Source: Piscinibacter caeni (lineage in GTDB: Bacteria; Pseudomonadota; Gammaproteobacteria; Burkholderiales; Burkholderiaceae_C). Taken from it: DNA of 64,000 nt. The position numbers and the translations under genes are program-made. The notes under the pieces are model-generated. The model was not told where the DNA came from and made no database searches. It saw nothing but the letters and a program-made list of their open reading frames with translations. The stretch is from contig KZ836108.1 in NCBI GenBank assembly GCA_003265685.1, positions 26,397 through 90,396 of the forward strand, given 5' to 3'. This document shows, in pieces, positions 1-64,000 of the stretch (its first letter is position 1; every line of letters begins with the position of its first letter).

Positions 1-1
1 C

Positions 2-577
2 AGCTCCGACGCGGCCTCGACGCTGCTGGCCTTGAACCGCCTGTGGGGCCTGCACTGGCCGCGCGAGCGCCTGCTCGCGCTGGCCCCACGCCTGGGGGCC
101 GACGTGCCCTTCTTCGTCGGCGGGCGCCATGCCTTCGTCGAGGGCATCGGCGAGCGGCTGACCCCGATCGAGCTGCCGGCGGCCTGGTTCGCGGTACTCA
201 AGCCACCGGCAGCCATCGAGACACGCAGCATCTTCACGAGTCCGCTGCTTCGCCGCGATACCGAAGCTGTTATACTTTCGGGCTTTCTTGCAGACATGGC
301 CCGCGCCCGGGCGCAGCTGCTCGACGGAGACTTCGGCCGCAACGACCTGCAGCCGCCCGCCGAAGCAGCGTGCAGCGAGGTGACGGAGGCCGTCAGGCGG
401 CTTCAGCAAAGCTTCGGCAATGCGCGCATGACCGGCTCCGGCAGTGCCGTGTTCGCGAGAGCTGGCACCGGTGCCCGGCCCATTGCGGCGATGCCGTCGG
501 ATCTTCCGGCGGGGTGGGTGGGGCGCATGTGCCGCAGCCTGGAGCAGCATCCGCTGGTCGGATGGGCGGCAGACTGA
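2..577 (+). CDS. ispE: 4-diphosphocytidyl-2-C-methyl-D-erythritol kinase, C-terminal part
   Basis: GHMP-family kinase of the non-mevalonate isoprenoid pathway; it phosphorylates the 2-hydroxyl of CDP-methylerythritol in the cytosol. The gene is cut by the window start: the frame opens inside the ATP-binding glycine/serine loop (visible as SSDAAS at the very first codons) and runs to TGA at 575-577. The C-terminal GHMP signature appears as ARMTGSGSAVFA. Gene order ispE, tRNA-Gln, prs is the usual betaproteobacterial one, which supports the call. About residues 1-100 are missing upstream. Inside the coding region, near 268-276, is an AT-rich patch that resembles an extended -10 promoter element (listed separately). 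Confidence 0.93.
   Translation, partial: SSDAASTLLALNRLWGLHWPRERLLALAPRLGADVPFFVGGRHAFVEGIGERLTPIELPAAWFAVLKPPAAIETRSIFTSPLLRRDTEAVILSGFLADMARARAQLLDGDFGRNDLQPPAEAACSEVTEAVRRLQQSFGNARMTGSGSAVFARAGTGARPIAAMPSDLPAGWVGRMCRSLEQHPLVGWAAD
268..276 (+). promoter_or_regulatory. Candidate extended -10 promoter inside ispE
   Basis: TGTTATACT fits the extended -10 pattern TGnTATAAT with one mismatch and stands out as AT-rich in GC-rich coding DNA. It could drive the tRNA-Gln and prs genes about 340 bases downstream. No good -35 box is visible at 17 base spacing, and chance occurrence cannot be excluded. Confidence 0.3.
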
Positions 578-615
578 GCAGGGTTTCGGTTCGCGCGCAA
601 GCGTCGGACCCGTGT

Positions 616-692
616 AGGGGAGTCGCCAAGTTGGTTAAGGCATCGGATTTTGATTCCGACATTCGAGGGTTCGAGTCCTTCCTCCCCTGCCA
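616..692 (+). tRNA. tRNA-Gln (anticodon TTG)
   Basis: A complete cloverleaf of 77 bases including an encoded 3' CCA (690-692). The acceptor stem pairs AGGGGAG (616-622) with CTCCCCT (682-688). The anticodon stem TCGGA/TCCGA encloses the loop TTTTGAT, giving anticodon TTG, which reads CAA and wobble CAG glutamine codons. The T arm holds GGTTCGAGTCC. It lies between ispE and prs, a conserved position in Burkholderiales, and is probably co-transcribed with prs, which begins 54 bases after the CCA end. Confidence 0.97.
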
Positions 693-745
693 ACACTTCT
701 GAACCCGGTGCAGCATCGCGACCGGATCGCCTTCTCGGAGCGAAC

Positions 746-1708
746 GTGCTGTTCAATACCGTGCTGTTCACCGGCAACGCCAATCCTGCCCTGGCGCAGG
801 AGATTGCCGGCCACCTCGGCATCGAGCTCGGCAAGGCCAAGGTCGGGCGCTTCTCCGACGGCGAAGTCGACATCGAGATCGAGCAGAACGTGCGGGCACG
901 CGACATCTTCGTCGTGCAGCCGACCTGCGCGCCGACCAACGAGAACCTGATGGAACTGTGCATCATGGTCGACGCGCTCAAGCGTGCGTCGGCCAGGAGA
1001 GTCACGGCCGTCATCCCCTACTTCGGCTACGCGCGCCAGGACCGCCGGCCCCGCTCGACGCGCGTGCCGATCAGCGCCAAGGTCGTCGCCAACATGCTCG
1101 AGGCGGTGGGCGTCGAGCGGCTGCTGACGATGGACCTGCACGCCGACCAGATCCAGGGCTTCTTCGACATCCCGGTCGACAACATCTACGCCTCGCCGGT
1201 GCTGCTGTCGGACCTGCACGGCAAGCGCTACTCGGACCTCGTGGTCGTCTCGCCGGACGTCGGCGGCGTGGTACGTGCCCGCGCGCTCGCCAAGCAGCTC
1301 GGCTGCGACCTGGCCATCATCGACAAGCGCCGCCCGAAAGCCAACATCTCCGAGGTGATGCACGTCATCGGCGACATCGAGGGCCGCAACTGCGTGATCA
1401 TGGACGACATGATCGACACCGCCGGCACGCTGGTGAAGGCGGCCGAGGTGCTGAAGTCGCGCGGCGCCAAGAGCGTCTATGCGTACTGCACGCACGCGGT
1501 GTTCTCCGGCCCGGCGATCGAGCGCATCAAGGCCTCGGCGCTGGACGAGGTGGTCATCACCAACACCATCCCCCTTTCCGAGGCCGGCCGGCAGTGCACC
1601 AAGGTGCGCCAGCTGTCGGTGGCCTTCCTGTTCGCCGAGACGATCCGCCGGATTTCCGACGGTGAATCGGTGACGTCCCTGTTCGCGGAGCAGAACGCGA
1701 ACTTTTGA
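746..1708 (+). CDS. prs: Ribose-phosphate pyrophosphokinase (PRPP synthetase)
   Basis: Makes 5-phosphoribosyl 1-diphosphate from ribose 5-phosphate and ATP, the precursor of nucleotides, NAD and histidine. The 320-residue product matches class I Prs length (about 315). Visible signatures are [10 protein letters not shown] near the N terminus, the flexible-loop region [11 protein letters not shown] and the PRPP-binding loop [12 protein letters not shown]. The GTG start at 746 was chosen because GGAG lies five bases upstream and the protein then begins as Prs normally does; the frame stays open upstream across the tRNA, which cannot be coding. PRPP feeds HisG encoded about 9 kb away in this window. 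Confidence 0.96.
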
Positions 1709-1753
1709 CCCCGAGGAGCCTGGTCGCGGGCCCTCAACCTTCCTGGAGTTCAC

Positions 1754-2401
1754 ATGAAATTCGTCGCTTACGAGCGCACGTTGCAGGGGACCGGAGCGAG
1801 CCGCCGCCTGCGCAATGCGCACAAGGTGCCCGGCATCGTCTACGGTGCCGGCCAGCCGCAGATGATCGAGCTCGATCACAACGCGCTCTTCTTCGCGCTG
1901 AAGAAGGAAGCCTTCCACTCGTCGCTGCTCGACATGGAGCTCGGCGGCAAGACCGAGAAGGTGCTGCTGCGCGACTACCAGATGCACGCGTTCAAGCCGA
2001 TCGTGATGCACATCGACTTCCAGCGCGTCGACGCGACGACCAAGATCACGAAGAAGGTGCCGCTTCACTTCGTGAACGAGGAGAACTCGCCGGCCGTCAA
2101 GACCGACAAGTGCCTGGTCAACCACGTGGTCACCGAGGTGCAGATCCAGTGCCTGGCCTCGCAGCTGCCCGAGTACCTGACGGTGGACCTGGGCAACCTG
2201 GCCAAGGGCCAGTCGCTGCACGTCAGCGACCTGAAGCTGGCCGACGGCATCAAGGTCGTCACGCACGGCAAGAAGGACCCGGTGATCGTGTCCGTCTCGA
2301 TGCAGGCCGCCGAGGAAGAAGCCGCGCCGGCCACGGCCGTCGCCGCGCCCGCCGCCCCGGCCAAGAAGGAAAAGAAGGACGAGAAGCAGAACAAGAAGTA
2401 A
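1754..2401 (+). CDS. rplY: 50S ribosomal protein L25 (CTC/TL5 family)
   Basis: Binds 5S rRNA in the large ribosomal subunit. At 215 residues this is the long CTC/TL5-type form: an N-terminal L25 beta-barrel (about residues 5-95, beginning [19 protein letters not shown]) followed by a C-terminal TL5 domain (about 100-190). The tail, about residues 188-215, is low-complexity Ala/Glu/Lys ending in [12 protein letters not shown], typical of long L25 proteins in this group. It follows prs by 45 bases with GGAG about 9 bases before ATG, and is followed by a strong hairpin terminator. The prs-rplY-pth order is conserved in many Proteobacteria. Confidence 0.96.
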
Positions 2402-2424
2402 GCCGCCGTCGCTGCTTCCTGCTC

Positions 2425-2455
2425 GCGAACCCCGCTCCGGCGGGGTTCGCCGTTT
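2425..2455 (+). terminator. Rho-independent terminator after rplY
   Basis: An 11-bp perfect inverted repeat, GCGAACCCCGC (2425-2435) and GCGGGGTTCGC (2440-2450), with loop TCCG, followed by a short T run (CGTTTC). It lies between rplY and pth and probably lowers read-through into pth. Confidence 0.75.
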
Positions 2456-2478
2456 CCGGCCCGGGATAATCGCGGCCC

Positions 2479-3102
2479 ATGATCAAGCTCATCGTCGGCC
2501 TGGGCAACCCGGGCCCCGAGTACGAGGCGACGCGCCACAACGCCGGCTTCTGGTTCGTCGACGAGGTGGCGCGCAGCCTGAAGGTGTCGCTGCAGCCCGA
2601 GCGCGGCTACTTCGGCAACGCGGCGCGCGCCAGCACGCCGCACGGCCCGGTCTGGCTGCTCGAGCCGATGACCTACATGAACCTGTCGGGCAAGGCCGTG
2701 GCGGCGCTGGCGCGCTTCTTCAAGATCGCACCGGGCGAGATCCTCGTGGCGCACGACGAGCTCGACCTGCCGCCGGGCCAGGTCAAGCTCAAGCTCGGCG
2801 GCAGCCATGCCGGCCACAACGGGCTGCGCGACATCCACGCGCAGCTCGGCAGCGCGGGCTACTGGCGCCTGCGCCTGGGCATCGGCCACCCGGGCGTGAA
2901 GGCCGAGGTGGTGCACTACGTGCTGCGCAAGCCGAGCCCGGAACACCGCGCGGCGATCGAGAACGGGATCACGCAATCGCTGTCCGCGTTGGACTGGATG
3001 CTCGCAGGCGAGATGGAGCGCGCGATGATGAAGCTCCACGCCAAGCCGCCGCGGCCCAAACCGCCGCGCCCGGAGGGCGTGCCCCCTCCGGAGACGCCCT
3101 GA
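2479..3102 (+). CDS. pth: Peptidyl-tRNA hydrolase
   Basis: Cleaves the ester bond of peptidyl-tRNAs released by stalled ribosomes, recycling the tRNA. The 207-residue protein carries the family signatures [18 protein letters not shown] at the N terminus (including the catalytic His), KPMTYMN-like [13 protein letters not shown], and GHNGLRDI. The C terminus is extended by a Pro/Lys-rich tail ([12 protein letters not shown]), common in this bacterial group and outside the catalytic fold. Its TGA overlaps the ATG of the next gene by one base, so the two are probably translationally coupled. Confidence 0.97.
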
Positions 3103-3506
3103 TGACCCGAGCGATCCTGCTGCTGAGCCTGGCCCTGCTGGCCGCCGCACCGGCCCTGGCCGCGCCGCCGATCTACCGCTGCGGCGCGGACGGCCGCACC
3201 TACTCGCAGGTGCCCTGCCCCGAGGGCAGCTTGATCGAGGCGAGCGACCCGCGCACCGCCGCCCAGCGCGCCGAGGCGAAGCGCTTCGCCGAGGCCGAGC
3301 GCAAGCGCGCCGCCGACCTGGAGCGCGAACGCAAGGCGGCGGAGAAGTCAGGCGACAAGTCGGCCGCCGGCGCCATCGCCGTCGGCCCGGCCACGCCGGA
3401 CGCGCCCGCCGCGACCGGCATCGGCAAACCCCGCACGGGCAAGGACAAGCCGGCCGAGAAGGACTTCATCGCGGTGGCACCCAAGGCCGCCACGACGGCG
3501 CGCTGA
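3102..3506 (+). CDS. Small secreted DUF4124-type protein
   Basis: A 134-residue protein with a clear signal peptide ([20 protein letters not shown], cleavage after residue 20-21). The mature start, IYRCGADGRTYSQVPCPEG, has the paired Cys and aromatic pattern of the DUF4124 domain, a small periplasmic module of unknown function frequent in Beta- and Gammaproteobacteria. The remaining two thirds is charged, with a probable coiled coil (about residues 45-90, rich in Ala/Glu/Arg/Lys), then a low-complexity Ala/Pro/Lys tail. Start overlaps the pth stop (TGATG). Family assignment is by pattern only; function unknown. Confidence 0.8.
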   Translation: MTRAILLLSLALLAAAPALAAPPIYRCGADGRTYSQVPCPEGSLIEASDPRTAAQRAEAKRFAEAERKRAADLERERKAAEKSGDKSAAGAIAVGPATPDAPAATGIGKPRTGKDKPAEKDFIAVAPKAATTAR

Positions 3507-3782
<276 letters not shown>

Positions 3783-4286
3783 TCAGACTTCGCTTGATTT
3801 CACCCGGTCTCTCAGCCGGGCCAGCACCGAGGGTGACACGAACTTCGAGACATCACCGCCGAGGGTGGCAATCTCGCGCACGAAGGTGCCGGACACGAAC
3901 TGGTACTGGTCGCTGGGCGTGAGGAACAGGGTCTCGACCTCGGGCATCAGCTGCCGGTTCATGCCGGCCATCTGGAACTCGTACTCGAAGTCGCTGACCG
4001 CGCGCAGGCCGCGCACCACCACCTTGGCACCATGGCCGACGACGAAGTCGCGCAGCAGGCCGCGGAAGGCCATCACCTCGACGTTCGGGTACTTGGCCGC
4101 CAGCTCGGAGGCGATCTCCAGCCGCTCGGCGATCGTGAACATGGTGCGCTTGTGGTGCCCGGCGGCCACCGCGACGATCAGGCGCTCGAACAGCCGGCTG
4201 GCACGGCGCATCAGGTCCTCGTGGCCGAGCGTCATCGGGTCGAAGGTGCCGGGGTAGACGGCGGTCAGGCGGGTCACGGAGGTCAA
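3783..4286 (-). CDS. coaD: Phosphopantetheine adenylyltransferase
   Basis: Penultimate step of coenzyme A synthesis: transfers AMP from ATP to 4'-phosphopantetheine. The nucleotidyltransferase motif is visible as [17 protein letters not shown] near the N terminus; a second signature is [15 protein letters not shown], and the tail [14 protein letters not shown] is characteristic. The TTG start at 4286 is preferred because GGGAG sits six bases upstream and the codon overlaps the rsmD stop (TTGA); a GTG three codons later (4277) is the alternative. Product 167 residues, near the usual 160. rsmD-coaD pairing is common in Proteobacteria. Confidence 0.95.
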
Positions 4287-4894
4287 CGCGGGCTCCCGTC
4301 GGGCTGGTCTGCCGGCGCAGTGTAGCCCTCGGGTTCGCGGCGCAGCAGGTGGGCATGCACCGATCCGGCGCGCAGGTGGCGATGCACCCGCAGCCCGAGC
4401 GGCGCCAGCGCATCGGGGGCGTACGGCCGGTCGGCCTCGAGGTAGACGAAGCCGTCGGGAACGGCCAGCGGCGCCGCGGCAGACAGCGCCGCGTCGAACA
4501 GCTGGGCCTCGAAGGGGGGGTCGACGAAGACGATCTCGAAGCGCCGCGGCGGGCAGCGGCGCATCCAGCCCAGCGCGTCGGTCGCCTCGACGCGGACCCG
4601 ATCGGCCTTCAGCCGCTGGCGCGACTGCTCCAGGCGCGCCGCCAGCTCGCGGTCGCGCTCGAGCAGCACCACCTCGGCCGCGCCGCGCGAGGCGGCCTCG
4701 AAGCCGAGCGCCCCGCTGCCGGCGAAGGCATCCAGGCAGCGCCAGCCGGCCAGATCCTGGCCCAGCCAGTTGAACAGCGTCTCGCGCACCCGGTCGGGCG
4801 TCGGGCGCAGGCCGGGGCGGTCGGGCACCGGCAGCCTGGAGCGCTTCCACTGCCCGCCGATGATGCGGACCTCGCCCGGCGGCGCGTGCCTCAC
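4283..4894 (-). CDS. rsmD: 16S rRNA (guanine(966)-N2)-methyltransferase
   Basis: Methylates G966 of 16S rRNA in the 30S subunit using S-adenosylmethionine. The 203-residue protein shows [15 protein letters not shown] at the start, the family-specific [15 protein letters not shown], the SAM-binding loop [18 protein letters not shown] and the catalytic NPPY-type motif as VFVDPPF. The GTG start at 4894 overlaps the hisF stop (GTGA), tying ribosome maturation to the histidine operon; the downstream end overlaps coaD. This implies that hisF, rsmD and coaD share a transcript. Confidence 0.95.
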
Positions 4895-5649
4895 ATCCGC
4901 ACCGGAATGCCGTCGCGCGCCAGCAGCGCCTTGGCCTGGCCCACCGTGAACTCGCCGTAGTGGAAGATGCTGGCGGCCAGCACCGCGTCCGCGCCGCCGA
5001 GGCGGATGCCCTCGGAGAGATGCTCGAGCGCGCCGACGCCGCCGGAGGCGATCACGGGAATGTCGACCGCGTCGGTGACCGCGCGGGTGAGTTCGAGGTC
5101 GAAGCCGGTCTTGGTGCCGTCGCGGTCCATGCTCGTGAGCAGGATCTCGCCTGCGCCGTGCTCGGCCATCTGCTTCGCCCAGGCCACCGCGTCCAGGCCG
5201 GTGTTGCGCCGGCCGCCGTGGGTGTAGACCTGCCAGCCACCATGCTCCCCGCGCTTGGCGTCGATCGCGACGACGATGCACTGCGCGCCGTACTTGCCCG
5301 AAGCGTCGCGGATCACCTGCGGATTGGCCACCGCGGCGGAGTTGAAGCTCACCTTGTCGGCCCCGGCATTGAGCAGCCGCCGCACATCGGCCACCGTGCG
5401 CACGCCGCCGCCGACCGTCAGCGGGATGAACACCTGAGCGGCCACCGCCTCGATGATGTGCAGGATCAGGTCGCGCTCGTCGCTGGTGGCGGTGATGTCG
5501 AGGAAGGTCAGTTCGTCGGCGCCCTGGTCGTTGTAGCGCGCGGCGATCTCGACCGGGTCGCCGGCATCGCGCAGCTCGACGAAGTTGACGCCCTTGACGA
5601 CCCGGCCGCCGGTGACGTCGAGGCAGGGGATGATGCGTTTCGCGAGCAA
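4891..5649 (-). CDS. hisF: Imidazole glycerol phosphate synthase, cyclase subunit
   Basis: With HisH forms the glutamine-dependent enzyme converting PRFAR to imidazole glycerol phosphate and AICAR. A (beta/alpha)8 barrel of 252 residues: N-terminal KRIIPCLDV with the catalytic Asp, the phosphate-binding loop [11 protein letters not shown], and [19 protein letters not shown] with the second catalytic Asp, and IASGGVG. The TTG start at 5649 gives the normal N terminus ([10 protein letters not shown]) and has AAGG six bases upstream; the frame is open much further upstream, antisense-free but overlapping hisA, so it is not used. hisI/hisE, which often follow, are absent here. Confidence 0.96.
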
Positions 5650-5651
5650 GG

Positions 5652-6398
5652 TCAGCCTTCGCCGTTGAGTTCGTCGGCGCGCGCCTGGGCGGCGGCGAAA
5701 TCCAGATCGCCGGTGTAGATCGCGCGGCCGCAGATCACGCCCTCGATGCCCTCGAATTCGACCGCGCAGAGCTTCTCGATGTCGGCCAGGTTCGACAGTC
5801 CGCCCGAGGCGATCACCGGGATGGTCAGCGCCTGGGCCAGCTTGACCGTGGCCTCGATGTTGATGCCGGTGAGCATGCCGTCGCGGCCGATGTCGGTGTA
5901 GATCACGCCCTCGACGCCGTAGTCCTGGAACTTCTGCGCCAGGTCCACCACCTCGTGGCCGGTCAGCTTGCTCCAGCCGTCGGTGGCCACCTTGCCGTCC
6001 TTGGCGTCCAGGCCCACCAGGATGTGGCCGCCGAAGGCCGTGCAGGCGTCGTGCAGGAATCCGGGGTTCTTCACCGCCGCGGTGCCGATGATGATGAAGG
6101 AGAGCCCGTCGTCGAGGTAGCGCTCGATGGTGTCGAGGTCGCGGATGCCGCCGCCGAGCTGCACCGGGATCTCGTCGCCCACCTCGGCCAGGATGGCCTT
6201 GATCGCCGCCTCGTTGACCGGCTTGCCGGCGAAGGCGCCGTTCAGGTCCACCAGGTGCAGGCGCCGCGCGCCGGCATCCACCCAGCGCCGCGCCATGTCG
6301 GCCGGGTTCTCGCTGAAGATGGTGGACTCGCTCATGTCGCCCTGCTTCAGGCGGACACAACGACCATCCTTGAGGTCAATCGCAGGGATCAGCAACAT
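5652..6398 (-). CDS. hisA: ProFAR isomerase (HisA)
   Basis: Fourth step of histidine synthesis: an Amadori rearrangement opening the aminoaldose ring of ProFAR to PRFAR. The 248-residue (beta/alpha)8 barrel is homologous to HisF. The start [20 protein letters not shown] contains the catalytic Asp8; further signatures are [33 protein letters not shown] with the second catalytic Asp, and [12 protein letters not shown] at 6398 gives the canonical N terminus. The gap to hisF is only 2 bases; the gap from hisH upstream is about 60 bases. Confidence 0.97.
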
Positions 6399-6459
6399 GG
6401 CCGAAGAGGCGTGGTGGGGGGAAGGCGGAGCACCCGAGAAGGGGTGGTGGGAAGGACCG

Positions 6460-7107
6460 TCAAGGGTTCCAGTGCAGGAAGTTGCGGTACAGCGCGAGAC
6501 CGTGCTCGGCGCTCTTCTCGGGGTGGAACTGGGTGGCAAAAATGTTATCGCGGCCCAGCGCGCAGGTAAAGCGGCCGCCGTAGTCCGCCTCGCCGACGCT
6601 GTGCGCCGCGTCGCTCGTCCGGGCGTAGAAGCTGTGCACGAAGTAGAACCAGGCGCCGTCGGGCACACCGGCCCAGAGTGGGTGCGCCCGCGCCTGGGCG
6701 ACCTGGTTCCAGCCCATCTGCGGCACCTTGAAGCGGCTGCCGTCGGGCTGCCGGCGGCCCTCCAGGCGGAAGCGCAGCACCTCGCCCGGGATCAGCCCGA
6801 GCCCGTCGGTGGGTCCTTCCTCGCTGCGCTCGAGCAGCATCTGCATGCCCACGCACACACCCATCAGCGGCTTGTTCGCCGCCGCGTCGAGCACCGCCTC
6901 GAGCAGGCCGGAGTCGCGCAGTTCGCGCATGCAGTCGGGCATCGCGCCCTGGCCCGGCAGCACGATGCGCTCGGCGGCGAACACCTCCTCCGGCTTCGAG
7001 GTGACGACCACCTCCAGGCCGCTGCCACCGGCCACGTGCAGCACCGCCTGCGACACCGAGCGCAGGTTGCCCATGCCGTAGTCGACGACCGCGACGGTCC
7101 TGGCCAT
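6460..7107 (-). CDS. hisH: Imidazole glycerol phosphate synthase, glutamine amidotransferase subunit
   Basis: Class I glutamine amidotransferase that supplies ammonia to HisF. Visible are the N-terminal [14 protein letters not shown], the oxyanion-region [12 protein letters not shown], the nucleophile elbow GVCVGMQML with Cys85, and the His/Glu pair in [10 protein letters not shown] completing the triad. At 215 residues it has the usual length. Two bases separate it from hisB upstream. The downstream 61-base gap to hisA is the widest inside the his run and shows no clear hairpin. Confidence 0.97.
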
Positions 7108-7109
7108 GG

Positions 7110-7709
7110 TCAGAGCGATCCCTTGGTCGACGGAATCACGCCCGCCGCGCGCGGGTCGATCGCCAGCGCCATGCGCAGCGCGCGCCCGAAGGCCTTGAAC
7201 ACCGTCTCGGCCTGGTGGTGAGCGTTCTGTCCCTTGAGGTTGTCGATGTGCAGCGTCACCAGCGCGTGGTTCACGAAGCCCTGGAAGAACTCGTAGGTCA
7301 GCTGGGTGTCGAAGCCGCCGACCATGCCGCTCTTGAACGGCACGTCCATGTGCAGCCCGGGGCGGCCGGAGAAATCGACCACCACGCGCGAGAGCGCCTC
7401 GTCCAGCGGCACATACGAATGGCCGTAGCGCACCAGGCCCTTCTTGTCGCCCACCGCCTGCGCCACCGCCATGCCGAGCGTGATGCCGACGTCCTCCACC
7501 GTGTGGTGGCCGTCGATGTGCAGGTCGCCCTTCGCCTCGACGTCGAGGTCGATCAGGCCGTGGCGCGCCACCTGGTCGAGCATGTGGTCGAAGAAGCCGA
7601 TGCCGGTGGCGAGCTTCGCCTCGCCCGTGCCGTCGAGGTTGACGCGGATGCGGATCTGCGTTTCCTTGGTGTTGCGCTGGACCTCGGCCGTTCTGGTGGA
7701 AGTGGTCAT
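7110..7709 (-). CDS. hisB: Imidazoleglycerol-phosphate dehydratase
   Basis: Sixth step of histidine synthesis, a Mn-dependent dehydration of imidazole glycerol phosphate. The 199-residue protein is the monofunctional form without the N-terminal histidinol phosphatase domain found in Escherichia coli. Metal-binding His motifs are visible: [24 protein letters not shown], and [17 protein letters not shown]. The ATG at 7709 overlaps the hisC stop (ATGA). Since the phosphatase domain is missing, histidinol-phosphate phosphatase must be encoded elsewhere. Confidence 0.97.
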
Positions 7710-8779
7710 AGGCTGGCCTTCAGGGCGTCTATCGTCAGGCTGACTTCCTCCGGCGTGCCGATCGTCACGCGCAGGCAGTTGGCGAGCAGCGGGTGCAGGC
7801 CCGAGACATTCTTGACCAGGATGCGGCGCTGCTTCAGCTGCTCGAAGGTGGCGGCCGCGTCCGGGAAACGCGCCAGGATCATGTTGGCCTCGCTCGGGAA
7901 GGGCGTCACGCCGGGCAGGTCCTGCAGCACGCGCATCAGTCGGCCGCGCTGCTCGCGGATCAGCGCGGCCTGGCGGGCGTACTCGTCGGCATGTTCGAGC
8001 GCGAACAGCCCCGCCTCGGCGTTCAGCACGCTGACGTTGAACGGTGGGCGCAGCTTGTCGATCTCGCCGACCAGCTCGCGCTGGCCGATCAGGTAGCCGA
8101 TGCGCACGCCGGCCAGGCCGAACTTGCTCATCGTGCGCATCAGCAGCACGTGCGGGTAGCGCCGCAGCCGCGCCATCGAGTCGCGCGCGGCGAAGGGCTG
8201 GTAGGCCTCGTCCATCACGACCAGCCCCGGAGCGGCCTCGATGAGGCGGTCGATCACCGCGTCGTCCCACAGGTTGGCGGTCGGGTTGTTCGGGTAGGCG
8301 AGGTAGATCAGCGACGGCCGGTGTTCGGCGATCGCGGCGAGCATGGCCGCCTCGTCGAGCTCGAAGTCCGCCGTCAGCGGCACGCCGACGAAGCGGATGC
8401 CCTGCAGCTGCGCCGACATCGCGTACATCACGAAACCCGGCACCGGCGCCATGAACACGGCGCCGGGCACATCGCAGGCGAGCGAGAGCATCGAGATCAG
8501 CTCGTCCGAGCCGTTGCCCAGCGTCAGCGCGCAGTCCTCGGGCATGCCGGCGTGCCGGGCCAGTGCGGCGCGCAGGTCCTCGGTGCGCTCAGCCGGATAG
8601 CGGTTGATCGCCACGCGGCCGAGCCGCTCGCCGAGTTCCTTCTGCAGCGCCTCGGGCAGCCGGAACGGGTTCTCCATCGTGTCGACCTTGACGAAGCCGG
8701 CACTGGGTTGCACCGCGTAGCCGTGCATCGACTGCACGTCGCGGCGGATCACGCGCTGCATGCGCTCCGCAAGGCTCAC
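7706..8779 (-). CDS. hisC: Histidinol-phosphate aminotransferase
   Basis: PLP-dependent fold type I aminotransferase converting imidazole acetol phosphate and glutamate to histidinol phosphate. In the 357-residue protein, [11 protein letters not shown] (PLP phosphate site), [17 protein letters not shown] and the Schiff-base segment [16 protein letters not shown] with the lysine are all visible. The GTG start at 8779 overlaps the hisD stop (GTGA). A different in-frame ATG seven codons downstream is a possible alternative start; the overlap pattern seen throughout this operon favours GTG. Confidence 0.96.
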
Positions 8780-10095
8780 GACTTTCCTTTCAGTCGGAAT
8801 TCGGCCGCCTGCGCATGCGCCTGCAACCCTTCGCCATAGGCCAGCTCGGCGGCGATCGTGCCCAGCACCTGCGCGCCGGCTTCGCTCACCTCGATCAGGC
8901 TGCTGCGCTTCTGGAAGTCGTAGACGCCCAATGGCGAGCTGAAGCGCGCGGTGCCCGAGGTGGGCAGCACGTGGTTGGGCCCGGCGCAGTAGTCGCCCAG
9001 GCTCTCGCTGGTGAAGGCGCCGAGGAAGATCGCGCCGGCGTGTTTGAGCAGCGGCTCCCAACGAGAGGGCTCACTGCTCGACACCTCGAGGTGCTCCGGC
9101 GCGATGCGGTTGCTGATCGCGCAGGCCTCGTCCATCGAGCGGGTGTGGATCAGCGCGCCGCGGCCCTCGAGCGAGGCGCGGATCACGTCGCGGCGCGGCA
9201 TGCCGGGCAACAGGCGCTCGATGGCCTCCTTCACCTCGGCGATGTAGCCGGCATCCGGGCACAGCAGGATGCTCTGCGCCAGCTCGTCGTGCTCGGCCTG
9301 GCTGAACAGGTCCATCGCCACCCAGTCGGCCGGCGTGCTGCCGTCGGCCAGCACCAGGATCTCGCTCGGCCCGGCGATCATGTCGATGCCGACCTGGCCG
9401 AACACGCGCCGCTTGGCGCTCGCGACGTAGGCATTGCCCGGGCCGGTGATCTTGTCGACCGCCGGCACCGTGGCCGTGCCGTAGGCGAGCGCGCCCACCG
9501 CCTGCGCGCCGCCGATCGTGAACGCGCGGTCGACGCCGGCCACCGCCGCAGCGGCCAGCACCAGCGGGTTGCGCTCGCCGCGCGGGGTGGGCACCACCAT
9601 CACGATCTCGCCGACGCCGGCCACCTGGGCCGGCAGCGCGTTCATCAGCACGCTCGACGGGTAGGCCGCCTTCCCGCCGGGCACGTAGATGCCCACGCGA
9701 TCCAGCGGCGTGACCTTCTGGCCGAGCAAGGTGCCATCCGCATCGCGGTAGCTCCAGCTGCGGCCGCAGGCCTCGAGCTGGCGCCGGTGGTAGTCGCGCA
9801 CACGGTCGGCGGCGGCCTGCAGCGCGCTGCGCTGCGCGGGCGTGATCTGCGCCAGCGCCGCCTGCAGCTCGTCGCGGCCGAGTTCGAGCGCGGCCACGGA
9901 GGCCGCCTCGACGCCGTCGAAACGCCGGGTGTACTCGAGCACCGCTGCGTCGCCGCGGCTGAGCACGTCGGCGAGGATGGCCTCGACCCGCGACTCGATC
10001 TCGCGGTCGGTCTCGGCGGACCAGTGCTTCAGCGCGGCGAAGCGCGTTTCGAAGTCGGCGTCGGTGGTCGAGAGTTCGCGGATCGCCACGCCCAT
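8776..10095 (-). CDS. hisD: Histidinol dehydrogenase
   Basis: Zinc-dependent NAD enzyme catalysing the last two oxidations, histidinol to histidine. The 439-residue protein matches family length. Characteristic segments are [65 protein letters not shown] (zinc Gln/His ligands) and [15 protein letters not shown]. One base separates its start from the hisG stop at 10097, and its own stop is overlapped by hisC, so tight translational coupling is likely. Confidence 0.97.
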
Positions 10096-10096
10096 C

Positions 10097-12361
<2,265 letters not shown>

Positions 12362-12370
12362 GCCCGAATT

Positions 12371-13138
12371 CTAGTGCCGGATCTTGTAGCCCACGCGCAG
12401 CAGGTTCAAGGCAATTGCCGAGACGACGACGAAGGCGCTGCCCACCAGCGTCAGGCTGATCCACGGTGACACGTCGCTCACGCCGAAGAAGCCGTGCCGG
12501 AAGCCGTCGATCATGTAGAAGAACGGGTTCAGGTGGCTCACCGCCTGCCAGACGCCGGGCAGCGAATGCACCGAGTAGAAGACGCCGGAGAGGAAGGTCA
12601 TCGGCATGATGATGAAGTTCTGGAACGCGGCCATCTGGTCGAACTTCTCCGCCCACAGCCCGGCGATCAACCCGAGCGCACCCAGCATGCCGGCGCCCAG
12701 AACGGCGAACGCGACGATCCACCAGGGTTCGGCCAGGTGCAGCGGCGCGAACCACATGGTGGCCAGCAGCACGCCGGTGCCCACCACCAGGCCGCGCAGC
12801 ACCGAGGCGCCGACATAGGCCGCGAACCAGGCCCAGTGCGACAGCGGGGTCAGCAGCAGGAACACCAGGTTGCCGGTGATCTTGCTCTGGATCAGCGAGG
12901 AGCTGCTGTTGGCGAAGGCGTTCTGCAGCACGCTCATCATCACCAGGCCGGGAATCAGGAAGCTCGTGTAGCCGACCCGGTCGTACACCTTCACGTGGTC
13001 TTCCAGCACATGGCCGAAGATCAGCAGGTACAGCACCGCGGTGAGCACCGGCGCGCCGATGGTCTGGAAGGCCACCTTCCAGAAGCGCAGCACCTCCTTG
13101 TAGAACAGCGTGCCGGCGCCGGAGAAATGGCCGCTCAT
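12371..13138 (-). CDS. ABC-2 type exporter permease (YadH-like)
   Basis: A 255-residue inner-membrane protein with about six hydrophobic segments (around residues 22-42, 58-80, 105-140, 142-165, 172-192, 225-245) and the ABC-2 family signature region near QNFIIMPMTFLSGVFYS and LNPFFYMIDGFRHGFFG. Its ATG overlaps the stop of the ATPase gene (ATGA), so the two form an exporter. In the YadGH family the substrate is unknown. ATG at 13138 begins MSGHFSGAGTLFYKEVLRFWK, the usual amphipathic start of ABC-2 permeases. It sits upstream of ibaG-murA, a frequent arrangement in Burkholderiales. Confidence 0.92.
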   Translation of the reverse strand: MSGHFSGAGTLFYKEVLRFWKVAFQTIGAPVLTAVLYLLIFGHVLEDHVKVYDRVGYTSFLIPGLVMMSVLQNAFANSSSSLIQSKITGNLVFLLLTPLSHWAWFAAYVGASVLRGLVVGTGVLLATMWFAPLHLAEPWWIVAFAVLGAGMLGALGLIAGLWAEKFDQMAAFQNFIIMPMTFLSGVFYSVHSLPGVWQAVSHLNPFFYMIDGFRHGFFGVSDVSPWISLTLVGSAFVVVSAIALNLLRVGYKIRH

Positions 13139-14055
13139 GCAGCCACCCCCGCGCGCTCGCCGCTCATGATTTCGAGGAACACGTCCTCCAGGTCGGCGCG
13201 GCCGATCTCCAGGTCTTCCGGCGCGAGCCCCGCGGTGCGCAAGGTGGCGAGGATGCGCTCCACCTCGGCCGCGTCGTGCGCGGTGATCTGCACGATGCGC
13301 CCCGTCACGCGCGCCTGGGCCTGCAGCGCGGGCGGCAGCGGGTGGTCGGTCTTGAAGCGCAGCATCGTGCTGGCGGTGCCGGCCAGCAGCGCCGAGGTGC
13401 GGTCCAGCGCCACCACGCGGCCTTGCTTGAGCATCGCGATGCGGCCGCACAGCGCCTCGGCCTCCTCGAGGTAATGCGTGGTCAGCAGCACCGTGTGGCC
13501 TTCCCTGTTGAGGCGCGAGACGAACTGCCACAGCGTCTGGCGCAGCTCCACGTCGACACCGGCGGTCGGCTCGTCGAGCACGATCACCGGCGGGCGGTGC
13601 ACCAGCGCCTGCGCCACCAGCACGCGCCGCTTCATGCCGCCGGAGAGCTGGCGCATGTTGGCACCGGCCTTGTCGGCCAGGCCGAGGTTGGCGAGCAGCT
13701 CGTCGATCCAGTCGTCGCTCGCCTTCACGCCGAAGTAGCCGCTCTGGATGCGCAGCGTCTCGCGCACGCTGAAGAACGGGTCGAACACCAGCTCCTGCGG
13801 CACCACGCCCAGGCTGCGGCGCGCGGCGGCGTAGTCGCTCACGACGTCGTGGCCGTGCACCGCGACGCGCCCGCCGCTGGCGCGTGTCAGCCCGGCCAGG
13901 ATGCTGATCAGCGTGGTCTTGCCCGCGCCGTTGGGCCCGAGCAGGCCGAAGAACTCGCCTTGCTCGATGTCGAAACCGACGTCGTCCAGCGCCCGCACCT
14001 CGCCGCGCGCACTGCGGAAGACCTTGGAGACATGCTGGAAGGAGATGGCGGGCAT
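13135..14055 (-). CDS. ABC-2 type exporter ATPase (YadG-like)
   Basis: A 306-residue ATPase partner of the permease encoded directly downstream. Walker A is GPNGAGKTTL (near residue 41), the Q-loop lies at VPQELVFDPFF, the signature is RQLSGGMKRR, Walker B is VIVLDEPTAGVD and the H-loop is LLTTHYLEEAE. The C-terminal 80 residues resemble the accessory domain of ABC-2 ATPases. No substrate-binding protein is nearby, as expected for an exporter. A divergent tetR-type gene begins 90 bases away, but nothing shows it controls this pair. Confidence 0.94.
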   Translation of the reverse strand: MPAISFQHVSKVFRSARGEVRALDDVGFDIEQGEFFGLLGPNGAGKTTLISILAGLTRASGGRVAVHGHDVVSDYAAARRSLGVVPQELVFDPFFSVRETLRIQSGYFGVKASDDWIDELLANLGLADKAGANMRQLSGGMKRRVLVAQALVHRPPVIVLDEPTAGVDVELRQTLWQFVSRLNREGHTVLLTTHYLEEAEALCGRIAMLKQGRVVALDRTSALLAGTASTMLRFKTDHPLPPALQAQARVTGRIVQITAHDAAEVERILATLRTAGLAPEDLEIGRADLEDVFLEIMSGERAGVAA

Positions 14056-14144
14056 GGGGCCGGGATTGTAGGGAGAGCGTGCTGGCGATTAGGGCGCGCC
14101 CCCTGCGTGACCCCGCCGCCTTGGTGCCAGAATCCCGCTCCACG

Positions 14145-14807
14145 ATGGCCACGCCGCCCAAGAAACCGCGCCGCACGGCCGAACGCATCCTGGAGGTCAC
14201 GCTCGAGCTGTTCAACCGCTTCGGCGAGCCGAACGTCTCGACCACGCTGATCTCCGCCGAGCTGAACATCAGCCCCGGCAACCTGTACTACCACTACCCG
14301 GCCAAGGACGAGCTGATCAACAGCCTGTTCGACCGCCACGAGAAATCGCTCGGCGAGCTGCTGCGCGCGGCCGACCAGGTGCGCCATGTGGAGGACGCCT
14401 GGCTGTTCTTCCACATGCTGTTCGAGCAGATCTGGCACTACCGCTTCCTGTACCGGGACCTGAACGACCTGCTGTCGAAGAACCGGCGCCTCGAGACGCA
14501 TTTCCAGCATGTGCTGCGGCACCAGAACCAGGCCATCCACGGCCTGCTGCAGGGCCTGTCGCGCGGCGGCGCGCTGCGCATGGAGGCGCGCGACATGGAG
14601 CCGGTGGCCACCGCGATGGCCGTGGTGCTGACCTACTGGCTGAGCTACGAGTACGTGCGCGACCCGCGCCATGCGCTCGAGCCCGAGGCCGCCGGCGCGG
14701 CGCTGCTGCGCGGCGCCTTCCACGTGCTGAGCCTGCTGCTGCCCTACCTCGAGCCCGGGCAGCGCGAGCACCTGCATGCACTGGCAGGACAATACCGGGG
14801 CAGCTAG
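14145..14807 (+). CDS. TetR/AcrR family transcriptional regulator
   Basis: A 220-residue one-domain regulator. The N-terminal helix-turn-helix is about residues 8-55 (TAERILEVTLELFNRFGE, then the recognition region ISPGNLYYHYPAKDELI). The rest is all-helical and matches the TetR C-terminal dimerisation/ligand domain seen in Burkholderiales proteins of this type (YRFLYRDLNDLLSKNRRLE). ATG at 14145 was chosen because it gives a normal short N terminus; the frame is open to 14079. It is divergent to the ABC exporter pair and followed 34 bases later by the helical protein gene; target genes unknown. Confidence 0.9.
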   Translation: MATPPKKPRRTAERILEVTLELFNRFGEPNVSTTLISAELNISPGNLYYHYPAKDELINSLFDRHEKSLGELLRAADQVRHVEDAWLFFHMLFEQIWHYRFLYRDLNDLLSKNRRLETHFQHVLRHQNQAIHGLLQGLSRGGALRMEARDMEPVATAMAVVLTYWLSYEYVRDPRHALEPEAAGAALLRGAFHVLSLLLPYLEPGQREHLHALAGQYRGS

Positions 14808-14841
14808 ACAAGAAGCCAGACAAGAACTCAGGAGACGAACG

Positions 14842-15615
14842 ATGGCCAAGTGGACCGCCTTCCCCTACGACAACGCCGACTACGTCTACGACGCCGCCGG
14901 GCTGAAGAAACATTGGGCGCGGCTGCACGCCGGCGACGTCGAGCCGCTGCCGAGGGACGACAAGGTGCTCGCCGCCTGGGCGCTGTTCCACGCCGGCGAG
15001 TTCCAGAAGGCCTGCGAGGCCGGGCTGAAGGCCGGCGGCGCCGGCATCACGGTGGCCAACAAGGCGCAGTCCATCTACGCCAACTACCTCGAGAAGAGCG
15101 AGAAGAACAAGCTGGCGCTGTTCCTCGAGGTCTCCTCGCGCGCCGAGGCGCAGCAGGCCGAGGAGCCGAAGAACGCCAACGCCTGGTACTGGCAGGCCTA
15201 CGCGCTGGGCCGCTACAGCCAGGGCATCAGCATCGCCAAGGCGCTCGCCCAGGGCCTGGGCGGCAAGGTCAAGGCGGCGCTCGAGACCGCGATCAAGCTC
15301 GCGCCCAAGCATGCCGACGCGCACATCGCGCTGGGCGCCTTCCACGCCGAGGTGATCGACAAGGTCGGCTCGCTGCTCGGCCGCACGCAGGGGGCGAGCA
15401 AGGACACCGGCCTGGCGATGTACAAGCAGGCGCTCAAGCTCACCCCCGGCTCGGCGATCGCGATGATCGAATACGCCAACGGCCTGGTGATGCTCGAGGG
15501 CGAGAAGAAGATGAAGGAGGCCGAGAAGCTCTATGCCGACGCGGCCGCTGTCGAACCGGCCGACGCGATGGAGCGGCTCGACGTGGAGATGGCCAAGGCG
15601 GAACTGGAAGACTGA
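14842..15615 (+). CDS. Conserved helical (TPR-like) protein
   Basis: A 257-residue, Ala/Lys/Glu-rich protein without signal peptide or membrane segment. Repeated helix pairs such as NKAQSIYANYLEKSEKN, AAWALFHAGEFQKACEAG and KAALETAIKLAPKHADAHIALG look like tetratricopeptide units, so it may be a cytosolic protein-binding scaffold. GGAG lies 8 bases before ATG at 14842. It follows the tetR gene on the same strand with a 34-base gap. I recognise it as a type of protein conserved in Burkholderiales but cannot give a function. Confidence 0.85.
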   Translation: MAKWTAFPYDNADYVYDAAGLKKHWARLHAGDVEPLPRDDKVLAAWALFHAGEFQKACEAGLKAGGAGITVANKAQSIYANYLEKSEKNKLALFLEVSSRAEAQQAEEPKNANAWYWQAYALGRYSQGISIAKALAQGLGGKVKAALETAIKLAPKHADAHIALGAFHAEVIDKVGSLLGRTQGASKDTGLAMYKQALKLTPGSAIAMIEYANGLVMLEGEKKMKEAEKLYADAAAVEPADAMERLDVEMAKAELED

Positions 15616-15639
15616 GTGCGGACCTGCAAGCCTGCGTGA

Positions 15640-16818
15640 TCAGGCCCGCAGCACGCGCCGCGCCGCCAGCGCCATCAGCACGGCGAACAGCGCCACCGCC
15701 CACAGCGCGGCCGACAGCGTGGTGGCGCGGGCCAGGCCGCCGATCAGCGCCGGGCCGATCATGAAGCCGAGGTAGCCCACCGACGACACCGCCGCCACGC
15801 CCTGCGCCGGCGCCACGCCCGGCACCTGCCCGGCCGCGGCGAACACCACCGGTACCACGTTGGCCAGCCCGAGCCCGACGAGCACGAACCCGGCCAGCGC
15901 CGCCCAGGGCGTGCCGATCGCCAGCGCCAGCGCCATGCCGGCCGCGGCCAGCGCACCCGAGCGGCGCAGCAGCGCCACCGGCGCATAACGCTCGCGCACC
16001 CGGTCGCCGAACAGGCGGCCGAACGCCATCGCCGCGCTGAAGGCGGCGAAGCCGAGCGCGCCGAGCGCGGCGTCGGTGCGCAGCTCCTGGTGCACGTAGA
16101 GCGCGCTCCAGTCGTACATCGCACCCTCGGCCACCATGCCGAGCGTCGTCAGCCCGCCCATCCACAGCAGGATGCCGCGCGGCCAGGCGAGCGGCGCCGG
16201 CTGCTCGTCGGAATCGGCGCGCTCGCTGGTCATCGGCCGCGAGGACCACAGCACGAAGGGCGCCATCAGCAGTCCCGCCGCGGCCAGCTGCAGCGGCGCC
16301 GGCAGGCCGAGGCGGTACAGGCCGGCCACCAGCAGCGCGCCGGCCATGCCGCCCAGGCTGAACATCGCGTGCAGCCCGCTCATCACCTTGCGGCCGGCGC
16401 GCAGCTCGAGGTGGTTGCCGTCGGAGTTGATCGACACGTCGAACAGCGCGCTGCCGGCGCCCAGCAGCATCATCAGCGCCAGCAGCACGCCGTAGGACTC
16501 GAACTGCAGCACCAGCGCCAGCACGGCGCACATCAGCGTGCCGGCCAGCTGCACGCAGTGGCGCGCGCCGAAGCGCGCCACCAGCGCGCCGGCGCTGAAC
16601 AGGCACAGCACGGCGCCGGCGGCCGCGGCGAGCAAGGCGATCGACAGCTCGCCCTCGTCGAGCCCGTAGTGCAGCTTGGCGGCCGGCACCTGGGCGCCCC
16701 AGGCACCCATGGCCAGGCCGAGCACGGCGAACTGCGCCCGCACCGAGAGATGCCAGCGGCGCAGGGCGGGCGGCGCGGGCAGCGGCACGGCCGCGGTCGA
16801 ACATGGGTTTGCTTGCAT
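15640..16818 (-). CDS. MFS transporter, YbjJ-like
   Basis: A 392-residue membrane protein with about 12 hydrophobic helices in two six-helix halves, matching the major facilitator superfamily; the pattern FAVLGLAMGAWGAQVPAAK and the loop FDVSINSDGNHLELR(A)GRKVMSGLHA resemble the fucose-permease/YbjJ subgroup (FDVxxNxxGxxxE). Substrate unknown. ATG at 16818 is preferred; the frame is open further upstream but would run into the intergenic region shared with deoR. It is divergent from a DeoR-family regulator 54 bases away, which probably regulates it. Confidence 0.92.
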   Translation of the reverse strand: MQANPCSTAAVPLPAPPALRRWHLSVRAQFAVLGLAMGAWGAQVPAAKLHYGLDEGELSIALLAAAAGAVLCLFSAGALVARFGARHCVQLAGTLMCAVLALVLQFESYGVLLALMMLLGAGSALFDVSINSDGNHLELRAGRKVMSGLHAMFSLGGMAGALLVAGLYRLGLPAPLQLAAAGLLMAPFVLWSSRPMTSERADSDEQPAPLAWPRGILLWMGGLTTLGMVAEGAMYDWSALYVHQELRTDAALGALGFAAFSAAMAFGRLFGDRVRERYAPVALLRRSGALAAAGMALALAIGTPWAALAGFVLVGLGLANVVPVVFAAAGQVPGVAPAQGVAAVSSVGYLGFMIGPALIGGLARATTLSAALWAVALFAVLMALAARRVLRA

Positions 16819-16827
16819 TCGCCGTAT

Positions 16828-16855
16828 TGTGCTGTAATTTGCGTGTTCTTGCACA
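16828..16855. promoter_or_regulatory. Candidate operator in the MFS/DeoR divergent region
   Basis: The 53-base gap between the divergent starts is AT-rich for this genome and contains the inverted repeat TGTGC (16828-16832) and GCACA (16851-16855). Placement between both genes suits an autoregulated DeoR-type operator, but the arms are short and widely spaced. Confidence 0.35.
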
Positions 16856-16871
16856 AAACCGCAAAGCCACC

Positions 16872-17654
16872 ATGCCTGCATCGCCCACGCCGATCGCCGA
16901 TGCCCCGAAATTCGCCGCCGAGCGCCAGCAGCGCATCGCGCAGACGCTGCGCGAGCGCGGCCGCGTCGAGGTGGCGGCGCTGGCGGCCGAGTACGGTGTC
17001 TCGGAAGACACGGTGCGGCGCGATCTGCGCGCGCTCGAGTCGCGCGGGCTGGTGCAGAAGACCCACGGCGGCGCGATCGCGCTGCACGCCACGGTGCTGC
17101 CGACCGCGCAGCGCGCCGGCGTGGCCACCGGGGCCAAGCGGGCCATCGCGGCGGCTGGCGCGCGCCATGTGCAGGCCAACGACACCCTGTTCGTCGACGG
17201 CGGCACCACCGCGTTGGCGCTGGTCGAGTCGCTCAAGCGGCCCGACGCGCCGCGCCCGCTGACCGTCATCACGCATTCGCTCGATGCCGCGCTCGCGCTG
17301 GCCGACGAACCGCGTGTGCGCCTGGTGCTGGCCGGCGGGCTGTGGCTGCCGGCGCCGCGCATCTTCGTCGGCGAGCAGGCGCTGGCGACCATCCGCGCAC
17401 ACCGCGCCGACATCGCCTTCCTGGGCGCCTGCGCGCTGCACCCGCGCGCCGGCCTGACCGCGCACGAGCCGCAGGAGGCGGCGATCAAGCGCGCGATGCT
17501 CGACGGCGCGGCGCGCCGCATGCTGCTGACCGACGCCACCAAGCTCGACGCCGTGGCGCCGAGCGCGGTGGCGCCGCTGGCCGACCTGGACCGCGTGATC
17601 AGCGACGCGGCGCCGGACTGGCTGCGCGCCGTGGTCGAGGTCGAGCGGGTCTGA
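16872..17654 (+). CDS. DeoR family transcriptional regulator
   Basis: A 260-residue sugar-responsive regulator type. The N-terminal helix-turn-helix is about residues 17-70: RQQRIAQTLRERGRVEVAALA, then the DeoR signature VSEDTVRRDLRALESRG and KTHGGAI. The C-terminal DeoR sensor domain (about 85-250) carries DTLFVDGGTTALALVE, with the sugar-phosphate-binding GGTT. DeoR proteins usually sense a phosphorylated sugar and repress an adjacent catabolic or transport gene, here plausibly the divergent MFS gene (inference). Confidence 0.94.
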   Translation: MPASPTPIADAPKFAAERQQRIAQTLRERGRVEVAALAAEYGVSEDTVRRDLRALESRGLVQKTHGGAIALHATVLPTAQRAGVATGAKRAIAAAGARHVQANDTLFVDGGTTALALVESLKRPDAPRPLTVITHSLDAALALADEPRVRLVLAGGLWLPAPRIFVGEQALATIRAHRADIAFLGACALHPRAGLTAHEPQEAAIKRAMLDGAARRMLLTDATKLDAVAPSAVAPLADLDRVISDAAPDWLRAVVEVERV

Positions 17655-17709
17655 CCGGCCCGGCCTCCCCCGTCGGCGCTGGCTCTCGATGGCCCGCCGC
17701 CGTGGCTCC

Positions 17710-17726
17710 AACGGGCGATGCCCGTT
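17710..17726 (+). terminator. Hairpin after the deoR-type gene
   Basis: A perfect 7-bp stem AACGGGC/GCCCGTT with loop GAT, located 55 bases after the stop. No T tract follows, so it is only a weak terminator candidate. Confidence 0.35.
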
Positions 17727-17781
17727 ACCTCCCCGGTTCGAAGAATGCGCCCCGTTGCATTCAACCCCCGAGGAGAACCCC

Positions 17782-19458
17782 ATGTCCACCCGTTCGCGCG
17801 CGCCGCTGGCCGCCGTCTTCACGCTCACCGCGCTCGCCGCCCTCTCCGCCTGCGGCGGCGGCGGATCGGGCACGCCCGGCACCGGCAGCGGCGGCGACGC
17901 CCCGCCGCCGCCCCCGCCGGCCGACTTCACGCTCACGCTGTCGACCGACCGCACGCTGGTGATCCAGGGCCACACGGCCGAACTGACCGCCACGGTCACG
18001 CGCCGCAACGGCTTCACCGGCGCGGTGAACGTGAGCCTGAAGAACCTGCCCGCCGGCGTGACCGCCGCGCCGGTGCTGATCGGCGCCGGCGCCACCAGCG
18101 CCAAGGTCACGCTCGCTGCCGCCACCACCGCGCCGCACTCGCTGCCGACCGCCGGCAGCGCGGAGGGCAGCGCCGGCACGCTGAAGGACACCGAGCCGCT
18201 GACCGTCACGGTCGGCGGCGAGCCGGGCGTGCTCGACACCAGCTTCAACGGCGGCAAGCAGATCGTCGCCGTCGGCGACGGCGAGGCCTACGCCACCGCG
18301 ATGGCGGTGCAGGCCGACGGCAAGGTGATCACGGTCGGCCGCACCAGCACGATCGCCGGCGGCACCGACTTCGCGGTGCTGCGCCACGGCCGCGACGGCA
18401 CGCTCGACACCACGTTCGGCAACGGCGGCAAGGTGACCACCGCGATCGCCGCGGGCACCGGCAGCGACATGGCTCAGGCGGTGGCGGTGCAGCCCGACGG
18501 CAAGATCCTCGTCGGCGGCACGACCGCCGTCAGCGGCACCGACCTCGACTTCGTGCTCGTGCGCTACCTCGCCAACGGCACGCTGGACGCCAGCTTCGGC
18601 AACGGCGGCAAGGTGGTCACCTCGCTCGGCCCCTCGACCGACCACCTCAACGCCATCGCGCTGCAGGACGACGGCAAGATCGTCGTCGCCGGCGACAGCG
18701 ACCGCGGCAGCACGACCACCGGCGTGGACTTCGCCCTGGCGCGCTACCTGCCCAACGGCACGCTCGACAACAGCTTCGGCAACGGCGGCACGGTCATGAC
18801 GCCGATCCGCGCGCAGAGCTCGCGCGACTCCGCCTATGCGCTGCTGCTGCAGACGGTCGGCAACGAGCAGCGCATCGTCGCGGTCGGCGGCGAGGGCGAT
18901 TTCGTCGCCGCGCGCTACACCGCCGGCGGCGCGCTGGACCAGGGCTTCGGCAGCGGCGGCAAGATCGCCGCGCTGTTCGGCAACGCGACCATCGGCGCGG
19001 CGCAGGCGGTGACGCTCGCCGGCGACAAGCTCGTGCTGGCCGGCCAGATCCAGAACGACGTCGCGCTCGCGCGGCTGAACGCCGATGGCAGCCTCGACGC
19101 CGGCTTCGGCACCGGCGGCAAGGTGATCACGCCGGTCAGCGCGACCAACTGGGACGCGGCCACCGCGCTGGTGCGCCAGGCCGACGGCAAGCTGCTCGCG
19201 GGCGGCTGGGTCTACGAGGGTGGCAGCAGCAGCGCCAACTTCGCGCTGGCGCGCTACAGCGCCGAGGGCGTGCTCGACACGGGTTTCGGCGCGCAGGGCC
19301 TGGTGGTCACGCCGATGGCGTCGAATGCGCGCAGCGACTCCGGCCGCGCCGTGGTGCTGCAGGTCGAGCCGCGTGTGCCCACGGTGCGCGCGCTGCAGGC
19401 CGGCGAGGCCAACGAGGGCGGCGGCTTCAAGTTCGCGCTGCTGCGCTACTGGCTGTGA
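17782..19458 (+). CDS. Lipoprotein with delta-60 beta-propeller repeats
   Basis: A 558-residue predicted lipoprotein. The signal peptide ends in the lipobox LSAC (Cys24), followed by a Gly/Pro-rich linker (GGGGSGTPG..., PPPPPP). Residues about 48-145 form an Ig-like beta domain (TRRNGFTGAVNVSLKNLPAGV). From about residue 149 there are seven delta-60-type units, each with a core such as GTLDTTFGNGGKV or GSLDAGFGTGGKV about 50-65 residues apart, which probably fold as a beta-propeller. The start is set by AGGAG 6 bases before ATG. Binding partner unknown; family members are surface or periplasmic. It stands alone between the deoR gene and the convergent WS/DGAT gene. Confidence 0.88.
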   Translation: MSTRSRAPLAAVFTLTALAALSACGGGGSGTPGTGSGGDAPPPPPPADFTLTLSTDRTLVIQGHTAELTATVTRRNGFTGAVNVSLKNLPAGVTAAPVLIGAGATSAKVTLAAATTAPHSLPTAGSAEGSAGTLKDTEPLTVTVGGEPGVLDTSFNGGKQIVAVGDGEAYATAMAVQADGKVITVGRTSTIAGGTDFAVLRHGRDGTLDTTFGNGGKVTTAIAAGTGSDMAQAVAVQPDGKILVGGTTAVSGTDLDFVLVRYLANGTLDASFGNGGKVVTSLGPSTDHLNAIALQDDGKIVVAGDSDRGSTTTGVDFALARYLPNGTLDNSFGNGGTVMTPIRAQSSRDSAYALLLQTVGNEQRIVAVGGEGDFVAARYTAGGALDQGFGSGGKIAALFGNATIGAAQAVTLAGDKLVLAGQIQNDVALARLNADGSLDAGFGTGGKVITPVSATNWDAATALVRQADGKLLAGGWVYEGGSSSANFALARYSAEGVLDTGFGAQGLVVTPMASNARSDSGRAVVLQVEPRVPTVRALQAGEANEGGGFKFALLRYWL

Positions 19459-19461
19459 GGT

Positions 19462-20886
19462 TCACATCCAGGGCAGCATCAGCGTGAGCAGCAGCAGCTT
19501 GTCGAACTCGGGCGCGAAGCGGTCGATGATCTGCTGCGGGTGCGGGCACAGTTGCGCATCGGTGATCAGGCCGAACTGCACGCCGCCCGCGTAGGTGAGG
19601 ATGCTGACGCCCATGCCGATCTCGCCCGAGGCCGGCACCCAGAACATGTTCTGCTTCAGGGTGGACCCGCACAGCTTCAGCGGCTGGGCGGGTCCCGGCA
19701 CGTTGGTCATCACCGCGGTGGTCTTCTTCGCGAACAGGCCGAGCAGCGCATCCTGCACCGGCTTGACCAGCAGGCCGGCCACCGCCAGCACCGCGAAGGC
19801 GAGCAGCGGCTGGTAGCTGCCCTTGAGCTCGTTCATGCGCCGGCGCACCGCGTAGACCCGCTCGACCGGGTTCTCGATGCCGATCGGCAGCGTCAGCGGC
19901 GCGAGGCCGAAGCGGTTGCCGAGCTTCCAGGCCTCCTCGAGCGGGCGCAGGTTGACCGGCACCATCGCGCGGATCTCCCGGCCCTCGGTCGGTTCGCCGC
20001 GGTCGTGCAGGTAGCTGCCGATCGCGCCGGCCACGCAGGCCAGCAGCACGTCGTTGATCGAGCAGCCCAGGCCCTTGCCGACCGCCTTGACGCGGTCCAG
20101 CGGCATCGGCTCGCTCCAGGCCACGATCTTGCGGCCGATCGGCTTGCCCTTCAGCGAGGTGGGCGAGTCGTCGGGCATCAGCGTCAGCGCGGCCACGTCG
20201 CTGATCACCTGGTAGCCCACGCGGGCCATGTCCAGCGAGCCGAGCAGCGGCTGCTGCGGGTGCGCGAGCAGCTCGACCGACTTGGCCACGCCGCTGCCGT
20301 ACATGCCGATCGCCTTGATCGTCAGGTCGGTCAGCGGCTTGAGCACGGCGTCGGACAGCCAGTCCTCGTCGTGCGCCTCGTCGGGCTTCGCGCGGCGGGC
20401 CTTCTGCGGCGGCGCGCTGCCGCCGTCGGTGAGTGACTGCACCACCGAGATCAGCGCGATGCCGTCGCCGATGCAGTGGTGCACGCGCGCGATCATCGCG
20501 CTGCCGCCGTCGTAATGTTCGACCAGGTGGAACTGCCACAGCGGGTGGTGCGGGTCCAGCGGCGTGGTGGCGAGTTCGCCCACGCGCTCCTTCAGCGCGT
20601 CGACGTGCGTCTGCCCCGGCCGCGGCTCGAGCGCCTCGCGCACCACGTGGCGTTGCACGTCGAAATGCTCGTCCTCGACCCACGAGGCGCCCATCGCGTC
20701 GGGCACCACCTTCTGGCGAAAGCGCCCGTACTGCAGCAGCTTGTCCTGCACCCGTTCGCACAGCGCCGCGTGGCTGATGCCGGGCTCGAGCATCCAGACG
20801 CCGACGATCATCATCAGGTTGACGTCGTTGTCCATGCGCAGCCACGCGGTATCCACGCGCGACATGCGCTCGGCGGTTTCGGCCAT
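19462..20886 (-). CDS. Wax ester synthase/diacylglycerol acyltransferase (WS/DGAT)
   Basis: Bifunctional acyltransferase making wax esters or triacylglycerol from acyl-CoA and a fatty alcohol or diacylglycerol, at the inner membrane/lipid droplet interface. The catalytic HHxxxDG motif is visible as HHCIGDG (His136, His137, Asp141). The N-terminal MSRVDTAWLRMD is the family's usual opening; the C-terminal DUF1298-type half has VPGPAQPLKLCG (family NVPGP-type motif) and SYAGGVQFGL-like LTYAGGVQFGL. 474 residues is normal. It is divergent (112 bases) from an acyl-CoA-binding protein gene, suggesting shared regulation and substrate delivery. Confidence 0.94.
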   Translation of the reverse strand: MAETAERMSRVDTAWLRMDNDVNLMMIVGVWMLEPGISHAALCERVQDKLLQYGRFRQKVVPDAMGASWVEDEHFDVQRHVVREALEPRPGQTHVDALKERVGELATTPLDPHHPLWQFHLVEHYDGGSAMIARVHHCIGDGIALISVVQSLTDGGSAPPQKARRAKPDEAHDEDWLSDAVLKPLTDLTIKAIGMYGSGVAKSVELLAHPQQPLLGSLDMARVGYQVISDVAALTLMPDDSPTSLKGKPIGRKIVAWSEPMPLDRVKAVGKGLGCSINDVLLACVAGAIGSYLHDRGEPTEGREIRAMVPVNLRPLEEAWKLGNRFGLAPLTLPIGIENPVERVYAVRRRMNELKGSYQPLLAFAVLAVAGLLVKPVQDALLGLFAKKTTAVMTNVPGPAQPLKLCGSTLKQNMFWVPASGEIGMGVSILTYAGGVQFGLITDAQLCPHPQQIIDRFAPEFDKLLLLTLMLPWM

Positions 20887-20998
20887 CGGGGGGCTCCTCC
20901 TGGATGCGCGGCTCTAGTTCGGTGCGGGCGCCGCGGGCACGATGCTGGGTAACATCCGCAGCGTCAATGGCGATTTTCACCCACAGGAGACAGGCCCC

Positions 20999-21256
20999 AT
21001 GGCAGACCTCAAGAAGCGTTTCGAGCAGGCGGTGGCGGACTCGAAGAAGCTGCCCGAGAAGCCGGACAACATGACGCTGCTGAAGATCTACTCGCTCTTC
21101 AAGCAGGCCACCGAGGGCGACGTGCAGGGCAAGCGCCCGGGCTTCACCGACATGGTGGGCCGCGCCAAGTGGGACGCCTGGTCGCTGGTCAAGGGCAAGA
21201 GCGGCGACGAGGCGATGCAGGAATACATCGACCTCATCGAGAGCCTGAAGGAATAG
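20999..21256 (+). CDS. Acyl-CoA-binding protein
   Basis: An 85-residue four-helix protein that binds long-chain acyl-CoA in the cytosol. The family core is clear: ADLKKRFEQAVADSKKLPEKP, then LLKIYSLFKQATEGDV, KRPGFTDMVGRAKWDAW with conserved Lys and Trp, and the final helix QEYIDLIESLKE. ATG at 20999 was chosen because ACBP starts here and AGGAG lies ten bases upstream; an upstream in-frame ATG at 20942 would add an atypical extension. It is divergent from WS/DGAT, so it may supply acyl-CoA to that enzyme. Confidence 0.94.
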   Translation: MADLKKRFEQAVADSKKLPEKPDNMTLLKIYSLFKQATEGDVQGKRPGFTDMVGRAKWDAWSLVKGKSGDEAMQEYIDLIESLKE

Positions 21257-21259
21257 TCC

Positions 21260-21580
21260 TCAGGACTTCTTCTTGCGCGCCGGCTTGGGCTGGGCCGCGA
21301 GCAGCCGGTCGAGCTCGGTCTCGATCTGGTCCTCGATCGTCCTGCTGAAGGCACCGAGCAGGAAGCCGAGCTTGGCGTCGAGGTCGAAGTGGTCGGGCGC
21401 GACGATCAGCCGTCCGTTCACCCCGCTGCGCTTGAACTGCACGGTGTCGCTGGTCTCGCCCTCGAGCACCGTGCACTCCATGTCGAACTTCTTCTCCACC
21501 TCCTCGGCCCATTGCCAGGCGACCTTGCGGGCCTGCTCGAGCCCGAGCTTGTGCTTGCGGTGGATGCGGATGTCGGCCAC
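21260..21580 (-). CDS. Polyhydroxyalkanoic acid system family protein
   Basis: A 106-residue protein matching by pattern the PHA-system (PHA_gran_rgn) family: MADIRIHRKHKLGLEQARKVA, WAEEVEKKFDMEC, the beta segment TVQFKRSGVNGRLIVAPDHFDLDAKLGFLLGAF, and a basic tail (KPARKKKS). Family members occur near polyhydroxyalkanoate genes and may associate with granules; the activity is unknown. It is convergent with the acyl-CoA-binding protein gene (3-base gap) and upstream of the aminopeptidase gene on the same strand. Confidence 0.85.
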   Translation of the reverse strand: MADIRIHRKHKLGLEQARKVAWQWAEEVEKKFDMECTVLEGETSDTVQFKRSGVNGRLIVAPDHFDLDAKLGFLLGAFSRTIEDQIETELDRLLAAQPKPARKKKS

Positions 21581-21583
21581 GGG

Positions 21584-22681
21584 TCAGTCTCCTTGCAATG
21601 CCGCCAGCGCGGCGCGGCGCTCGGCCTTGGGCAATGCGGCCAGGCGCCGGACCTCAGTGTAGAAGCGCTCGAAGTCGCGCCCCCGGCGCTCGAACAGGCG
21701 CTCGAACTCCGGCACGAGGCCGTTGTAGGCGGCCAACACGCCGAAGGCGGCGTTGTTGGCGCGCGCGAACCAGCCGTCGTAGCCGGCGTAGCCGCCCCAG
21801 CGCTGCACCTTGATGGCCTCGTACTCGGCGCGCAGTTCGGCCATCAGCGCCGCCTTGCCGGCGCGCTTCTCTTCGGCGCTGCCGGGGCCGCGGTAGAGCG
21901 CGTCGAAACGATCGCGCCAGCGCAGCGTCAGCGCGCGGAACTCCTGCCGCCGCGCATCGGCGCGGGCCGCCTCCTCGCGCGCCGCGGCGCTGGCATGGGC
22001 CTGCATCCAGCGTTCGCCGCCCAGGCGCTCCACCGCCGTCGCGAACGACTCGTTGAACTCGGTGTCGTCGGCGGCGTAGGCCACCTGGTGCGCGAGCTCG
22101 TGGAAGACGAGCCGCGCCAGGTCGGGTTCGGGGTAGTCGATGAAGGTGTTCAGCAGCGGGTCGGCCAGCCAGTCGAATCGCGGCAGCCGGCCGAGCGTCG
22201 AATAGGCCGGCACGCCATAGACCAGCACCTCCAGGCCCTCGCCCTTCAGCCCGGCGGCGAAGGCATCGGCCTGCGCGCGGTCGAAGTAGCCGCGGTAGCC
22301 GACGCAACCGACCAGCGGAAAGCACCAGGTGCGCAGCTGCAGGCTCAGCTCCGGCGCGGCGACCACGTTCCACACCGCGGCCGGGCGCTTCAGGTCGGCG
22401 AAGCGGCGATAGCTGGCGTTGTCGGGCAGCTTCAGCTCCTGCACCGCGAACGCGCGCATGCGCTGCGAGAGCGCCAGGCGCGCCTTCAGCGGCTCGGCCG
22501 TGTCCGGTGCGGCGAGCCAGTCGTCCACCGGCCGCGCCGACTGCACCAGCGCGAGGTGGCCGTTGACCGACTGCGCGTAGTAGCCCAGCGTGCTGCAGCC
22601 GCTGGTCAGGCAGGTGGCCGCCGCCGCGAACAGCACCACGCCGACGAGACCGAGGCCCGCCATCCGCAGCAGCCGCTTCAC
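21584..22681 (-). CDS. Predicted aminopeptidase, membrane-anchored (COG4324 type)
   Basis: A 365-residue protein of the PF10023/COG4324 type. It has an N-terminal hydrophobic segment ending LTSGCSTLGYYAQ, consistent with a lipoprotein or signal anchor, and the zinc-protease motif HELAHQ (HExxH, about residue 187) followed about 10-15 residues later by NESFATAVE, the probable third zinc ligand Glu. The rest is helical and charged. The GTG start at 22681 overlaps the stop of the molybdopterin oxidoreductase gene (GTGA). Substrate unknown; activity as aminopeptidase is predicted from the family name only. Confidence 0.87.
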   Translation of the reverse strand: MKRLLRMAGLGLVGVVLFAAAATCLTSGCSTLGYYAQSVNGHLALVQSARPVDDWLAAPDTAEPLKARLALSQRMRAFAVQELKLPDNASYRRFADLKRPAAVWNVVAAPELSLQLRTWCFPLVGCVGYRGYFDRAQADAFAAGLKGEGLEVLVYGVPAYSTLGRLPRFDWLADPLLNTFIDYPEPDLARLVFHELAHQVAYAADDTEFNESFATAVERLGGERWMQAHASAAAREEAARADARRQEFRALTLRWRDRFDALYRGPGSAEEKRAGKAALMAELRAEYEAIKVQRWGGYAGYDGWFARANNAAFGVLAAYNGLVPEFERLFERRGRDFERFYTEVRRLAALPKAERRAALAALQGD

Positions 22682-24729
22682 GATCCGGCCACGGCGCCGA
22701 TCTCGACCAGGCAGTCGTAGAACGTGGGCGCGTGGCCGATGTCGGTGAGCTTCTGGTGCGTCAGCTCGTTGACGTTGGTGCCGGCCAGGCCGAGCTTGCG
22801 CCACCAGATGCCCAGGCCGTTGACCACCCCGGGCCGGGCACGCTCGCTGATGCGCGCCTTGCAGCGGTACTCGCCGCGGTCGTTGAAGACACGCACCACC
22901 TGGCCGTCGGCGATGCCACGTGCGCGCGCGTCGTCGGCATGCACCTCGACGACCGGCTCGGCCTCGATGTCGCGCAGGCTCTTCACGTTGACGAAGGTCG
23001 AGTTGAGGAAGTGGCGCGCCGGCGGCGAGATCATCGCCAGCGGGTAGCGCCGCGCCAGCTCGGGGCTGCTCTGCACCGACTCGTGGTTGGGCACGAAGTC
23101 CGGCACGCCCAGGCCGGGCGCGTCGATCTGGCAGCGGCCCGTCGGCGTCGGGAAGCCGCCGTCGGCGAACGGCTGCTCGGGCAGCGGCAGCTTGACCCAG
23201 CCCTGCGCCTCGAGCGCGGCGAAGTCGACCTCCGGCGTGAAGGCCATGCGTGCGAGCGTCTCGTCGTCGTCGGCGAAGCAGGGCTCGGTGAAGCCCATGC
23301 GCGCCGCCAGCTCGCGGAAGATCTGCGTGTTCGGCTTGGCCTGGCCGAGCGGCGCGACGGCCGGCCGGTTCAGCATCGCGTAGGTGTGGCCGTAGCTGGT
23401 GTGCACGTCCAGGTGCTCGAGCTGCGTGGTGGCGGGCAGCACGATGTCGGCATGGTCGGCCGTGTCGGTCAGGAAATGCTCCAGCACCACGGTGAACAGG
23501 TCCTCGCGCGCGAAGCCGGCCACCACCTTGCGCGACTCCGGCGCCACCGCCACCGGGTTGCTGTTGTAGACGATCAGCGCCTCGATCTTCGGGCCGAAGC
23601 CGTGCGAGGACTCGCGCAGCAGGTCGTCGCCGATCGTGCTCATGTTGATCGTGCGCGGCGTCCGGCCCGCCAGCAGGTCGGGCCGCTGCAGCGCCACGTC
23701 GTTGCGGAAGGCCTTGAACCAGCCCGAGGCCGACAGCAGCAGGCCGCCGCCGCGCTGCCGCCAGGCGCCGGTCAGGCAGGGCAGGATCGCGACCAGCCGC
23801 GCCGCGTTGCCGCCGCCGTGCACGCGCTGCATGCCGTAGTTCAGGCGGATCGCGGCGGGCCGCGTGGTCGCGTAGTCGCGCGCCAGGCCGCGCACCTCCT
23901 CGGGCGTGATGCCGCACACGGCCGCGGTGCGCTCGGGCGTCCAGGCCAGCGCCTTCGCGCGCAGCGCCGGCCAGCCGACGGTGTGGCGCTCGATGTAGTC
24001 GTGGTCGAGCCAGTCGTTCGCGATCAGCTCGTGCATCAGGCCGAGTGCGAGCGCGCCGTCGGTGCCGGGCAGCAGCGCGATGTGCTGGTGGCATTTCTCG
24101 GCGGTCTCGGTGCGGCGCGGGTCGATGCAGACCAGCTTCGCGCCCGCGCGCTTGGCCTGCTGCGCGAAGGTCCAGAAATGCAGGTTGGAGGCGATCGAGT
24201 TGCTGCCCCAGATCAGGATCAGCTTCGCGTCGGCGTAATGCTCCAGATGCATGCCGACCTTGCCGCCGTAGGTGGCCGCCAGCGCGTCGCCGCCGGCGCT
24301 GGAGCAGATGGTGCGGTCCAGCAGCGAGGCACCGAGCCGGTGGAAGAAGCGCGCCGCCATCGACTCGCCCTGCAACAGGCCCATCGTGCCGGCGTAGCTG
24401 TAGGGCACGATGGCCTGCGCTGCCTCCGGGCCGCGTGCCGCGATGGCGGTCAGGCGCTGCGCGATCTCGCCGAGCGCGGCGTCCCAGCTCACCGGCTCGA
24501 AGCGGCCGCTGCCCTTGGGCCCGATGCGCCGCAGCGGCTGCAGCACACGCTCGGGGTGGTAGGTGCGCTCCGGGTAGCGCGAGACCTTGGTGCACAGCGC
24601 GCCGTGGGTCGGCGGATGGTCCGGGTCGCCCTGCACCTTGACCGCGCGGCCGTCCTGCACGGTGATGCGCAGGGCACAGGTGTCGGGGCAGTCGTGCGGG
24701 CACGCGCCGCGGACGATCGTGGTTTCCAT
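22678..24729 (-). CDS. Molybdopterin-dependent oxidoreductase
   Basis: A 683-residue DMSO-reductase-superfamily enzyme. The N terminus has four Cys for a [4Fe-4S] cluster (CPHDCPDTC at 10-18 and Cys46 in ALCTKV). Mo-bisMGD-binding segments include ILIWGSNSIASNLHFW, VCIDPRRTETA, and the C-terminal NPxxVxxxHxDDARARG-like molybdopterin dinucleotide-binding domain (about 565-680). No Tat motif or signal peptide is visible, so it is probably cytosolic. It lacks neighbouring membrane or electron-transfer subunits; the physiological substrate cannot be read. Start ATG 24729. Confidence 0.9.
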   Translation of the reverse strand: METTIVRGACPHDCPDTCALRITVQDGRAVKVQGDPDHPPTHGALCTKVSRYPERTYHPERVLQPLRRIGPKGSGRFEPVSWDAALGEIAQRLTAIAARGPEAAQAIVPYSYAGTMGLLQGESMAARFFHRLGASLLDRTICSSAGGDALAATYGGKVGMHLEHYADAKLILIWGSNSIASNLHFWTFAQQAKRAGAKLVCIDPRRTETAEKCHQHIALLPGTDGALALGLMHELIANDWLDHDYIERHTVGWPALRAKALAWTPERTAAVCGITPEEVRGLARDYATTRPAAIRLNYGMQRVHGGGNAARLVAILPCLTGAWRQRGGGLLLSASGWFKAFRNDVALQRPDLLAGRTPRTINMSTIGDDLLRESSHGFGPKIEALIVYNSNPVAVAPESRKVVAGFAREDLFTVVLEHFLTDTADHADIVLPATTQLEHLDVHTSYGHTYAMLNRPAVAPLGQAKPNTQIFRELAARMGFTEPCFADDDETLARMAFTPEVDFAALEAQGWVKLPLPEQPFADGGFPTPTGRCQIDAPGLGVPDFVPNHESVQSSPELARRYPLAMISPPARHFLNSTFVNVKSLRDIEAEPVVEVHADDARARGIADGQVVRVFNDRGEYRCKARISERARPGVVNGLGIWWRKLGLAGTNVNELTHQKLTDIGHAPTFYDCLVEIGAVAGS

Positions 24730-24916
24730 GCGCGAACTATTGCACAGCGCCCGGCGACGTGCCCCGCAACGGGCAGAACGCCACACCTGCGGCCCTGCGT
24801 GTCGACGTATCCTCGCGCCCGCGTGAATTACGAGCCCGCACGGTAGGTGTGCCGATATGGCCCGCCCCGGCGCGCATGGCGCTCGCTACCGCGGGTGCAA
24901 CGTTGGGAGTCCTCAA

Positions 24917-26041
24917 ATGAACCGTCGTGACGCCATCCAGCGCATGGCCGCCGCTGCCGGCGCCATCGCCCTGCCCTCGCTGGCCCAGTCCAGCCGCATC
25001 GTGCTCGGGCAGTCGGCCGCCTTCTCCGGCCCGGCCGCCCAGCTCGGCATCCAGATGAACAAGGGCGCGAAGATCTTCTTCGACCAGCTCAACGCCGCCG
25101 GCGGCATCAACGGGCACACGATCGAGCTGCGCACGCTGGACGACGGCTACGAGCCCGACCGCTGCAAGGCCAACACCGAGAAGCTGATCAAGGACGAGGT
25201 GTTCGCGCTGCTCGGCTACGTGGGCACGCCCACCTGCGTGGCCGCGCTGCCGCTGATCAACGACGCGAAGATCCCGTTCTTCGGCCCCTTCACCGGCGCC
25301 GAGGTGCTGCGCGACCCGTTCAGCAAGTATGTGTTCCACCTGCGCGCGAGCTATTACGACGAGACCGGCCTGATCGTGAAGCAGCTCACCTCGCTGGGCC
25401 TGAAGAAGATCGCCGTGTTCTACCAGGACGACGCCTACGGCAAGGCCGGCCTGGAGGGCGTGAAGCGCGCGCTCAAGCCGCTCGGCCTGGAGCCCGTTGC
25501 GCTCGGCACGGTGCAGCGCAACACGGTCGACGTGGCCAAGGCCGTGGCCGACATCGTGCCCAAGGGGCCGGACGCGGTGGTGCAGATCAGCGCCTACAAG
25601 TCCTGCGCCGCCTTCATCCGCGAAGCGCGCAAGGCCGGCTACGGCGGCACCTTCTACAACGTGTCCTTCGTCGGCACGCAGGCGCTGGCCGACGAACTCG
25701 GCCGCGAGGGCCGCGGCATCATGGTCAGCCAGGTGATGCCCTTCCCGTTCTCGACCACCACGCAGATCTCGCGCGAGTACCTGGACGCGGTCGCCAAGGC
25801 CGGCCCGGACGCGACGCCGAACTACTCCAGCATGGAGGGTTACCTGTCGGCCAAGGTGTTCGCCGAGGGCCTGAAGCGCGCCGGCAAGAACCCCACGCGC
25901 GACTCGCTGGTGGCCGGGCTCGAGTCGATCTCGAACGCGAACTTCGGCGGCTTCCGGGTCGATTTCAGCGCACGCGACCATGTCGCCTCGCACTTCGTCG
26001 ACTTGTCCATGCTGACCGAGGACGGGAAAGTCAGACGTTAG
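24917..26041 (+). CDS. Branched-chain amino acid-type ABC substrate-binding protein (orphan)
   Basis: A 374-residue periplasmic binding protein of the LivJ/Peripla_BP_6 family. The N terminus MNRRDAIQRMAAAAGAIALPSLAQ resembles a Tat-type signal (twin Arg). The mature core begins RIVLGQSAAFSGPAAQLG, followed by FFDQLNAAGGINGHTIEL and KIAVFYQDDAYGKAG, family hallmarks. No permease or ATPase genes lie nearby; such orphans are common in Burkholderiales. A GC-rich inverted-repeat element follows the stop. Ligand unknown. Confidence 0.92.
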   Translation: MNRRDAIQRMAAAAGAIALPSLAQSSRIVLGQSAAFSGPAAQLGIQMNKGAKIFFDQLNAAGGINGHTIELRTLDDGYEPDRCKANTEKLIKDEVFALLGYVGTPTCVAALPLINDAKIPFFGPFTGAEVLRDPFSKYVFHLRASYYDETGLIVKQLTSLGLKKIAVFYQDDAYGKAGLEGVKRALKPLGLEPVALGTVQRNTVDVAKAVADIVPKGPDAVVQISAYKSCAAFIREARKAGYGGTFYNVSFVGTQALADELGREGRGIMVSQVMPFPFSTTTQISREYLDAVAKAGPDATPNYSSMEGYLSAKVFAEGLKRAGKNPTRDSLVAGLESISNANFGGFRVDFSARDHVASHFVDLSMLTEDGKVRR

Positions 26042-26100
26042 CCCCCCAGTCGCTTGCGCTCCTGCCCCCAAGGGGCTTGTCCGGCTTGGGGCGGCCCGGC
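26042..26100. repeat. GC-rich palindromic intergenic element
   Basis: Directly after the stop of the binding-protein gene is a C-run/G-run segment with inverted arms CCCCAAG (26066-26072) and CTTGGGG (26085-26091). From memory, similar C-rich intergenic blocks (CCCCCAGTCGCT...) recur in Burkholderiales genomes. It may act as a bidirectional terminator or be a dispersed repeat. Confidence 0.5.
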
Positions 26101-26148
26101 GCCGGACCCGGCGGTAAGATGCCTCCGGCGCTCCCCGCCGGAGTCATC

Positions 26149-27345
26149 ATGAAGCTGATCGAATCCATCCTCGCCGACGCGGCGTCGATCACGGCGCTGC
26201 GGCGCGACATCCACGCCCACCCCGAGCTCTGCTTCGAGGAGGAGCGCACCTCCGAACTGATCGCCAAGGCGCTCGCCGACTGGGGCATTCCCGTCCACCG
26301 CGGCCTGGGCAAGACCGGCGTCGTCGGCATCCTGAAGAACGGCACGAGCGACCGGGCCGTCGGCCTGCGCGCCGACATCGACGCGCTGCCGATGACCGAG
26401 AAGAACCGCTTCGCGCATGCCAGCCGGCACGCCGGCAAGATGCACGCCTGCGGCCACGACGGCCACACCGCGATGCTGCTGGCCGCGGCCAAGCACCTCT
26501 CGAAGCACCGCAACTACGACGGCACGGTGTACCTGGTATTCCAGCCGGCCGAGGAAGGCGGCGGCGGCGCGCGCGAGATGATCCGCGACGGGCTGTTCGA
26601 GAAGTTCCCGATGGAGGCGATGTTCGGCGCGCACAACTGGCCCGGCATGGCGGCCGGGCAGTTCGCCGTCACCAACGGGCCCTGCTTCGCCTCCAGCAAC
26701 GAGTTCAAGATCACCATCCGCGGCAAGGGCGCGCACGGCGCGATGCCGCACAACGGCATCGACCCGGTGCCGGTGGCCTGCCAGATGGTGCAGGCCTTCC
26801 AGACCATCATCACGCGCAACAAGCGCCCGATCGACGCCGGCGTGATCTCGGTGACGATGATCCACACCGGCGAGGCCACCAACGTGGTTCCCGACAGCTG
26901 CGAGATGCAGGGCACGGTGCGCACCTTCACGCTGCCGGTGCTCGACCTGATCGAGCACCGCATGCGCGACATCGCCGAGCACACCTGCCGCGCCTTCGGC
27001 GCCGAGTGCGAGTTCGAGTTCCACCGCAACTACCCGCCGACCATCAACCACCCCGACGAGACCGCCTTCGTGCGCCGCGTGCTGGGCGAGCTGGTGGGCG
27101 CCGCCAACGTGCTCGAGTTCGAGCCCACGATGGGCGCCGAGGACTTCAGCTACTTCCTGCTCGAGAAGCCCGGCTGCTACTTCCTGATCGGCAACGGCGA
27201 CGGCAGCCACCGCGAAGGCGGGCATGGCCTGGGCCCGTGCATGCTGCACAACCCGAGCTACGACTTCAACGACGAGCTGATCCCGCTGGGCGCGACGATG
27301 TGGGTGCGCCTGGCCGAGGCCTGGCTCGCGCAGCCGCCCCGCTGA
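26149..27345 (+). CDS. M20D-family amidohydrolase (hippurate hydrolase-like)
   Basis: A 398-residue metal-dependent amidohydrolase/carboxypeptidase. Visible metal and catalytic motifs: RRDIHAHPELCFEE, GLRADIDALPM, HACGHDGHTAMLL, QPAEEGGGGAREM, the dimerisation/cap segment GKGAHGAMPHNGIDP, and PTMGAEDFSYF. It probably hydrolyses N-acyl amino acids such as hippurate or indole-3-acetyl amino acids; the exact substrate is open. ATG at 26149 gives the usual short N terminus; an in-frame ATG ten codons upstream is possible. Two bases separate it from the following metallopeptidase gene. Confidence 0.94.
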   Translation: MKLIESILADAASITALRRDIHAHPELCFEEERTSELIAKALADWGIPVHRGLGKTGVVGILKNGTSDRAVGLRADIDALPMTEKNRFAHASRHAGKMHACGHDGHTAMLLAAAKHLSKHRNYDGTVYLVFQPAEEGGGGAREMIRDGLFEKFPMEAMFGAHNWPGMAAGQFAVTNGPCFASSNEFKITIRGKGAHGAMPHNGIDPVPVACQMVQAFQTIITRNKRPIDAGVISVTMIHTGEATNVVPDSCEMQGTVRTFTLPVLDLIEHRMRDIAEHTCRAFGAECEFEFHRNYPPTINHPDETAFVRRVLGELVGAANVLEFEPTMGAEDFSYFLLEKPGCYFLIGNGDGSHREGGHGLGPCMLHNPSYDFNDELIPLGATMWVRLAEAWLAQPPR

Positions 27346-27347
27346 CC

Positions 27348-28427
27348 ATGGACACCGCGGTCTTCTCGGAGTCGTATGCCGAGGCCCGCGGCAAGTTCCT
27401 CGCCGCGGCCGAGGCGGCCGGGCTGGACGTCGAGCAGCACACCCACCCGCTGCTCGGGCGCGACGGCGAAGCGCTCGCGCTCGACGTGGTGCGCGACGGC
27501 CCGCACGGCGCCGACTCGGTGCTGCTGGTCTCCAGTGCCTGCCACGGCATCGAAGGCTTCGCCGGCTCGGCGGTGCAGACCGCGCTGCTCGGCGATGCCG
27601 CCTGGCGCGCGCTGCTGCGCGAACATGGCGTCGCGGTGCTGTACCTGCACGCGCTCAACCCCTATGGCTTCTCCTGGGGTCGGCGCACGACCCAGGAGAA
27701 CGTCGACCTGAACCGCAACTTCCGCGACTTCCACGCCCCGGCGCCGGCCAACCCGCTGTACGACGCGATCGCCCACTGGCTGGTGCCGCCGACCTGGCCG
27801 CCCTCGCCCGAGGTGAATGCGGCGCTGGCCGGCTTCATCGCCGAACATGGGTTCGCCGCGATGCAGGCCGCGGTGACGGGCGGCCAGTACGCGCATCCCG
27901 AGGGCCTGTTCTACGGCGGCGCGGATCCGACCTGGAGCCATGTCGCGCTGCGCCACGTGCTGCAGGAGCATGGCCGGCGCTGCACGCGGCTGGCCTGGAT
28001 CGACCTGCACACCGGGCTGGGCCCGACCGGCGTGGGCGAGCGCATCTGGGCCGGGCGCGACGATGCCGTCGCGCTGCGGCGCGCCAAGGCCTGGTGGGGA
28101 ACGCGCGTCACCTCGATCTACGACGGCAGCTCGAGCGCCGCGCTGCTGACCGGCCTGATGTGGAACGTGGCCTACGAGGAGTGCTCGCAGGCCGAGTACA
28201 CCGGCATCGCGCTGGAGTTCGGCACGGTGCCGCTGATGCAGACGCTCGAGGCGCTGCGCGCCGAGCAGTGGCTCGAGAACCACCCGGAGGCGGACGACCG
28301 GCGGCGCGCGCAGATCAAACGCGCGCTGCGCGAGGCCTTCTACGTCGACACGCCGGCCTGGAAGCTCGCGGTGCTGCAGCAGTCGGCCGCGGTGGTGCGC
28401 CAGGCGGTCGCCGGGCTGTCGGGTTAG
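27348..28427 (+). CDS. M14-like metallopeptidase (DUF2817 family)
   Basis: A 359-residue protein of the DUF2817 family, related to zinc carboxypeptidases. The zinc-binding pair HxxE appears in SSACHGIEGFAGS (about residue 66) and family segments follow: LHALNPYGFSWGRRTTQENVDLNRNF, WIDLHTGLGPTG with the likely third ligand His, and ALEFGTV near the C terminus with the presumed catalytic Glu. No signal peptide. It starts two bases after the amidohydrolase stop, so both probably act in one peptide or amide salvage route (inference). Its last four bases overlap the convergent HAD gene. Confidence 0.88.
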   Translation: MDTAVFSESYAEARGKFLAAAEAAGLDVEQHTHPLLGRDGEALALDVVRDGPHGADSVLLVSSACHGIEGFAGSAVQTALLGDAAWRALLREHGVAVLYLHALNPYGFSWGRRTTQENVDLNRNFRDFHAPAPANPLYDAIAHWLVPPTWPPSPEVNAALAGFIAEHGFAAMQAAVTGGQYAHPEGLFYGGADPTWSHVALRHVLQEHGRRCTRLAWIDLHTGLGPTGVGERIWAGRDDAVALRRAKAWWGTRVTSIYDGSSSAALLTGLMWNVAYEECSQAEYTGIALEFGTVPLMQTLEALRAEQWLENHPEADDRRRAQIKRALREAFYVDTPAWKLAVLQQSAAVVRQAVAGLSG

Positions 28428-29041
28428 GCGAGCGCCCCGGCCGCGCGCAACTCGTCGGCGCACTGCGCCGGATCGACGAAGCGGATCGCCTGCCAGCCGG
28501 CCGCGCGCGCGGCCGACACGTTCTCGGCCATGTCGTCGATGAACACCGTGCGCGCCGGCTCGACGCCGAAGCGCTGCGCCGCCTGGGCGAAGATCTCCGG
28601 CTCGGGCTTGCACAGCTGCAGCCGCGCGGAGAACACGCCGTCGCGGAACAGGCCGAGGAAGTGGTGCGTCGCCTCCAGGTGCTGCGCGTAGGGCTCGGGC
28701 ATGTTCGAGAGGTAGTACAGCGGCCGCCCCTGCGCATGCAGCGTGTGCAGCAGATCCACCGTGCCGGCCACCGGCTGCAGTTCGGCGGGCACGCCGTCGA
28801 TCACGCGGCGCGCCTCCGCCACCGAGAGCCCGGTGCGGCGCGCGATGCGCTCGGCCAGCGGCCCGGGTTCGACCGTGCCGCGGTCGAACTCGCCCCAGTC
28901 GCCCTGGTAGTTCTCGAAGAAGCGCTCGAACAGCCGCTCGGCCGCCGCCGCGTCGGGCACGTGCTGCGGCAACAGCCGGGCGAGCAGGTCCCGGGGGCGC
29001 CAGCGGAACAGCACGCCCCCGAAATCAAAGACGACGTTCAT
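28424..29041 (-). CDS. HAD-family sugar-phosphatase-like hydrolase (YihX type)
   Basis: A 205-residue HAD hydrolase. Motif I is VFDFGGVLF, where the second Asp is replaced by Gly as in the YihX/epoxide-hydrolase-like subgroup (DxGNV-type); motif II is YYLSNMPEP, motif III the Lys in LCKPEPEIF, and motif IV VFIDDMAENV. YihX is an alpha-D-glucose-1-phosphate phosphatase, so a sugar-phosphate substrate is plausible. Its ATG overlaps the pgi stop (ATGA), supporting a role in hexose phosphate metabolism. Exact substrate unknown. Confidence 0.9.
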   Translation of the reverse strand: MNVVFDFGGVLFRWRPRDLLARLLPQHVPDAAAAERLFERFFENYQGDWGEFDRGTVEPGPLAERIARRTGLSVAEARRVIDGVPAELQPVAGTVDLLHTLHAQGRPLYYLSNMPEPYAQHLEATHHFLGLFRDGVFSARLQLCKPEPEIFAQAAQRFGVEPARTVFIDDMAENVSAARAAGWQAIRFVDPAQCADELRAAGALA

Positions 29042-30633
29042 GCACGCAGTCGGGCCAGCAGGCCGGCGGTGGAGGCATCGAGCCCGGCGGTGTCGCCCGA
29101 CGCGAGCCGCGGCAGCAGGTCGTTGCACAGCGCTTTGCCAAGCTCCACACCCCACTGGTCGAAGCTGTTGATGCCCCACAGCACGCCGCTGGTGAACACG
29201 CGGTGCTCGTACAGCGCGATCAGCGCGCCGAGCGAGCGCGGCGTCAGCTGGTCGAGCAGCAGCGTGGTGCTCGGCCGGTTGCCGGGGAAGGTGCGGTGCT
29301 TCGCGATCGTCAGCGCGTCGAGCTCCTTCGAGGCGGTGGGCGCCTTCTCGCCCAGCGCCTGCTCGGTGCGCTTGCCCAGCATCAGCGCCTGCGACTGCGC
29401 CAGGCCGTTGGCCAGCAGCTTGGTGTGCAGGTCGGTCAGGGCGTGCGTGGGCCGCTTGACGAGGATGAACTCGACCGGGATCACGTCGGTGCCCTGGTGC
29501 AGCATCTGGAAGTAGGCGTGCTGGCCGTTGGTGCCGGGCTCGCCCCAGACCACCGGGCTGGTGCCGAAGGGCAGCGGCGTGCCGTCGAGGTCGACGCACT
29601 TGCCGTTGCTCTCCATCTCGAGCTGCTGCAGGTAGGCCGGCAACCGGCGCAGGCCCTGGTGGTAGGGCGCCACGCTGCGGCTCGTGAAGCCGTGGAAGTT
29701 GCGGTACCAGACGTCGATCAGCCCGAGCAGCGCCGGCAGGTTCTTCGCCAGCGGCGCACTCGCGAAATGCCGGTCCATCGCATGCGCGCCGGCCAGCAGC
29801 GCGCGGAAGTTCTCCGCGCCGATGGCCAGCGCGATCGGCAGGCCGATGGCCGACCACAGCGAGTAGCGCCCGCCCACCCAGTCCCAGAAGCCGAAGGTCG
29901 TCGAGATGCCGAACTCGGCCGCGGCCTTGACGTTGGTGGTGGTGGCGACGAAGTGCTTCGCGGTGTCGGTGCCGCCGTTGGCGGTGAACCAGGCTTTCGC
30001 GGCCACCGCGTTGGCCATGGTCTCCTGGGTCGTGAAGGTCTTGCTGGCGATGATGAACAGCGTCTCGGACGGCTTGAGCTGGCGCAGTACCGGCGTGATG
30101 TCGTGGCCGTCGACGTTGGCGACGAAGTGGAACTGCAGTTTCGGGTGCACGAAGGCGTCGAGCGCCGGCACCACCATCTGCGGCCCGAGGTCGCTGCCGC
30201 CGATGCCGATGTTCACCACGTGGCGGATGCCGCTCGCGCCCGTGTCGCGCACGGTCTCGACGTAGGCCAGCATGCGGTCGAGCACGCCATGTACCTCGTC
30301 GGAGAACGGCCCCTGCCCGCGCGGCGCGCGCAGCGCGGTATGCAGCACGGCGCGGCCCTCGGTGTGGTTGATCGGCGCGCCGGCGAGCATCGCGTCGCGG
30401 CGCTCCTCGAGCCGGCATTCGGCGCCCAGGTCGAGCAGGAACTTCAGGGTCGCGGTGTCGACCAGGTTCTTGGACAGGTCGGCAAAGATCTCCGGCGCCT
30501 CGACGCCCAGGGCCGCGAAGCGCGACGGGTCGCGCGCAAAGGCCTCGCGCAGGTCGAACTCGCGCCCGTGCGCCTCGTAGTGGCCGCGCAGCGCAGCCCA
30601 GGCCTCGGTCTGGTCACAACGTGGAAACTGCAT
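29038..30633 (-). CDS. pgi: Glucose-6-phosphate isomerase
   Basis: Interconverts glucose 6-phosphate and fructose 6-phosphate. The 531-residue protein has the hallmarks VVNIGIGGSDLGPQMV, SKTFTTQETMANA, the segment GGRYSLWSAIGLPIAL, EMESNGKCVDLDG, PVVWGEPGTNGQHAYFQ and TSGVLWGINSFDQWGVELGK with the catalytic Lys. ATG at 30633 is preferred over a GTG one codon upstream because GGAGGG then lies five bases before the start. The start overlaps the tal stop (TGATG) and the stop overlaps the HAD gene, forming a tal-pgi-HAD operon. Confidence 0.97.
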   Translation of the reverse strand: MQFPRCDQTEAWAALRGHYEAHGREFDLREAFARDPSRFAALGVEAPEIFADLSKNLVDTATLKFLLDLGAECRLEERRDAMLAGAPINHTEGRAVLHTALRAPRGQGPFSDEVHGVLDRMLAYVETVRDTGASGIRHVVNIGIGGSDLGPQMVVPALDAFVHPKLQFHFVANVDGHDITPVLRQLKPSETLFIIASKTFTTQETMANAVAAKAWFTANGGTDTAKHFVATTTNVKAAAEFGISTTFGFWDWVGGRYSLWSAIGLPIALAIGAENFRALLAGAHAMDRHFASAPLAKNLPALLGLIDVWYRNFHGFTSRSVAPYHQGLRRLPAYLQQLEMESNGKCVDLDGTPLPFGTSPVVWGEPGTNGQHAYFQMLHQGTDVIPVEFILVKRPTHALTDLHTKLLANGLAQSQALMLGKRTEQALGEKAPTASKELDALTIAKHRTFPGNRPSTTLLLDQLTPRSLGALIALYEHRVFTSGVLWGINSFDQWGVELGKALCNDLLPRLASGDTAGLDASTAGLLARLRA

Positions 30634-31580
30634 CACATCCCTCCGATCATCTGGTCCAGCTTGAGTGCGTCGGCCGCGAAGGCGCGGATGCCCTCGGCCA
30701 GCTTCTCGGTGGCCATCGCGTCCTCGTTGAGCGCCCAGCGGAAGCTCGCCTCGTTGAAGCTCGTCGCATGGATGGCCGAGCCGGCCGCCTGCGCCGGGTC
30801 GAGCCGTCGCGGCACCGCGGCCTCGCTGCCCTGCAGCTGCGCGAGCAGGTCCGGGCTGATGGTCAGCAGGTCGCAGCCGGCCAGCGCGACGATCTGCCCG
30901 GTGTTGCGGAAGCTCGCGCCCATTACCTCGGTGGCGATGCCGAACTTCTTGTAGTAGGTGTAGATCTGTGTCACCGACTGCACGCCCGGGTCGTTCGCGC
31001 CGGCGTTGGCGGCTTCGTCCCAGGCGCTGCCCGCCGCCTTCTTGTGCCAGTCGTAGATGCGGCCGACGAAGGGCGAGATCAGCGTCACGCCGGCATCACC
31101 GCAGGCCACCGCCTGGCAGAAGGCGAACAGCAGCGTCAGGTTGCAGTGGATGCCCTCGCGCTCGAGGATGCGCGCGGCCTGGATGCCCTCCCAGGTGGAG
31201 GCGATCTTGATCAGCACGCGCTCGCGCCCGATGCCGGCGTCCTCGTACAGCGCCATCAGGCGGCGTGCCCGCTCGACGCTGGCGGCGGTGTCGAACGACA
31301 ACCGCGCGTCGACCTCGGTCGAGACGCGCCCCGGCACCACCTTCAGGATCTCGCGGCCGAAGCGCACCAGCACGTGGTCGACGATCTCCTCCAGCGGCTG
31401 GCCGCGGTGCGCCGCCACCGTGTCGGCCAGCAGCGGGGCGTAGTCCGGCTGCTGCACCGCCTTGAGGATGAGCGACGGGTTGGTGGTGGCGTCGCGCGGG
31501 GCGAATGCGCTGAGCTGCCTGAAGTTGCCGGTGTCGGCGACGACGATGGTGTGCTGCTTGAGCTGGTCGAGCTGGTTCAT
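30633..31580 (-). CDS. tal: Transaldolase
   Basis: Pentose-phosphate-pathway enzyme moving a dihydroxyacetone unit from sedoheptulose 7-phosphate to glyceraldehyde 3-phosphate through a Schiff base. The 315-residue protein has the classic segments [20 protein letters not shown], the Schiff-base Lys in [27 protein letters not shown] and [13 protein letters not shown]. It is the classical TalB-type length. It leads the tal-pgi-HAD operon and lies immediately downstream of the polyol operon on the same strand, separated by a hairpin. Confidence 0.97.
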
Positions 31581-31670
31581 GTCGGGAAGGCGACGAAGCG
31601 CAGGCCCCGATTAGAACGCTTCCCGGCCCCGGCGCGGCGATGGCCCCGGCGAGTTGTCACTGGTTGGTAA

Positions 31671-31687
31671 CCGAGCGATCCGCTCGG
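31671..31687 (-). terminator. Hairpin between the araC-type gene and tal
   Basis: A perfect 7-bp stem CCGAGCG/CGCTCGG with a three-base loop lies just after the araC-type stop; on the minus strand it is followed by GTTACC rather than a T run, so it is a weak terminator candidate separating the polyol operon from tal. Confidence 0.45.
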
Positions 31688-31691
31688 CGGC

Positions 31692-32612
31692 TCAGCCCCG
31701 GCTGCCGAAGCGCGCCTCCGCCTGGCGGCGGAACTCGCTCGGCGTCATGCCCTTGACCTGCAGGAAGCGGCGGTTGAAGTTGGCCACGTTGTTGAAGCCG
31801 ACGTCATAGCAGACGTTGGTGACGTAGCGGTCGGTCTCCATCAGCAGCTGGCAGGCCTTGTTGATGCGCAGCCGGTTGACGAAGTCGGTGAAGCTGTTGC
31901 CGGTGGCGCGGCGGAAGTAGCGCGAGAAGCTGCTCTCGGTCATGCCCACGCGCCGGCACAGCTCGGCCATCGAGAAGTTCTCGCAATAGTGCTCGCTCAG
32001 GTAGTCGACGATGCCGCTGATGCGCGCCAGCGCGGCATCGTCGTCGTGGCTCTGCAGCTGCACCGTGGACAGCAGCCGGTAGTCGGCGCAGCGCACCAGC
32101 TCGCCGAGCAGCACGCTGAACTCGGCGAAGCGCTGCAGCCCGTGCGTGGCCTTGATGCGCTCGAAGCGCTTGCGCGCCAGGTCCGACACGCCGAAGAACT
32201 CGATGCCGTTGCGCGCCCGTTCGAGCAGCGGCAGCGCCTCGGCCAGCTCGGGGATCAGGCCGGCGGCCTGGCGCAGCGGCGCGTCGGGGAACTGCAGCAC
32301 CATGTCGCGCAGCGCCACGCCCTCGGGCGGCACGTCGGTGGAGATCCAGTTGTGCGGCAGGCGCGGGCCGGTCAGCACCAGGTGGCCGGGCTCGAAGTGG
32401 CCGATGTAGTCGCCGACGAACACCTTGCCGCGCGTGGCGACGATCAGGTGCAGCTCGTATTCCTCGTGGTAGTGCCAGCGCACCAGCGGGTTCGGGAAGC
32501 CGTGCTCCAGACAGCGCACGTGGCCGAAGCTGCCCGGCGGCTCGTAGCCCAGGTTGGGGGTGCGGGCAACGTCGTGCTCCAGCTCGGGGCTGCGAACACG
32601 CTGCTGGACCAT
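31692..32612 (-). CDS. AraC family transcriptional regulator
   Basis: A 306-residue regulator. The N-terminal part (about 35-110) is a cupin-like ligand domain (WHYHEEYELHLIVATRGKVFVGDYIGHFEPGHLVLTGP region); the C-terminal 100 residues carry two helix-turn-helix motifs, with MTESSFSRYFRRATGNSF and VTNVCYDVGFNNVANFNRRF. AGGAGG lies 7 bases before ATG. It is the last gene of the polyol operon, 26 bases after the polyol dehydrogenase, so it very probably activates the operon in response to a polyol, as related regulators do for mannitol/arabitol genes. Confidence 0.93.
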   Translation of the reverse strand: MVQQRVRSPELEHDVARTPNLGYEPPGSFGHVRCLEHGFPNPLVRWHYHEEYELHLIVATRGKVFVGDYIGHFEPGHLVLTGPRLPHNWISTDVPPEGVALRDMVLQFPDAPLRQAAGLIPELAEALPLLERARNGIEFFGVSDLARKRFERIKATHGLQRFAEFSVLLGELVRCADYRLLSTVQLQSHDDDAALARISGIVDYLSEHYCENFSMAELCRRVGMTESSFSRYFRRATGNSFTDFVNRLRINKACQLLMETDRYVTNVCYDVGFNNVANFNRRFLQVKGMTPSEFRRQAEARFGSRG

Positions 32613-32638
32613 GGGCGCGCCTCCTTCTCCCGCGACGC

Positions 32639-34024
32639 TCAGCGGCCGCGTCGCCGGACGAACTCTGCCACGCGCCGGCCCGCCGTGCGCAGCGCCGCCT
32701 CCAGCCGCGCGTCGCCCGCCAGCGTCCCGAACAGCACCTTGTCGGCGGCGAAGGCGGCCACCGGGTCGGCCGCGTCGCAAATCGCGTGGGCAGCGGCCGG
32801 GTCCATCGCCTGGTCCTGGTACTCGTACGGGATCTGCCCGCGGTGCCAGCGCTGCAGGTAGGCCAGGAACAGCGCCGGCAGCATCGCCACACTGTCGATC
32901 GGCTGGTTCTTCTCCAGCCGCTCGCGGATCGTCGGCGCGATGAAGCCGGGGATCTTGCTGAAGCCGTCCATCGCGACACGCTGGTTGGTGTCGCGGATCG
33001 CCGGGTTGCCGAAGCGGTCGAGCACGATGTCGCGGTAGGCCGGGAGATCGATCGGGCTCGGGAGCAGACACGGGATGGTGTCGTCGGTGACGTAGTCGAA
33101 CGCGAGCTGGCGGATCTCCGCGTCGTGCGTGCCTTCGTGGATGTAGAGAAAGCCCGCCAAGGTGCCGGCCCAGGCGATGCAGCTGTGCGTGGCGTTCAGC
33201 AGCCGGATCTTGGCCTCCTCGTAGGGCGCGACCGACTCGACCATCTCGACGCCGACCTGCTCCCAGGCCGGGCGGCCGGCGGCAAAGCGGTCCTCGATCA
33301 CCCACTGGATGAAGCTCTCGCCCATCAGCGCGGCCGGGTCGTCGATGCCGGTGGCGGCCTTGACACGCTCGCGCACGTCCGGCGTCGGACGCGGCGTGAT
33401 GCGGTCGACCATCGCGTTCGGGCTGGTGGTGTTCGTCTCGATCCAGGCGCGCAGGGCCGTGTCGCCGAGCAGTTCGACGAACTGCAGCAGGCCGCTCCTG
33501 GAGCGCTCGCCGTTGTGGCGCAGGTTGTCGCAGTTCAGCAGCGTCACCGGGCCGGCGCCGCTGGCCATGCGGGCGCGCAGGATGGCGGTGAGCGCGGCGT
33601 AGATCGTGCTGCCCGGCCGGCCGGCCTTGGCCGCCTGCAGGTCGGCCGCCAGGTCGGGGAAGGCCAGGTCGAGCCGGTTCTTCGCGTCGAGGTAGTAACC
33701 CGCCTCGGTGACGGTGAAGGAGATGATCTTCGTCGCCGGGGCCGCGCCCTCGGCGATCAGCCCGGCGAGATCCGCGCTGTACGGGATGATCTTGCGGATC
33801 GAGGTGATGCGCTCGTAGCGGTGCTCGCCGGCCGGGGAGATGGTCTCGAGCGTGTAGGCCCCGCCCTGCGAAGCGAGCGCGGCGAGGGTCTCGGCCATGT
33901 CGGGGCGGGTGTTGCCGCCCGCCAGCGACCAGGAACGGTCACCGGTCTTGTTCAGCTCGTGCAGGTAGACGGCCTGGTGCGCCCGGTGGAACGAGCCCAG
34001 GCCCAGGTGCAGCATCGTGTTCAT
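32639..34024 (-). CDS. Polyol dehydrogenase, mannitol dehydrogenase family (D-arabinitol 4-dehydrogenase-like)
   Basis: A 461-residue NAD-dependent long-chain polyol dehydrogenase. Rossmann start HLGLGSFHRAHQAVYL, the segment LNCDNLRHNGER, and the catalytic KxxxxNxxH motif KIRLLNATH are visible. RFGNPAIRDTNQRVAMDGF is a family signature. Length (461) is nearer to D-arabinitol 4-dehydrogenase (DalD, about 455) than to mannitol 2-dehydrogenase (about 490), and the adjacent ribitol-type enzyme fits pentitol use; D-mannitol or D-sorbitol oxidation cannot be excluded. A ten-base gap follows the upstream ribitol dehydrogenase gene. Confidence 0.88.
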   Translation of the reverse strand: MNTMLHLGLGSFHRAHQAVYLHELNKTGDRSWSLAGGNTRPDMAETLAALASQGGAYTLETISPAGEHRYERITSIRKIIPYSADLAGLIAEGAAPATKIISFTVTEAGYYLDAKNRLDLAFPDLAADLQAAKAGRPGSTIYAALTAILRARMASGAGPVTLLNCDNLRHNGERSRSGLLQFVELLGDTALRAWIETNTTSPNAMVDRITPRPTPDVRERVKAATGIDDPAALMGESFIQWVIEDRFAAGRPAWEQVGVEMVESVAPYEEAKIRLLNATHSCIAWAGTLAGFLYIHEGTHDAEIRQLAFDYVTDDTIPCLLPSPIDLPAYRDIVLDRFGNPAIRDTNQRVAMDGFSKIPGFIAPTIRERLEKNQPIDSVAMLPALFLAYLQRWHRGQIPYEYQDQAMDPAAAHAICDAADPVAAFAADKVLFGTLAGDARLEAALRTAGRRVAEFVRRRGR

Positions 34025-34034
34025 CGCTTGTCGC

Positions 34035-34768
34035 CTAGAGATCGAAGTTGGTCGGCAGCATCACCACGTCGCGGATCGTCATGCCACGCGGCCGGGTGAG
34101 CATGAACAGCACCACCTCGCCCACCTCGCGCGCCTCGATCAGGCTGCCGGACTCGCGTGCCTCCTTGAGCTTCTCGGGCGGCCAGTCGGACAGCAGCGCG
34201 GTGATCACCGGGCCGGGCGAGATGGCGCCGACGCGGATGCCGTGCCTGAAGACCTGGCGCCGGGTGGTCTGCACGAAGCAGTCGATCGCCCACTTGGACG
34301 AGGCGTACACCGGCTCCCAGGGTGTCGGGTAATGCGCCGCGAGCGAGCTGGTGACGACGATGTCGCCCGCGCCGCGCGCGATCATGTGCGGCAGCACGTC
34401 GTGCACGTTCTTGATCACGACGTTGACGTTCAGCGTCAGCATGCGGTCGATCGCGTCGACGTCGTTGTCGACCAGGTCGCCGCCGACGTACAGGCCCGCG
34501 TTGGCGTGGAAGATGTCGAGCTGGCCCGTGAGGGCGAGCACGCGCGGCAGCAGCGTCTTGCACGCCGCGGGGTCGAGCAGGTCCAGCACGAGCGGGATCG
34601 CCGCATCGCCGAGGCGCTTGCGCTGCTCGTCCAGCCGCGCCGCATCGCGGTCGATCAGCACGACGCGCGCGCCCGCGCCGAGCATCGCCTCGGCGCTGGC
34701 GAGGCCGATGCCCGAGGCCGCGCCGGTGACGGCGGCCACTTTCCCGGCCAGTGCGTCCGTCATGGCGT

Positions 34769-34772
<4 letters not shown>
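34035..34772 (-). CDS. rbtD: Short-chain dehydrogenase, ribitol 2-dehydrogenase-like
   Basis: A 245-residue SDR oxidoreductase. The NAD-binding TGAASGIGLASAEAMLGAGA, the segment LDIFHANAGLYVGGD, the catalytic YASSK and the C-terminal half (RRQVFRHGIRVGAISPGPV, LLSDWPPEKL, TIRDVVMLPTNFDL) align closely with my memory of Klebsiella ribitol 2-dehydrogenase, which makes D-ribulose. GTG at 34772 overlaps the ATPase stop (GTGA); an ATG three codons later is an alternative. In the polyol operon it would oxidise the imported pentitol. Confidence 0.85.
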
Positions 34773-35800
<1,028 letters not shown>

Positions 35801-35823
35801 GGGATGTCTCCTTGCGTTCGTTC

Positions 35824-36645
35824 TTACTTGACGGCGCCGAAGGTGAGGCCCTGCACGAGCTGCTTCTGGCTGAACCAGCCGACCACGACGATGGGCGCGA
35901 TGGCCATCAGCGAGGCGGCGGACAACTTGGCCCAGAACAGGCCCTCGGGGCTGGAGTAGCTGGCGATCAGCGTGGCCAGCGTGCCGGCCTTGGCCGAGCT
36001 GAGGTTGAGCGACCAGAAGGCCTCGTTCCAGCTCATCACCAGGCACAGCAGCGCGGTGGAGGCGAGCGTGCCCATCGCCAGCGGGCGGATCACGTGCTTG
36101 AACTCGCCCCACACGTTGGCGCCGTCCATGCGCGCGGCCTCGAGGATGTCCGGCGGGATGTCCTTGAAGCCGGAGTACAGCATCCACACCATGATCGGCA
36201 GGTTGGACAGCGTGAACACGATGGTCAGCGCGGTCAGCGAGTCCAGCAGGCCGACGGTCTGCGCCATCACGTACACCGGCACCAGCGCACCGACCGCCGG
36301 CATCATCTTGGTGGACAGCATCCACATCAGGATGTCGCGTGTCTTCTTGGTGCGGAAGAAGGCCATCGAGTAGGCCGCCGGCGCGGCGATGGCCAGGCCG
36401 ATGATCGTCGACAGCACGCTGGTGACGATCGAGTTCTTCGCGTGCAGCAGGTAGTCGCTGCGTTCGTTGACCTCGTGGAAGCTCTCCATCGTGGGCGTGA
36501 AGAACAGCTGCGGCGGCACCGAGATCGCCTGCTGCTCGGTCTTGAAGGCCGTCAGCACCAGCCAGATGAGCGGGAACACGACCAGCAGCGTGACGACCCA
36601 GGCCGCCACGGTGCGGGCGATCAATGCGATGAGCTTGGTGTTCAT
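35824..36645 (-). CDS. Polyol ABC importer permease 2 (SmoG/MalG type)
   Basis: A 273-residue inner-membrane permease with six hydrophobic segments (N-terminal helix about 10-32, then four to five more after residue 75). The ATPase-contact EAA loop is visible as EAARMDGANVWGEFKHVIRP. The opening TAFKTEQQAISVPPQLFF is typical of MalG-type sugar permeases. It lies 8 bases after permease 1 and forms the heterodimeric channel with it. Confidence 0.93.
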   Translation of the reverse strand: MNTKLIALIARTVAAWVVTLLVVFPLIWLVLTAFKTEQQAISVPPQLFFTPTMESFHEVNERSDYLLHAKNSIVTSVLSTIIGLAIAAPAAYSMAFFRTKKTRDILMWMLSTKMMPAVGALVPVYVMAQTVGLLDSLTALTIVFTLSNLPIMVWMLYSGFKDIPPDILEAARMDGANVWGEFKHVIRPLAMGTLASTALLCLVMSWNEAFWSLNLSSAKAGTLATLIASYSSPEGLFWAKLSAASLMAIAPIVVVGWFSQKQLVQGLTFGAVK

Positions 36646-36653
36646 GGGGTCCC

Positions 36654-37511
36654 TCAGTCCAGGTTCTTGCCGATCATGCGGATCAGGAACACCGCGGCGA
36701 TGTTGGCCAGCACGACGGCGAAGAGGGCTCCGGCCGAGGCCACGCCGACGTCGAAGTTCATCAGCGCCTGCTTGAAGATCAGGAACGCGACGTTGGTGCT
36801 CTCGTTGCCGGGCCCGCCGCCGGTGGTGGTGAAGATCTCCGCGAACACGCTCATCAGGAAGATCATCTCGATCATCACCACCACCGCGATCGGGCGCGCC
36901 AGGTGCGGCAGGGTCAGGAACCAGAACTTCTGCAAGGCGTTGGCGCCGTCCATGCCGGCGGCCTCCATCTGGTCGCGGTCGAGCGACTGCAGCGAAGTGA
37001 TGAAGATCAGGCAGGCGAAGGGCAGCCACTGCCAGGCCACCATCAGGATCACCGCGAACAGCGGGTGGTCGGTGAGCCAGTCCACCGGCGTCAGGCCGAA
37101 GAACAGCCAGACCTGCGCGAGCACGCCGTAGACCGGGTTCATCATCATGTGCTTCCACAGCAGCGCGTTGGCCGTGGGCATCACGAAGAAGGGCGAGATC
37201 AGCAGCACGCGCACGATGCCGCGGCCCGGGAAGGCCTCGTTCACGAGCAGCGCGAGCGCCACGCCCAGCACCACGGTGATGGCGATCACCGAGCCGAGCA
37301 GCAGCAGGGTGTTGCCGACCGAGGCGCCGAAGTCCGGGTCGGTGACGAAGAATTCCCAGTTCGCCAGGCCGATGAAATCCTTCGGCCCGGGCTGCATCAG
37401 GTTGTAGCGAACGACCGAGAAGTAGATCGTCATCGCCAGCGGCACGATCATCCAGAGGAAGAGCGTCACCACGGCCGGCGCCATCAAGGCGCGTGGCAGG
37501 AGTCTGTTCAC
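36654..37511 (-). CDS. Polyol ABC importer permease 1 (SmoF/MalF type)
   Basis: A 285-residue inner-membrane permease with six hydrophobic segments; the EAA loop is EAAGMDGANALQKFWFLTLP. FTTTGGGPGNESTNVAFLIFKQAL near the C terminus is a MalF-type signature. The GTG at 37511 is preferred over an in-frame GTG three codons upstream because GGAGG then sits eight bases before it. It follows the binding-protein gene after a gap containing two hairpins, which would lower permease relative to binding-protein expression. Confidence 0.92.
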   Translation of the reverse strand: MNRLLPRALMAPAVVTLFLWMIVPLAMTIYFSVVRYNLMQPGPKDFIGLANWEFFVTDPDFGASVGNTLLLLGSVIAITVVLGVALALLVNEAFPGRGIVRVLLISPFFVMPTANALLWKHMMMNPVYGVLAQVWLFFGLTPVDWLTDHPLFAVILMVAWQWLPFACLIFITSLQSLDRDQMEAAGMDGANALQKFWFLTLPHLARPIAVVVMIEMIFLMSVFAEIFTTTGGGPGNESTNVAFLIFKQALMNFDVGVASAGALFAVVLANIAAVFLIRMIGKNLD

Positions 37512-37587
37512 GGAGGGCACCTCCAGAGGGCCAAGCAGTCGCCGTGGATCCGGCTTTGCCGGTCCACCGGCGGCGCCCCCCTGGGGC

Positions 37588-37632
37588 AGGCGCCGCAGGC
37601 GCCTACCTCAGATGAAGCGCCGCAGGCGCTTC
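37588..37632 (-). repeat. Twin hairpins between binding-protein and permease genes
   Basis: Two adjacent perfect stem-loops share the same GCA loop: AGGCGCC/GGCGCCT (37588-37604) and GAAGCGCC/GGCGCTTC (37614-37632), followed by a seven-base C run on the transcribed strand. The placement after a binding-protein gene suits an mRNA-stabilising or partial-termination role as in the malE-malF gap; it could also be a REP-like repeat. Confidence 0.7.
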
Positions 37633-37639
37633 GGGGGGG

Positions 37640-38941
37640 TTACTTGTAGTAGCCGCCCTTGCGCATCTCGCGATCGGCGGCCGCCTGCGAGGCCTTCAGC
37701 GCCGCATCCACCGTCACCTTGCCCGCGAGCGCCGCGCTCATCTGCTGGCCCACGGCGATGCCGATCGCCTGGAACTCCGGGATCGCCGCGAACTGCACGC
37801 CGACATACGGGCTCTTGGGCAGCGTCGAGTCGTTCGGATTGGCCGTGTCGATGGCCTTCTTCTCGGCCGCCGCAAACACCGCCGCCTTCTGGAACTCGGG
37901 GTTCGCGTAGGTCGACTTGCGCGTGCCGGTCGGCACCCGGCCCCAGCCGTTGGTCTTGCCGACCAGGTTGATGTAGTCCTTCGAGGTGGCCCAGGTGATG
38001 AACTTCTGCGCCGCGTCGGCATTCTTGGTGCCGGCAGGGATCGCCAGCGCCCAGGCCCACAGCCAGTTGGCGCCCTTCTCGGTGGCGCTGTACGGGCCCT
38101 GCGCGAAGGCCACCTTGTCAGCCACCTTGCTCTGCTTCGGGTCGGTGATGAAGGAGGCGGCGATCGTCGCGTCGATCCACATGCCGCACTTGCCTTCGTT
38201 GTACAGCGCCAGGATCTCGTTGAAGCTGTTCGCGCTCGAGCCGGGCGGGCCGTACTTCTTCAGCAGGTCGACGTAGAAGGTGACCGCGTCCTTCCAGGGC
38301 TTGCTCTCGAGCTGCGGCTTCCAGCTCATGTCGAACCACTGCGCGCCGAAGCTGTTGGCCATGGTCGACAGGAAGGCCATGTTGTCGCCCCAGCCCGGCT
38401 TGCCCCGCAGGCAGATGCCGTACACGTTGGGCGGGTTGTGGATCTTCGCGGCCGCGTCGCGCACCTGCTCCCAGGTCGGGCGCTCGGGGAAGGTGATGCC
38501 GGCCTTGTCGGTCAGGTCCTTGCGGTACATCAGCATCGAGCTCTCGCCGTAGAAGGGCGCGGCGTAGAGCTTGCCGTCCACCGACAGGCCGTTGCGCATG
38601 GCCGGCAGCAGGTCGTCCACGTCGTAGGCGGCGTCGGGCTTGAGCTCCATCAGCCAGCCCTTCTTGCCCCAGATCGGCGTCTCGTACATGCCGATCGTCA
38701 TCACGTCGAACTGGCCGCCCTTGGTGGCGATGTCGGTGGTCACGCGCGAGCGCAGCGTGCCTTCCTCGAGCGTCACCCACTTCAGCTTGATGCCGGGGTT
38801 GGCCTTCTCGAACTCGGGCGTCAGCTTCTGCATCTCGATCATGTGGCCGTTGTTGACCGTGGCGATGACCAGGTCGACTGCCGAAGCGGTGCCGGCCGCG
38901 CACAGGCCGGCGAGCAGGGTCAGGGAAGCCCTCAGCGTCAT
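37640..38941 (-). CDS. Polyol/sugar ABC importer substrate-binding protein
   Basis: A 433-residue periplasmic extracellular solute-binding protein (family 1, SmoE/MtlE-like). The signal peptide is MTLRASLTLLAGLCAAGTASA, cleavage after about residue 21. Core segments: VDLVIATVNNGHMIEMQKL, FEKANPGIKLKWV, MYRKDLTDKAGI, LYNEGKCGMWIDATIAASF. The first gene of the polyol operon, divergent from zwf across 252 bases. Family members bind sorbitol, mannitol or arabitol; the two dehydrogenases downstream suggest a pentitol (inference). Confidence 0.92.
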   Translation of the reverse strand: MTLRASLTLLAGLCAAGTASAVDLVIATVNNGHMIEMQKLTPEFEKANPGIKLKWVTLEEGTLRSRVTTDIATKGGQFDVMTIGMYETPIWGKKGWLMELKPDAAYDVDDLLPAMRNGLSVDGKLYAAPFYGESSMLMYRKDLTDKAGITFPERPTWEQVRDAAAKIHNPPNVYGICLRGKPGWGDNMAFLSTMANSFGAQWFDMSWKPQLESKPWKDAVTFYVDLLKKYGPPGSSANSFNEILALYNEGKCGMWIDATIAASFITDPKQSKVADKVAFAQGPYSATEKGANWLWAWALAIPAGTKNADAAQKFITWATSKDYINLVGKTNGWGRVPTGTRKSTYANPEFQKAAVFAAAEKKAIDTANPNDSTLPKSPYVGVQFAAIPEFQAIGIAVGQQMSAALAGKVTVDAALKASQAAADREMRKGGYYK

Positions 38942-39151
38942 GTCTTGTCTCCTTGGGTGGGTTCGGTCCGCGCAGGTGGGCCGCGACGGTGAACGCACTC
39001 TAGGTGCCGCTCATTGCCTCGCTCGATACTTTCCCTGCAAGCCTCTGTACTTCATTGCACCGGTGACTGGTGGTTTCCCGCAATCGCTGCAAGAGAAGTT
39101 GGTCGTCCGGGCATGCGTTGACCCCCGCCCGGAACTCGTGCATCATCCGCA

Positions 39152-39166
39152 TGAAACTTAGTTACA
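39152..39166. promoter_or_regulatory. HexR-like operator upstream of zwf
   Basis: TGAAACTTAGTTACA is a near-perfect palindrome (one mismatched pair), standing out as AT-rich in the divergent gap. It resembles the HexR consensus I remember (TGTARTWWWAYTACA). It ends 27 bases before the zwf start, and a HexR/RpiR-type regulator is encoded right after zwf, which supports autoregulation by a KDPG-responsive repressor. Confidence 0.6.
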
Positions 39167-39193
39167 GCCACCGGATACCCCCGGTTTCATGCC

Positions 39194-40639
39194 ATGAGCT
39201 TCGATCTCGTCTTCTTCGGCGGCACCGGCGACCTCACCTGGCGCAAGCTGATGCCCGCGCTGTTCCAGGCCTGGCGGCACGGCAAGCTGCCCGAGGGTGG
39301 CCGCATCCTCGCGGTGGCGCGTGACGATCGCAGCGACGCCGAGTACCGTCAGTTCATCAAGGAGCGCTTCGTCGAGGTGGAGAGCGCCAAGCGCCCGAGC
39401 GACGAGGAGTTCGAGCGCTTCGCGCAGCTGCTGCACTACCGCCGCATGGACCTCTCGCTGCCCGAGCACTACGCCGGGCTGAAGGACTGGATCGAGACGC
39501 GCGGCGCCGACACGGTGGTGCTGTTCCTGGCCACCAGCCCGCACCTGTTCCCGCAGATCGTCGCGCAGCTCGGCGCGGTCGGGCTGAACGGGCCGAACGT
39601 GCGCGTGGTGCTCGAGAAGCCGCTCGGCCACGACCTCGCCAGCGCGCAGGAGATCAACCGCGTGGTGCGCGCCTCGTTCCGCGAGGACCAGGCGCTGCGC
39701 ATCGACCACTACCTCGGCAAGGCCGCGGTGCAGAACCTGATGGCGCTGCGCTTCGGCAACGCGCTGTTCGAGCCGCTGTGGCGGCGCGAGAGCATCGCCA
39801 ACATCCAGATCACGATCGCCGAGAGCATCGGCGTGGGCACGCGCGGCGACTTCTACGACCGCACCGGCGCGCTGCGCGACATGGTGCAGAACCATGCGCT
39901 GCAGCTGCTGACGATGATCGCGATGGAGCCGCCGAGCCGCAACGACGCCGATGCGATCCGCGACGAGAAGCTCAAGGTGCTGCGCTCGCTCAAGCCCTTC
40001 ACCGAGGAGAGCGTGGCGCGCGACGTGGTGCGCGGCCAGTACCGCGGCGGCAACTGCGCCGGCAACCCGGCGGCGGGCTACCTCGAGGAGTTGAAGGTGC
40101 CGGCGGGCAGCCAGACCGAGACCTTCGTCGCGCTGCGCACCGAGATCCAGAACTGGCGCTGGGCCGGCGTGCCGTTCTACCTGCGCACCGGCAAGCGCCT
40201 GGCGGCGCGCGACGCGCAGATCGTCGTCAACTTCCGGCCCACGCCGCACAGCATCTTCCCGGGCGTGCACCAGCCGAACCGGCTGGTCATCAAGCTGCAG
40301 CCGGAGGACGGCCTCGAGCTGCACCTGATGGCGGCCAAGGGCTCGGGCTCGAGCGATTCGCTGGCGCCGGTGTTCCTCGACCTGGACTTCGACAAGGCCT
40401 TCGCCGAGAACCGGGTCGGCGGTTACGAGCGCCTGCTGCTCGACGCGATCGCCGGCAAGCTGAACCTGTTCGTGCGCAGCGACGAGCAGGAGCAGGCCTG
40501 GCGCTGGGTCGAGCCGATCCTCGATGCCTGGAAGAACGACGGCACCGGCCCGCGCCCCTACGCGGCCGGCACCTGGGGCCCCGCAGCGGCGAGCGCGCTG
40601 GTCGCCCGCGACGGCTTCGCCTGGGCCGAGGAGCAGTAG
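39194..40639 (+). CDS. zwf: Glucose-6-phosphate 1-dehydrogenase
   Basis: Oxidises glucose 6-phosphate to 6-phosphogluconolactone, producing NADPH, the entry to the oxidative pentose phosphate and Entner-Doudoroff routes. The 481-residue protein begins with the Rossmann loop FFGGTGDLTWRKL and carries the active-site RIDHYLGK, EKPLGHDL and the C-terminal RTGKRL. ATG at 39194 gives the family N terminus. Five bases separate it from the regulator gene, so zwf and hexR form an operon. Confidence 0.97.
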   Translation: MSFDLVFFGGTGDLTWRKLMPALFQAWRHGKLPEGGRILAVARDDRSDAEYRQFIKERFVEVESAKRPSDEEFERFAQLLHYRRMDLSLPEHYAGLKDWIETRGADTVVLFLATSPHLFPQIVAQLGAVGLNGPNVRVVLEKPLGHDLASAQEINRVVRASFREDQALRIDHYLGKAAVQNLMALRFGNALFEPLWRRESIANIQITIAESIGVGTRGDFYDRTGALRDMVQNHALQLLTMIAMEPPSRNDADAIRDEKLKVLRSLKPFTEESVARDVVRGQYRGGNCAGNPAAGYLEELKVPAGSQTETFVALRTEIQNWRWAGVPFYLRTGKRLAARDAQIVVNFRPTPHSIFPGVHQPNRLVIKLQPEDGLELHLMAAKGSGSSDSLAPVFLDLDFDKAFAENRVGGYERLLLDAIAGKLNLFVRSDEQEQAWRWVEPILDAWKNDGTGPRPYAAGTWGPAAASALVARDGFAWAEEQ

Positions 40640-40644
40640 CCGCC

Positions 40645-41526
40645 ATGGAAACCTCGATGCTCGACCGCATCCGCGCCTCCATCCCGGCGCTGCCGCCGGC
40701 CGAGCAGCGGGTGGCCAAGCTGCTGCTGCTCGACCCGCGCAGCTTCGCCACCCTGCCGGTGGCCGAACTGGCGGACCGCTCGCACGTCAGCAAGCCGACC
40801 GTGGTGCGCTTCTGCCGCAGCGTGGGCTACGACGGGCTGGCGGACTTCAAGCGCAAGCTGGCCGGCACGGTGAACGAGGGCGTGCCCTTCGTGCACCGCG
40901 CGGTGGACGAGGACGACAAGGTCGGCGACATCGTCGTCAAGGTGATCGACAACGCGGTCAGCGCGCTGCTGAAGTACCGCAACGACGCGACCAGCCATGC
41001 CTTCGAGCGCGCCATCGAGGCGCTCGCCGAGGCCGGGCGCGCGGGCCGGCGCATCGAGTTCTACGGCGTCGGCAACTCGGGCATCGTGGCGCAGGATGCG
41101 CAGCACAAGTTCTTCCGCCTCGGCGTGCGCTCCGCCGCGGTGAGCGACGGCCATGTGCAGCTGATGGCCGCCACCATGCTCGGCCCGGGCGACTGCGCCG
41201 TGCTGATCAGCAACTCCGGCCGCACGCGCGACCTGCTCGATGCCGCCGAGGTGGCGCGCCGGCGCGGCGCCACGACCATCGTGATCACCTGCAGCGGCTC
41301 GCCGCTGGCGCTGATGGGCCAGGGCGGCGCCAACCAGATCCTGCTCGCGGTGGACCACCCCGAGGACTACGACCGCTACAGCCCGATGGTCTCGCGCCTG
41401 CTGCACCTGACGGTGATCGACATCCTGACCACCGCCGTCGCGCTGCGCCTGCCCGGCGAACTGCGGCCGATGCTGCAGGAGATCAAGAAGAACCTGCGCG
41501 CCAAGCGCTACGCGCAGCCGGAGTGA
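40645..41526 (+). CDS. hexR: RpiR/HexR-type transcriptional regulator
   Basis: A 293-residue protein with an N-terminal HTH_6 domain (about 1-80, with LADRSHVSKPTVVRFCRSVGYDG as helix-turn-helix) and a C-terminal SIS sugar-phosphate-binding domain (about 125-260, FYGVGNSGIVAQDAQHKFFRLG and ISNSGRTRDLLDAAEVAR). HexR represses central-carbon genes and is released by KDPG. Position immediately after zwf and the palindrome before zwf support the hexR symbol; the exact effector is inferred. Confidence 0.9.
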   Translation: METSMLDRIRASIPALPPAEQRVAKLLLLDPRSFATLPVAELADRSHVSKPTVVRFCRSVGYDGLADFKRKLAGTVNEGVPFVHRAVDEDDKVGDIVVKVIDNAVSALLKYRNDATSHAFERAIEALAEAGRAGRRIEFYGVGNSGIVAQDAQHKFFRLGVRSAAVSDGHVQLMAATMLGPGDCAVLISNSGRTRDLLDAAEVARRRGATTIVITCSGSPLALMGQGGANQILLAVDHPEDYDRYSPMVSRLLHLTVIDILTTAVALRLPGELRPMLQEIKKNLRAKRYAQPE

Positions 41527-41651
41527 GTTGATTCGGCGCTGCTCAGTATCGGAAGCCGCCCTTGCCCTCCACTTGCTTGGTGCACCCATATCCCGCCAAC
41601 GTACGATCGGTCGTCACAACGATGACCATTGCGCTCAAAGAACGAGCGGAT

Positions 41652-41855
41652 TCAATCCAGCTTCGAGACCCATTCGGGATCCATCTCGTACAGCACATCT
41701 GTCACATCCGTTTGATGGCAGCCGCGTCGCTTCAACTCGTCGATGAGGACCCGCAACGGCATCGGGGCAGGCGTCTTCCATTGAACTCTCGCCTCTGGTG
41801 GGCTGATCTCAGCGTCGAACCCGCCCTCGCTTGCTTTGGCAATTCGGATAGTCAT
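41652..41855 (-). CDS. Small protein downstream of RHS toxin, candidate immunity protein
   Basis: A 67-residue acidic protein (MTIRIAKASEGGFDAEISP at the start, ending VTDVLYEMDPEWVSKLD). No signal peptide or membrane segment. ATG at 41855 has AAGGTG about 7 bases upstream and begins only one base after the stop of the RHS-tip gene. Position, small size and lower GC than the flanks are those of an immunity gene paired with a polymorphic toxin; that role is inference, and I do not recognise the family. A cytosolic protein without signal would fit neutralising a toxin that acts inside the cell. Confidence 0.6.
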   Translation of the reverse strand: MTIRIAKASEGGFDAEISPPEARVQWKTPAPMPLRVLIDELKRRGCHQTDVTDVLYEMDPEWVSKLD

Positions 41856-41856
41856 G

Positions 41857-42813
41857 CTATTCACCTTTTGGCGTGACTCGCTCGGTTGGGTAGCCTCGCT
41901 TGGCGATTTGTTCCAGTTCCATCTTGTAGTTCGGACTCGTTGGTTCTGGGTAGTTTTTGCGACCCGGAGCGGCACCACAGTCTAGTATTCGACAACCCTT
42001 CTCCATCTTCCGATTGATCCATCGCTCATTGTTTTTCAAGAAGTTCTCGGCGGCTCCCTTTCGGGGTTCATACCAACCTGCGCCGTGCTCCTTGGCAGTC
42101 GGGATGACTCTCGTCGCTTGACCCTCTCCTATGACGATGGTTTCTTGGGCTGCGACCTTTGCGGACCGAACCGTGTCCACCGCGCGGTCTGTGGTCCTGA
42201 CGGCCTCGACTGCGTGTTCCGCTGCCCGCGCCGCCTTCATCACCTGCCCGGTGCCCGGAATCGGACTGACCACACCAACGACACTCATGGCCACGTCCGC
42301 GACCGCCTCGCCGATTCCCGCCCCGTTGCCCGAGTACACAGCCAGGCCCAGCTTACCCAGATCCCACACCAGGAAGGCCACGTCCAGCGGGCTGTGCCCG
42401 TCCGGATCGACATAGCGCGCCGGGTTGTTGTTCGCGTAGGCATAGCGGTTGATGCCGTGCACCGACTCCGGGTTCATTGGCGCCGGGTCCACCCCCAGGA
42501 AGCGGCCGAGCACCGGGTCGTAGTACCGGGCGTCCATGTAGCTCAGCCCGGACGAGGCGTCGTGGGGCCGGCCGGCGAAGCCGATCGCGTTGGCGTTGCT
42601 GCCCGCCGCGTTGTTGTGCTTGCTGCCGTAGGGGCGGTAGTTCTCCTTCCACAGCACCACGCCCGCGGCATCGGTGGCCATCAGCGGGCTGCCGGACGGG
42701 TCGTTATGGAAGTAGGTGACGGTCTGGGCGGAGGCCGCAGTAGATGCGGCACCCAAAGCCAGACTAGCGAGAACGCGAACGGCGCGACCGACGAGCTGAT
42801 TGAAGATACGCAT
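41857..42813 (-). CDS. Secreted RHS-core tip with variable C-terminal toxin-like domain
   Basis: A 318-residue protein. Residues 1-30 are a signal peptide with Ala-rich core ending ASA-Q. Residues 31-142 are the conserved end of an RHS core: YFHNDPSGSPLMATDAAG, the RHS-associated core ARYYDPVLGRFLGVDP, NRYAYANNNPARYVDPDG. After DPDG comes a variable region: a hydrophobic stretch (about 143-190), then a basic polar domain (about 225-318) with GAGWYEPRKGAAENFLKN, WINRKMEKG and YPEPTSPNYKMELEQIAKRG. This layout is that of a polymorphic toxin, but I cannot name its activity. ATG 42813 lies 13 bases after the stop of the long RHS gene. Confidence 0.82.
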   Translation of the reverse strand: MRIFNQLVGRAVRVLASLALGAASTAASAQTVTYFHNDPSGSPLMATDAAGVVLWKENYRPYGSKHNNAAGSNANAIGFAGRPHDASSGLSYMDARYYDPVLGRFLGVDPAPMNPESVHGINRYAYANNNPARYVDPDGHSPLDVAFLVWDLGKLGLAVYSGNGAGIGEAVADVAMSVVGVVSPIPGTGQVMKAARAAEHAVEAVRTTDRAVDTVRSAKVAAQETIVIGEGQATRVIPTAKEHGAGWYEPRKGAAENFLKNNERWINRKMEKGCRILDCGAAPGRKNYPEPTSPNYKMELEQIAKRGYPTERVTPKGE

Positions 42814-42825
42814 GCTGCAGTCCAA

Positions 42826-44575
42826 CTACTTGACGGTTGTCTTCGCTGTCACCGAACTGGGGGCGTTCGGCACCGTGCCTAGGTAGCGCGCGGTGATGGT
42901 CCGCGGCCCCGTTCCGGTAGGCACCCAACTCAGTTCCGCCGCACTTTCGATTGTCCAGTCCGGCCACGTCACGCGGACCACATCCACCTCACCGATCAGC
43001 GCGTCACCGTCCAAGAAGCGCACTCGGCCGAAGCTCGTATCGCTGCATGCCAGCGTCGGGTCGCACGCTAAGGTACCACCTGAACCGGTGGTGAGCTTCA
43101 CGCGCAGTGTCTGCGCGGTGCCGATGATCACAGACGCAGCGGGTGGCACAGACCAGACAGCAGTCGTCAGATTCACATTGATCACGTCGAGCGGCAGCGC
43201 CGCAGACACGCTTGCCGCATTTGCAGAGTCACCTTCGTACCTGGCCGTCAGCGAACGCTGACCAAGGGTAGCGAACGTCGTGGACAAGGTCGCGACCCCG
43301 CTCGCGAGCGTTCCGGTCCCGAGCACCGTTGTGCCATTGAGGAAGGTCACCGTCCCTTTCGGGCTGGCACCCGCCACCCGTGCCGTCAATGCGGCACCCT
43401 TGTTGACGTAGGCTGGGTTTGGCATCGCCTGGAGCGTCGTGCTCGACGCGACGATCGTATTGACGACCAACGAGATGGCAGTCGACGTACTCGACCCGTT
43501 GCGGGCATCACCGCCGTAGACTGCCCTGATGGATCTTGTTCCCACAGTCGGGAACGTCAGGGCAATCGATGCTTTCCCGCCTGACAAGGTCGCTGTGCCG
43601 AGCGACGTCGTGCCATCCTTGAATGTCACCGTCCCCGTCGGGCCGTTGCCGGTAACAGCCGCCGTGAGCGTCACCGTGCGAGTGGTCACGACCGGATTCG
43701 GATTCACCGTCAGGTTCGTGCGGCTGGTGGCCGTGGCATTGACCACCAGCGACACCACCGCCGATGTGCTGGCCAGGTTGGCTGCATCTCCAACGTAGGC
43801 CGCCGTGAGACTGCGCGTGCCCGTCGTCGCGAACGTGGTGCCGAACGTCGCCGTACCGGCCGACAGCGTCGCGGTACCGAGCATGGTCGCCCCGTCGCGG
43901 AACGTCACTGTGCCCGTCGGGCTGTTGCCGCTCACCGTGGCCCGCAACGTCACCGCCTGCCCAACACCGGCCGGGTTGGGCGCCGCCGTCAGCGTGGTCG
44001 AGGTGGCGGCCTGCGCGTTGACGGTCAACGCCACCGCCGCCGAGGTGCTCGCCGCATTGCCGGCGTTCCCGCTGTAGGCCGCCGTCAGGCTGCGTGTGCC
44101 GCCGCTGGCGAAACTGGTCGCCAGGGTAGCGACGCCGCCAGACAAAGTGGCAGTGCCGAGCACTGTGGCGCCGTCACGGAAGGTCACGCTGCCCGTCGGG
44201 CTGCTGCCCGTCACCACGGCGCGCAGGGTCACGCTTTGCCCCACCCCGGCGGGACTGGGCGTCGCCGTCATCGTTGTCGTGGTCGCAACGGGGCCATTGA
44301 CCGTCAGCGATGCCGCCGGCGAGGTGCTCGCCGAGTTGCCGGCATCGCCGCCGTAGGCAGCCGTCAGGCTGCGCGTACCGGCGCTGGAGAAGGTCGTCGA
44401 CAACGTAGCGACGTTGCCCGCCAGCGTCGCAGCGCCGAGCACGGCGGTGCCGTCGCGGAACGTCACCGTGCCGGTCGGGCCGCTGCCGATCACGGTGGCG
44501 GTCAGCGTCACGGTCTGGCCCGTCGTCACCGGGTTCGGCGCAACCGACAGCGCCGTCGACGTGGTCGCCGTACCG
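42826..44575 (-). repeat. Six tandem Ig-like repeats inside the RHS gene
   Basis: Six units of about 92 residues (about 276 bases), each with a core like GTVTFRDGATVLGTATL and TRSLTAAYxGDAxNAAST (Big_3-type Ig-like fold). The first five are similar, in particular units 1-3; the sixth is diverged and carries a Cys pair. The period is coding, not a CRISPR. Confidence 0.9.
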
Positions 44576-47500
44576 GTGCCGGTCTTGACCTGCGCGATGC
44601 GCCGCCCGCCGAGGTAGATGTACTCGATCTGCAGCGCACCGAGTGTCGGCGCGTACTCGAGCAGCAGGTTGCCGTTGAAGCCGTAAACCTCGTAGGTCTT
44701 GGCGGTTCCCTTGGTGCTGCTGACGCGGCGGTTCAGGCCGTCGTACGTGTAGGCGATCTTGCGGGCCGGGTCGGCGCAGTTCACGCAGGTGAGGTTGGGC
44801 GCGCCATCGTAGGTGTAGGTGGCGCCGGGGGCGCTCGTCACGTTGCCGTGCGCGTCGTAGTCGAAGCTGCCGGAACGTGCACCTGAGACGCTGGACAGCC
44901 GGTTCTGCCCGTCGTAGCCGTAGCCGACGCTGAAGCTGCCGAAGGCCTGCCCGGTCAGGTTGCCCGCGCCGTTGTAGGTCATGCTGCCGCTGCCCCACGG
45001 ACCGCTGGCCGAGGTGACGCGGTCGATGCCGTCGTAGCCGTAGCTCCGGTTGTAGCCGCTGTCGGCGCTGTCGGACACGCTCGTCAGGTTGCCGGCACCG
45101 TCGTAGCCGTAGCTGCTGTTGATCCAGGTGGCGCTGGCGCCCGAGGTGCGGAAGCCGTTCGGCCAGAGACGGCTGTTCTGCTCGTAGCGCGAGACCGTGC
45201 CGTTGGCGTAGTTGATTTGCTGCACCTGCCCCGAGGGCCAGTAGCTCACGCTGGTGGCGAAGCCGGACACCTGTGTCGGCCGCCCGAGCGCATCGGGCGA
45301 GTAGTTCACCACGCGGCCGCTGCGCGGGTAGGTGATCGAGCTGAGCTGGTCCAGTGGGTTGTAGCCGTAGCCCGTCGTGAACGTGAGCCCGTCCACCACC
45401 AGGGTCTCGCTGGTCAGGTTGTCGTTGCTGTCGTAGCCGTAGCTGCGCGCCACGCCGGCCGAGTTGACCGTCTTGAGCTTGTGCGTGCGCGAGTAGGTGT
45501 GCGTTACCTGCGCCGCGCCCGGATAGCTGGCCGTGCCGAGCCGGTTCTGCCCGTCATAGCCGAAGCTCGCGGCGCCGGCGCTGCCGACCTGGCGGCTGGT
45601 CATGTTGCCGGCGGCATCGCGCCCGTAGGTGGTGGTGCCGGTCTCCGGATTCGTCACCGAGGTCAGGTAGCCGGCCGTGTTGTAGCCCATCGAACGCGTG
45701 AAGCCGCCCTGCGCCACCGAGGTGACGAGGTTCTTGCCGTTGCGCCCGATCGAGATGTTCGCGCTCGTCTCCGGCGCGGCCACGGACATCAGGTACTGCT
45801 CGTCCGAGTTGCCGTAGGAGCGGTAGTTGTAGGTCGTCGAACGCGTGCGCTCGTTGGTCTCGGTGCGTGACCCGGCGCTGAAGGAGATGCTGCGCGAGCT
45901 GCCGTCGGCGTGCGTGATGCGGGTGACGCGGTCCAGCATGTCGTGCTGGTAGCTGGTGCCGCTGCCGCTACCGGGGTTGGACGCGAAGGTCATGCGACCC
46001 AGCGCATCGTGCTGGTAGCTGCGCGTGATGCCGCCCAATGTCACCGAGCTGGGGCGGCCGTAGCCGTCGACGTTCGTCGTCTCCACCAGGCTGCCGCGCG
46101 TGGCCGTCTTGCTGGCGGCGCCGTAGGAGAACGAGATGGCGCTGCCCTGCGGCGGCGTGATGCTGGTGATGCGGTTCAGGCCATCGTAGGCATAGCCCGT
46201 GGTGCGCCCTTCTCCGTTGGTCTCCGAGGTGACGTTGCCGGCGTCGCTGACGACGCGCGTGATCGACACCCCCTCGGGCTGCGACTCGTTCTGGGCGATG
46301 CCGCGCTTGTGGCTCGAGTAAGTGTGCGTGAGCGAACGCGGGAAGGTCGTGCTCAGCACGTTGCCCTCCCCGTCGTAGGTGTGGCTGGTCAGCACGCCGT
46401 CGCGCGTGACCGACAGCACGTTGCCGTTGCCGTCGATCGAGCGCGTGATCGAGACGCCGCCGGAGACCGTCTCGTCCTTGACCTGCTTGACGATCCACTT
46501 CGCCGTGTTGACGTTGTAGGTGACGCTCCGGCTGCGGCTGCCCCCGCCCGGGCCGGATTCGGTGATCGTGCCCGGGTTCCCGTAGGCATCGAAGCTGCCG
46601 AACGTCGTGCTGTGCGTGCCGCCATCGCGCACGACGCTGCGCGAGGCGAGCACCGGCGCGTTCACTTCGCCCGTGTCGACCTTCAGCACGAAGGCACCGG
46701 GCCGCAAGTTGTTCTGGCTCGAGATCTTCTGCTTGGTCCAGGTGTTGGTCTCGGTCTGCACCGAGCCGACCTGGCGCGAGATCAGCAGGCCCACCATCCA
46801 CACCGTGCCCGAGGCCGAGTAGTTCGGCCCAACGTGGCGGTAGGTGATCGTACCCGACGGTGTGCTGACCGTCGTGGTGTCGTAGGCGCCGGGGCTGCCG
46901 GGGGCATAGCCGAAGCTCCAGCTGCCGCCGCTGGTGGTCTTGGTCTTGACGACGGTGGAGCGGCTGTTCGGGTTGGCCTGGGTGTCGAAGTGCACGAAGT
47001 CGTAGGCGTAGCCGACCGTTCCGCCTTCGGGGTAGGTCAGCTGGCTCATCAGGTAGCCGCCGGCACCCCCGGCGAGGTCACCGTGGTAGGCGTAGCGCCA
47101 GCTCGTGCCGCCCGGCCGCGTGACCTGCGTCAGCTGGTACTTGCCGGTGACGTTCGGGATCGCGGTGTAGCTGTAGCTGTAGGTCTGCCCGGCACCGCTG
47201 ATCGAGGCGATGCGCCGCGAGGCCTGGCCGCTGTCGAGGTAGGAGAAGCTCAGCGTGCGGCCGTCGCTGGTGCTCACCGATGCGATCTGCGGGCTGGCCG
47301 ATGCGGCGTAGCTGATCGTCGCGGTATTGCCGTTGCGGTCGGTGATGCGGGTGGTGTACCAGGCGTACTGCGTCGCCGTGCCCACGCTGATGTTGACCAG
47401 GTGGTCCATGTCGTAGCGCGTGCCGTCGGGCGCATAGACGCTCATGCCGGTGCCGGCGCCCAGGCAGTCGGCGCGCCAGCGCTGCGTGGTCAGCATCAGC

Positions 47501-48000
47501 GGCGAGGTCTGGCCGGTCACGGCCAGCAGCTGGCGGCCACCATCGGGTGTCTCGATCACCGGGTTGTTCGCGACGGTTGCGCCGAGTGTCGAGCAGATCG
47601 CCGTGTCCTTCTTCAGCAGGCGGCCGAAGTGGACGTTCCAGCCGACACCGGCAAGGCCCTCGTAGCGCGCCGGGTTCAGCGAATCCACCGACGCGCTGTT
47701 GTATGAACGCACCACCTGCAGCTCGAAGCCACCGTTGCCCGGCAGGCGCAGATCGACGTAATGCAGCTGCAGCGAACCGGTGAACGGGTCGATGTGCTCG
47801 TTGAAGTTCTGGTTGACGTAGGAGCGGTTCGGGTTGATGCCCGGCTCCTTGTAGAAGTCCGGGATTACCTCCTGGGCCTGCGCGGCAAGAGCGTGCAGCC
47901 CGCCGATCGCGAGCACCGCCAGCGCTCGTGTCACCGCCCTGTGCGCGAGCAGCGCGCACGCCGACGACCAGGCCCGCAGGCCCGCCTTTGCTTCCGACAT
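42826..48000 (-). CDS. Large secreted RHS/YD-repeat protein with C-terminal Ig-like repeats
   Basis: A 1724-residue predicted secreted protein. The signal peptide ends near LAAQAQ (residue about 43). Residues about 44-1140 are RHS/YD-repeat sequence with many GYDxxGNLTS-like units (YGYDSNDNLTSE, YGRDAAGNMTSR, YDALGRM-type), expected to form the hollow shell of RHS proteins. At GGRRIAQVKTGTG, where the usual tip should follow, the sequence switches to six Ig-like repeats (about 1145-1724) and then stops at TAG. The missing tip is encoded by the next gene. Start ATG 48000 has GGGAG upstream. No VgrG/PAAR genes nearby; Sec export is likely. Confidence 0.88.
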   Translation of the reverse strand: MSEAKAGLRAWSSACALLAHRAVTRALAVLAIGGLHALAAQAQEVIPDFYKEPGINPNRSYVNQNFNEHIDPFTGSLQLHYVDLRLPGNGGFELQVVRSYNSASVDSLNPARYEGLAGVGWNVHFGRLLKKDTAICSTLGATVANNPVIETPDGGRQLLAVTGQTSPLMLTTQRWRADCLGAGTGMSVYAPDGTRYDMDHLVNISVGTATQYAWYTTRITDRNGNTATISYAASASPQIASVSTSDGRTLSFSYLDSGQASRRIASISGAGQTYSYSYTAIPNVTGKYQLTQVTRPGGTSWRYAYHGDLAGGAGGYLMSQLTYPEGGTVGYAYDFVHFDTQANPNSRSTVVKTKTTSGGSWSFGYAPGSPGAYDTTTVSTPSGTITYRHVGPNYSASGTVWMVGLLISRQVGSVQTETNTWTKQKISSQNNLRPGAFVLKVDTGEVNAPVLASRSVVRDGGTHSTTFGSFDAYGNPGTITESGPGGGSRSRSVTYNVNTAKWIVKQVKDETVSGGVSITRSIDGNGNVLSVTRDGVLTSHTYDGEGNVLSTTFPRSLTHTYSSHKRGIAQNESQPEGVSITRVVSDAGNVTSETNGEGRTTGYAYDGLNRITSITPPQGSAISFSYGAASKTATRGSLVETTNVDGYGRPSSVTLGGITRSYQHDALGRMTFASNPGSGSGTSYQHDMLDRVTRITHADGSSRSISFSAGSRTETNERTRSTTYNYRSYGNSDEQYLMSVAAPETSANISIGRNGKNLVTSVAQGGFTRSMGYNTAGYLTSVTNPETGTTTYGRDAAGNMTSRQVGSAGAASFGYDGQNRLGTASYPGAAQVTHTYSRTHKLKTVNSAGVARSYGYDSNDNLTSETLVVDGLTFTTGYGYNPLDQLSSITYPRSGRVVNYSPDALGRPTQVSGFATSVSYWPSGQVQQINYANGTVSRYEQNSRLWPNGFRTSGASATWINSSYGYDGAGNLTSVSDSADSGYNRSYGYDGIDRVTSASGPWGSGSMTYNGAGNLTGQAFGSFSVGYGYDGQNRLSSVSGARSGSFDYDAHGNVTSAPGATYTYDGAPNLTCVNCADPARKIAYTYDGLNRRVSSTKGTAKTYEVYGFNGNLLLEYAPTLGALQIEYIYLGGRRIAQVKTGTGTATTSTALSVAPNPVTTGQTVTLTATVIGSGPTGTVTFRDGTAVLGAATLAGNVATLSTTFSSAGTRSLTAAYGGDAGNSASTSPAASLTVNGPVATTTTMTATPSPAGVGQSVTLRAVVTGSSPTGSVTFRDGATVLGTATLSGGVATLATSFASGGTRSLTAAYSGNAGNAASTSAAVALTVNAQAATSTTLTAAPNPAGVGQAVTLRATVSGNSPTGTVTFRDGATMLGTATLSAGTATFGTTFATTGTRSLTAAYVGDAANLASTSAVVSLVVNATATSRTNLTVNPNPVVTTRTVTLTAAVTGNGPTGTVTFKDGTTSLGTATLSGGKASIALTFPTVGTRSIRAVYGGDARNGSSTSTAISLVVNTIVASSTTLQAMPNPAYVNKGAALTARVAGASPKGTVTFLNGTTVLGTGTLASGVATLSTTFATLGQRSLTARYEGDSANAASVSAALPLDVINVNLTTAVWSVPPAASVIIGTAQTLRVKLTTGSGGTLACDPTLACSDTSFGRVRFLDGDALIGEVDVVRVTWPDWTIESAAELSWVPTGTGPRTITARYLGTVPNAPSSVTAKTTVK

Positions 48001-48138
48001 GGGATCTCCCTGTGCTCGTCGACGGCGCCGATGGACACCGCGGCCTCGTGCGCCCACCACGAAGGAGGGCCGAGTGTCCAGCCCACGAGCAACACGATCC
48101 CATCCCTATGCCGTGGGATTACCCCCCCGGGCCGCAGA

Positions 48139-48684
48139 CTATGTCGCGGCAGGCCTCCCGCGATGCAGCACCGGCACCAGCGCCGGGCCGGTGTGGCTCG
48201 CCGGGTTCGCCGCCAGCGCCTCGGGGCTCGGCGCGGCCACCACGCGCCCGCCGTGCGCGCCTCCCTCCGGCCCGAGGTGGACGATCCAGTCGGCCTCGGC
48301 GATCACGTCCAGATCGTGTTCGATCACCAACACGCTGTGCCCGCCGTCCACCAGGGGGTGCAGCGGCACCGCCACGTCGAGCCCCTCCAGGCTGTGCAGC
48401 GCGGCGCCGCGCACCAGCAGCTGAGGCAGGGTGTCGTCGACAGGGCGGCGCAGCTGCAGCGGGTGCGTCATCGGTGCGGCGAGAAAGCGGCCGGTGGGCG
48501 CGCCCATGGCCATCGCACCCTTCAGGCCGTCGAGCGGCCCGAGCAGGTGCGTCACGCCCTTGCCGATGCGCGAGATCGCCTCGTCGAGCAGAGCGCGGCC
48601 CTCGGGCGAGGCGCATGCTCCGACGAGCGCCTCAAGCTCGATCGCGGCTGGCTGGTCCGGCACCAGGGGCACATGCAGCAGCAC
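48139..48684 (-). pseudogene. Deletion-derived uvrA fragment
   Basis: An intact 181-codon frame made of three pieces of the second half of a large UvrA, joined in order: residues about 34-65 match the segment [19 protein letters not shown] of the gene at 53265-58937, residues 66-108 match [20 protein letters not shown], and residues 109-176 match [22 protein letters not shown] to the C terminus. All Walker A and LSGGE motifs are gone, so it cannot act as UvrA. The joints fall at short sequences shared by both sides. It begins with about 30 residues that differ from the neighbour, so it came from a diverged copy. A small functional protein cannot be excluded. Confidence 0.8.
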
Positions 48685-48734
48685 GGCGAGGCGCGCTGGC
48701 CCGGCGTGCCGTCGGGCCCGGCATAGCGCGCGTC

Positions 48735-48899
48735 CTACAGCTCGGCCAGCAGGTGATCGCGCAGGCCGCGCAGCGCGCGGTCCAGCTCGGTGCGCTGAGC
48801 ATCCGTTTCCGCCAGGATCTCGGCGCCTCGCAGCAGCGCCAACAGCGCGCCGGCCTGCGCCGGCGCCAATGCGGCCGGGGGCAGGGCGGCGCGTTCGCC
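48735..48899 (-). pseudogene. Possible gene remnant (C-terminal tail)
   Basis: A short open stretch between two stops without ATG or GTG start in a good context. The translation is helical and Leu/Ala-rich (ALLALLRGAEILAETDAQ, ALRGLRDHLLAEL) and looks like the end of a protein whose front is missing. It lies between the uvrA fragment and the SnoaL-like gene, in a region that appears rearranged. No family recognised. Confidence 0.3.
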
Positions 48900-48952
48900 T
48901 CAGGCCGTAAGCGGCAGGGCCAAGCGCCAGGCCACGAGCCGGCCGAGCGCCC

Positions 48953-49381
48953 TCACGGCGCCTCGCCCTTGTCGAACACGACCCGCCACACGCCCGGCGC
49001 CTCCTGGCGCCAGACCGAGTTGAAACGCGCGATCAGCTTGCCCTGAGCGTCGTGCACCGGCCCGCTGGAGTGGGCCAGCGTGCCGTCCGCCAGCACGTCG
49101 ACCTGGTCGGGCTCCCACGAGAACGGCGCGACCGGTCCGTCGAAGAAGGCCCGCCACCCTGCCACCACCTCGGCCCTGCCGCGCAGTACGCGCCGGCTGC
49201 CGTAGAACACCGCCTGCTCCGAGACGAAGGCCTCGAAGCCCTTGACGTCGCGCTCGGCCATCGTGCGTGCGAACGCGCGCTCGCTGGCCTCGACCTGTGC
49301 GCGCAGCGCCTCGAGGTCGGCGGCCGCGGCGCCGCCGGCCAGGCCCAGCACTGCTGCCGCCATCGGATGCCATCGCTTCAT
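48953..49381 (-). CDS. Secreted SnoaL/DUF4440-like protein
   Basis: A 142-residue protein with a signal peptide (MKRWHPMAAAVLGLAGGAAAA). The mature part matches the NTF2-like fold of the DUF4440/SnoaL type: helix VEASERAFARTMAERDVKG, then FEAFVSEQAVFYGSRRVLRGRAEVV, WEPDQVDVLADGTLAHSSGPV and a final strand VWRVVFDKGE. Such proteins bind small molecules or catalyse minor reactions; the role here is unknown. It is upstream of the rearranged segment and not obviously in an operon. Confidence 0.87.
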   Translation of the reverse strand: MKRWHPMAAAVLGLAGGAAAADLEALRAQVEASERAFARTMAERDVKGFEAFVSEQAVFYGSRRVLRGRAEVVAGWRAFFDGPVAPFSWEPDQVDVLADGTLAHSSGPVHDAQGKLIARFNSVWRQEAPGVWRVVFDKGEAP

Positions 49382-49429
49382 GCGTGCATGATGCCGCGAT
49401 CCGCCCGCCCCGTCGCGCCGATGCCGAGC

Positions 49430-50251
49430 TCAACGCCGCAACACACCATGGCTCAGCCCGCGCCCGGCCAGCGCCGCCTCGAATGCATCGCCGGCAAGCA
49501 CCTGCGCCTCGGCATGGCGCGCCGCGGCGATCGGGTCGCCGGGCACCTCGCCGAGCGCGGCGTGGCACATCAGCAGGTCGCCGTCGCGCGCCGCGTCCAG
49601 CCAGGCCGCCAGCCAGCGCGCATAACCGGGCGCGCCCCCGGTGAAGTCGTACACGCCCAGCAGACGGCGGTTCTGCGCCTGGCCGGCGGCACGCGCACGC
49701 CGCGCCAGACCGGCCGCTCCGAGCGCCTCGATCACCCGCGGCTTCAGCCATGCGCCCGCTCCGGCGCCCGCCGGCGCAACCAGGTTGGCGGCATGGAAGG
49801 TCGCCCGCAGCCACGGCGGCCGCTGCGGATAGCGCCGCTGCAGCGCCGCGAGCAGCGCGTCGCGCACCTGCGGCAGCTGGTGGACATGCTGGTGCCCGTC
49901 GACATGGTCCGGCGGCGCGCCACGGGCGTCCTCGAAGGCGTCGAGCTGGGCCTCGATCTCGTCGCGCAGGGCGGCGGCCGGCAGCGCGTGCAGCGCGGCG
50001 CGCACGAGCAACGCCTTCAGCCCGTGGCGCTGGCGCGGGCGCAAGGGCGCCTCGGTCAGGTCCAGGTGCAGGCCGACGTCCACCCGCCCGGGCACGAAGG
50101 CGGCGAGCTGCGTGCGCGCCTCGGCCCAGCCGGGGGCGCCGACCATCGCGCTGACCGCATCGAGCCGCCCGAGCCCGGCCAGGCGCACGGCCGCGGCGTT
50201 CACGGCGGCGTGCAGGCCCAGGTCGTCGAGGCAGATCGTCAGTCGCGTCAT
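49430..50251 (-). CDS. YdjC/ChbG-NaxD-type carbohydrate deacetylase
   Basis: A 273-residue deacetylase of the YdjC (ChbG/HpnK) family. N-terminal TICLDDLGLHAAVNAAAVR holds the metal-binding Asp pair; GLHLDLTEAPL and DHVDGHQHVHQLP hold the His ligands. Members remove N-acetyl groups from sugars, including undecaprenyl-linked GalNAc/GlcNAc (NaxD in Francisella, LgmC in Bordetella). Next to ArnC/ArnT-like genes, the substrate is probably a polyprenyl-linked N-acetylhexosamine (inference). It is divergent from gtrA with a 14-base gap. Confidence 0.92.
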   Translation of the reverse strand: MTRLTICLDDLGLHAAVNAAAVRLAGLGRLDAVSAMVGAPGWAEARTQLAAFVPGRVDVGLHLDLTEAPLRPRQRHGLKALLVRAALHALPAAALRDEIEAQLDAFEDARGAPPDHVDGHQHVHQLPQVRDALLAALQRRYPQRPPWLRATFHAANLVAPAGAGAGAWLKPRVIEALGAAGLARRARAAGQAQNRRLLGVYDFTGGAPGYARWLAAWLDAARDGDLLMCHAALGEVPGDPIAAARHAEAQVLAGDAFEAALAGRGLSHGVLRR

Positions 50252-50265
50252 GCAGCGGAGCCGGC

Positions 50266-50661
50266 GTGCGGCTGAGCGCGCCGCAACGCCGCCTGGCCTG
50301 GTTCGTGGCCACCGGCTGCACGGCCGCCGCCGTGCATTTTGCGGTGGTGGTGGGGCTGGTGGAGCGGGCCGGCTGGGCGCCGCTGGTCGCCAACGGGGCC
50401 GCCTGGCTGACGGCCTTCGTCGTCTCGTTCACCGGACACCTGCGGTTCAGCTTCGCCGACCAGGCGGCCCCGCCGCTGCGCGCGGCGCGCCGCTTCTTCG
50501 CCACCTCGGCGCTGGGCTTCGTGCTCAACGAGGCGGCCTACGCCGCGCTGCTGCACGGCGCCGGCCTGGGCTACCGCATCGCGCTGGCGGCGGTGCTGGC
50601 CGGCGTCGCGCTGCTGACCTGGCTGCTCAGTCGCCACTGGGCGTTCCGGGGCAGTCGCTAG
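50266..50661 (+). CDS. GtrA-family membrane protein
   Basis: A 131-residue protein with four hydrophobic helices (about 12-32, 38-58, 75-95, 102-122), matching GtrA, proposed flippases for polyprenyl-linked sugars. Signature LVANGAAWLTAFVVSFTGHLRFSF is typical. GTG start at 50266 gives the normal N terminus. Its 3' end overlaps the convergent ArnT-like gene by 35 bases. In this cluster it would move the lipid-linked sugar to the periplasm, like LgmD-type proteins (inference). Confidence 0.9.
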   Translation: MRLSAPQRRLAWFVATGCTAAAVHFAVVVGLVERAGWAPLVANGAAWLTAFVVSFTGHLRFSFADQAAPPLRAARRFFATSALGFVLNEAAYAALLHGAGLGYRIALAAVLAGVALLTWLLSRHWAFRGSR

Positions 50662-52153
50662 GCGGCCGCGGGGCGAGGCGCCACAGGCCGGCATCACCCT
50701 GGCTGGCGACGCGCCAGCCGATCGCGTCGAGCCGCCAGCGCGCCGCCGCGGCGCGGGTGGCCACGACCCAGGCCGTGCCGCGCACGCAGGCGGCACGCGC
50801 GAGCGCGCCGGCGTCGACCAGGGTCGCGCGGCCTCGATCCGGGGCGAACGCAGCCGCGTCGGCCAGCTCCTTGCGCCAGTTGTCGCGCCGGGCGATGTCC
50901 GGGTCCTGCCAGTCGTCGATCACCGGCACCGGGCCGGACAGGCGGGCGTACACCCGCAGGTCGTAGAAGTAGGCGCCGGCGAACAGCAGCGGGTCCCCTG
51001 GCTGGCGCTGCGCCAGCAACGCGGCGCCCAGCGACCGCGTCGAGGCGGCCGGCACGCGCGCCAGCACGACCGCGCCGCCGGCGCACAGCACCAGGGCCGC
51101 CACGGCGCCGGCGCGCCAGCGGCGCGAGGCGGTCACCGTGCCCGCCGCCTCGGCCACCAGCACCGCCAGCGGCGGCACGGCCGGCAGCACGTAGCCGACC
51201 AGCTTGGACTGCGGCAGCGAGAAGAAGCCGGTGACGATCGCCAGCCACAGCAGCATCAGCCAGCGCAGCTGCGCCGCCACGGCATCGGCGGCCGGCGGCG
51301 GCCGGCGCCAGGCGGGCAGCCACGCCGTCCACGGCAGCCCCAGCAGCAGCAGCACGGCGGGGAAGAACCAGAACGGCTGCACGTTGTTGAAGCCGCCTGC
51401 GGCGTAGCGCTGGAAGTGCTGCACCACGATGAAGTAGTGCAGGAAGCCGGGGTGGCGCAGCTGCATCGCGATGAACCACGGCAGCACGAGGGCCGCGAAG
51501 AGCCCCGCGCCGGGCAGCGACAGCAGCACCGGCAGGCGGCGCAGCCGGCGCGTCGCCGCGAGCCAGGCGAGCACGACGAGCGCCGGCAGCAGCGCGCCGA
51601 TCAGGCCCTTGGCCAGCACGCCGAGCGCGGCGGCGGCATAGGCACCCAGCCGGGCCCGCGGCGCGGGCGCACCCGCCTCGGCGGCCAGCACGGCATGGGC
51701 CGCCAGCAGGATCGTCACGCCGATGCAACCGGCCACCAGCATGTCCAGGTTGGCGAACTGCGCACCGATGAAGAAGAACGGCTGCGTCGCCAGCACCAGC
51801 AGCGCGGCGCGCGCCGCCGGCTCGCCGCGCCAGCGCCGCACGAACAGCGCCAGCGCCAGCGCGACGGCACCGGCGCCCAGCAGCGAGGCGAGCCGGGCGG
51901 CCCATTCGTGCGGGCCGAACAGGCCCAGCGACAGCGCGGTGATCCAGTAGAACAGCGGCGGCTTGTGGAAGAAGGGCAGACCGTCCAGCGTGGGCGTGAG
52001 CCAGTCGCCCGAGCGCAGCATCTCCCAGGCCACGCCGACGTAGCGGCCTTCGTCGGGCAGGGTCAGCGGGCGCATCCAGGCGGTGGCGGCCAACCACGCG
52101 AGGGTCAGCGCCAGCAGCGCCGCGAAGCGCTGCCGCGGCGGCAGCCCGCTCAA
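50627..52153 (-). CDS. ArnT-like (GT83) lipid A/polyprenyl sugar transferase
   Basis: A 508-residue multi-spanning glycosyltransferase of the ArnT/PMT superfamily. The first periplasmic loop has PLTLPDEGRYVGVAWEML with the catalytic Asp/Glu, FFHKPPLFYWI follows, and about 11-12 hydrophobic helices fill residues 10-350; the C terminus is a soluble periplasmic domain. It transfers a sugar from polyprenyl phosphate to a lipid acceptor, probably lipid A phosphate. The TTG start at 52153 overlaps the stop of the GT2 gene (TTGA), which couples the two. Confidence 0.92.
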   Translation of the reverse strand: MSGLPPRQRFAALLALTLAWLAATAWMRPLTLPDEGRYVGVAWEMLRSGDWLTPTLDGLPFFHKPPLFYWITALSLGLFGPHEWAARLASLLGAGAVALALALFVRRWRGEPAARAALLVLATQPFFFIGAQFANLDMLVAGCIGVTILLAAHAVLAAEAGAPAPRARLGAYAAAALGVLAKGLIGALLPALVVLAWLAATRRLRRLPVLLSLPGAGLFAALVLPWFIAMQLRHPGFLHYFIVVQHFQRYAAGGFNNVQPFWFFPAVLLLLGLPWTAWLPAWRRPPPAADAVAAQLRWLMLLWLAIVTGFFSLPQSKLVGYVLPAVPPLAVLVAEAAGTVTASRRWRAGAVAALVLCAGGAVVLARVPAASTRSLGAALLAQRQPGDPLLFAGAYFYDLRVYARLSGPVPVIDDWQDPDIARRDNWRKELADAAAFAPDRGRATLVDAGALARAACVRGTAWVVATRAAAARWRLDAIGWRVASQGDAGLWRLAPRPPSDCPGTPSGD

Positions 52154-53196
52154 TCGACCGGGCCCGGCAGGCCTTCACCGAGCGCGCGCCGCACCACGTA
52201 CAGGGGCCGGTCCTTGACCTCCTCGTGGATGCGCGCGATGTACTCGCCGATCACGCCCAGCGAGATCATCTGCACGCCGATGAAGAACAGCAGCGTGACG
52301 ACGATGGTCGTCCAGCCCGACACCGGGTGGCCGAACATCAGGTAGTCCAGCGACAGGATGCTGCCGTAGCCGAAGCCGAACACCGCCATCAGCAGCCCGA
52401 CGATCGTGACGCCGCGCAGCGGCCAGGTGGTGAACGCGGTCAGCCCGTCGACCGAGAAGCGGAACAGCTTCCAGAGGCTGAAGTGGCTGCGGCCGGAGGC
52501 GCGCGGCGGCGGGCGGTAGGGCACCGCCTCGGTCGGGAAGCCTACCCAGGCGTACAGGCCCTTCAGGAAGCGGTTGCGCTCGGGCAGGGACAGCAGCGCA
52601 TCGGCCGCGACCCGGTCGAGCAAGCGGAAGTCGCCCGCCCCCTCGGGCAGCTCGAACCGGTCGCCCAGGTTCACCAGGCGGTAGAAGGCGCGCGTGCCCA
52701 GGCGCTTCGGCAGGCTCTCGTCGTGCCGGTCCTCGCGCAGGGCGTAGACCACGTCGGCGCCGCCGCGCCAGCGCGCGAGGAACTCCGGGATCAGCGCGGG
52801 CGGGTGCTGCAGGTCGGCGTCCATCAGCACGACCACCTCGCCGCGCGCGGCCTCCAGGCCGGCGGTCAGCGCCGCCTCCTTGCCGAAGTTGCGCGACAGC
52901 TGCAGCACGCGGAATCCGGCACGGCGCGACCAGCCCGCGAGCAGCGCTGCGCTGGCATCGCGGCTGCCGTCGTCGACCAGCAGCACCTCCCAGGCGCAGC
53001 CGGTGCCGGCGAGCACCGACTGCAGTTCGGGCAGCAGGCGCCGCAGGTTGTCGGCCTCGTTGTAGCAGGGGATCACGCAGCTGATGCTGGGCCTGCGGCC
53101 GGCCCGCTCAGGGGGCTCCGGCAAGAATGCCGCCGGGCCCGCCAGGGACGCCGGGGCATCCGGGGCGGCAGGCAACGCCACGCGAAAGGACCTCAC
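52150..53196 (-). CDS. Polyprenyl-phosphate sugar transferase, GT2 (ArnC/DPM1-like)
   Basis: A 348-residue GT-A glycosyltransferase with two C-terminal membrane helices. Residues about 37-180 carry SISCVIPCYNEADNL, VLLVDDGSRDAS, LSRNFGKEAALTAGLEAA, and VLMDADLQHPP (DxD). The tail (VTIVGLLMAVFGFGYG and VTLLFFIGVQMISLGVIGEYI) matches ArnC/GtrB-type enzymes. It charges undecaprenyl phosphate with a sugar in the cytosol for the downstream ArnT-like enzyme. The N-terminal 35 residues are unusually Ala/Pro-rich; a later start is possible. Confidence 0.92.
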   Translation of the reverse strand: MRSFRVALPAAPDAPASLAGPAAFLPEPPERAGRRPSISCVIPCYNEADNLRRLLPELQSVLAGTGCAWEVLLVDDGSRDASAALLAGWSRRAGFRVLQLSRNFGKEAALTAGLEAARGEVVVLMDADLQHPPALIPEFLARWRGGADVVYALREDRHDESLPKRLGTRAFYRLVNLGDRFELPEGAGDFRLLDRVAADALLSLPERNRFLKGLYAWVGFPTEAVPYRPPPRASGRSHFSLWKLFRFSVDGLTAFTTWPLRGVTIVGLLMAVFGFGYGSILSLDYLMFGHPVSGWTTIVVTLLFFIGVQMISLGVIGEYIARIHEEVKDRPLYVVRRALGEGLPGPVD

Positions 53197-53264
53197 GCCA
53201 AAACCTCTCGATCACCTCGAGACGCCAGCATGCGCCGGCTGGCTTAGCGCCAGATTGCGTGCGA

Positions 53265-56200
53265 TCAGCGCCGCGCCAGCACCGGCGCAAGCGCCGCACC
53301 CGTGTGGCTCGCCGGGTTCGCCGCGAGCGACTCGGGCGTGGTCGCGGCCACCACCCGGCCGCCGCGCGCGCCGCCCTCCGGCCCGAGGTCGACGATCCAG
53401 TCGGCCTCGGCGACGACATCCAGGTCGTGTTCGATCACCACCACGCTGTGCCCGCCGTCCACCAGCCGGTGCAGCACGCGGATCAGCTTCTCCACGTCGG
53501 CCATGTGCAGGCCGACGGTCGGCTCGTCCAGCACGTAGAGCGTGTGCGGCGCCTTGTTGCCGCGCCGGGTGACGTCGTCGCGCACCTTGGTCAGCTCGGT
53601 CACGAGCTTGATGCGCTGCGCCTCGCCGCCGGAGAGCGTGGGGCTCGGCTGGCCGAGCGTCAGGTAGCCCAGGCCGACATCGCGCAGCAGCGACAGCGGG
53701 TAGGCGATCGCCGGCATCGAGGCGAAGAACTCGACCGCCTCGTCCACCTCCATCGTCAGCACCTCGCCGATGTGCTTGCCGCGCCAGCTCACCGCCAGCG
53801 TCTCGGGGTTGAAGCGCTGGCCGTGGCAGACGTCGCAAGGCACCTTCACGTCGGGCAGGAAACTCATCTCGATGGTGCGCAGGCCCTGCCCTTCGCAGGC
53901 CGGGCAGCGCCCCTCGCCGGTGTTGAACGAGAAGCGCGCCGGCCCGTAGCCGCGCGCCTTGGCCTCCAGCGTGTCGGCGAACAGGCGGCGGATGGTGTCC
54001 CAGAAGCCGATGTAGGTGGCCGGGCAGGAGCGCGGCGTCTTGCCGATCGGCGTCTGGTCGACCTCGAGCACGCGGTCGATGCGCGAGTAGCCGTCGATCG
54101 CGCTGCAGCCGGCCCAGGCCGGCCTGCCGCCGCGGGTGTTGACGAACTGCAGGTTGGCCAGCAGCACGTCGCGCGCGAGCGTGGACTTGCCCGAGCCACT
54201 GACCCCGGTGACGGCCACCAGCCGGCCCAGCGGCACCGCCACGTCGAGCCCCTGCAGGTTGTGCAGCGCGGCGCCGCGCACCAGCAGCTGCGGCGTGGTG
54301 TCGTCGACCGGCCGGCGCGGCTGCAGCGGGTGCGTCATCGGCGCGGCGAGGAAGCGGCCGGTCACCGAGTCCGCATGCGCCGCCAGCGCGTGCAGGTCGC
54401 CCTGCGCCACCAGCCGGCCGCCACGCTTGCCGGCGCCGGGGCCGATGTCGATGATGTGGTCGGCACGGCGGATGGTGTCCTCGTCGTGCTCGACGACCAC
54501 CAGCGTGTTGCCCTTGTCGCCCAGCTTGTGCAGCGCGTCGAGCAGGATCTGGTTGTCGCGCGGGTGCAGGCCGATGGTCGGCTCGTCGAGCACGTAGCAC
54601 ACCCCCTGCAGGTTGCTGCCGAGCTGCGCCGCGAGCCGGATGCGCTGCGCCTCGCCGCCGGAGAGTGTGGGCGCGGCGCGATCGAGCGTCAGATAGCCGA
54701 GGCCCACCTCCTCGAGGAACTCGAGCCGGCTGCGGATCTCGCTGATCACGTCGCGGGCGATGTCGGCCTCGCGGCCTTCGAGCCGGAGCGCCTCGATCCA
54801 GCGGCGCGTGTCCGAGACGCTCCACTGGGCGATCGCGGTGATCGCCTTGTCGTCGAAGGTCACGCCGCGCGAGGCCGGGTTCAGGCGCGTGCCGGCGCAG
54901 TCCGGGCAGGGTGCGTCGACCACGCCCTCGACCTCGGGCTCCTCGGACGGGAAGCTCTGCTCGCGGCCCTTGTCATCATCGTCGCGCCGGCTGTCGTCGT
55001 AGGCCTTGCGCTGCTCGCGCGTCAGCGCGAGGCCGGTGCCGACGCAGCTGCTGCACCAGCCATGCTTGCTGTTGTAGCTGAACATGCGCGGGTCCAGCTC
55101 GGGGTAGCTGGTGCCGCACACCGGGCAGGCACGCTTGGTGGAGAACACCTTCACGGTGCCGATGCGGCCGGTCGGCGCGCCCGTGGCCATCGCGCCCTTC
55201 AGGCCGTCGAGCGGCGCGAGCAGGTGCATCACGCCCTTGCCGAGCTCGAGCGTCTTCGCGAGCAGCGCGCGCAGTTCGACCTCGTTCGCCGGATCGATCA
55301 CCAGGTCGCCCACCGGCAGTTCGAGCGTGTGCTCCTTGAAGCGGTCCAGCCGCGGCCAGGGGTCGACCTTCAGGAACTCGCCGTCCACGCGCAGGTGCGT
55401 GTGGCCGCGCTGCCTGGCCCACTTGGCGAGGTCGGTGTAGACCCCCTTGCGGTTGACGACCAGCGGCGCGAGCAGGCCGACATGCTGGCCCTTGTGATCC
55501 CGCAGCAGTTGCGCCGCGATGCTCTCGGCGCTCTGCGGGCGCACCGGCGCGCCGTCCTTGGTGCAATGCTGCAGGCCGAGCTTCACGTACAGCAGGCGCA
55601 GGAAGTGCCACACCTCCGTCGTCGTCGCCACGGTGCTCTTGCGCCCGCCGCGCGACAGGCGCTGCTCGATCGCGACGGTCGGCGGGATGCCGTACACCGC
55701 ATCCACCTCCGGCCGCCCGGCCGGCTGCACGATGCTGCGCGCGTAGGCGTTGAGCGACTCCAGGTAGCGCCGCTGGCCTTCGTTGAACAGGATGTCGAAC
55801 GCGAGCGTGCTCTTGCCCGAACCCGACACGCCGGTGATCACGCTGAACTGCCCGCGCGGAATGTCCACGTCGAGCGACTTCAGGTTGTGCTCGCGCGCGT
55901 TGACGATGCGGATCACCTCCTCCGCCGCGCGGCGCTGATCGCGCCTTTCCAGCAGGACGCTCTGCAGCGGCCGCGCCTCCTCGACGCCGAGCGCCTGGTC
56001 GTAGTCGGCCAGCGCCTTTCCGGTGTGCGACGTGGGATGCCGCTTCACTTCCTCCGGCGGCCCGGCGCAGACCAGCTCGCCGCCGGCCTCGCCACCTTCG
56101 GGGCCGAGCTCGATCAGCCAGTCGCTGGCGCGGATCACGTCCAGGTTGTGCTCGATCACGACAATCGAGTGGCCGGCGTCGAGCAGCTTGCGGAAGGCCC

Positions 56201-58937
56201 GCATCAGCTTGGCGATGTCGTCGAAGTGCAGGCCGGTGGTCGGCTCGTCGAACAGGTACAGCGTGCCCTTGCGCGCGGCCGGCTGGTTCGGGCCGCCCGC
56301 CGCCTCGGCGAGGAAGCCGGCCAGCTTGAGTCGCTGCGCCTCGCCGCCCGAGAGCGTGGGCACCGGCTGGCCGAGCTTCACGTACTCGAGGCCCACGTCG
56401 ACGATCGGCTGCAGCACGCGCAGCACCTCGCGGTCGTCGCGGAACAGCTGCACCGCCTCGCTGACGGTGAGCTCCAGCACGTCGGCCACGCTGAGCTCGC
56501 GCAGCACCTCGCCCGGAACACGGCGGTCGATCTTGATGTCGAGGATCTCGGCGCGGTAGCGGCGCCCGTCGCAATCCGGGCAGCGCAGGTAGACATCGCT
56601 GAGGAACTGCATCTCCACATGCTCGAAGCCCGAGCCGCCGCAGGTCGGGCAGCGCCCGTCGCCGGCGTTGAAGCTGAACATGCCGGCGCCGTAGCCGCGC
56701 TGCAGCGCGAGCGGCGCCTGCGCGAACAGCTTGCGGATCTCGTCGAACGCGCCGACGTAACTCGCGGGATTCGAACGCGCGGTCTTGCCGATCGGCGACT
56801 GGTCGACGAACACCGCATCGGCCAGCCAGTCGGCGCCGAGCAGGCGGTCGTGCTCGCCGGGTGATTCGGTGGCCTTGCCGAAGTGGCGCTGCAGCGCGGG
56901 GTGCAGCACGTCCTGCATCAGCGTGCTCTTGCCCGAGCCGGAGACGCCGGTCACGCACACCAGGTGCTGGAGCGGGAACTCGACCGTGATGTTCTTCAGG
57001 TTGTGCTCGCGCGCCCCTTCGACGATCAGCCGCGGCGTGGCGGGCCCCACCAGCCGCTTGATGCCCATGCTGACGTGCTTGCGCCCGCCGAGGTAGGCGC
57101 CGGTCAGCGTGTCGGCGCTGCGGATCGCCTCGGGCGTGCCGTCGAACACGATCTGCCCACCGCGTTCGCCCGGGCCCGGGCCCATGTCGATCAGCCGGTC
57201 GGCGGCCAGCATCACGGCCGGGTCGTGCTCGACGACCACCAGCGTGTTGCCGGCGTCGCGCAGGCGCTGCATGGCCTCGACGATGCGGCCCATGTCGCGC
57301 GGGTGCAGGCCGATGCTCGGCTCGTCCAGCACGAACATGGTGTTGACGAGCGAGGTGCCGAGCGCGGTGGTCAGGTTGATGCGCTGCACCTCGCCGCCGG
57401 AGAGCGTGCGGCTCTGGCGGTCCAGCGTCAGGTAGCCGATGCCGACGTCGCACAGGTACTTCAGCCGGGTGCGGATCTCGTCGAGCAGCAGCTTGAGCGC
57501 CTCGTCGAGCATCGAGCTCGGCAGGCTGAGCCGCTCGAAGAGGCGCCTCAGCCGCTCGATCGGGATCAGCATCAGGTCGTGCACCGTCAGCCCGGGCAGC
57601 GCCTCGAGCTGCTGGCGCGACCATTGCACGCCGCGCGGCAGGAAGCGCTGGCCCGGCGGCAGCGCCGCGTCGGCATCCTCCTTCGAGCCCAGGCGCCACA
57701 GCAGCGCCTCGGTCTTCAAGCGCGCGCCGCCGCAGGCCGTGCAGGGGGTGTAGCTGCGGTACTTCGACAAGAGCACGCGGATGTGCATCTTGTAGGCCTT
57801 CGATTCGAGGTACTCGAAGAAGCGCCGGACGCCGTACCACTGCTTGTTCCAGTTGCCGTTCCAGTGCGGCGAGCCGTTGATGACCCAGTCGCGCTGGGCC
57901 TGGGTGAGCTGCGACCAGGGCGTGTCGCGCGGGATGCCGGCCTCGCCGCCGTACTTCAGCAGGTCGTCCTGGCATTCCTTCCAGGCCGGCGTCTGCATCG
58001 GCTTGACCGCGCCGGAGCGCAGCGTCTTGCGGTGGTCCGGGATCACCAGGCCGTAGTCGACGCCGATGACGCGGCCGAAGCCGCGGCAGGTGTCGCAGGC
58101 GCCGTAGGCGGAGTTGAAGCTGAACAGCGCGGGCTGCGGATCGGCGTAGCGGATGTCGCTGTCGGGGCAGTGCAGGCCGGTGCTGAAACGCCACAGCTCC
58201 GGCTCGCCCTCGTCCTTCAGCGCATAGACGTTAACGCGGCCCGCGCCGCGCTTGAGCGCGGTCTCGATCGCCTCGATCGCGCGGATCTTCTCGGTGCCCT
58301 GGAGGCGGAAGCGGTCGGCCACCACGTCCAGCAGCGTGCGCGGCCCGGTCGGCGAGGCCACCTCGCGCTGCGCCTGCACGCGCGTGAACCCGCTCGCGGC
58401 CAGCCACTGCTCGATGTCGGCTGCACTGGTGTTGGCCGGCAGCTCGACCGGGAAGGTGACGACGAGCCGGCGGTCGTCGGCCGCGGTGCGCGCCATCAGC
58501 TCGGCGTAGATCGTCTCCGGCGAATCGTGCCGCACGCGCTGCGCGGTCTGCTTGTCGAACAGCTCGGCGGCACGCGCGAACAGCAGCTTCAGGTGGTCGT
58601 TCAGCTCGGTCATCGTGCCGACCGTGCTGCGGCTCGAGCGCACCGGGTTGGTCTGGTCGATCGCGATCGCCGGCGGCACGCCGTCGACGCGGTCGACCGC
58701 CGGGCGGTCCATGCGGTCTAGGAACTGGCGCGCGTAGGCGCTGAAGGTCTCGACGTAGCGCCGCTGCCCCTCCGCATACAGCGTGTCGAACACCAGGCTG
58801 GACTTGCCCGAGCCGCTCGGCCCGGTGACCACCGTCATCTCGCCGGTGCGGATGTCGAGGTCCAGGTTCTTCAGGTTGTGCTGGCGCGCGCCGCGGATGC
58901 GGATCAGGCCCGATTCGGTTTGGCGGCGTCTGTCCAT
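53265..58937 (-). CDS. Double-length UvrA-family ATPase
   Basis: A 1890-residue protein, twice normal UvrA length: two UvrA-like halves in one chain. Four Walker A motifs are visible at about residues 39, 664, 1036 and 1577 ([11 protein letters not shown] once, [11 protein letters not shown] three times) and four LSGGE signatures ([48 protein letters not shown]). Zn-type CxxC pairs occur in [41 protein letters not shown] and CDVCHGQRF. UvrA normally dimerises; this would be a covalent dimer. Nucleotide excision repair or a paralogous damage-protection role is inferred; the standard uvrA is probably elsewhere. ATG start gives [22 protein letters not shown]. Confidence 0.93.
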
Positions 58938-59076
58938 GGGGTGCCTGGTTGGAGGCGGAAGATTCTACGGATCGGGGTGAACCCGGTCCCGGACATCGGG
59001 GGTTGTTGGGCGGCGGGGTCGGAATCGAAACTTTCGTAACAAATCCCAACATCGCGCGGGCCCTGGAGGGGTGGCC

Positions 59077-62000
59077 GTGCCCAAGGCCATGAAGAACATC
59101 AAGGCACGGCGTGCGCTCCCGGTGTCGATCCCGCTCGTCGTCGCGGCGGCGCTGCTGGCCTCCTGTGGCGGCGGCGACCCCGAACCCGCGGCACCCCCCA
59201 GCACGAGCAGCGCACCCAAGCGCGCCTCGTTCGTGCCCAGCGGCGCGATCCCGAGCGATGCCAACCTGCGCGGCATGTGGTCCCCGGTCACGCCCTGGCC
59301 GCTGATCCCGCTGCACGCGGTGCTGCTGCCCGACGGGCGCGTGATGAGCTACGGCACCAAGGCCGACGGCACGCAGACCGCCTACTTCATCTACGACGTG
59401 TGGGACCCGGCCGGCGGGCTGGCCGGCGGCCACAGCACGCTGGACAACGTCACCGGCACCGACATCTTCTGCAGCTCGCAGCTGCTGCTGCCCAGCGGCG
59501 ACGCGGTGTTCATCGCCGGCGGCGACAACTGGACCGGCAGCGCCACCACCAACACCGGAAACAACAACTCGAACCTGTTCCGGCTCTCGGACAACTCGCT
59601 CAGCCGGCAGTCCAACATGAACCGGGCGCGCTGGTACTCCAGCTCGACCACGCTGCTCAACGGCGAGACCTACGTCCAGGGCGGCAGCAGCGGCACCGAC
59701 CGGCCCGAGGTGCGCCAGACCGACGGCGTGTTCCGCCTGCTCTCCGGCGCGAACACCAGCAGCCTCGACTTCATGTACCCGCGCAACTTCGTCGCGCCGG
59801 ACGGCCGCGTGTTCGGCTACGACAGCGCCGGCCGCATGTACTACGTCGATCCGAGCGGCACGGGCACGCTGACCTCGCTGGGGCAGTTCTCCGGCAGCTA
59901 CACGGGCAGCGACGCCAGCGCGGCGATGTTCCGGCCCGGGCGCATCCTGCAGTTCGGCGGCAACAGCAACGGCGCGGCGGTGATCGACATCCGCGGCGGC
60001 ACGCCGGTGGTCACGCCGACCGGCTCGATGTCGACGCAGCGCCGGCTCGTCAACGCCACCATCCTGCCCAACGGGCGGGTGCTTGCCACCGGCGGCAGCC
60101 GCACCTGGAACGAGCTCGATCAGGTCAACAACAGCGCCGAGATCTGGAACCCGGACACCGGCACCTGGACCGTCGGCGCCTCGGGCGTGCAAGCGCGCCT
60201 GTACCACTCGATCTCGCTGCTGCTGCCCGACGGCTCGGTGATGGTCGGCGGCGGCGGCGCGCCCGGGCCGCAGAACAACACCAACTTCGAGCTGTACTTC
60301 CCGCCCTACCTGTTCACCGCCGGCGGCCAGCTCGCGCCGCGCCCGGTGATCGACGCGGCGCCGACGGTGATGGACATCGGCCGCACCTACACGCTGGACA
60401 CCTCCGGCGCCGGCCCGGCCGCGCGCGTGGTGATGATCAAGACCGGCTCGGTGACGCACAGCTGGAACATGGAGCAGCGCTTCATCGAGCTGACCTTCGC
60501 GGCCGACGGCAACCGCCTCGCCGTGCAGGCGCCCACACGCGCCGCCGATGCGCCGCCGGGCTTCTACATGCTGTTCGTGCTCGATGCCAACGGCGTGCCG
60601 TCGGAGGCGAAGATCGTGCGCGTCAACGTCGCGGCCACGCCCAACCCGGCCACCGTGCCGACGCTCGCGTCGCCGGGCGACCGCACCGGCACCGTCGGCA
60701 GCCCCGCCAGCGTGCAGCTGACCGGCAGCGATCCGAACGGCGACACGCTGCGCTACAGCGCCACCGGCCTGCCGCCGGGCCTCGCGATCGACCCCGCCAC
60801 CGGCCTGATCTCCGGCATGCCGACGACGGCCGGCACCTACAACGTCGTCGCCGCGGTGAGCGACGGCGTGAACAACGCCAGCGTCGGCTTCACCTGGACG
60901 GTGAACGGCAGCGGCGGCGGGCTGAGCGTCTCGATCGGGCTTGCCCCGGGTGCGACGCTGGCCGGCAGCAACGCCAGCTTCACCGCCAGCGCCACCGGCA
61001 GCAACGTGCGCTACCGCTGGGACTTCGGCGACGGCAGCGCCACCGACTGGAGCAGCTCGCCCGATGCCAGCCACGCCTACGCGCAGCCGGGCCTCTACAC
61101 GGTGACGGTCAGCGTGACCGACGACAGCGGCATCGAGCAGCGCGCCTCGGTGCTGCAGGCGATCTACCTCGCGCCGACGGCCGGCACGCCGGTGGCCTCG
61201 GGTCCGCTGGCGCTGGCCGGCGGCCGGCTCTGGGTGGTGAACCCGGACAACGACAGCGTGTCGGTGTTCGACACCGGCACGCGTGCGCGCCTGGCCGAGA
61301 TCGCGGTCGGTGCCGCGCCGCGCACGCTGGCGGTCGCCGCCAACGGGCTGGTGTGGGTGACGAACAAGCGCGCCGCGAGCCTCTCGGTGATCGACCCGGC
61401 CTCGCTGTCGGTGGTGCGCACCATCGCGCTGCCGCGCGGCTCGGCGCCCTACGGCGTGGCGGCCTCGGCGAACGGCTTCGCGCTGGTGGTGCTCGAGGGC
61501 AGCGGCACGGTGCTGAAGTTCGACACGACGAGCTTCGCGCAGACCGGCAGCCTGGCGGTGGGTGCCAACCCGCGGCATGTGGCGCTGGCTGCCGACGGCG
61601 CCAGTGCCTACGTGAGCCGCTTCATCACCCCGCCCGCGCCGGGCGAGGCGACGGCCACGCCGGGCAACGGCAACGGCGAGCTGCTGGTGCTGAACACTGC
61701 CAGCCTGGCGCTGACGCGCACCATCACGCTGGCCACCAGCAGCAAGCCGGACTTCGAGAACCAGGGCCGCGGCCTGCCGAACTACCTCGGCGCGGCAGCG
61801 ATCTCGCCCGACGGCACGGCGGCCTGGGTGCCCTCGAAGCAGGACAACATCCAGCGCGGCGGCGCGCGCGACGGCCTGCCGCTGAACTTCCAGAACACCG
61901 TGCGTGCGATCAGCTCGCGCGTGCTGCTGGCCAGCGGCAGCGAGGACCTGCCCGGCCGCATCGACCACGACAACGCCAGCCTGGCGAGCGCCGCGGCCTT

Positions 62001-63906
62001 CGACCCGAAGGGCCTGTACCTGTTCGTCGCGCTCGAGACCAGCCGCGAGGTGGCGGTGGTCGACGCCCACGGCAAGCGCGAGCTGTTCCGCTTCGGCACC
62101 GGCCTCGCGCCGCAGGGTCTGGCCGTCTCGGCCGACGGGCAGACGCTGTACGTGCAGAACTTCATGGACCGCACGGTGAACGTGCACGACCTGCGGCCGC
62201 TCGCCGGCGGGCAGCTGTCGGCGCCGCTGCAGGCGACGCTGGGGACGATCAGCGTCGACAAGCTCGCCCCCACCGTGCTGCGCGGCAAGCAACTCTTCTA
62301 CGACGCGGCCGATCCGCGCCTGGCGCGCGACCGCTACATGAGCTGCGCCAGCTGCCACAACGACGGCGGGCACGACGGCCGTACCTGGGACCTGTCTAAC
62401 TTCGGCGAAGGCCTGCGCAACACCATCAGCCTGCGCGGCCGTGCCGGCATGGGCCAGGGCTGGCTGCACTGGAGCAACAACTTCGACGAGGTGCAGGACT
62501 TCGAAGGCCAGATCCGCAACCTCGCCGGCGGCAGCGGCCTGATGGCCGACGCCGACTTCGCGGCCGGCACGCGCAGCCAGCCGCTCGGGGACGCGAAGAC
62601 CGGCCTGTCGAGCGACCTCGATGCGCTGACCGCCTACCTGGCCTCGCTGAACGCGTTCGAGCCGAGCCCGCACCGGCCCTCGGCCGCGTCCTTGTCTGCG
62701 GCGGGCAGCGCCGGCAAGACGCTGTTCACGTCGATGAACTGCGCCGCCTGCCACGCCGGCACGGCGTTCAGCGCCAGCGGCATCAACACGCCGGCCAACA
62801 TCGGCACGCTCAAGTCCACCAGCGGCCAGCGGCTCGGCGGCGCGCTGACCGGCATCGACCCGCCGACCCTGCGCGACGTCTGGGCCACCGCGCCCTACCT
62901 GCACGACGGCTCGGCGGCCACGCTCGAGGCCGCGGTGCGCGCGCACAACAACGTGACGATCACCGACGCGAACCTCGCCAGCCTGGTGGCCTACCTGCGC
63001 GAGATCGGCAGCGACGAGGCCGCCGCGCCGCAGGCCGCCGGCACCGGCACGGGCCTGGCCGCGAGCTACTACAACAGCGTCACGCCCGGCGGCACCGCGG
63101 TGCTGTCGCGCACCGAGGCGGTCGACTTCGACTGGGGCACCGGCTCGCCGGGCACCGGGGTGAACGCCGACAACTTCTCGGCGCGCTGGAGCGGCACGCT
63201 GCTCGTGCCTGCCAGCGGCAGCTACCGCTTCCAGACCGAGTCGGACGACGGCGTTCGGCTGTGGGTCAACGGCGTGCTGGTGATCGACAACTGGACCGAC
63301 CACGCCCCGACGGTGGACACCAGCGGCGTGATCAACCTGGTGGCCGGCACGCAGGTGGAGATCGTCGCCGAGTACTACGAGAAGGGCGGCGGCGCGGTGA
63401 TGCGGCTGCGCTGGCAGGCGCCGGGTGAAGCGGGCTTCGCGGCCATCCCGGCGGCGCGCCTGGCGCGTCCGCCGGCGGGCAGCGGCCTGGCCGGCAGCTA
63501 CTTCGCCAACACCTCGCTGTCCGGCACCGCGGTGCTGACGCGCACCGAGGCGATCGACTTCAACTGGGGCAGCGGCTCGCCCGGCACCGGCGTGCCGAGC
63601 AACGGGTTCTCGGCGCGCTGGACCGGCAGCCTGCTCGCGCCGAGCAGCGGCAGCTACCGCTTCCAGACCGTCTCGGACGACGGCGTGCGGGTGTGGATCA
63701 ACGGCACCCAGGTCATCAACAACTGGACCAACCACTCGTCGACCACCAACACCAGCGGCAACGTGAACCTGACGGCCGGCCAGCGCTACACGGTGCGGGT
63801 GGAGTACTACGACAACACCGGCAACGCGGTGATGCGGCTGCGCTGGCGCCTGCCCGGCACGACGAGCTACGTGGCCATTCCGGCGGCCAGCCTGTACACG
63901 AACTGA
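59077..63906 (+). CDS. Copper radical oxidase / di-heme peroxidase / PA14 fusion lipoprotein
   Basis: A 1609-residue predicted lipoprotein (lipobox LASC, Cys30). Domain order: kelch-type galactose oxidase (about 45-425) with all five cofactor and copper positions (Cys132 in DIFCSSQ, Tyr187 in RWYSSS, Tyr376-His377 in RLYHSIS, His461 in VTHSWN), DUF1929 (about 425-525), putative-Ig (527-610), PKD (617-700, WDFGDGS), YVTN-like beta-propeller (705-1060), di-heme MauG/CCP-like domain (about 1070-1315; CASCH 1090-1094, CAACH 1222-1226, APYLHDGS), two PA14 domains (1325-1463, 1469-1609). GTG 59077 is chosen: GGAGGG lies six bases upstream. The oxidase would yield H2O2 that the heme domain could consume (inference). 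Confidence 0.9.
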   Translation: MPKAMKNIKARRALPVSIPLVVAAALLASCGGGDPEPAAPPSTSSAPKRASFVPSGAIPSDANLRGMWSPVTPWPLIPLHAVLLPDGRVMSYGTKADGTQTAYFIYDVWDPAGGLAGGHSTLDNVTGTDIFCSSQLLLPSGDAVFIAGGDNWTGSATTNTGNNNSNLFRLSDNSLSRQSNMNRARWYSSSTTLLNGETYVQGGSSGTDRPEVRQTDGVFRLLSGANTSSLDFMYPRNFVAPDGRVFGYDSAGRMYYVDPSGTGTLTSLGQFSGSYTGSDASAAMFRPGRILQFGGNSNGAAVIDIRGGTPVVTPTGSMSTQRRLVNATILPNGRVLATGGSRTWNELDQVNNSAEIWNPDTGTWTVGASGVQARLYHSISLLLPDGSVMVGGGGAPGPQNNTNFELYFPPYLFTAGGQLAPRPVIDAAPTVMDIGRTYTLDTSGAGPAARVVMIKTGSVTHSWNMEQRFIELTFAADGNRLAVQAPTRAADAPPGFYMLFVLDANGVPSEAKIVRVNVAATPNPATVPTLASPGDRTGTVGSPASVQLTGSDPNGDTLRYSATGLPPGLAIDPATGLISGMPTTAGTYNVVAAVSDGVNNASVGFTWTVNGSGGGLSVSIGLAPGATLAGSNASFTASATGSNVRYRWDFGDGSATDWSSSPDASHAYAQPGLYTVTVSVTDDSGIEQRASVLQAIYLAPTAGTPVASGPLALAGGRLWVVNPDNDSVSVFDTGTRARLAEIAVGAAPRTLAVAANGLVWVTNKRAASLSVIDPASLSVVRTIALPRGSAPYGVAASANGFALVVLEGSGTVLKFDTTSFAQTGSLAVGANPRHVALAADGASAYVSRFITPPAPGEATATPGNGNGELLVLNTASLALTRTITLATSSKPDFENQGRGLPNYLGAAAISPDGTAAWVPSKQDNIQRGGARDGLPLNFQNTVRAISSRVLLASGSEDLPGRIDHDNASLASAAAFDPKGLYLFVALETSREVAVVDAHGKRELFRFGTGLAPQGLAVSADGQTLYVQNFMDRTVNVHDLRPLAGGQLSAPLQATLGTISVDKLAPTVLRGKQLFYDAADPRLARDRYMSCASCHNDGGHDGRTWDLSNFGEGLRNTISLRGRAGMGQGWLHWSNNFDEVQDFEGQIRNLAGGSGLMADADFAAGTRSQPLGDAKTGLSSDLDALTAYLASLNAFEPSPHRPSAASLSAAGSAGKTLFTSMNCAACHAGTAFSASGINTPANIGTLKSTSGQRLGGALTGIDPPTLRDVWATAPYLHDGSAATLEAAVRAHNNVTITDANLASLVAYLREIGSDEAAAPQAAGTGTGLAASYYNSVTPGGTAVLSRTEAVDFDWGTGSPGTGVNADNFSARWSGTLLVPASGSYRFQTESDDGVRLWVNGVLVIDNWTDHAPTVDTSGVINLVAGTQVEIVAEYYEKGGGAVMRLRWQAPGEAGFAAIPAARLARPPAGSGLAGSYFANTSLSGTAVLTRTEAIDFNWGSGSPGTGVPSNGFSARWTGSLLAPSSGSYRFQTVSDDGVRVWINGTQVINNWTNHSSTTNTSGNVNLTAGQRYTVRVEYYDNTGNAVMRLRWRLPGTTSYVAIPAASLYTN

Positions 63907-64000
63907 TGCATCTCCGGCGCGTGCCACTCGTGCAGGGTGTCACGCGGCCGGCGGGTCGGGCGTCCGCCCGCGCTCGGTAGCGGCGACACTGTGCGGCCCT

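Follow-up and report, generated by a model that had tools for sequence, protein, structure and literature searches.

In copper radical oxidases, upkeep of the radical and removal of H2O2 have so far been tied to separate peroxidases of fungi and Streptomyces. Maturation of the Streptomyces oxidase GlxA needs both Sco and DtpA, the latter of which consumes the H2O2 made by GlxA (PMC4736821), while in fungi a heme peroxidase activates a copper radical alcohol oxidase via one-electron oxidation (PMC9770985). In the Burkholderia AA5-CE3 alcohol oxidase, a bacterial AA5 oxidase shares its chain with a CE3 domain, which is called catalytically inactive in the title of the study (Mazurkewich 2023, cited in PMC11267884). 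Among heme proteins, hydrazine synthase beta-gamma and its fused homologues consist of a propeller followed by a di-heme domain similar to bacterial di-heme cytochrome c peroxidases (CCPs). According to PMC12758564, the fused homologues outside anammox conserve a Trp and include one clade with extra N-terminal heme domains; the main text of this source contains neither "galactose" nor "kelch".

We analyzed a window, i.e., the whole stretch of 64,000 nucleotides from Piscinibacter caeni (contig KZ836108.1, positions 26,397 to 90,396), that encodes a protein related to all of these systems. It has the same fold and all five Cu/Tyr-Cys residues as the galactose oxidases of family AA5 (1gof, 9g43/9g8h, and 5c86) but differs from them by a Ser at the place of Trp290 and by a fused propeller-di-heme module. 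The GlxA/Sco/DtpA system similarly links a bacterial copper radical oxidase to a Sco chaperone and an H2O2-using heme enzyme, but there these are separate proteins with a DyP-type peroxidase, while the window protein is one chain. The fungal tandem resembles it in pairing a copper radical oxidase with an activating heme peroxidase but comprises two secreted, unfused proteins with another class of peroxidase, and the Burkholderia enzyme is likewise a fused AA5 oxidase, though with CE3 as partner and no heme domain in the title. Hydrazine synthase beta-gamma shares the order of propeller and CCP-like di-heme, yet the N-terminal partner in the window protein is a copper radical oxidase and its scores lie far under the hydrazine synthase cut-offs. 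Finally, bacterial di-heme CCPs align over the whole di-heme domain and top a single-sequence search, but the window protein has a His for their axial Met, no aligned Glu, and a seven-residue acidic insert.

The preliminary description of this gene regarded the combination as apparently undescribed, and we found no precedent either: among the matches listed from the open full-text literature (with few subscription papers covered), none joins a copper radical oxidase to a di-heme domain, and the main text of the CCP_MauG network paper (PMC6405878) mentions neither "propeller" nor "galactose". The individual parts are known, and the combination of oxidase and propeller-di-heme is without precedent in the literature covered. 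As a natural single-chain oxidase-di-heme protein, it makes the question of radical upkeep and H2O2 removal testable on one polypeptide, and a hydrazine-synthase-like propeller-di-heme on a copper enzyme would represent a portable redox unit.

Architecture and the copper oxidase domain

The protein is encoded by one open frame at 59077-63906 (+) of 1609 codons plus stop. Its domain order according to Pfam and NCBIfam is galactose-oxidase-like, He_PIG, PKD, YVTN/YncE-type propeller, CCP_MauG di-heme, and two PA14 domains, with the following features:

59077..63906 (+), fused gene, 1609 codons from GTG 59077 or 1605 from ATG 59089
59089..59166 (+), predicted lipoprotein signal peptide, lipobox LLASC ending at Cys30 (from sequence)
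59260..60627 (+), galactose-oxidase/AA5-like kelch propeller and early-set domain, residues 62-517 (domain and structure-sequence searches; fold from homologue L038)
59470..59472 (+), Cys132 of the Tyr-Cys cofactor (64/64 oxidase-propeller proteins)
59635..59637 (+), Tyr187, radical ligand of the Tyr-Cys cofactor (64/64)
60202..60207 (+), Tyr376 and His377, copper ligands (64/64 each)
60457..60459 (+), His461, copper ligand (64/64)
60658..60906 (+), He_PIG Ig-like domain, residues 528-610 (Pfam/NCBIfam domain search)
60946..61146 (+), PKD domain, residues 624-690 (Pfam/NCBIfam domain search)
61210..62196 (+), YVTN/YncE-type beta-propeller, residues 712-1040 (about 700-1040; domain searches and predicted structure)
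62224..63024 (+), di-heme c domain of the CCP/MauG superfamily, residues 1050-1316 (PF03150, sequence and profile searches)
62344..62358 (+), first CxxCH, residues 1090-1094 (85/85 aligned domains)
62467..62472 (+), His1131-Trp1132, the Trp aligning with the FWDGR Trp of bacterial CCP (72/72 and 71/72)
62740..62754 (+), second CxxCH, residues 1222-1226 (85/85 aligned domains)
62944..62946 (+), His1290 at the classical CCP axial-Met place (57/57 with oxidase, 0/11 without)
63043..63471 (+), PA14 domain 1, residues 1323-1465 (domain and sequence search)
63481..63873 (+), PA14 domain 2, residues 1469-1599 (domain search)

The single lipoprotein-type frame had been recognized in the preliminary description, as had its copper oxidase, di-heme, and PA14 parts, while He_PIG, PKD, and the YVTN propeller had been missed. 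Translation may start either at GTG 59077 or at ATG 59089 (giving 1605 amino acids), and L010 and L011, the two relatives closest to the window protein, share the Met of the latter start at an equal spacing to the lipobox. The strict lipobox pattern fits 35 of 64 oxidase-propeller relatives, and the window protein is predicted to be a large cell-envelope lipoprotein. A locus of Piscinibacter defluvii gives a 92% match over residues 1-1609. We rejected chance or an assembly artefact as the source of this architecture because it recurs across many separate genomes.

The assignment of the N-terminal domain as a copper radical oxidase is well supported by its predicted ligand set and by a modeled fold. 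A search against solved structures aligns residues 65-516 with galactose oxidases (9g8h, E 4.2e-47), PF09118 is found at residues 422-516 (E 1e-24; 87.2 bits against a cut-off of 25), kelch is also matched, and PF07250 scores 37.2 bits, slightly below its cut-off of 37.5. A model of the homologue L038 superimposes on the bacterial galactose oxidase 9g43 with a Z of 48.1 and an rmsd of 2.0 over 440 aligned residues. The full ligand set that had been read from the window alone (Cys132, Tyr187, Tyr376, His377, and His461) aligns with that of solved galactose oxidases, and in an alignment of 83 oxidase domains (64 with propeller and 19 counted as unfused) all five residues are present in each of the 64, with a Ser instead of the cofactor Cys in one of the 19. 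Also as suspected before, the stacking Trp290 that marks galactose oxidase sensu stricto is replaced, with Ser205 aligned in the window protein. Among the 64 oxidase-propeller relatives this place is taken by Gly in 29 and by Trp in 15, and because this pocket residue varies, the alignment suggests that the substrate differs between relatives. Membership in the GlxA equivalog was rejected at 145.3 bits (NF052501 cut-off 800).

At the other end of the protein, the two PA14 domains seen before are both found again (E 3.8e-66). A comparison of relatives shows that they are not part of the protein core: L038, from Rhizobacter, consists of oxidase, PKD, propeller, and di-heme and stops there, and AbfB or F5/8C domains are found elsewhere. 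For instance, a Methylobacter copy (L066:2281-7035) has two AbfB stretches, and the second copy in the window's own genome (L091:6677-13210) has one F5/8C domain.

The propeller-di-heme module

The preliminary description had placed two CxxCH hemes in a MauG/CCP-like context, and this holds: the motifs lie at residues 1090-1094 and 1222-1226, and PF03150 (CCP_MauG) scores 40.1 bits (E 7.3e-10; cut-off 25.6). On sequence grounds, the di-heme part is therefore classed as a member of the CCP/MauG superfamily. A single-sequence search is led by cytochrome c peroxidases (1.1e-12), with hydrazine synthase gamma in third place (8.2e-11). A profile of 38 di-heme domains (the window and 37 of 90 references, picked for spread) ranks hydrazine synthase gamma (1.6e-24) above peroxidases (3.9e-20) and MauG (1.1e-8). 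In a profile-based comparison, eight classical peroxidases encoded in related genomes align over the whole domain at a probability of 99.5-99.8.

The structure predicted for residues 618-1321 (pLDDT 93.4, pTM 0.94) contains a propeller that matches hydrazine synthase beta (5c2v_B; Z 38.0, 302 aligned residues, 22% identity) in a tie with the archaeal surface-layer YVTN propeller 1l0q (Z 37.2). Propellers took up the fold-search lists for this propeller-di-heme model, with no CCP among the matches listed, which we do not count against the di-heme fold. Judging from model and sequence, propeller and di-heme form one module that looks like a fused hydrazine synthase beta-gamma.

We counted residues over an alignment of 72 such modules, i.e., the window and 71 of 79 references (L017, L032, L037, L051, L057, L062, L065, and L078 were left out as near-copies or cut). 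It comprises 57 modules with oxidase (including the three split-frame cases L067, L075, and L076), 11 with another N-terminal half, and 4 with cut N-termini that were set apart. His1290 is present in 57/57 modules with oxidase compared to 0/11 with another N-terminal half, and Gln1145 in 57/57 compared to 1/11. In a tree of the modules, a single branch (SH-aLRT 99) sets the oxidase-bearing proteins apart from all others, so that the two contrasts count as one event. In L107 and L108, which are further modules without oxidase, a His occupies the column that follows 1290.

These residues bear on what kind of di-heme enzyme this could be. The Trp between the hemes of bacterial di-heme CCPs has a counterpart in Trp1132 (71/72), but the Met that serves as axial ligand of the electron-transfer heme in CCPs is absent, with His1290 aligned instead. 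Given His at this place in 57/57 modules with oxidase, a bis-His electron-transfer heme is likely, so the second heme is probably His/His. A Glu at the catalytic-Glu column of classical CCPs was not found in the profile alignment with the eight peroxidases. A pocket pair of Gln and Glu is described for YhjA in PMC10301912, and Gln1145 is a candidate for the Gln, though in a shifted alignment column. The seven-residue acidic insert holds Glu1138 and Asp1141, each in 72/72 modules, and these might replace the missing peroxidatic Glu. By its known signature, the di-heme part would not be a peroxidase. Of the "oxidase-peroxidase" proposed for this gene, the fusion of oxidase and di-heme in one chain stands, whereas the peroxidase identity is not supported, given the His at the axial-Met place, the lack of an aligned Glu, and the rank of hydrazine synthase gamma above the peroxidases in the profile search, even though peroxidases lead the single-sequence search. 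We have likewise dropped the label of a free-standing CCP, given His1290 in place of the axial Met.

Other named families were also tried and rejected. MauG carries Tyr294, which we take to be the residue at the CCP axial-Met place, and the window protein has His1290 and no axial Tyr there and scores 40.3 bits against the TIGR03791 cut-off of 443.85. The MauG heme with Tyr-His ligation is described in PMC6405878. MbnH was rejected at 45.9 bits (TIGR04039 cut-off 362.85) and the hydrazine synthase beta-gamma equivalog at 65.6 bits (NF052342 cut-off 1250). In hydrazine synthase gamma, His144 stands at the place of the Trp (PMC12758564), where the window protein has Trp1132.

Distribution, descent, and gene neighborhood

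An architecture search, as had been proposed for this gene, shows how widespread the fusion is. In a scan with one genome per species, 80 of 137 relatives were kept, and 61 of these 80 loci encode oxidase and propeller in one frame. The fusion was found in Pseudomonadota, Verrucomicrobiota, and one Myxococcota. In 59 of the 61 the di-heme lies in the same frame, and in L081 it is encoded by the next, overlapping frame. The frame of L023 (426-3527) comprises oxidase, Ig, PKD, and propeller and ends before any di-heme, none of which is found on its contig; a SCO1-type frame starts four bases on, which could reflect either di-heme loss or a broken reading.

Closer to the window, oxidase and di-heme matches share an open frame in at least 10 of 150 genomes from its family, which rules out that the fusion is peculiar to the window; G068 additionally has a frame cut by a contig end. 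G091, the one genome of the same genus among those listed, gives weak matches only (best E 5e-10). A search for PF09118 across 274 genomes of the class gave 18 places in 10 genomes. Of these 18, at least five are fused to a di-heme domain (the window's genome and G338 have two each, G193 has one), and the place in G362 is truncated where its contig ends. Contig 81 of the window's genome carries the second fused copy, and contig 38 an oxidase-like relative that lacks hemes. Of the 145 plasmid records with a match, a single one aligns over 80% of the query (44% identity); its annotation reads "discoidin domain-containing protein". The pairing is thus patchy yet wide and of long standing, and its recurrence in three phyla suggests that both redox centers would work together.

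A sister architecture has the propeller-di-heme without copper oxidase (L074, L077, L079, L082-L089, L107, and L108). Five of the 11 oxidase-less modules were scanned for domains, which revealed Big_5 in all five, LVIVD repeats in two, and an oxidase in none. In the oxidase tree (built on 83 of the 93 oxidase-matching frames, without the partial ones), oxidase-only proteins (L126-L130 among others) sit among fused ones. Six changes of fused state are needed, with the qualification that L067 and L076, though counted as "unfused" rows, are loci where an overlapping frame encodes the propeller-di-heme. Distances between oxidase domains correlate weakly with those between modules (Spearman 0.33 for 52 proteins, i.e., the window and 51 of 60 candidates). 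Because of this weak correlation and the oxidase-only proteins among fused ones, the oxidase domain may have been exchanged, or the module lost, in some lineages.

Compared to the clade of the second copy from its own genome, the window protein is 55-63% identical in the module but 30-33% in the oxidase (61% and 32% for this second copy itself), while within its closer clade both are alike, e.g., 66% and 67% for L013. A module more conserved than the oxidase would fit a common need served by the former, such as handling of H2O2, the radical state, or electrons, with a varying pocket in the latter, but exchange of oxidase domains would produce the same picture.

The genes next to the fusion point to a source of copper in many relatives. 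Of the 61 fused genes, 24 have a SCO1/SenC copper-chaperone gene next to them on the same strand, and among the 44 with flanks of 1 kb or more at either end the number is 19. The underlying profile was built from 17 clustering neighbors that are hence found by construction; Pfam confirms SCO1/SenC in the five that were scanned (L024, L027, L037, L038, and L091). It is also present beside the second fused copy of the window's genome, whereas none was found near the window's copy or its nearest relatives L010-L012, nor at the 11 loci of oxidase-less modules, some of which have short flanks. Linked copper supply is therefore supported by gene order for the family, though not by the window locus.

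Besides SCO1, MbnP/MbnH-type or similar di-heme genes adjoin 7 of 61 fused genes, with L035, L054, L073, and L081 found by construction of the profile and L045, L069, and L070 as further matches. In the Verrucomicrobia copies L035, L045, L054, L073, and L081, the MbnP/MbnH-type gene lies upstream, and in the two that were scanned (L035 and L073) this one gene encodes both MbnP and a CCP_MauG di-heme domain. Four loci encode a small protein with one CxxCH beside the fused gene, and in L028, L064, and L065 this small gene sits between the fused gene and SCO1; Pfam identifies the L028 protein as cytochrome c and gives no match for L064. The flanks of the window gene have no SCO1, MbnP/MbnH-type, or small CxxCH gene. 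Upstream is a divergent UvrA gene, and downstream are a periplasmic binding protein and a GntR/FCD regulator, neither of which is hydrazine synthase alpha.

Possible roles of the hemes

Our main reading, to which we assign a probability of roughly 0.4, is that a propeller-di-heme module built into a copper radical oxidase is coupled to it via H2O2 and re-activates the copper site. The N-terminal domain would bind copper, build the Tyr-Cys cofactor, and oxidize a primary alcohol or aldehyde with release of H2O2, a step well supported by ligands and fold. The di-heme domain, held by the propeller, would then react with H2O2 at its N-terminal heme, with the second, probably His/His heme serving as an electron port, and its oxidizing power might return the copper site to the active Cu(II)-radical form by one-electron re-oxidation. 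Alternatively, electrons could be drawn from a small cytochrome c and the peroxide thereby removed. PA14 or other carbohydrate-binding domains may anchor the enzyme on a polysaccharide surface.

Several observations are in favor of this coupled oxidase, i.e., the ligands in 64/64 proteins, the L038 fold, CxxCH motifs in 85/85 domains, Trp1132 in 71/72, the separate module branch, the occurrence in three phyla, the conservation of the module, the neighboring SCO1 and small CxxCH genes, and the fungal and Streptomyces precedents. Against it stand the incomplete peroxidase signature, hydrazine synthase gamma as nearest relative by profile, the lack of SCO1 at the window's copy and L010-L012, L023 with its missing di-heme, the oxidase-only proteins, the weakly correlated domain distances, and residue contrasts that go back to one split. 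The proposed coupling between di-heme and copper site is what we infer from this pattern. A two-domain model of L038, cut to 1200 residues, reaches a pTM of 0.64 with a weak linker, so that domain placement is unreliable and no distance supports a transfer.

The alternative that survives best, though unlikely in our view, is that the di-heme replaces O2 as acceptor and passes electrons to a cytochrome c, which would turn the protein into a copper-radical dehydrogenase forming little H2O2. The likely bis-His electron-transfer heme implied by His1290 would suit such an outlet, as would the small CxxCH proteins encoded next door at four loci and the lack of a Glu aligned with the peroxidatic one, and heme gamma-II of hydrazine synthase is bis-His and thought to transfer electrons (PMC12758564). 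However, the first heme pocket keeps His1131, Glu1138, and Asp1141 in 72/72 modules each, beyond what a relay needs, and the L038 model offers no reliable Cu-heme geometry. Moreover, no copper radical oxidase is known to act as a dehydrogenase. Tentatively, and at less than even odds, one might see in these proteins an oxidase wired to c-type hemes across three phyla, in which the di-heme either re-arms the radical with the enzyme's own H2O2 or drains electrons without O2. Neither a self-activating nor a dehydrogenase mode of copper radical chemistry is known for any member.

It is improbable that the module has no chemical coupling to the oxidase and instead senses or binds something, or is a spacer or part of an adhesin. 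Its occurrence with other N-terminal halves (Big_5 in 5/5 and LVIVD in 2/5 scanned), the many Ig and PA14 repeats, and the L023 copy without di-heme would be compatible with such a role, but all 72 modules share the same heme motifs and several pocket residues, which would be superfluous for a spacer. Least probable of all is a MauG/MbnH-like modifier that uses the oxidase's H2O2 to oxidize a side chain, Trp or another, of its own propeller or of a partner protein, as superfamily membership, Trp1132, and the di-heme genes of MbnP/MbnH or related type that neighbor 7 of 61 fused genes might indicate, because the axial place holds His instead of MauG's Tyr, the scores lie far under the MauG and MbnH cut-offs, and MbnP/MbnH-type neighbors, where present, could do that chemistry themselves.

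A few individual loci deserve mention on their own. In L135 (256-7959, contig 1 of G108), a 2568-aa frame encodes a copper oxidase together with two propeller-di-heme modules that score equally by profile and have four CxxCH in total, reflecting either a duplication or an assembly error. In Marinobacter salarius (L075, complete genome CP007152), oxidase and propeller-di-heme are split over several frames, perhaps as a decaying copy. The UvrA-type protein next to the window's fused gene (53265-58937, -) is 1890 aa long, about twice the model length, with UvrA matches in both halves.
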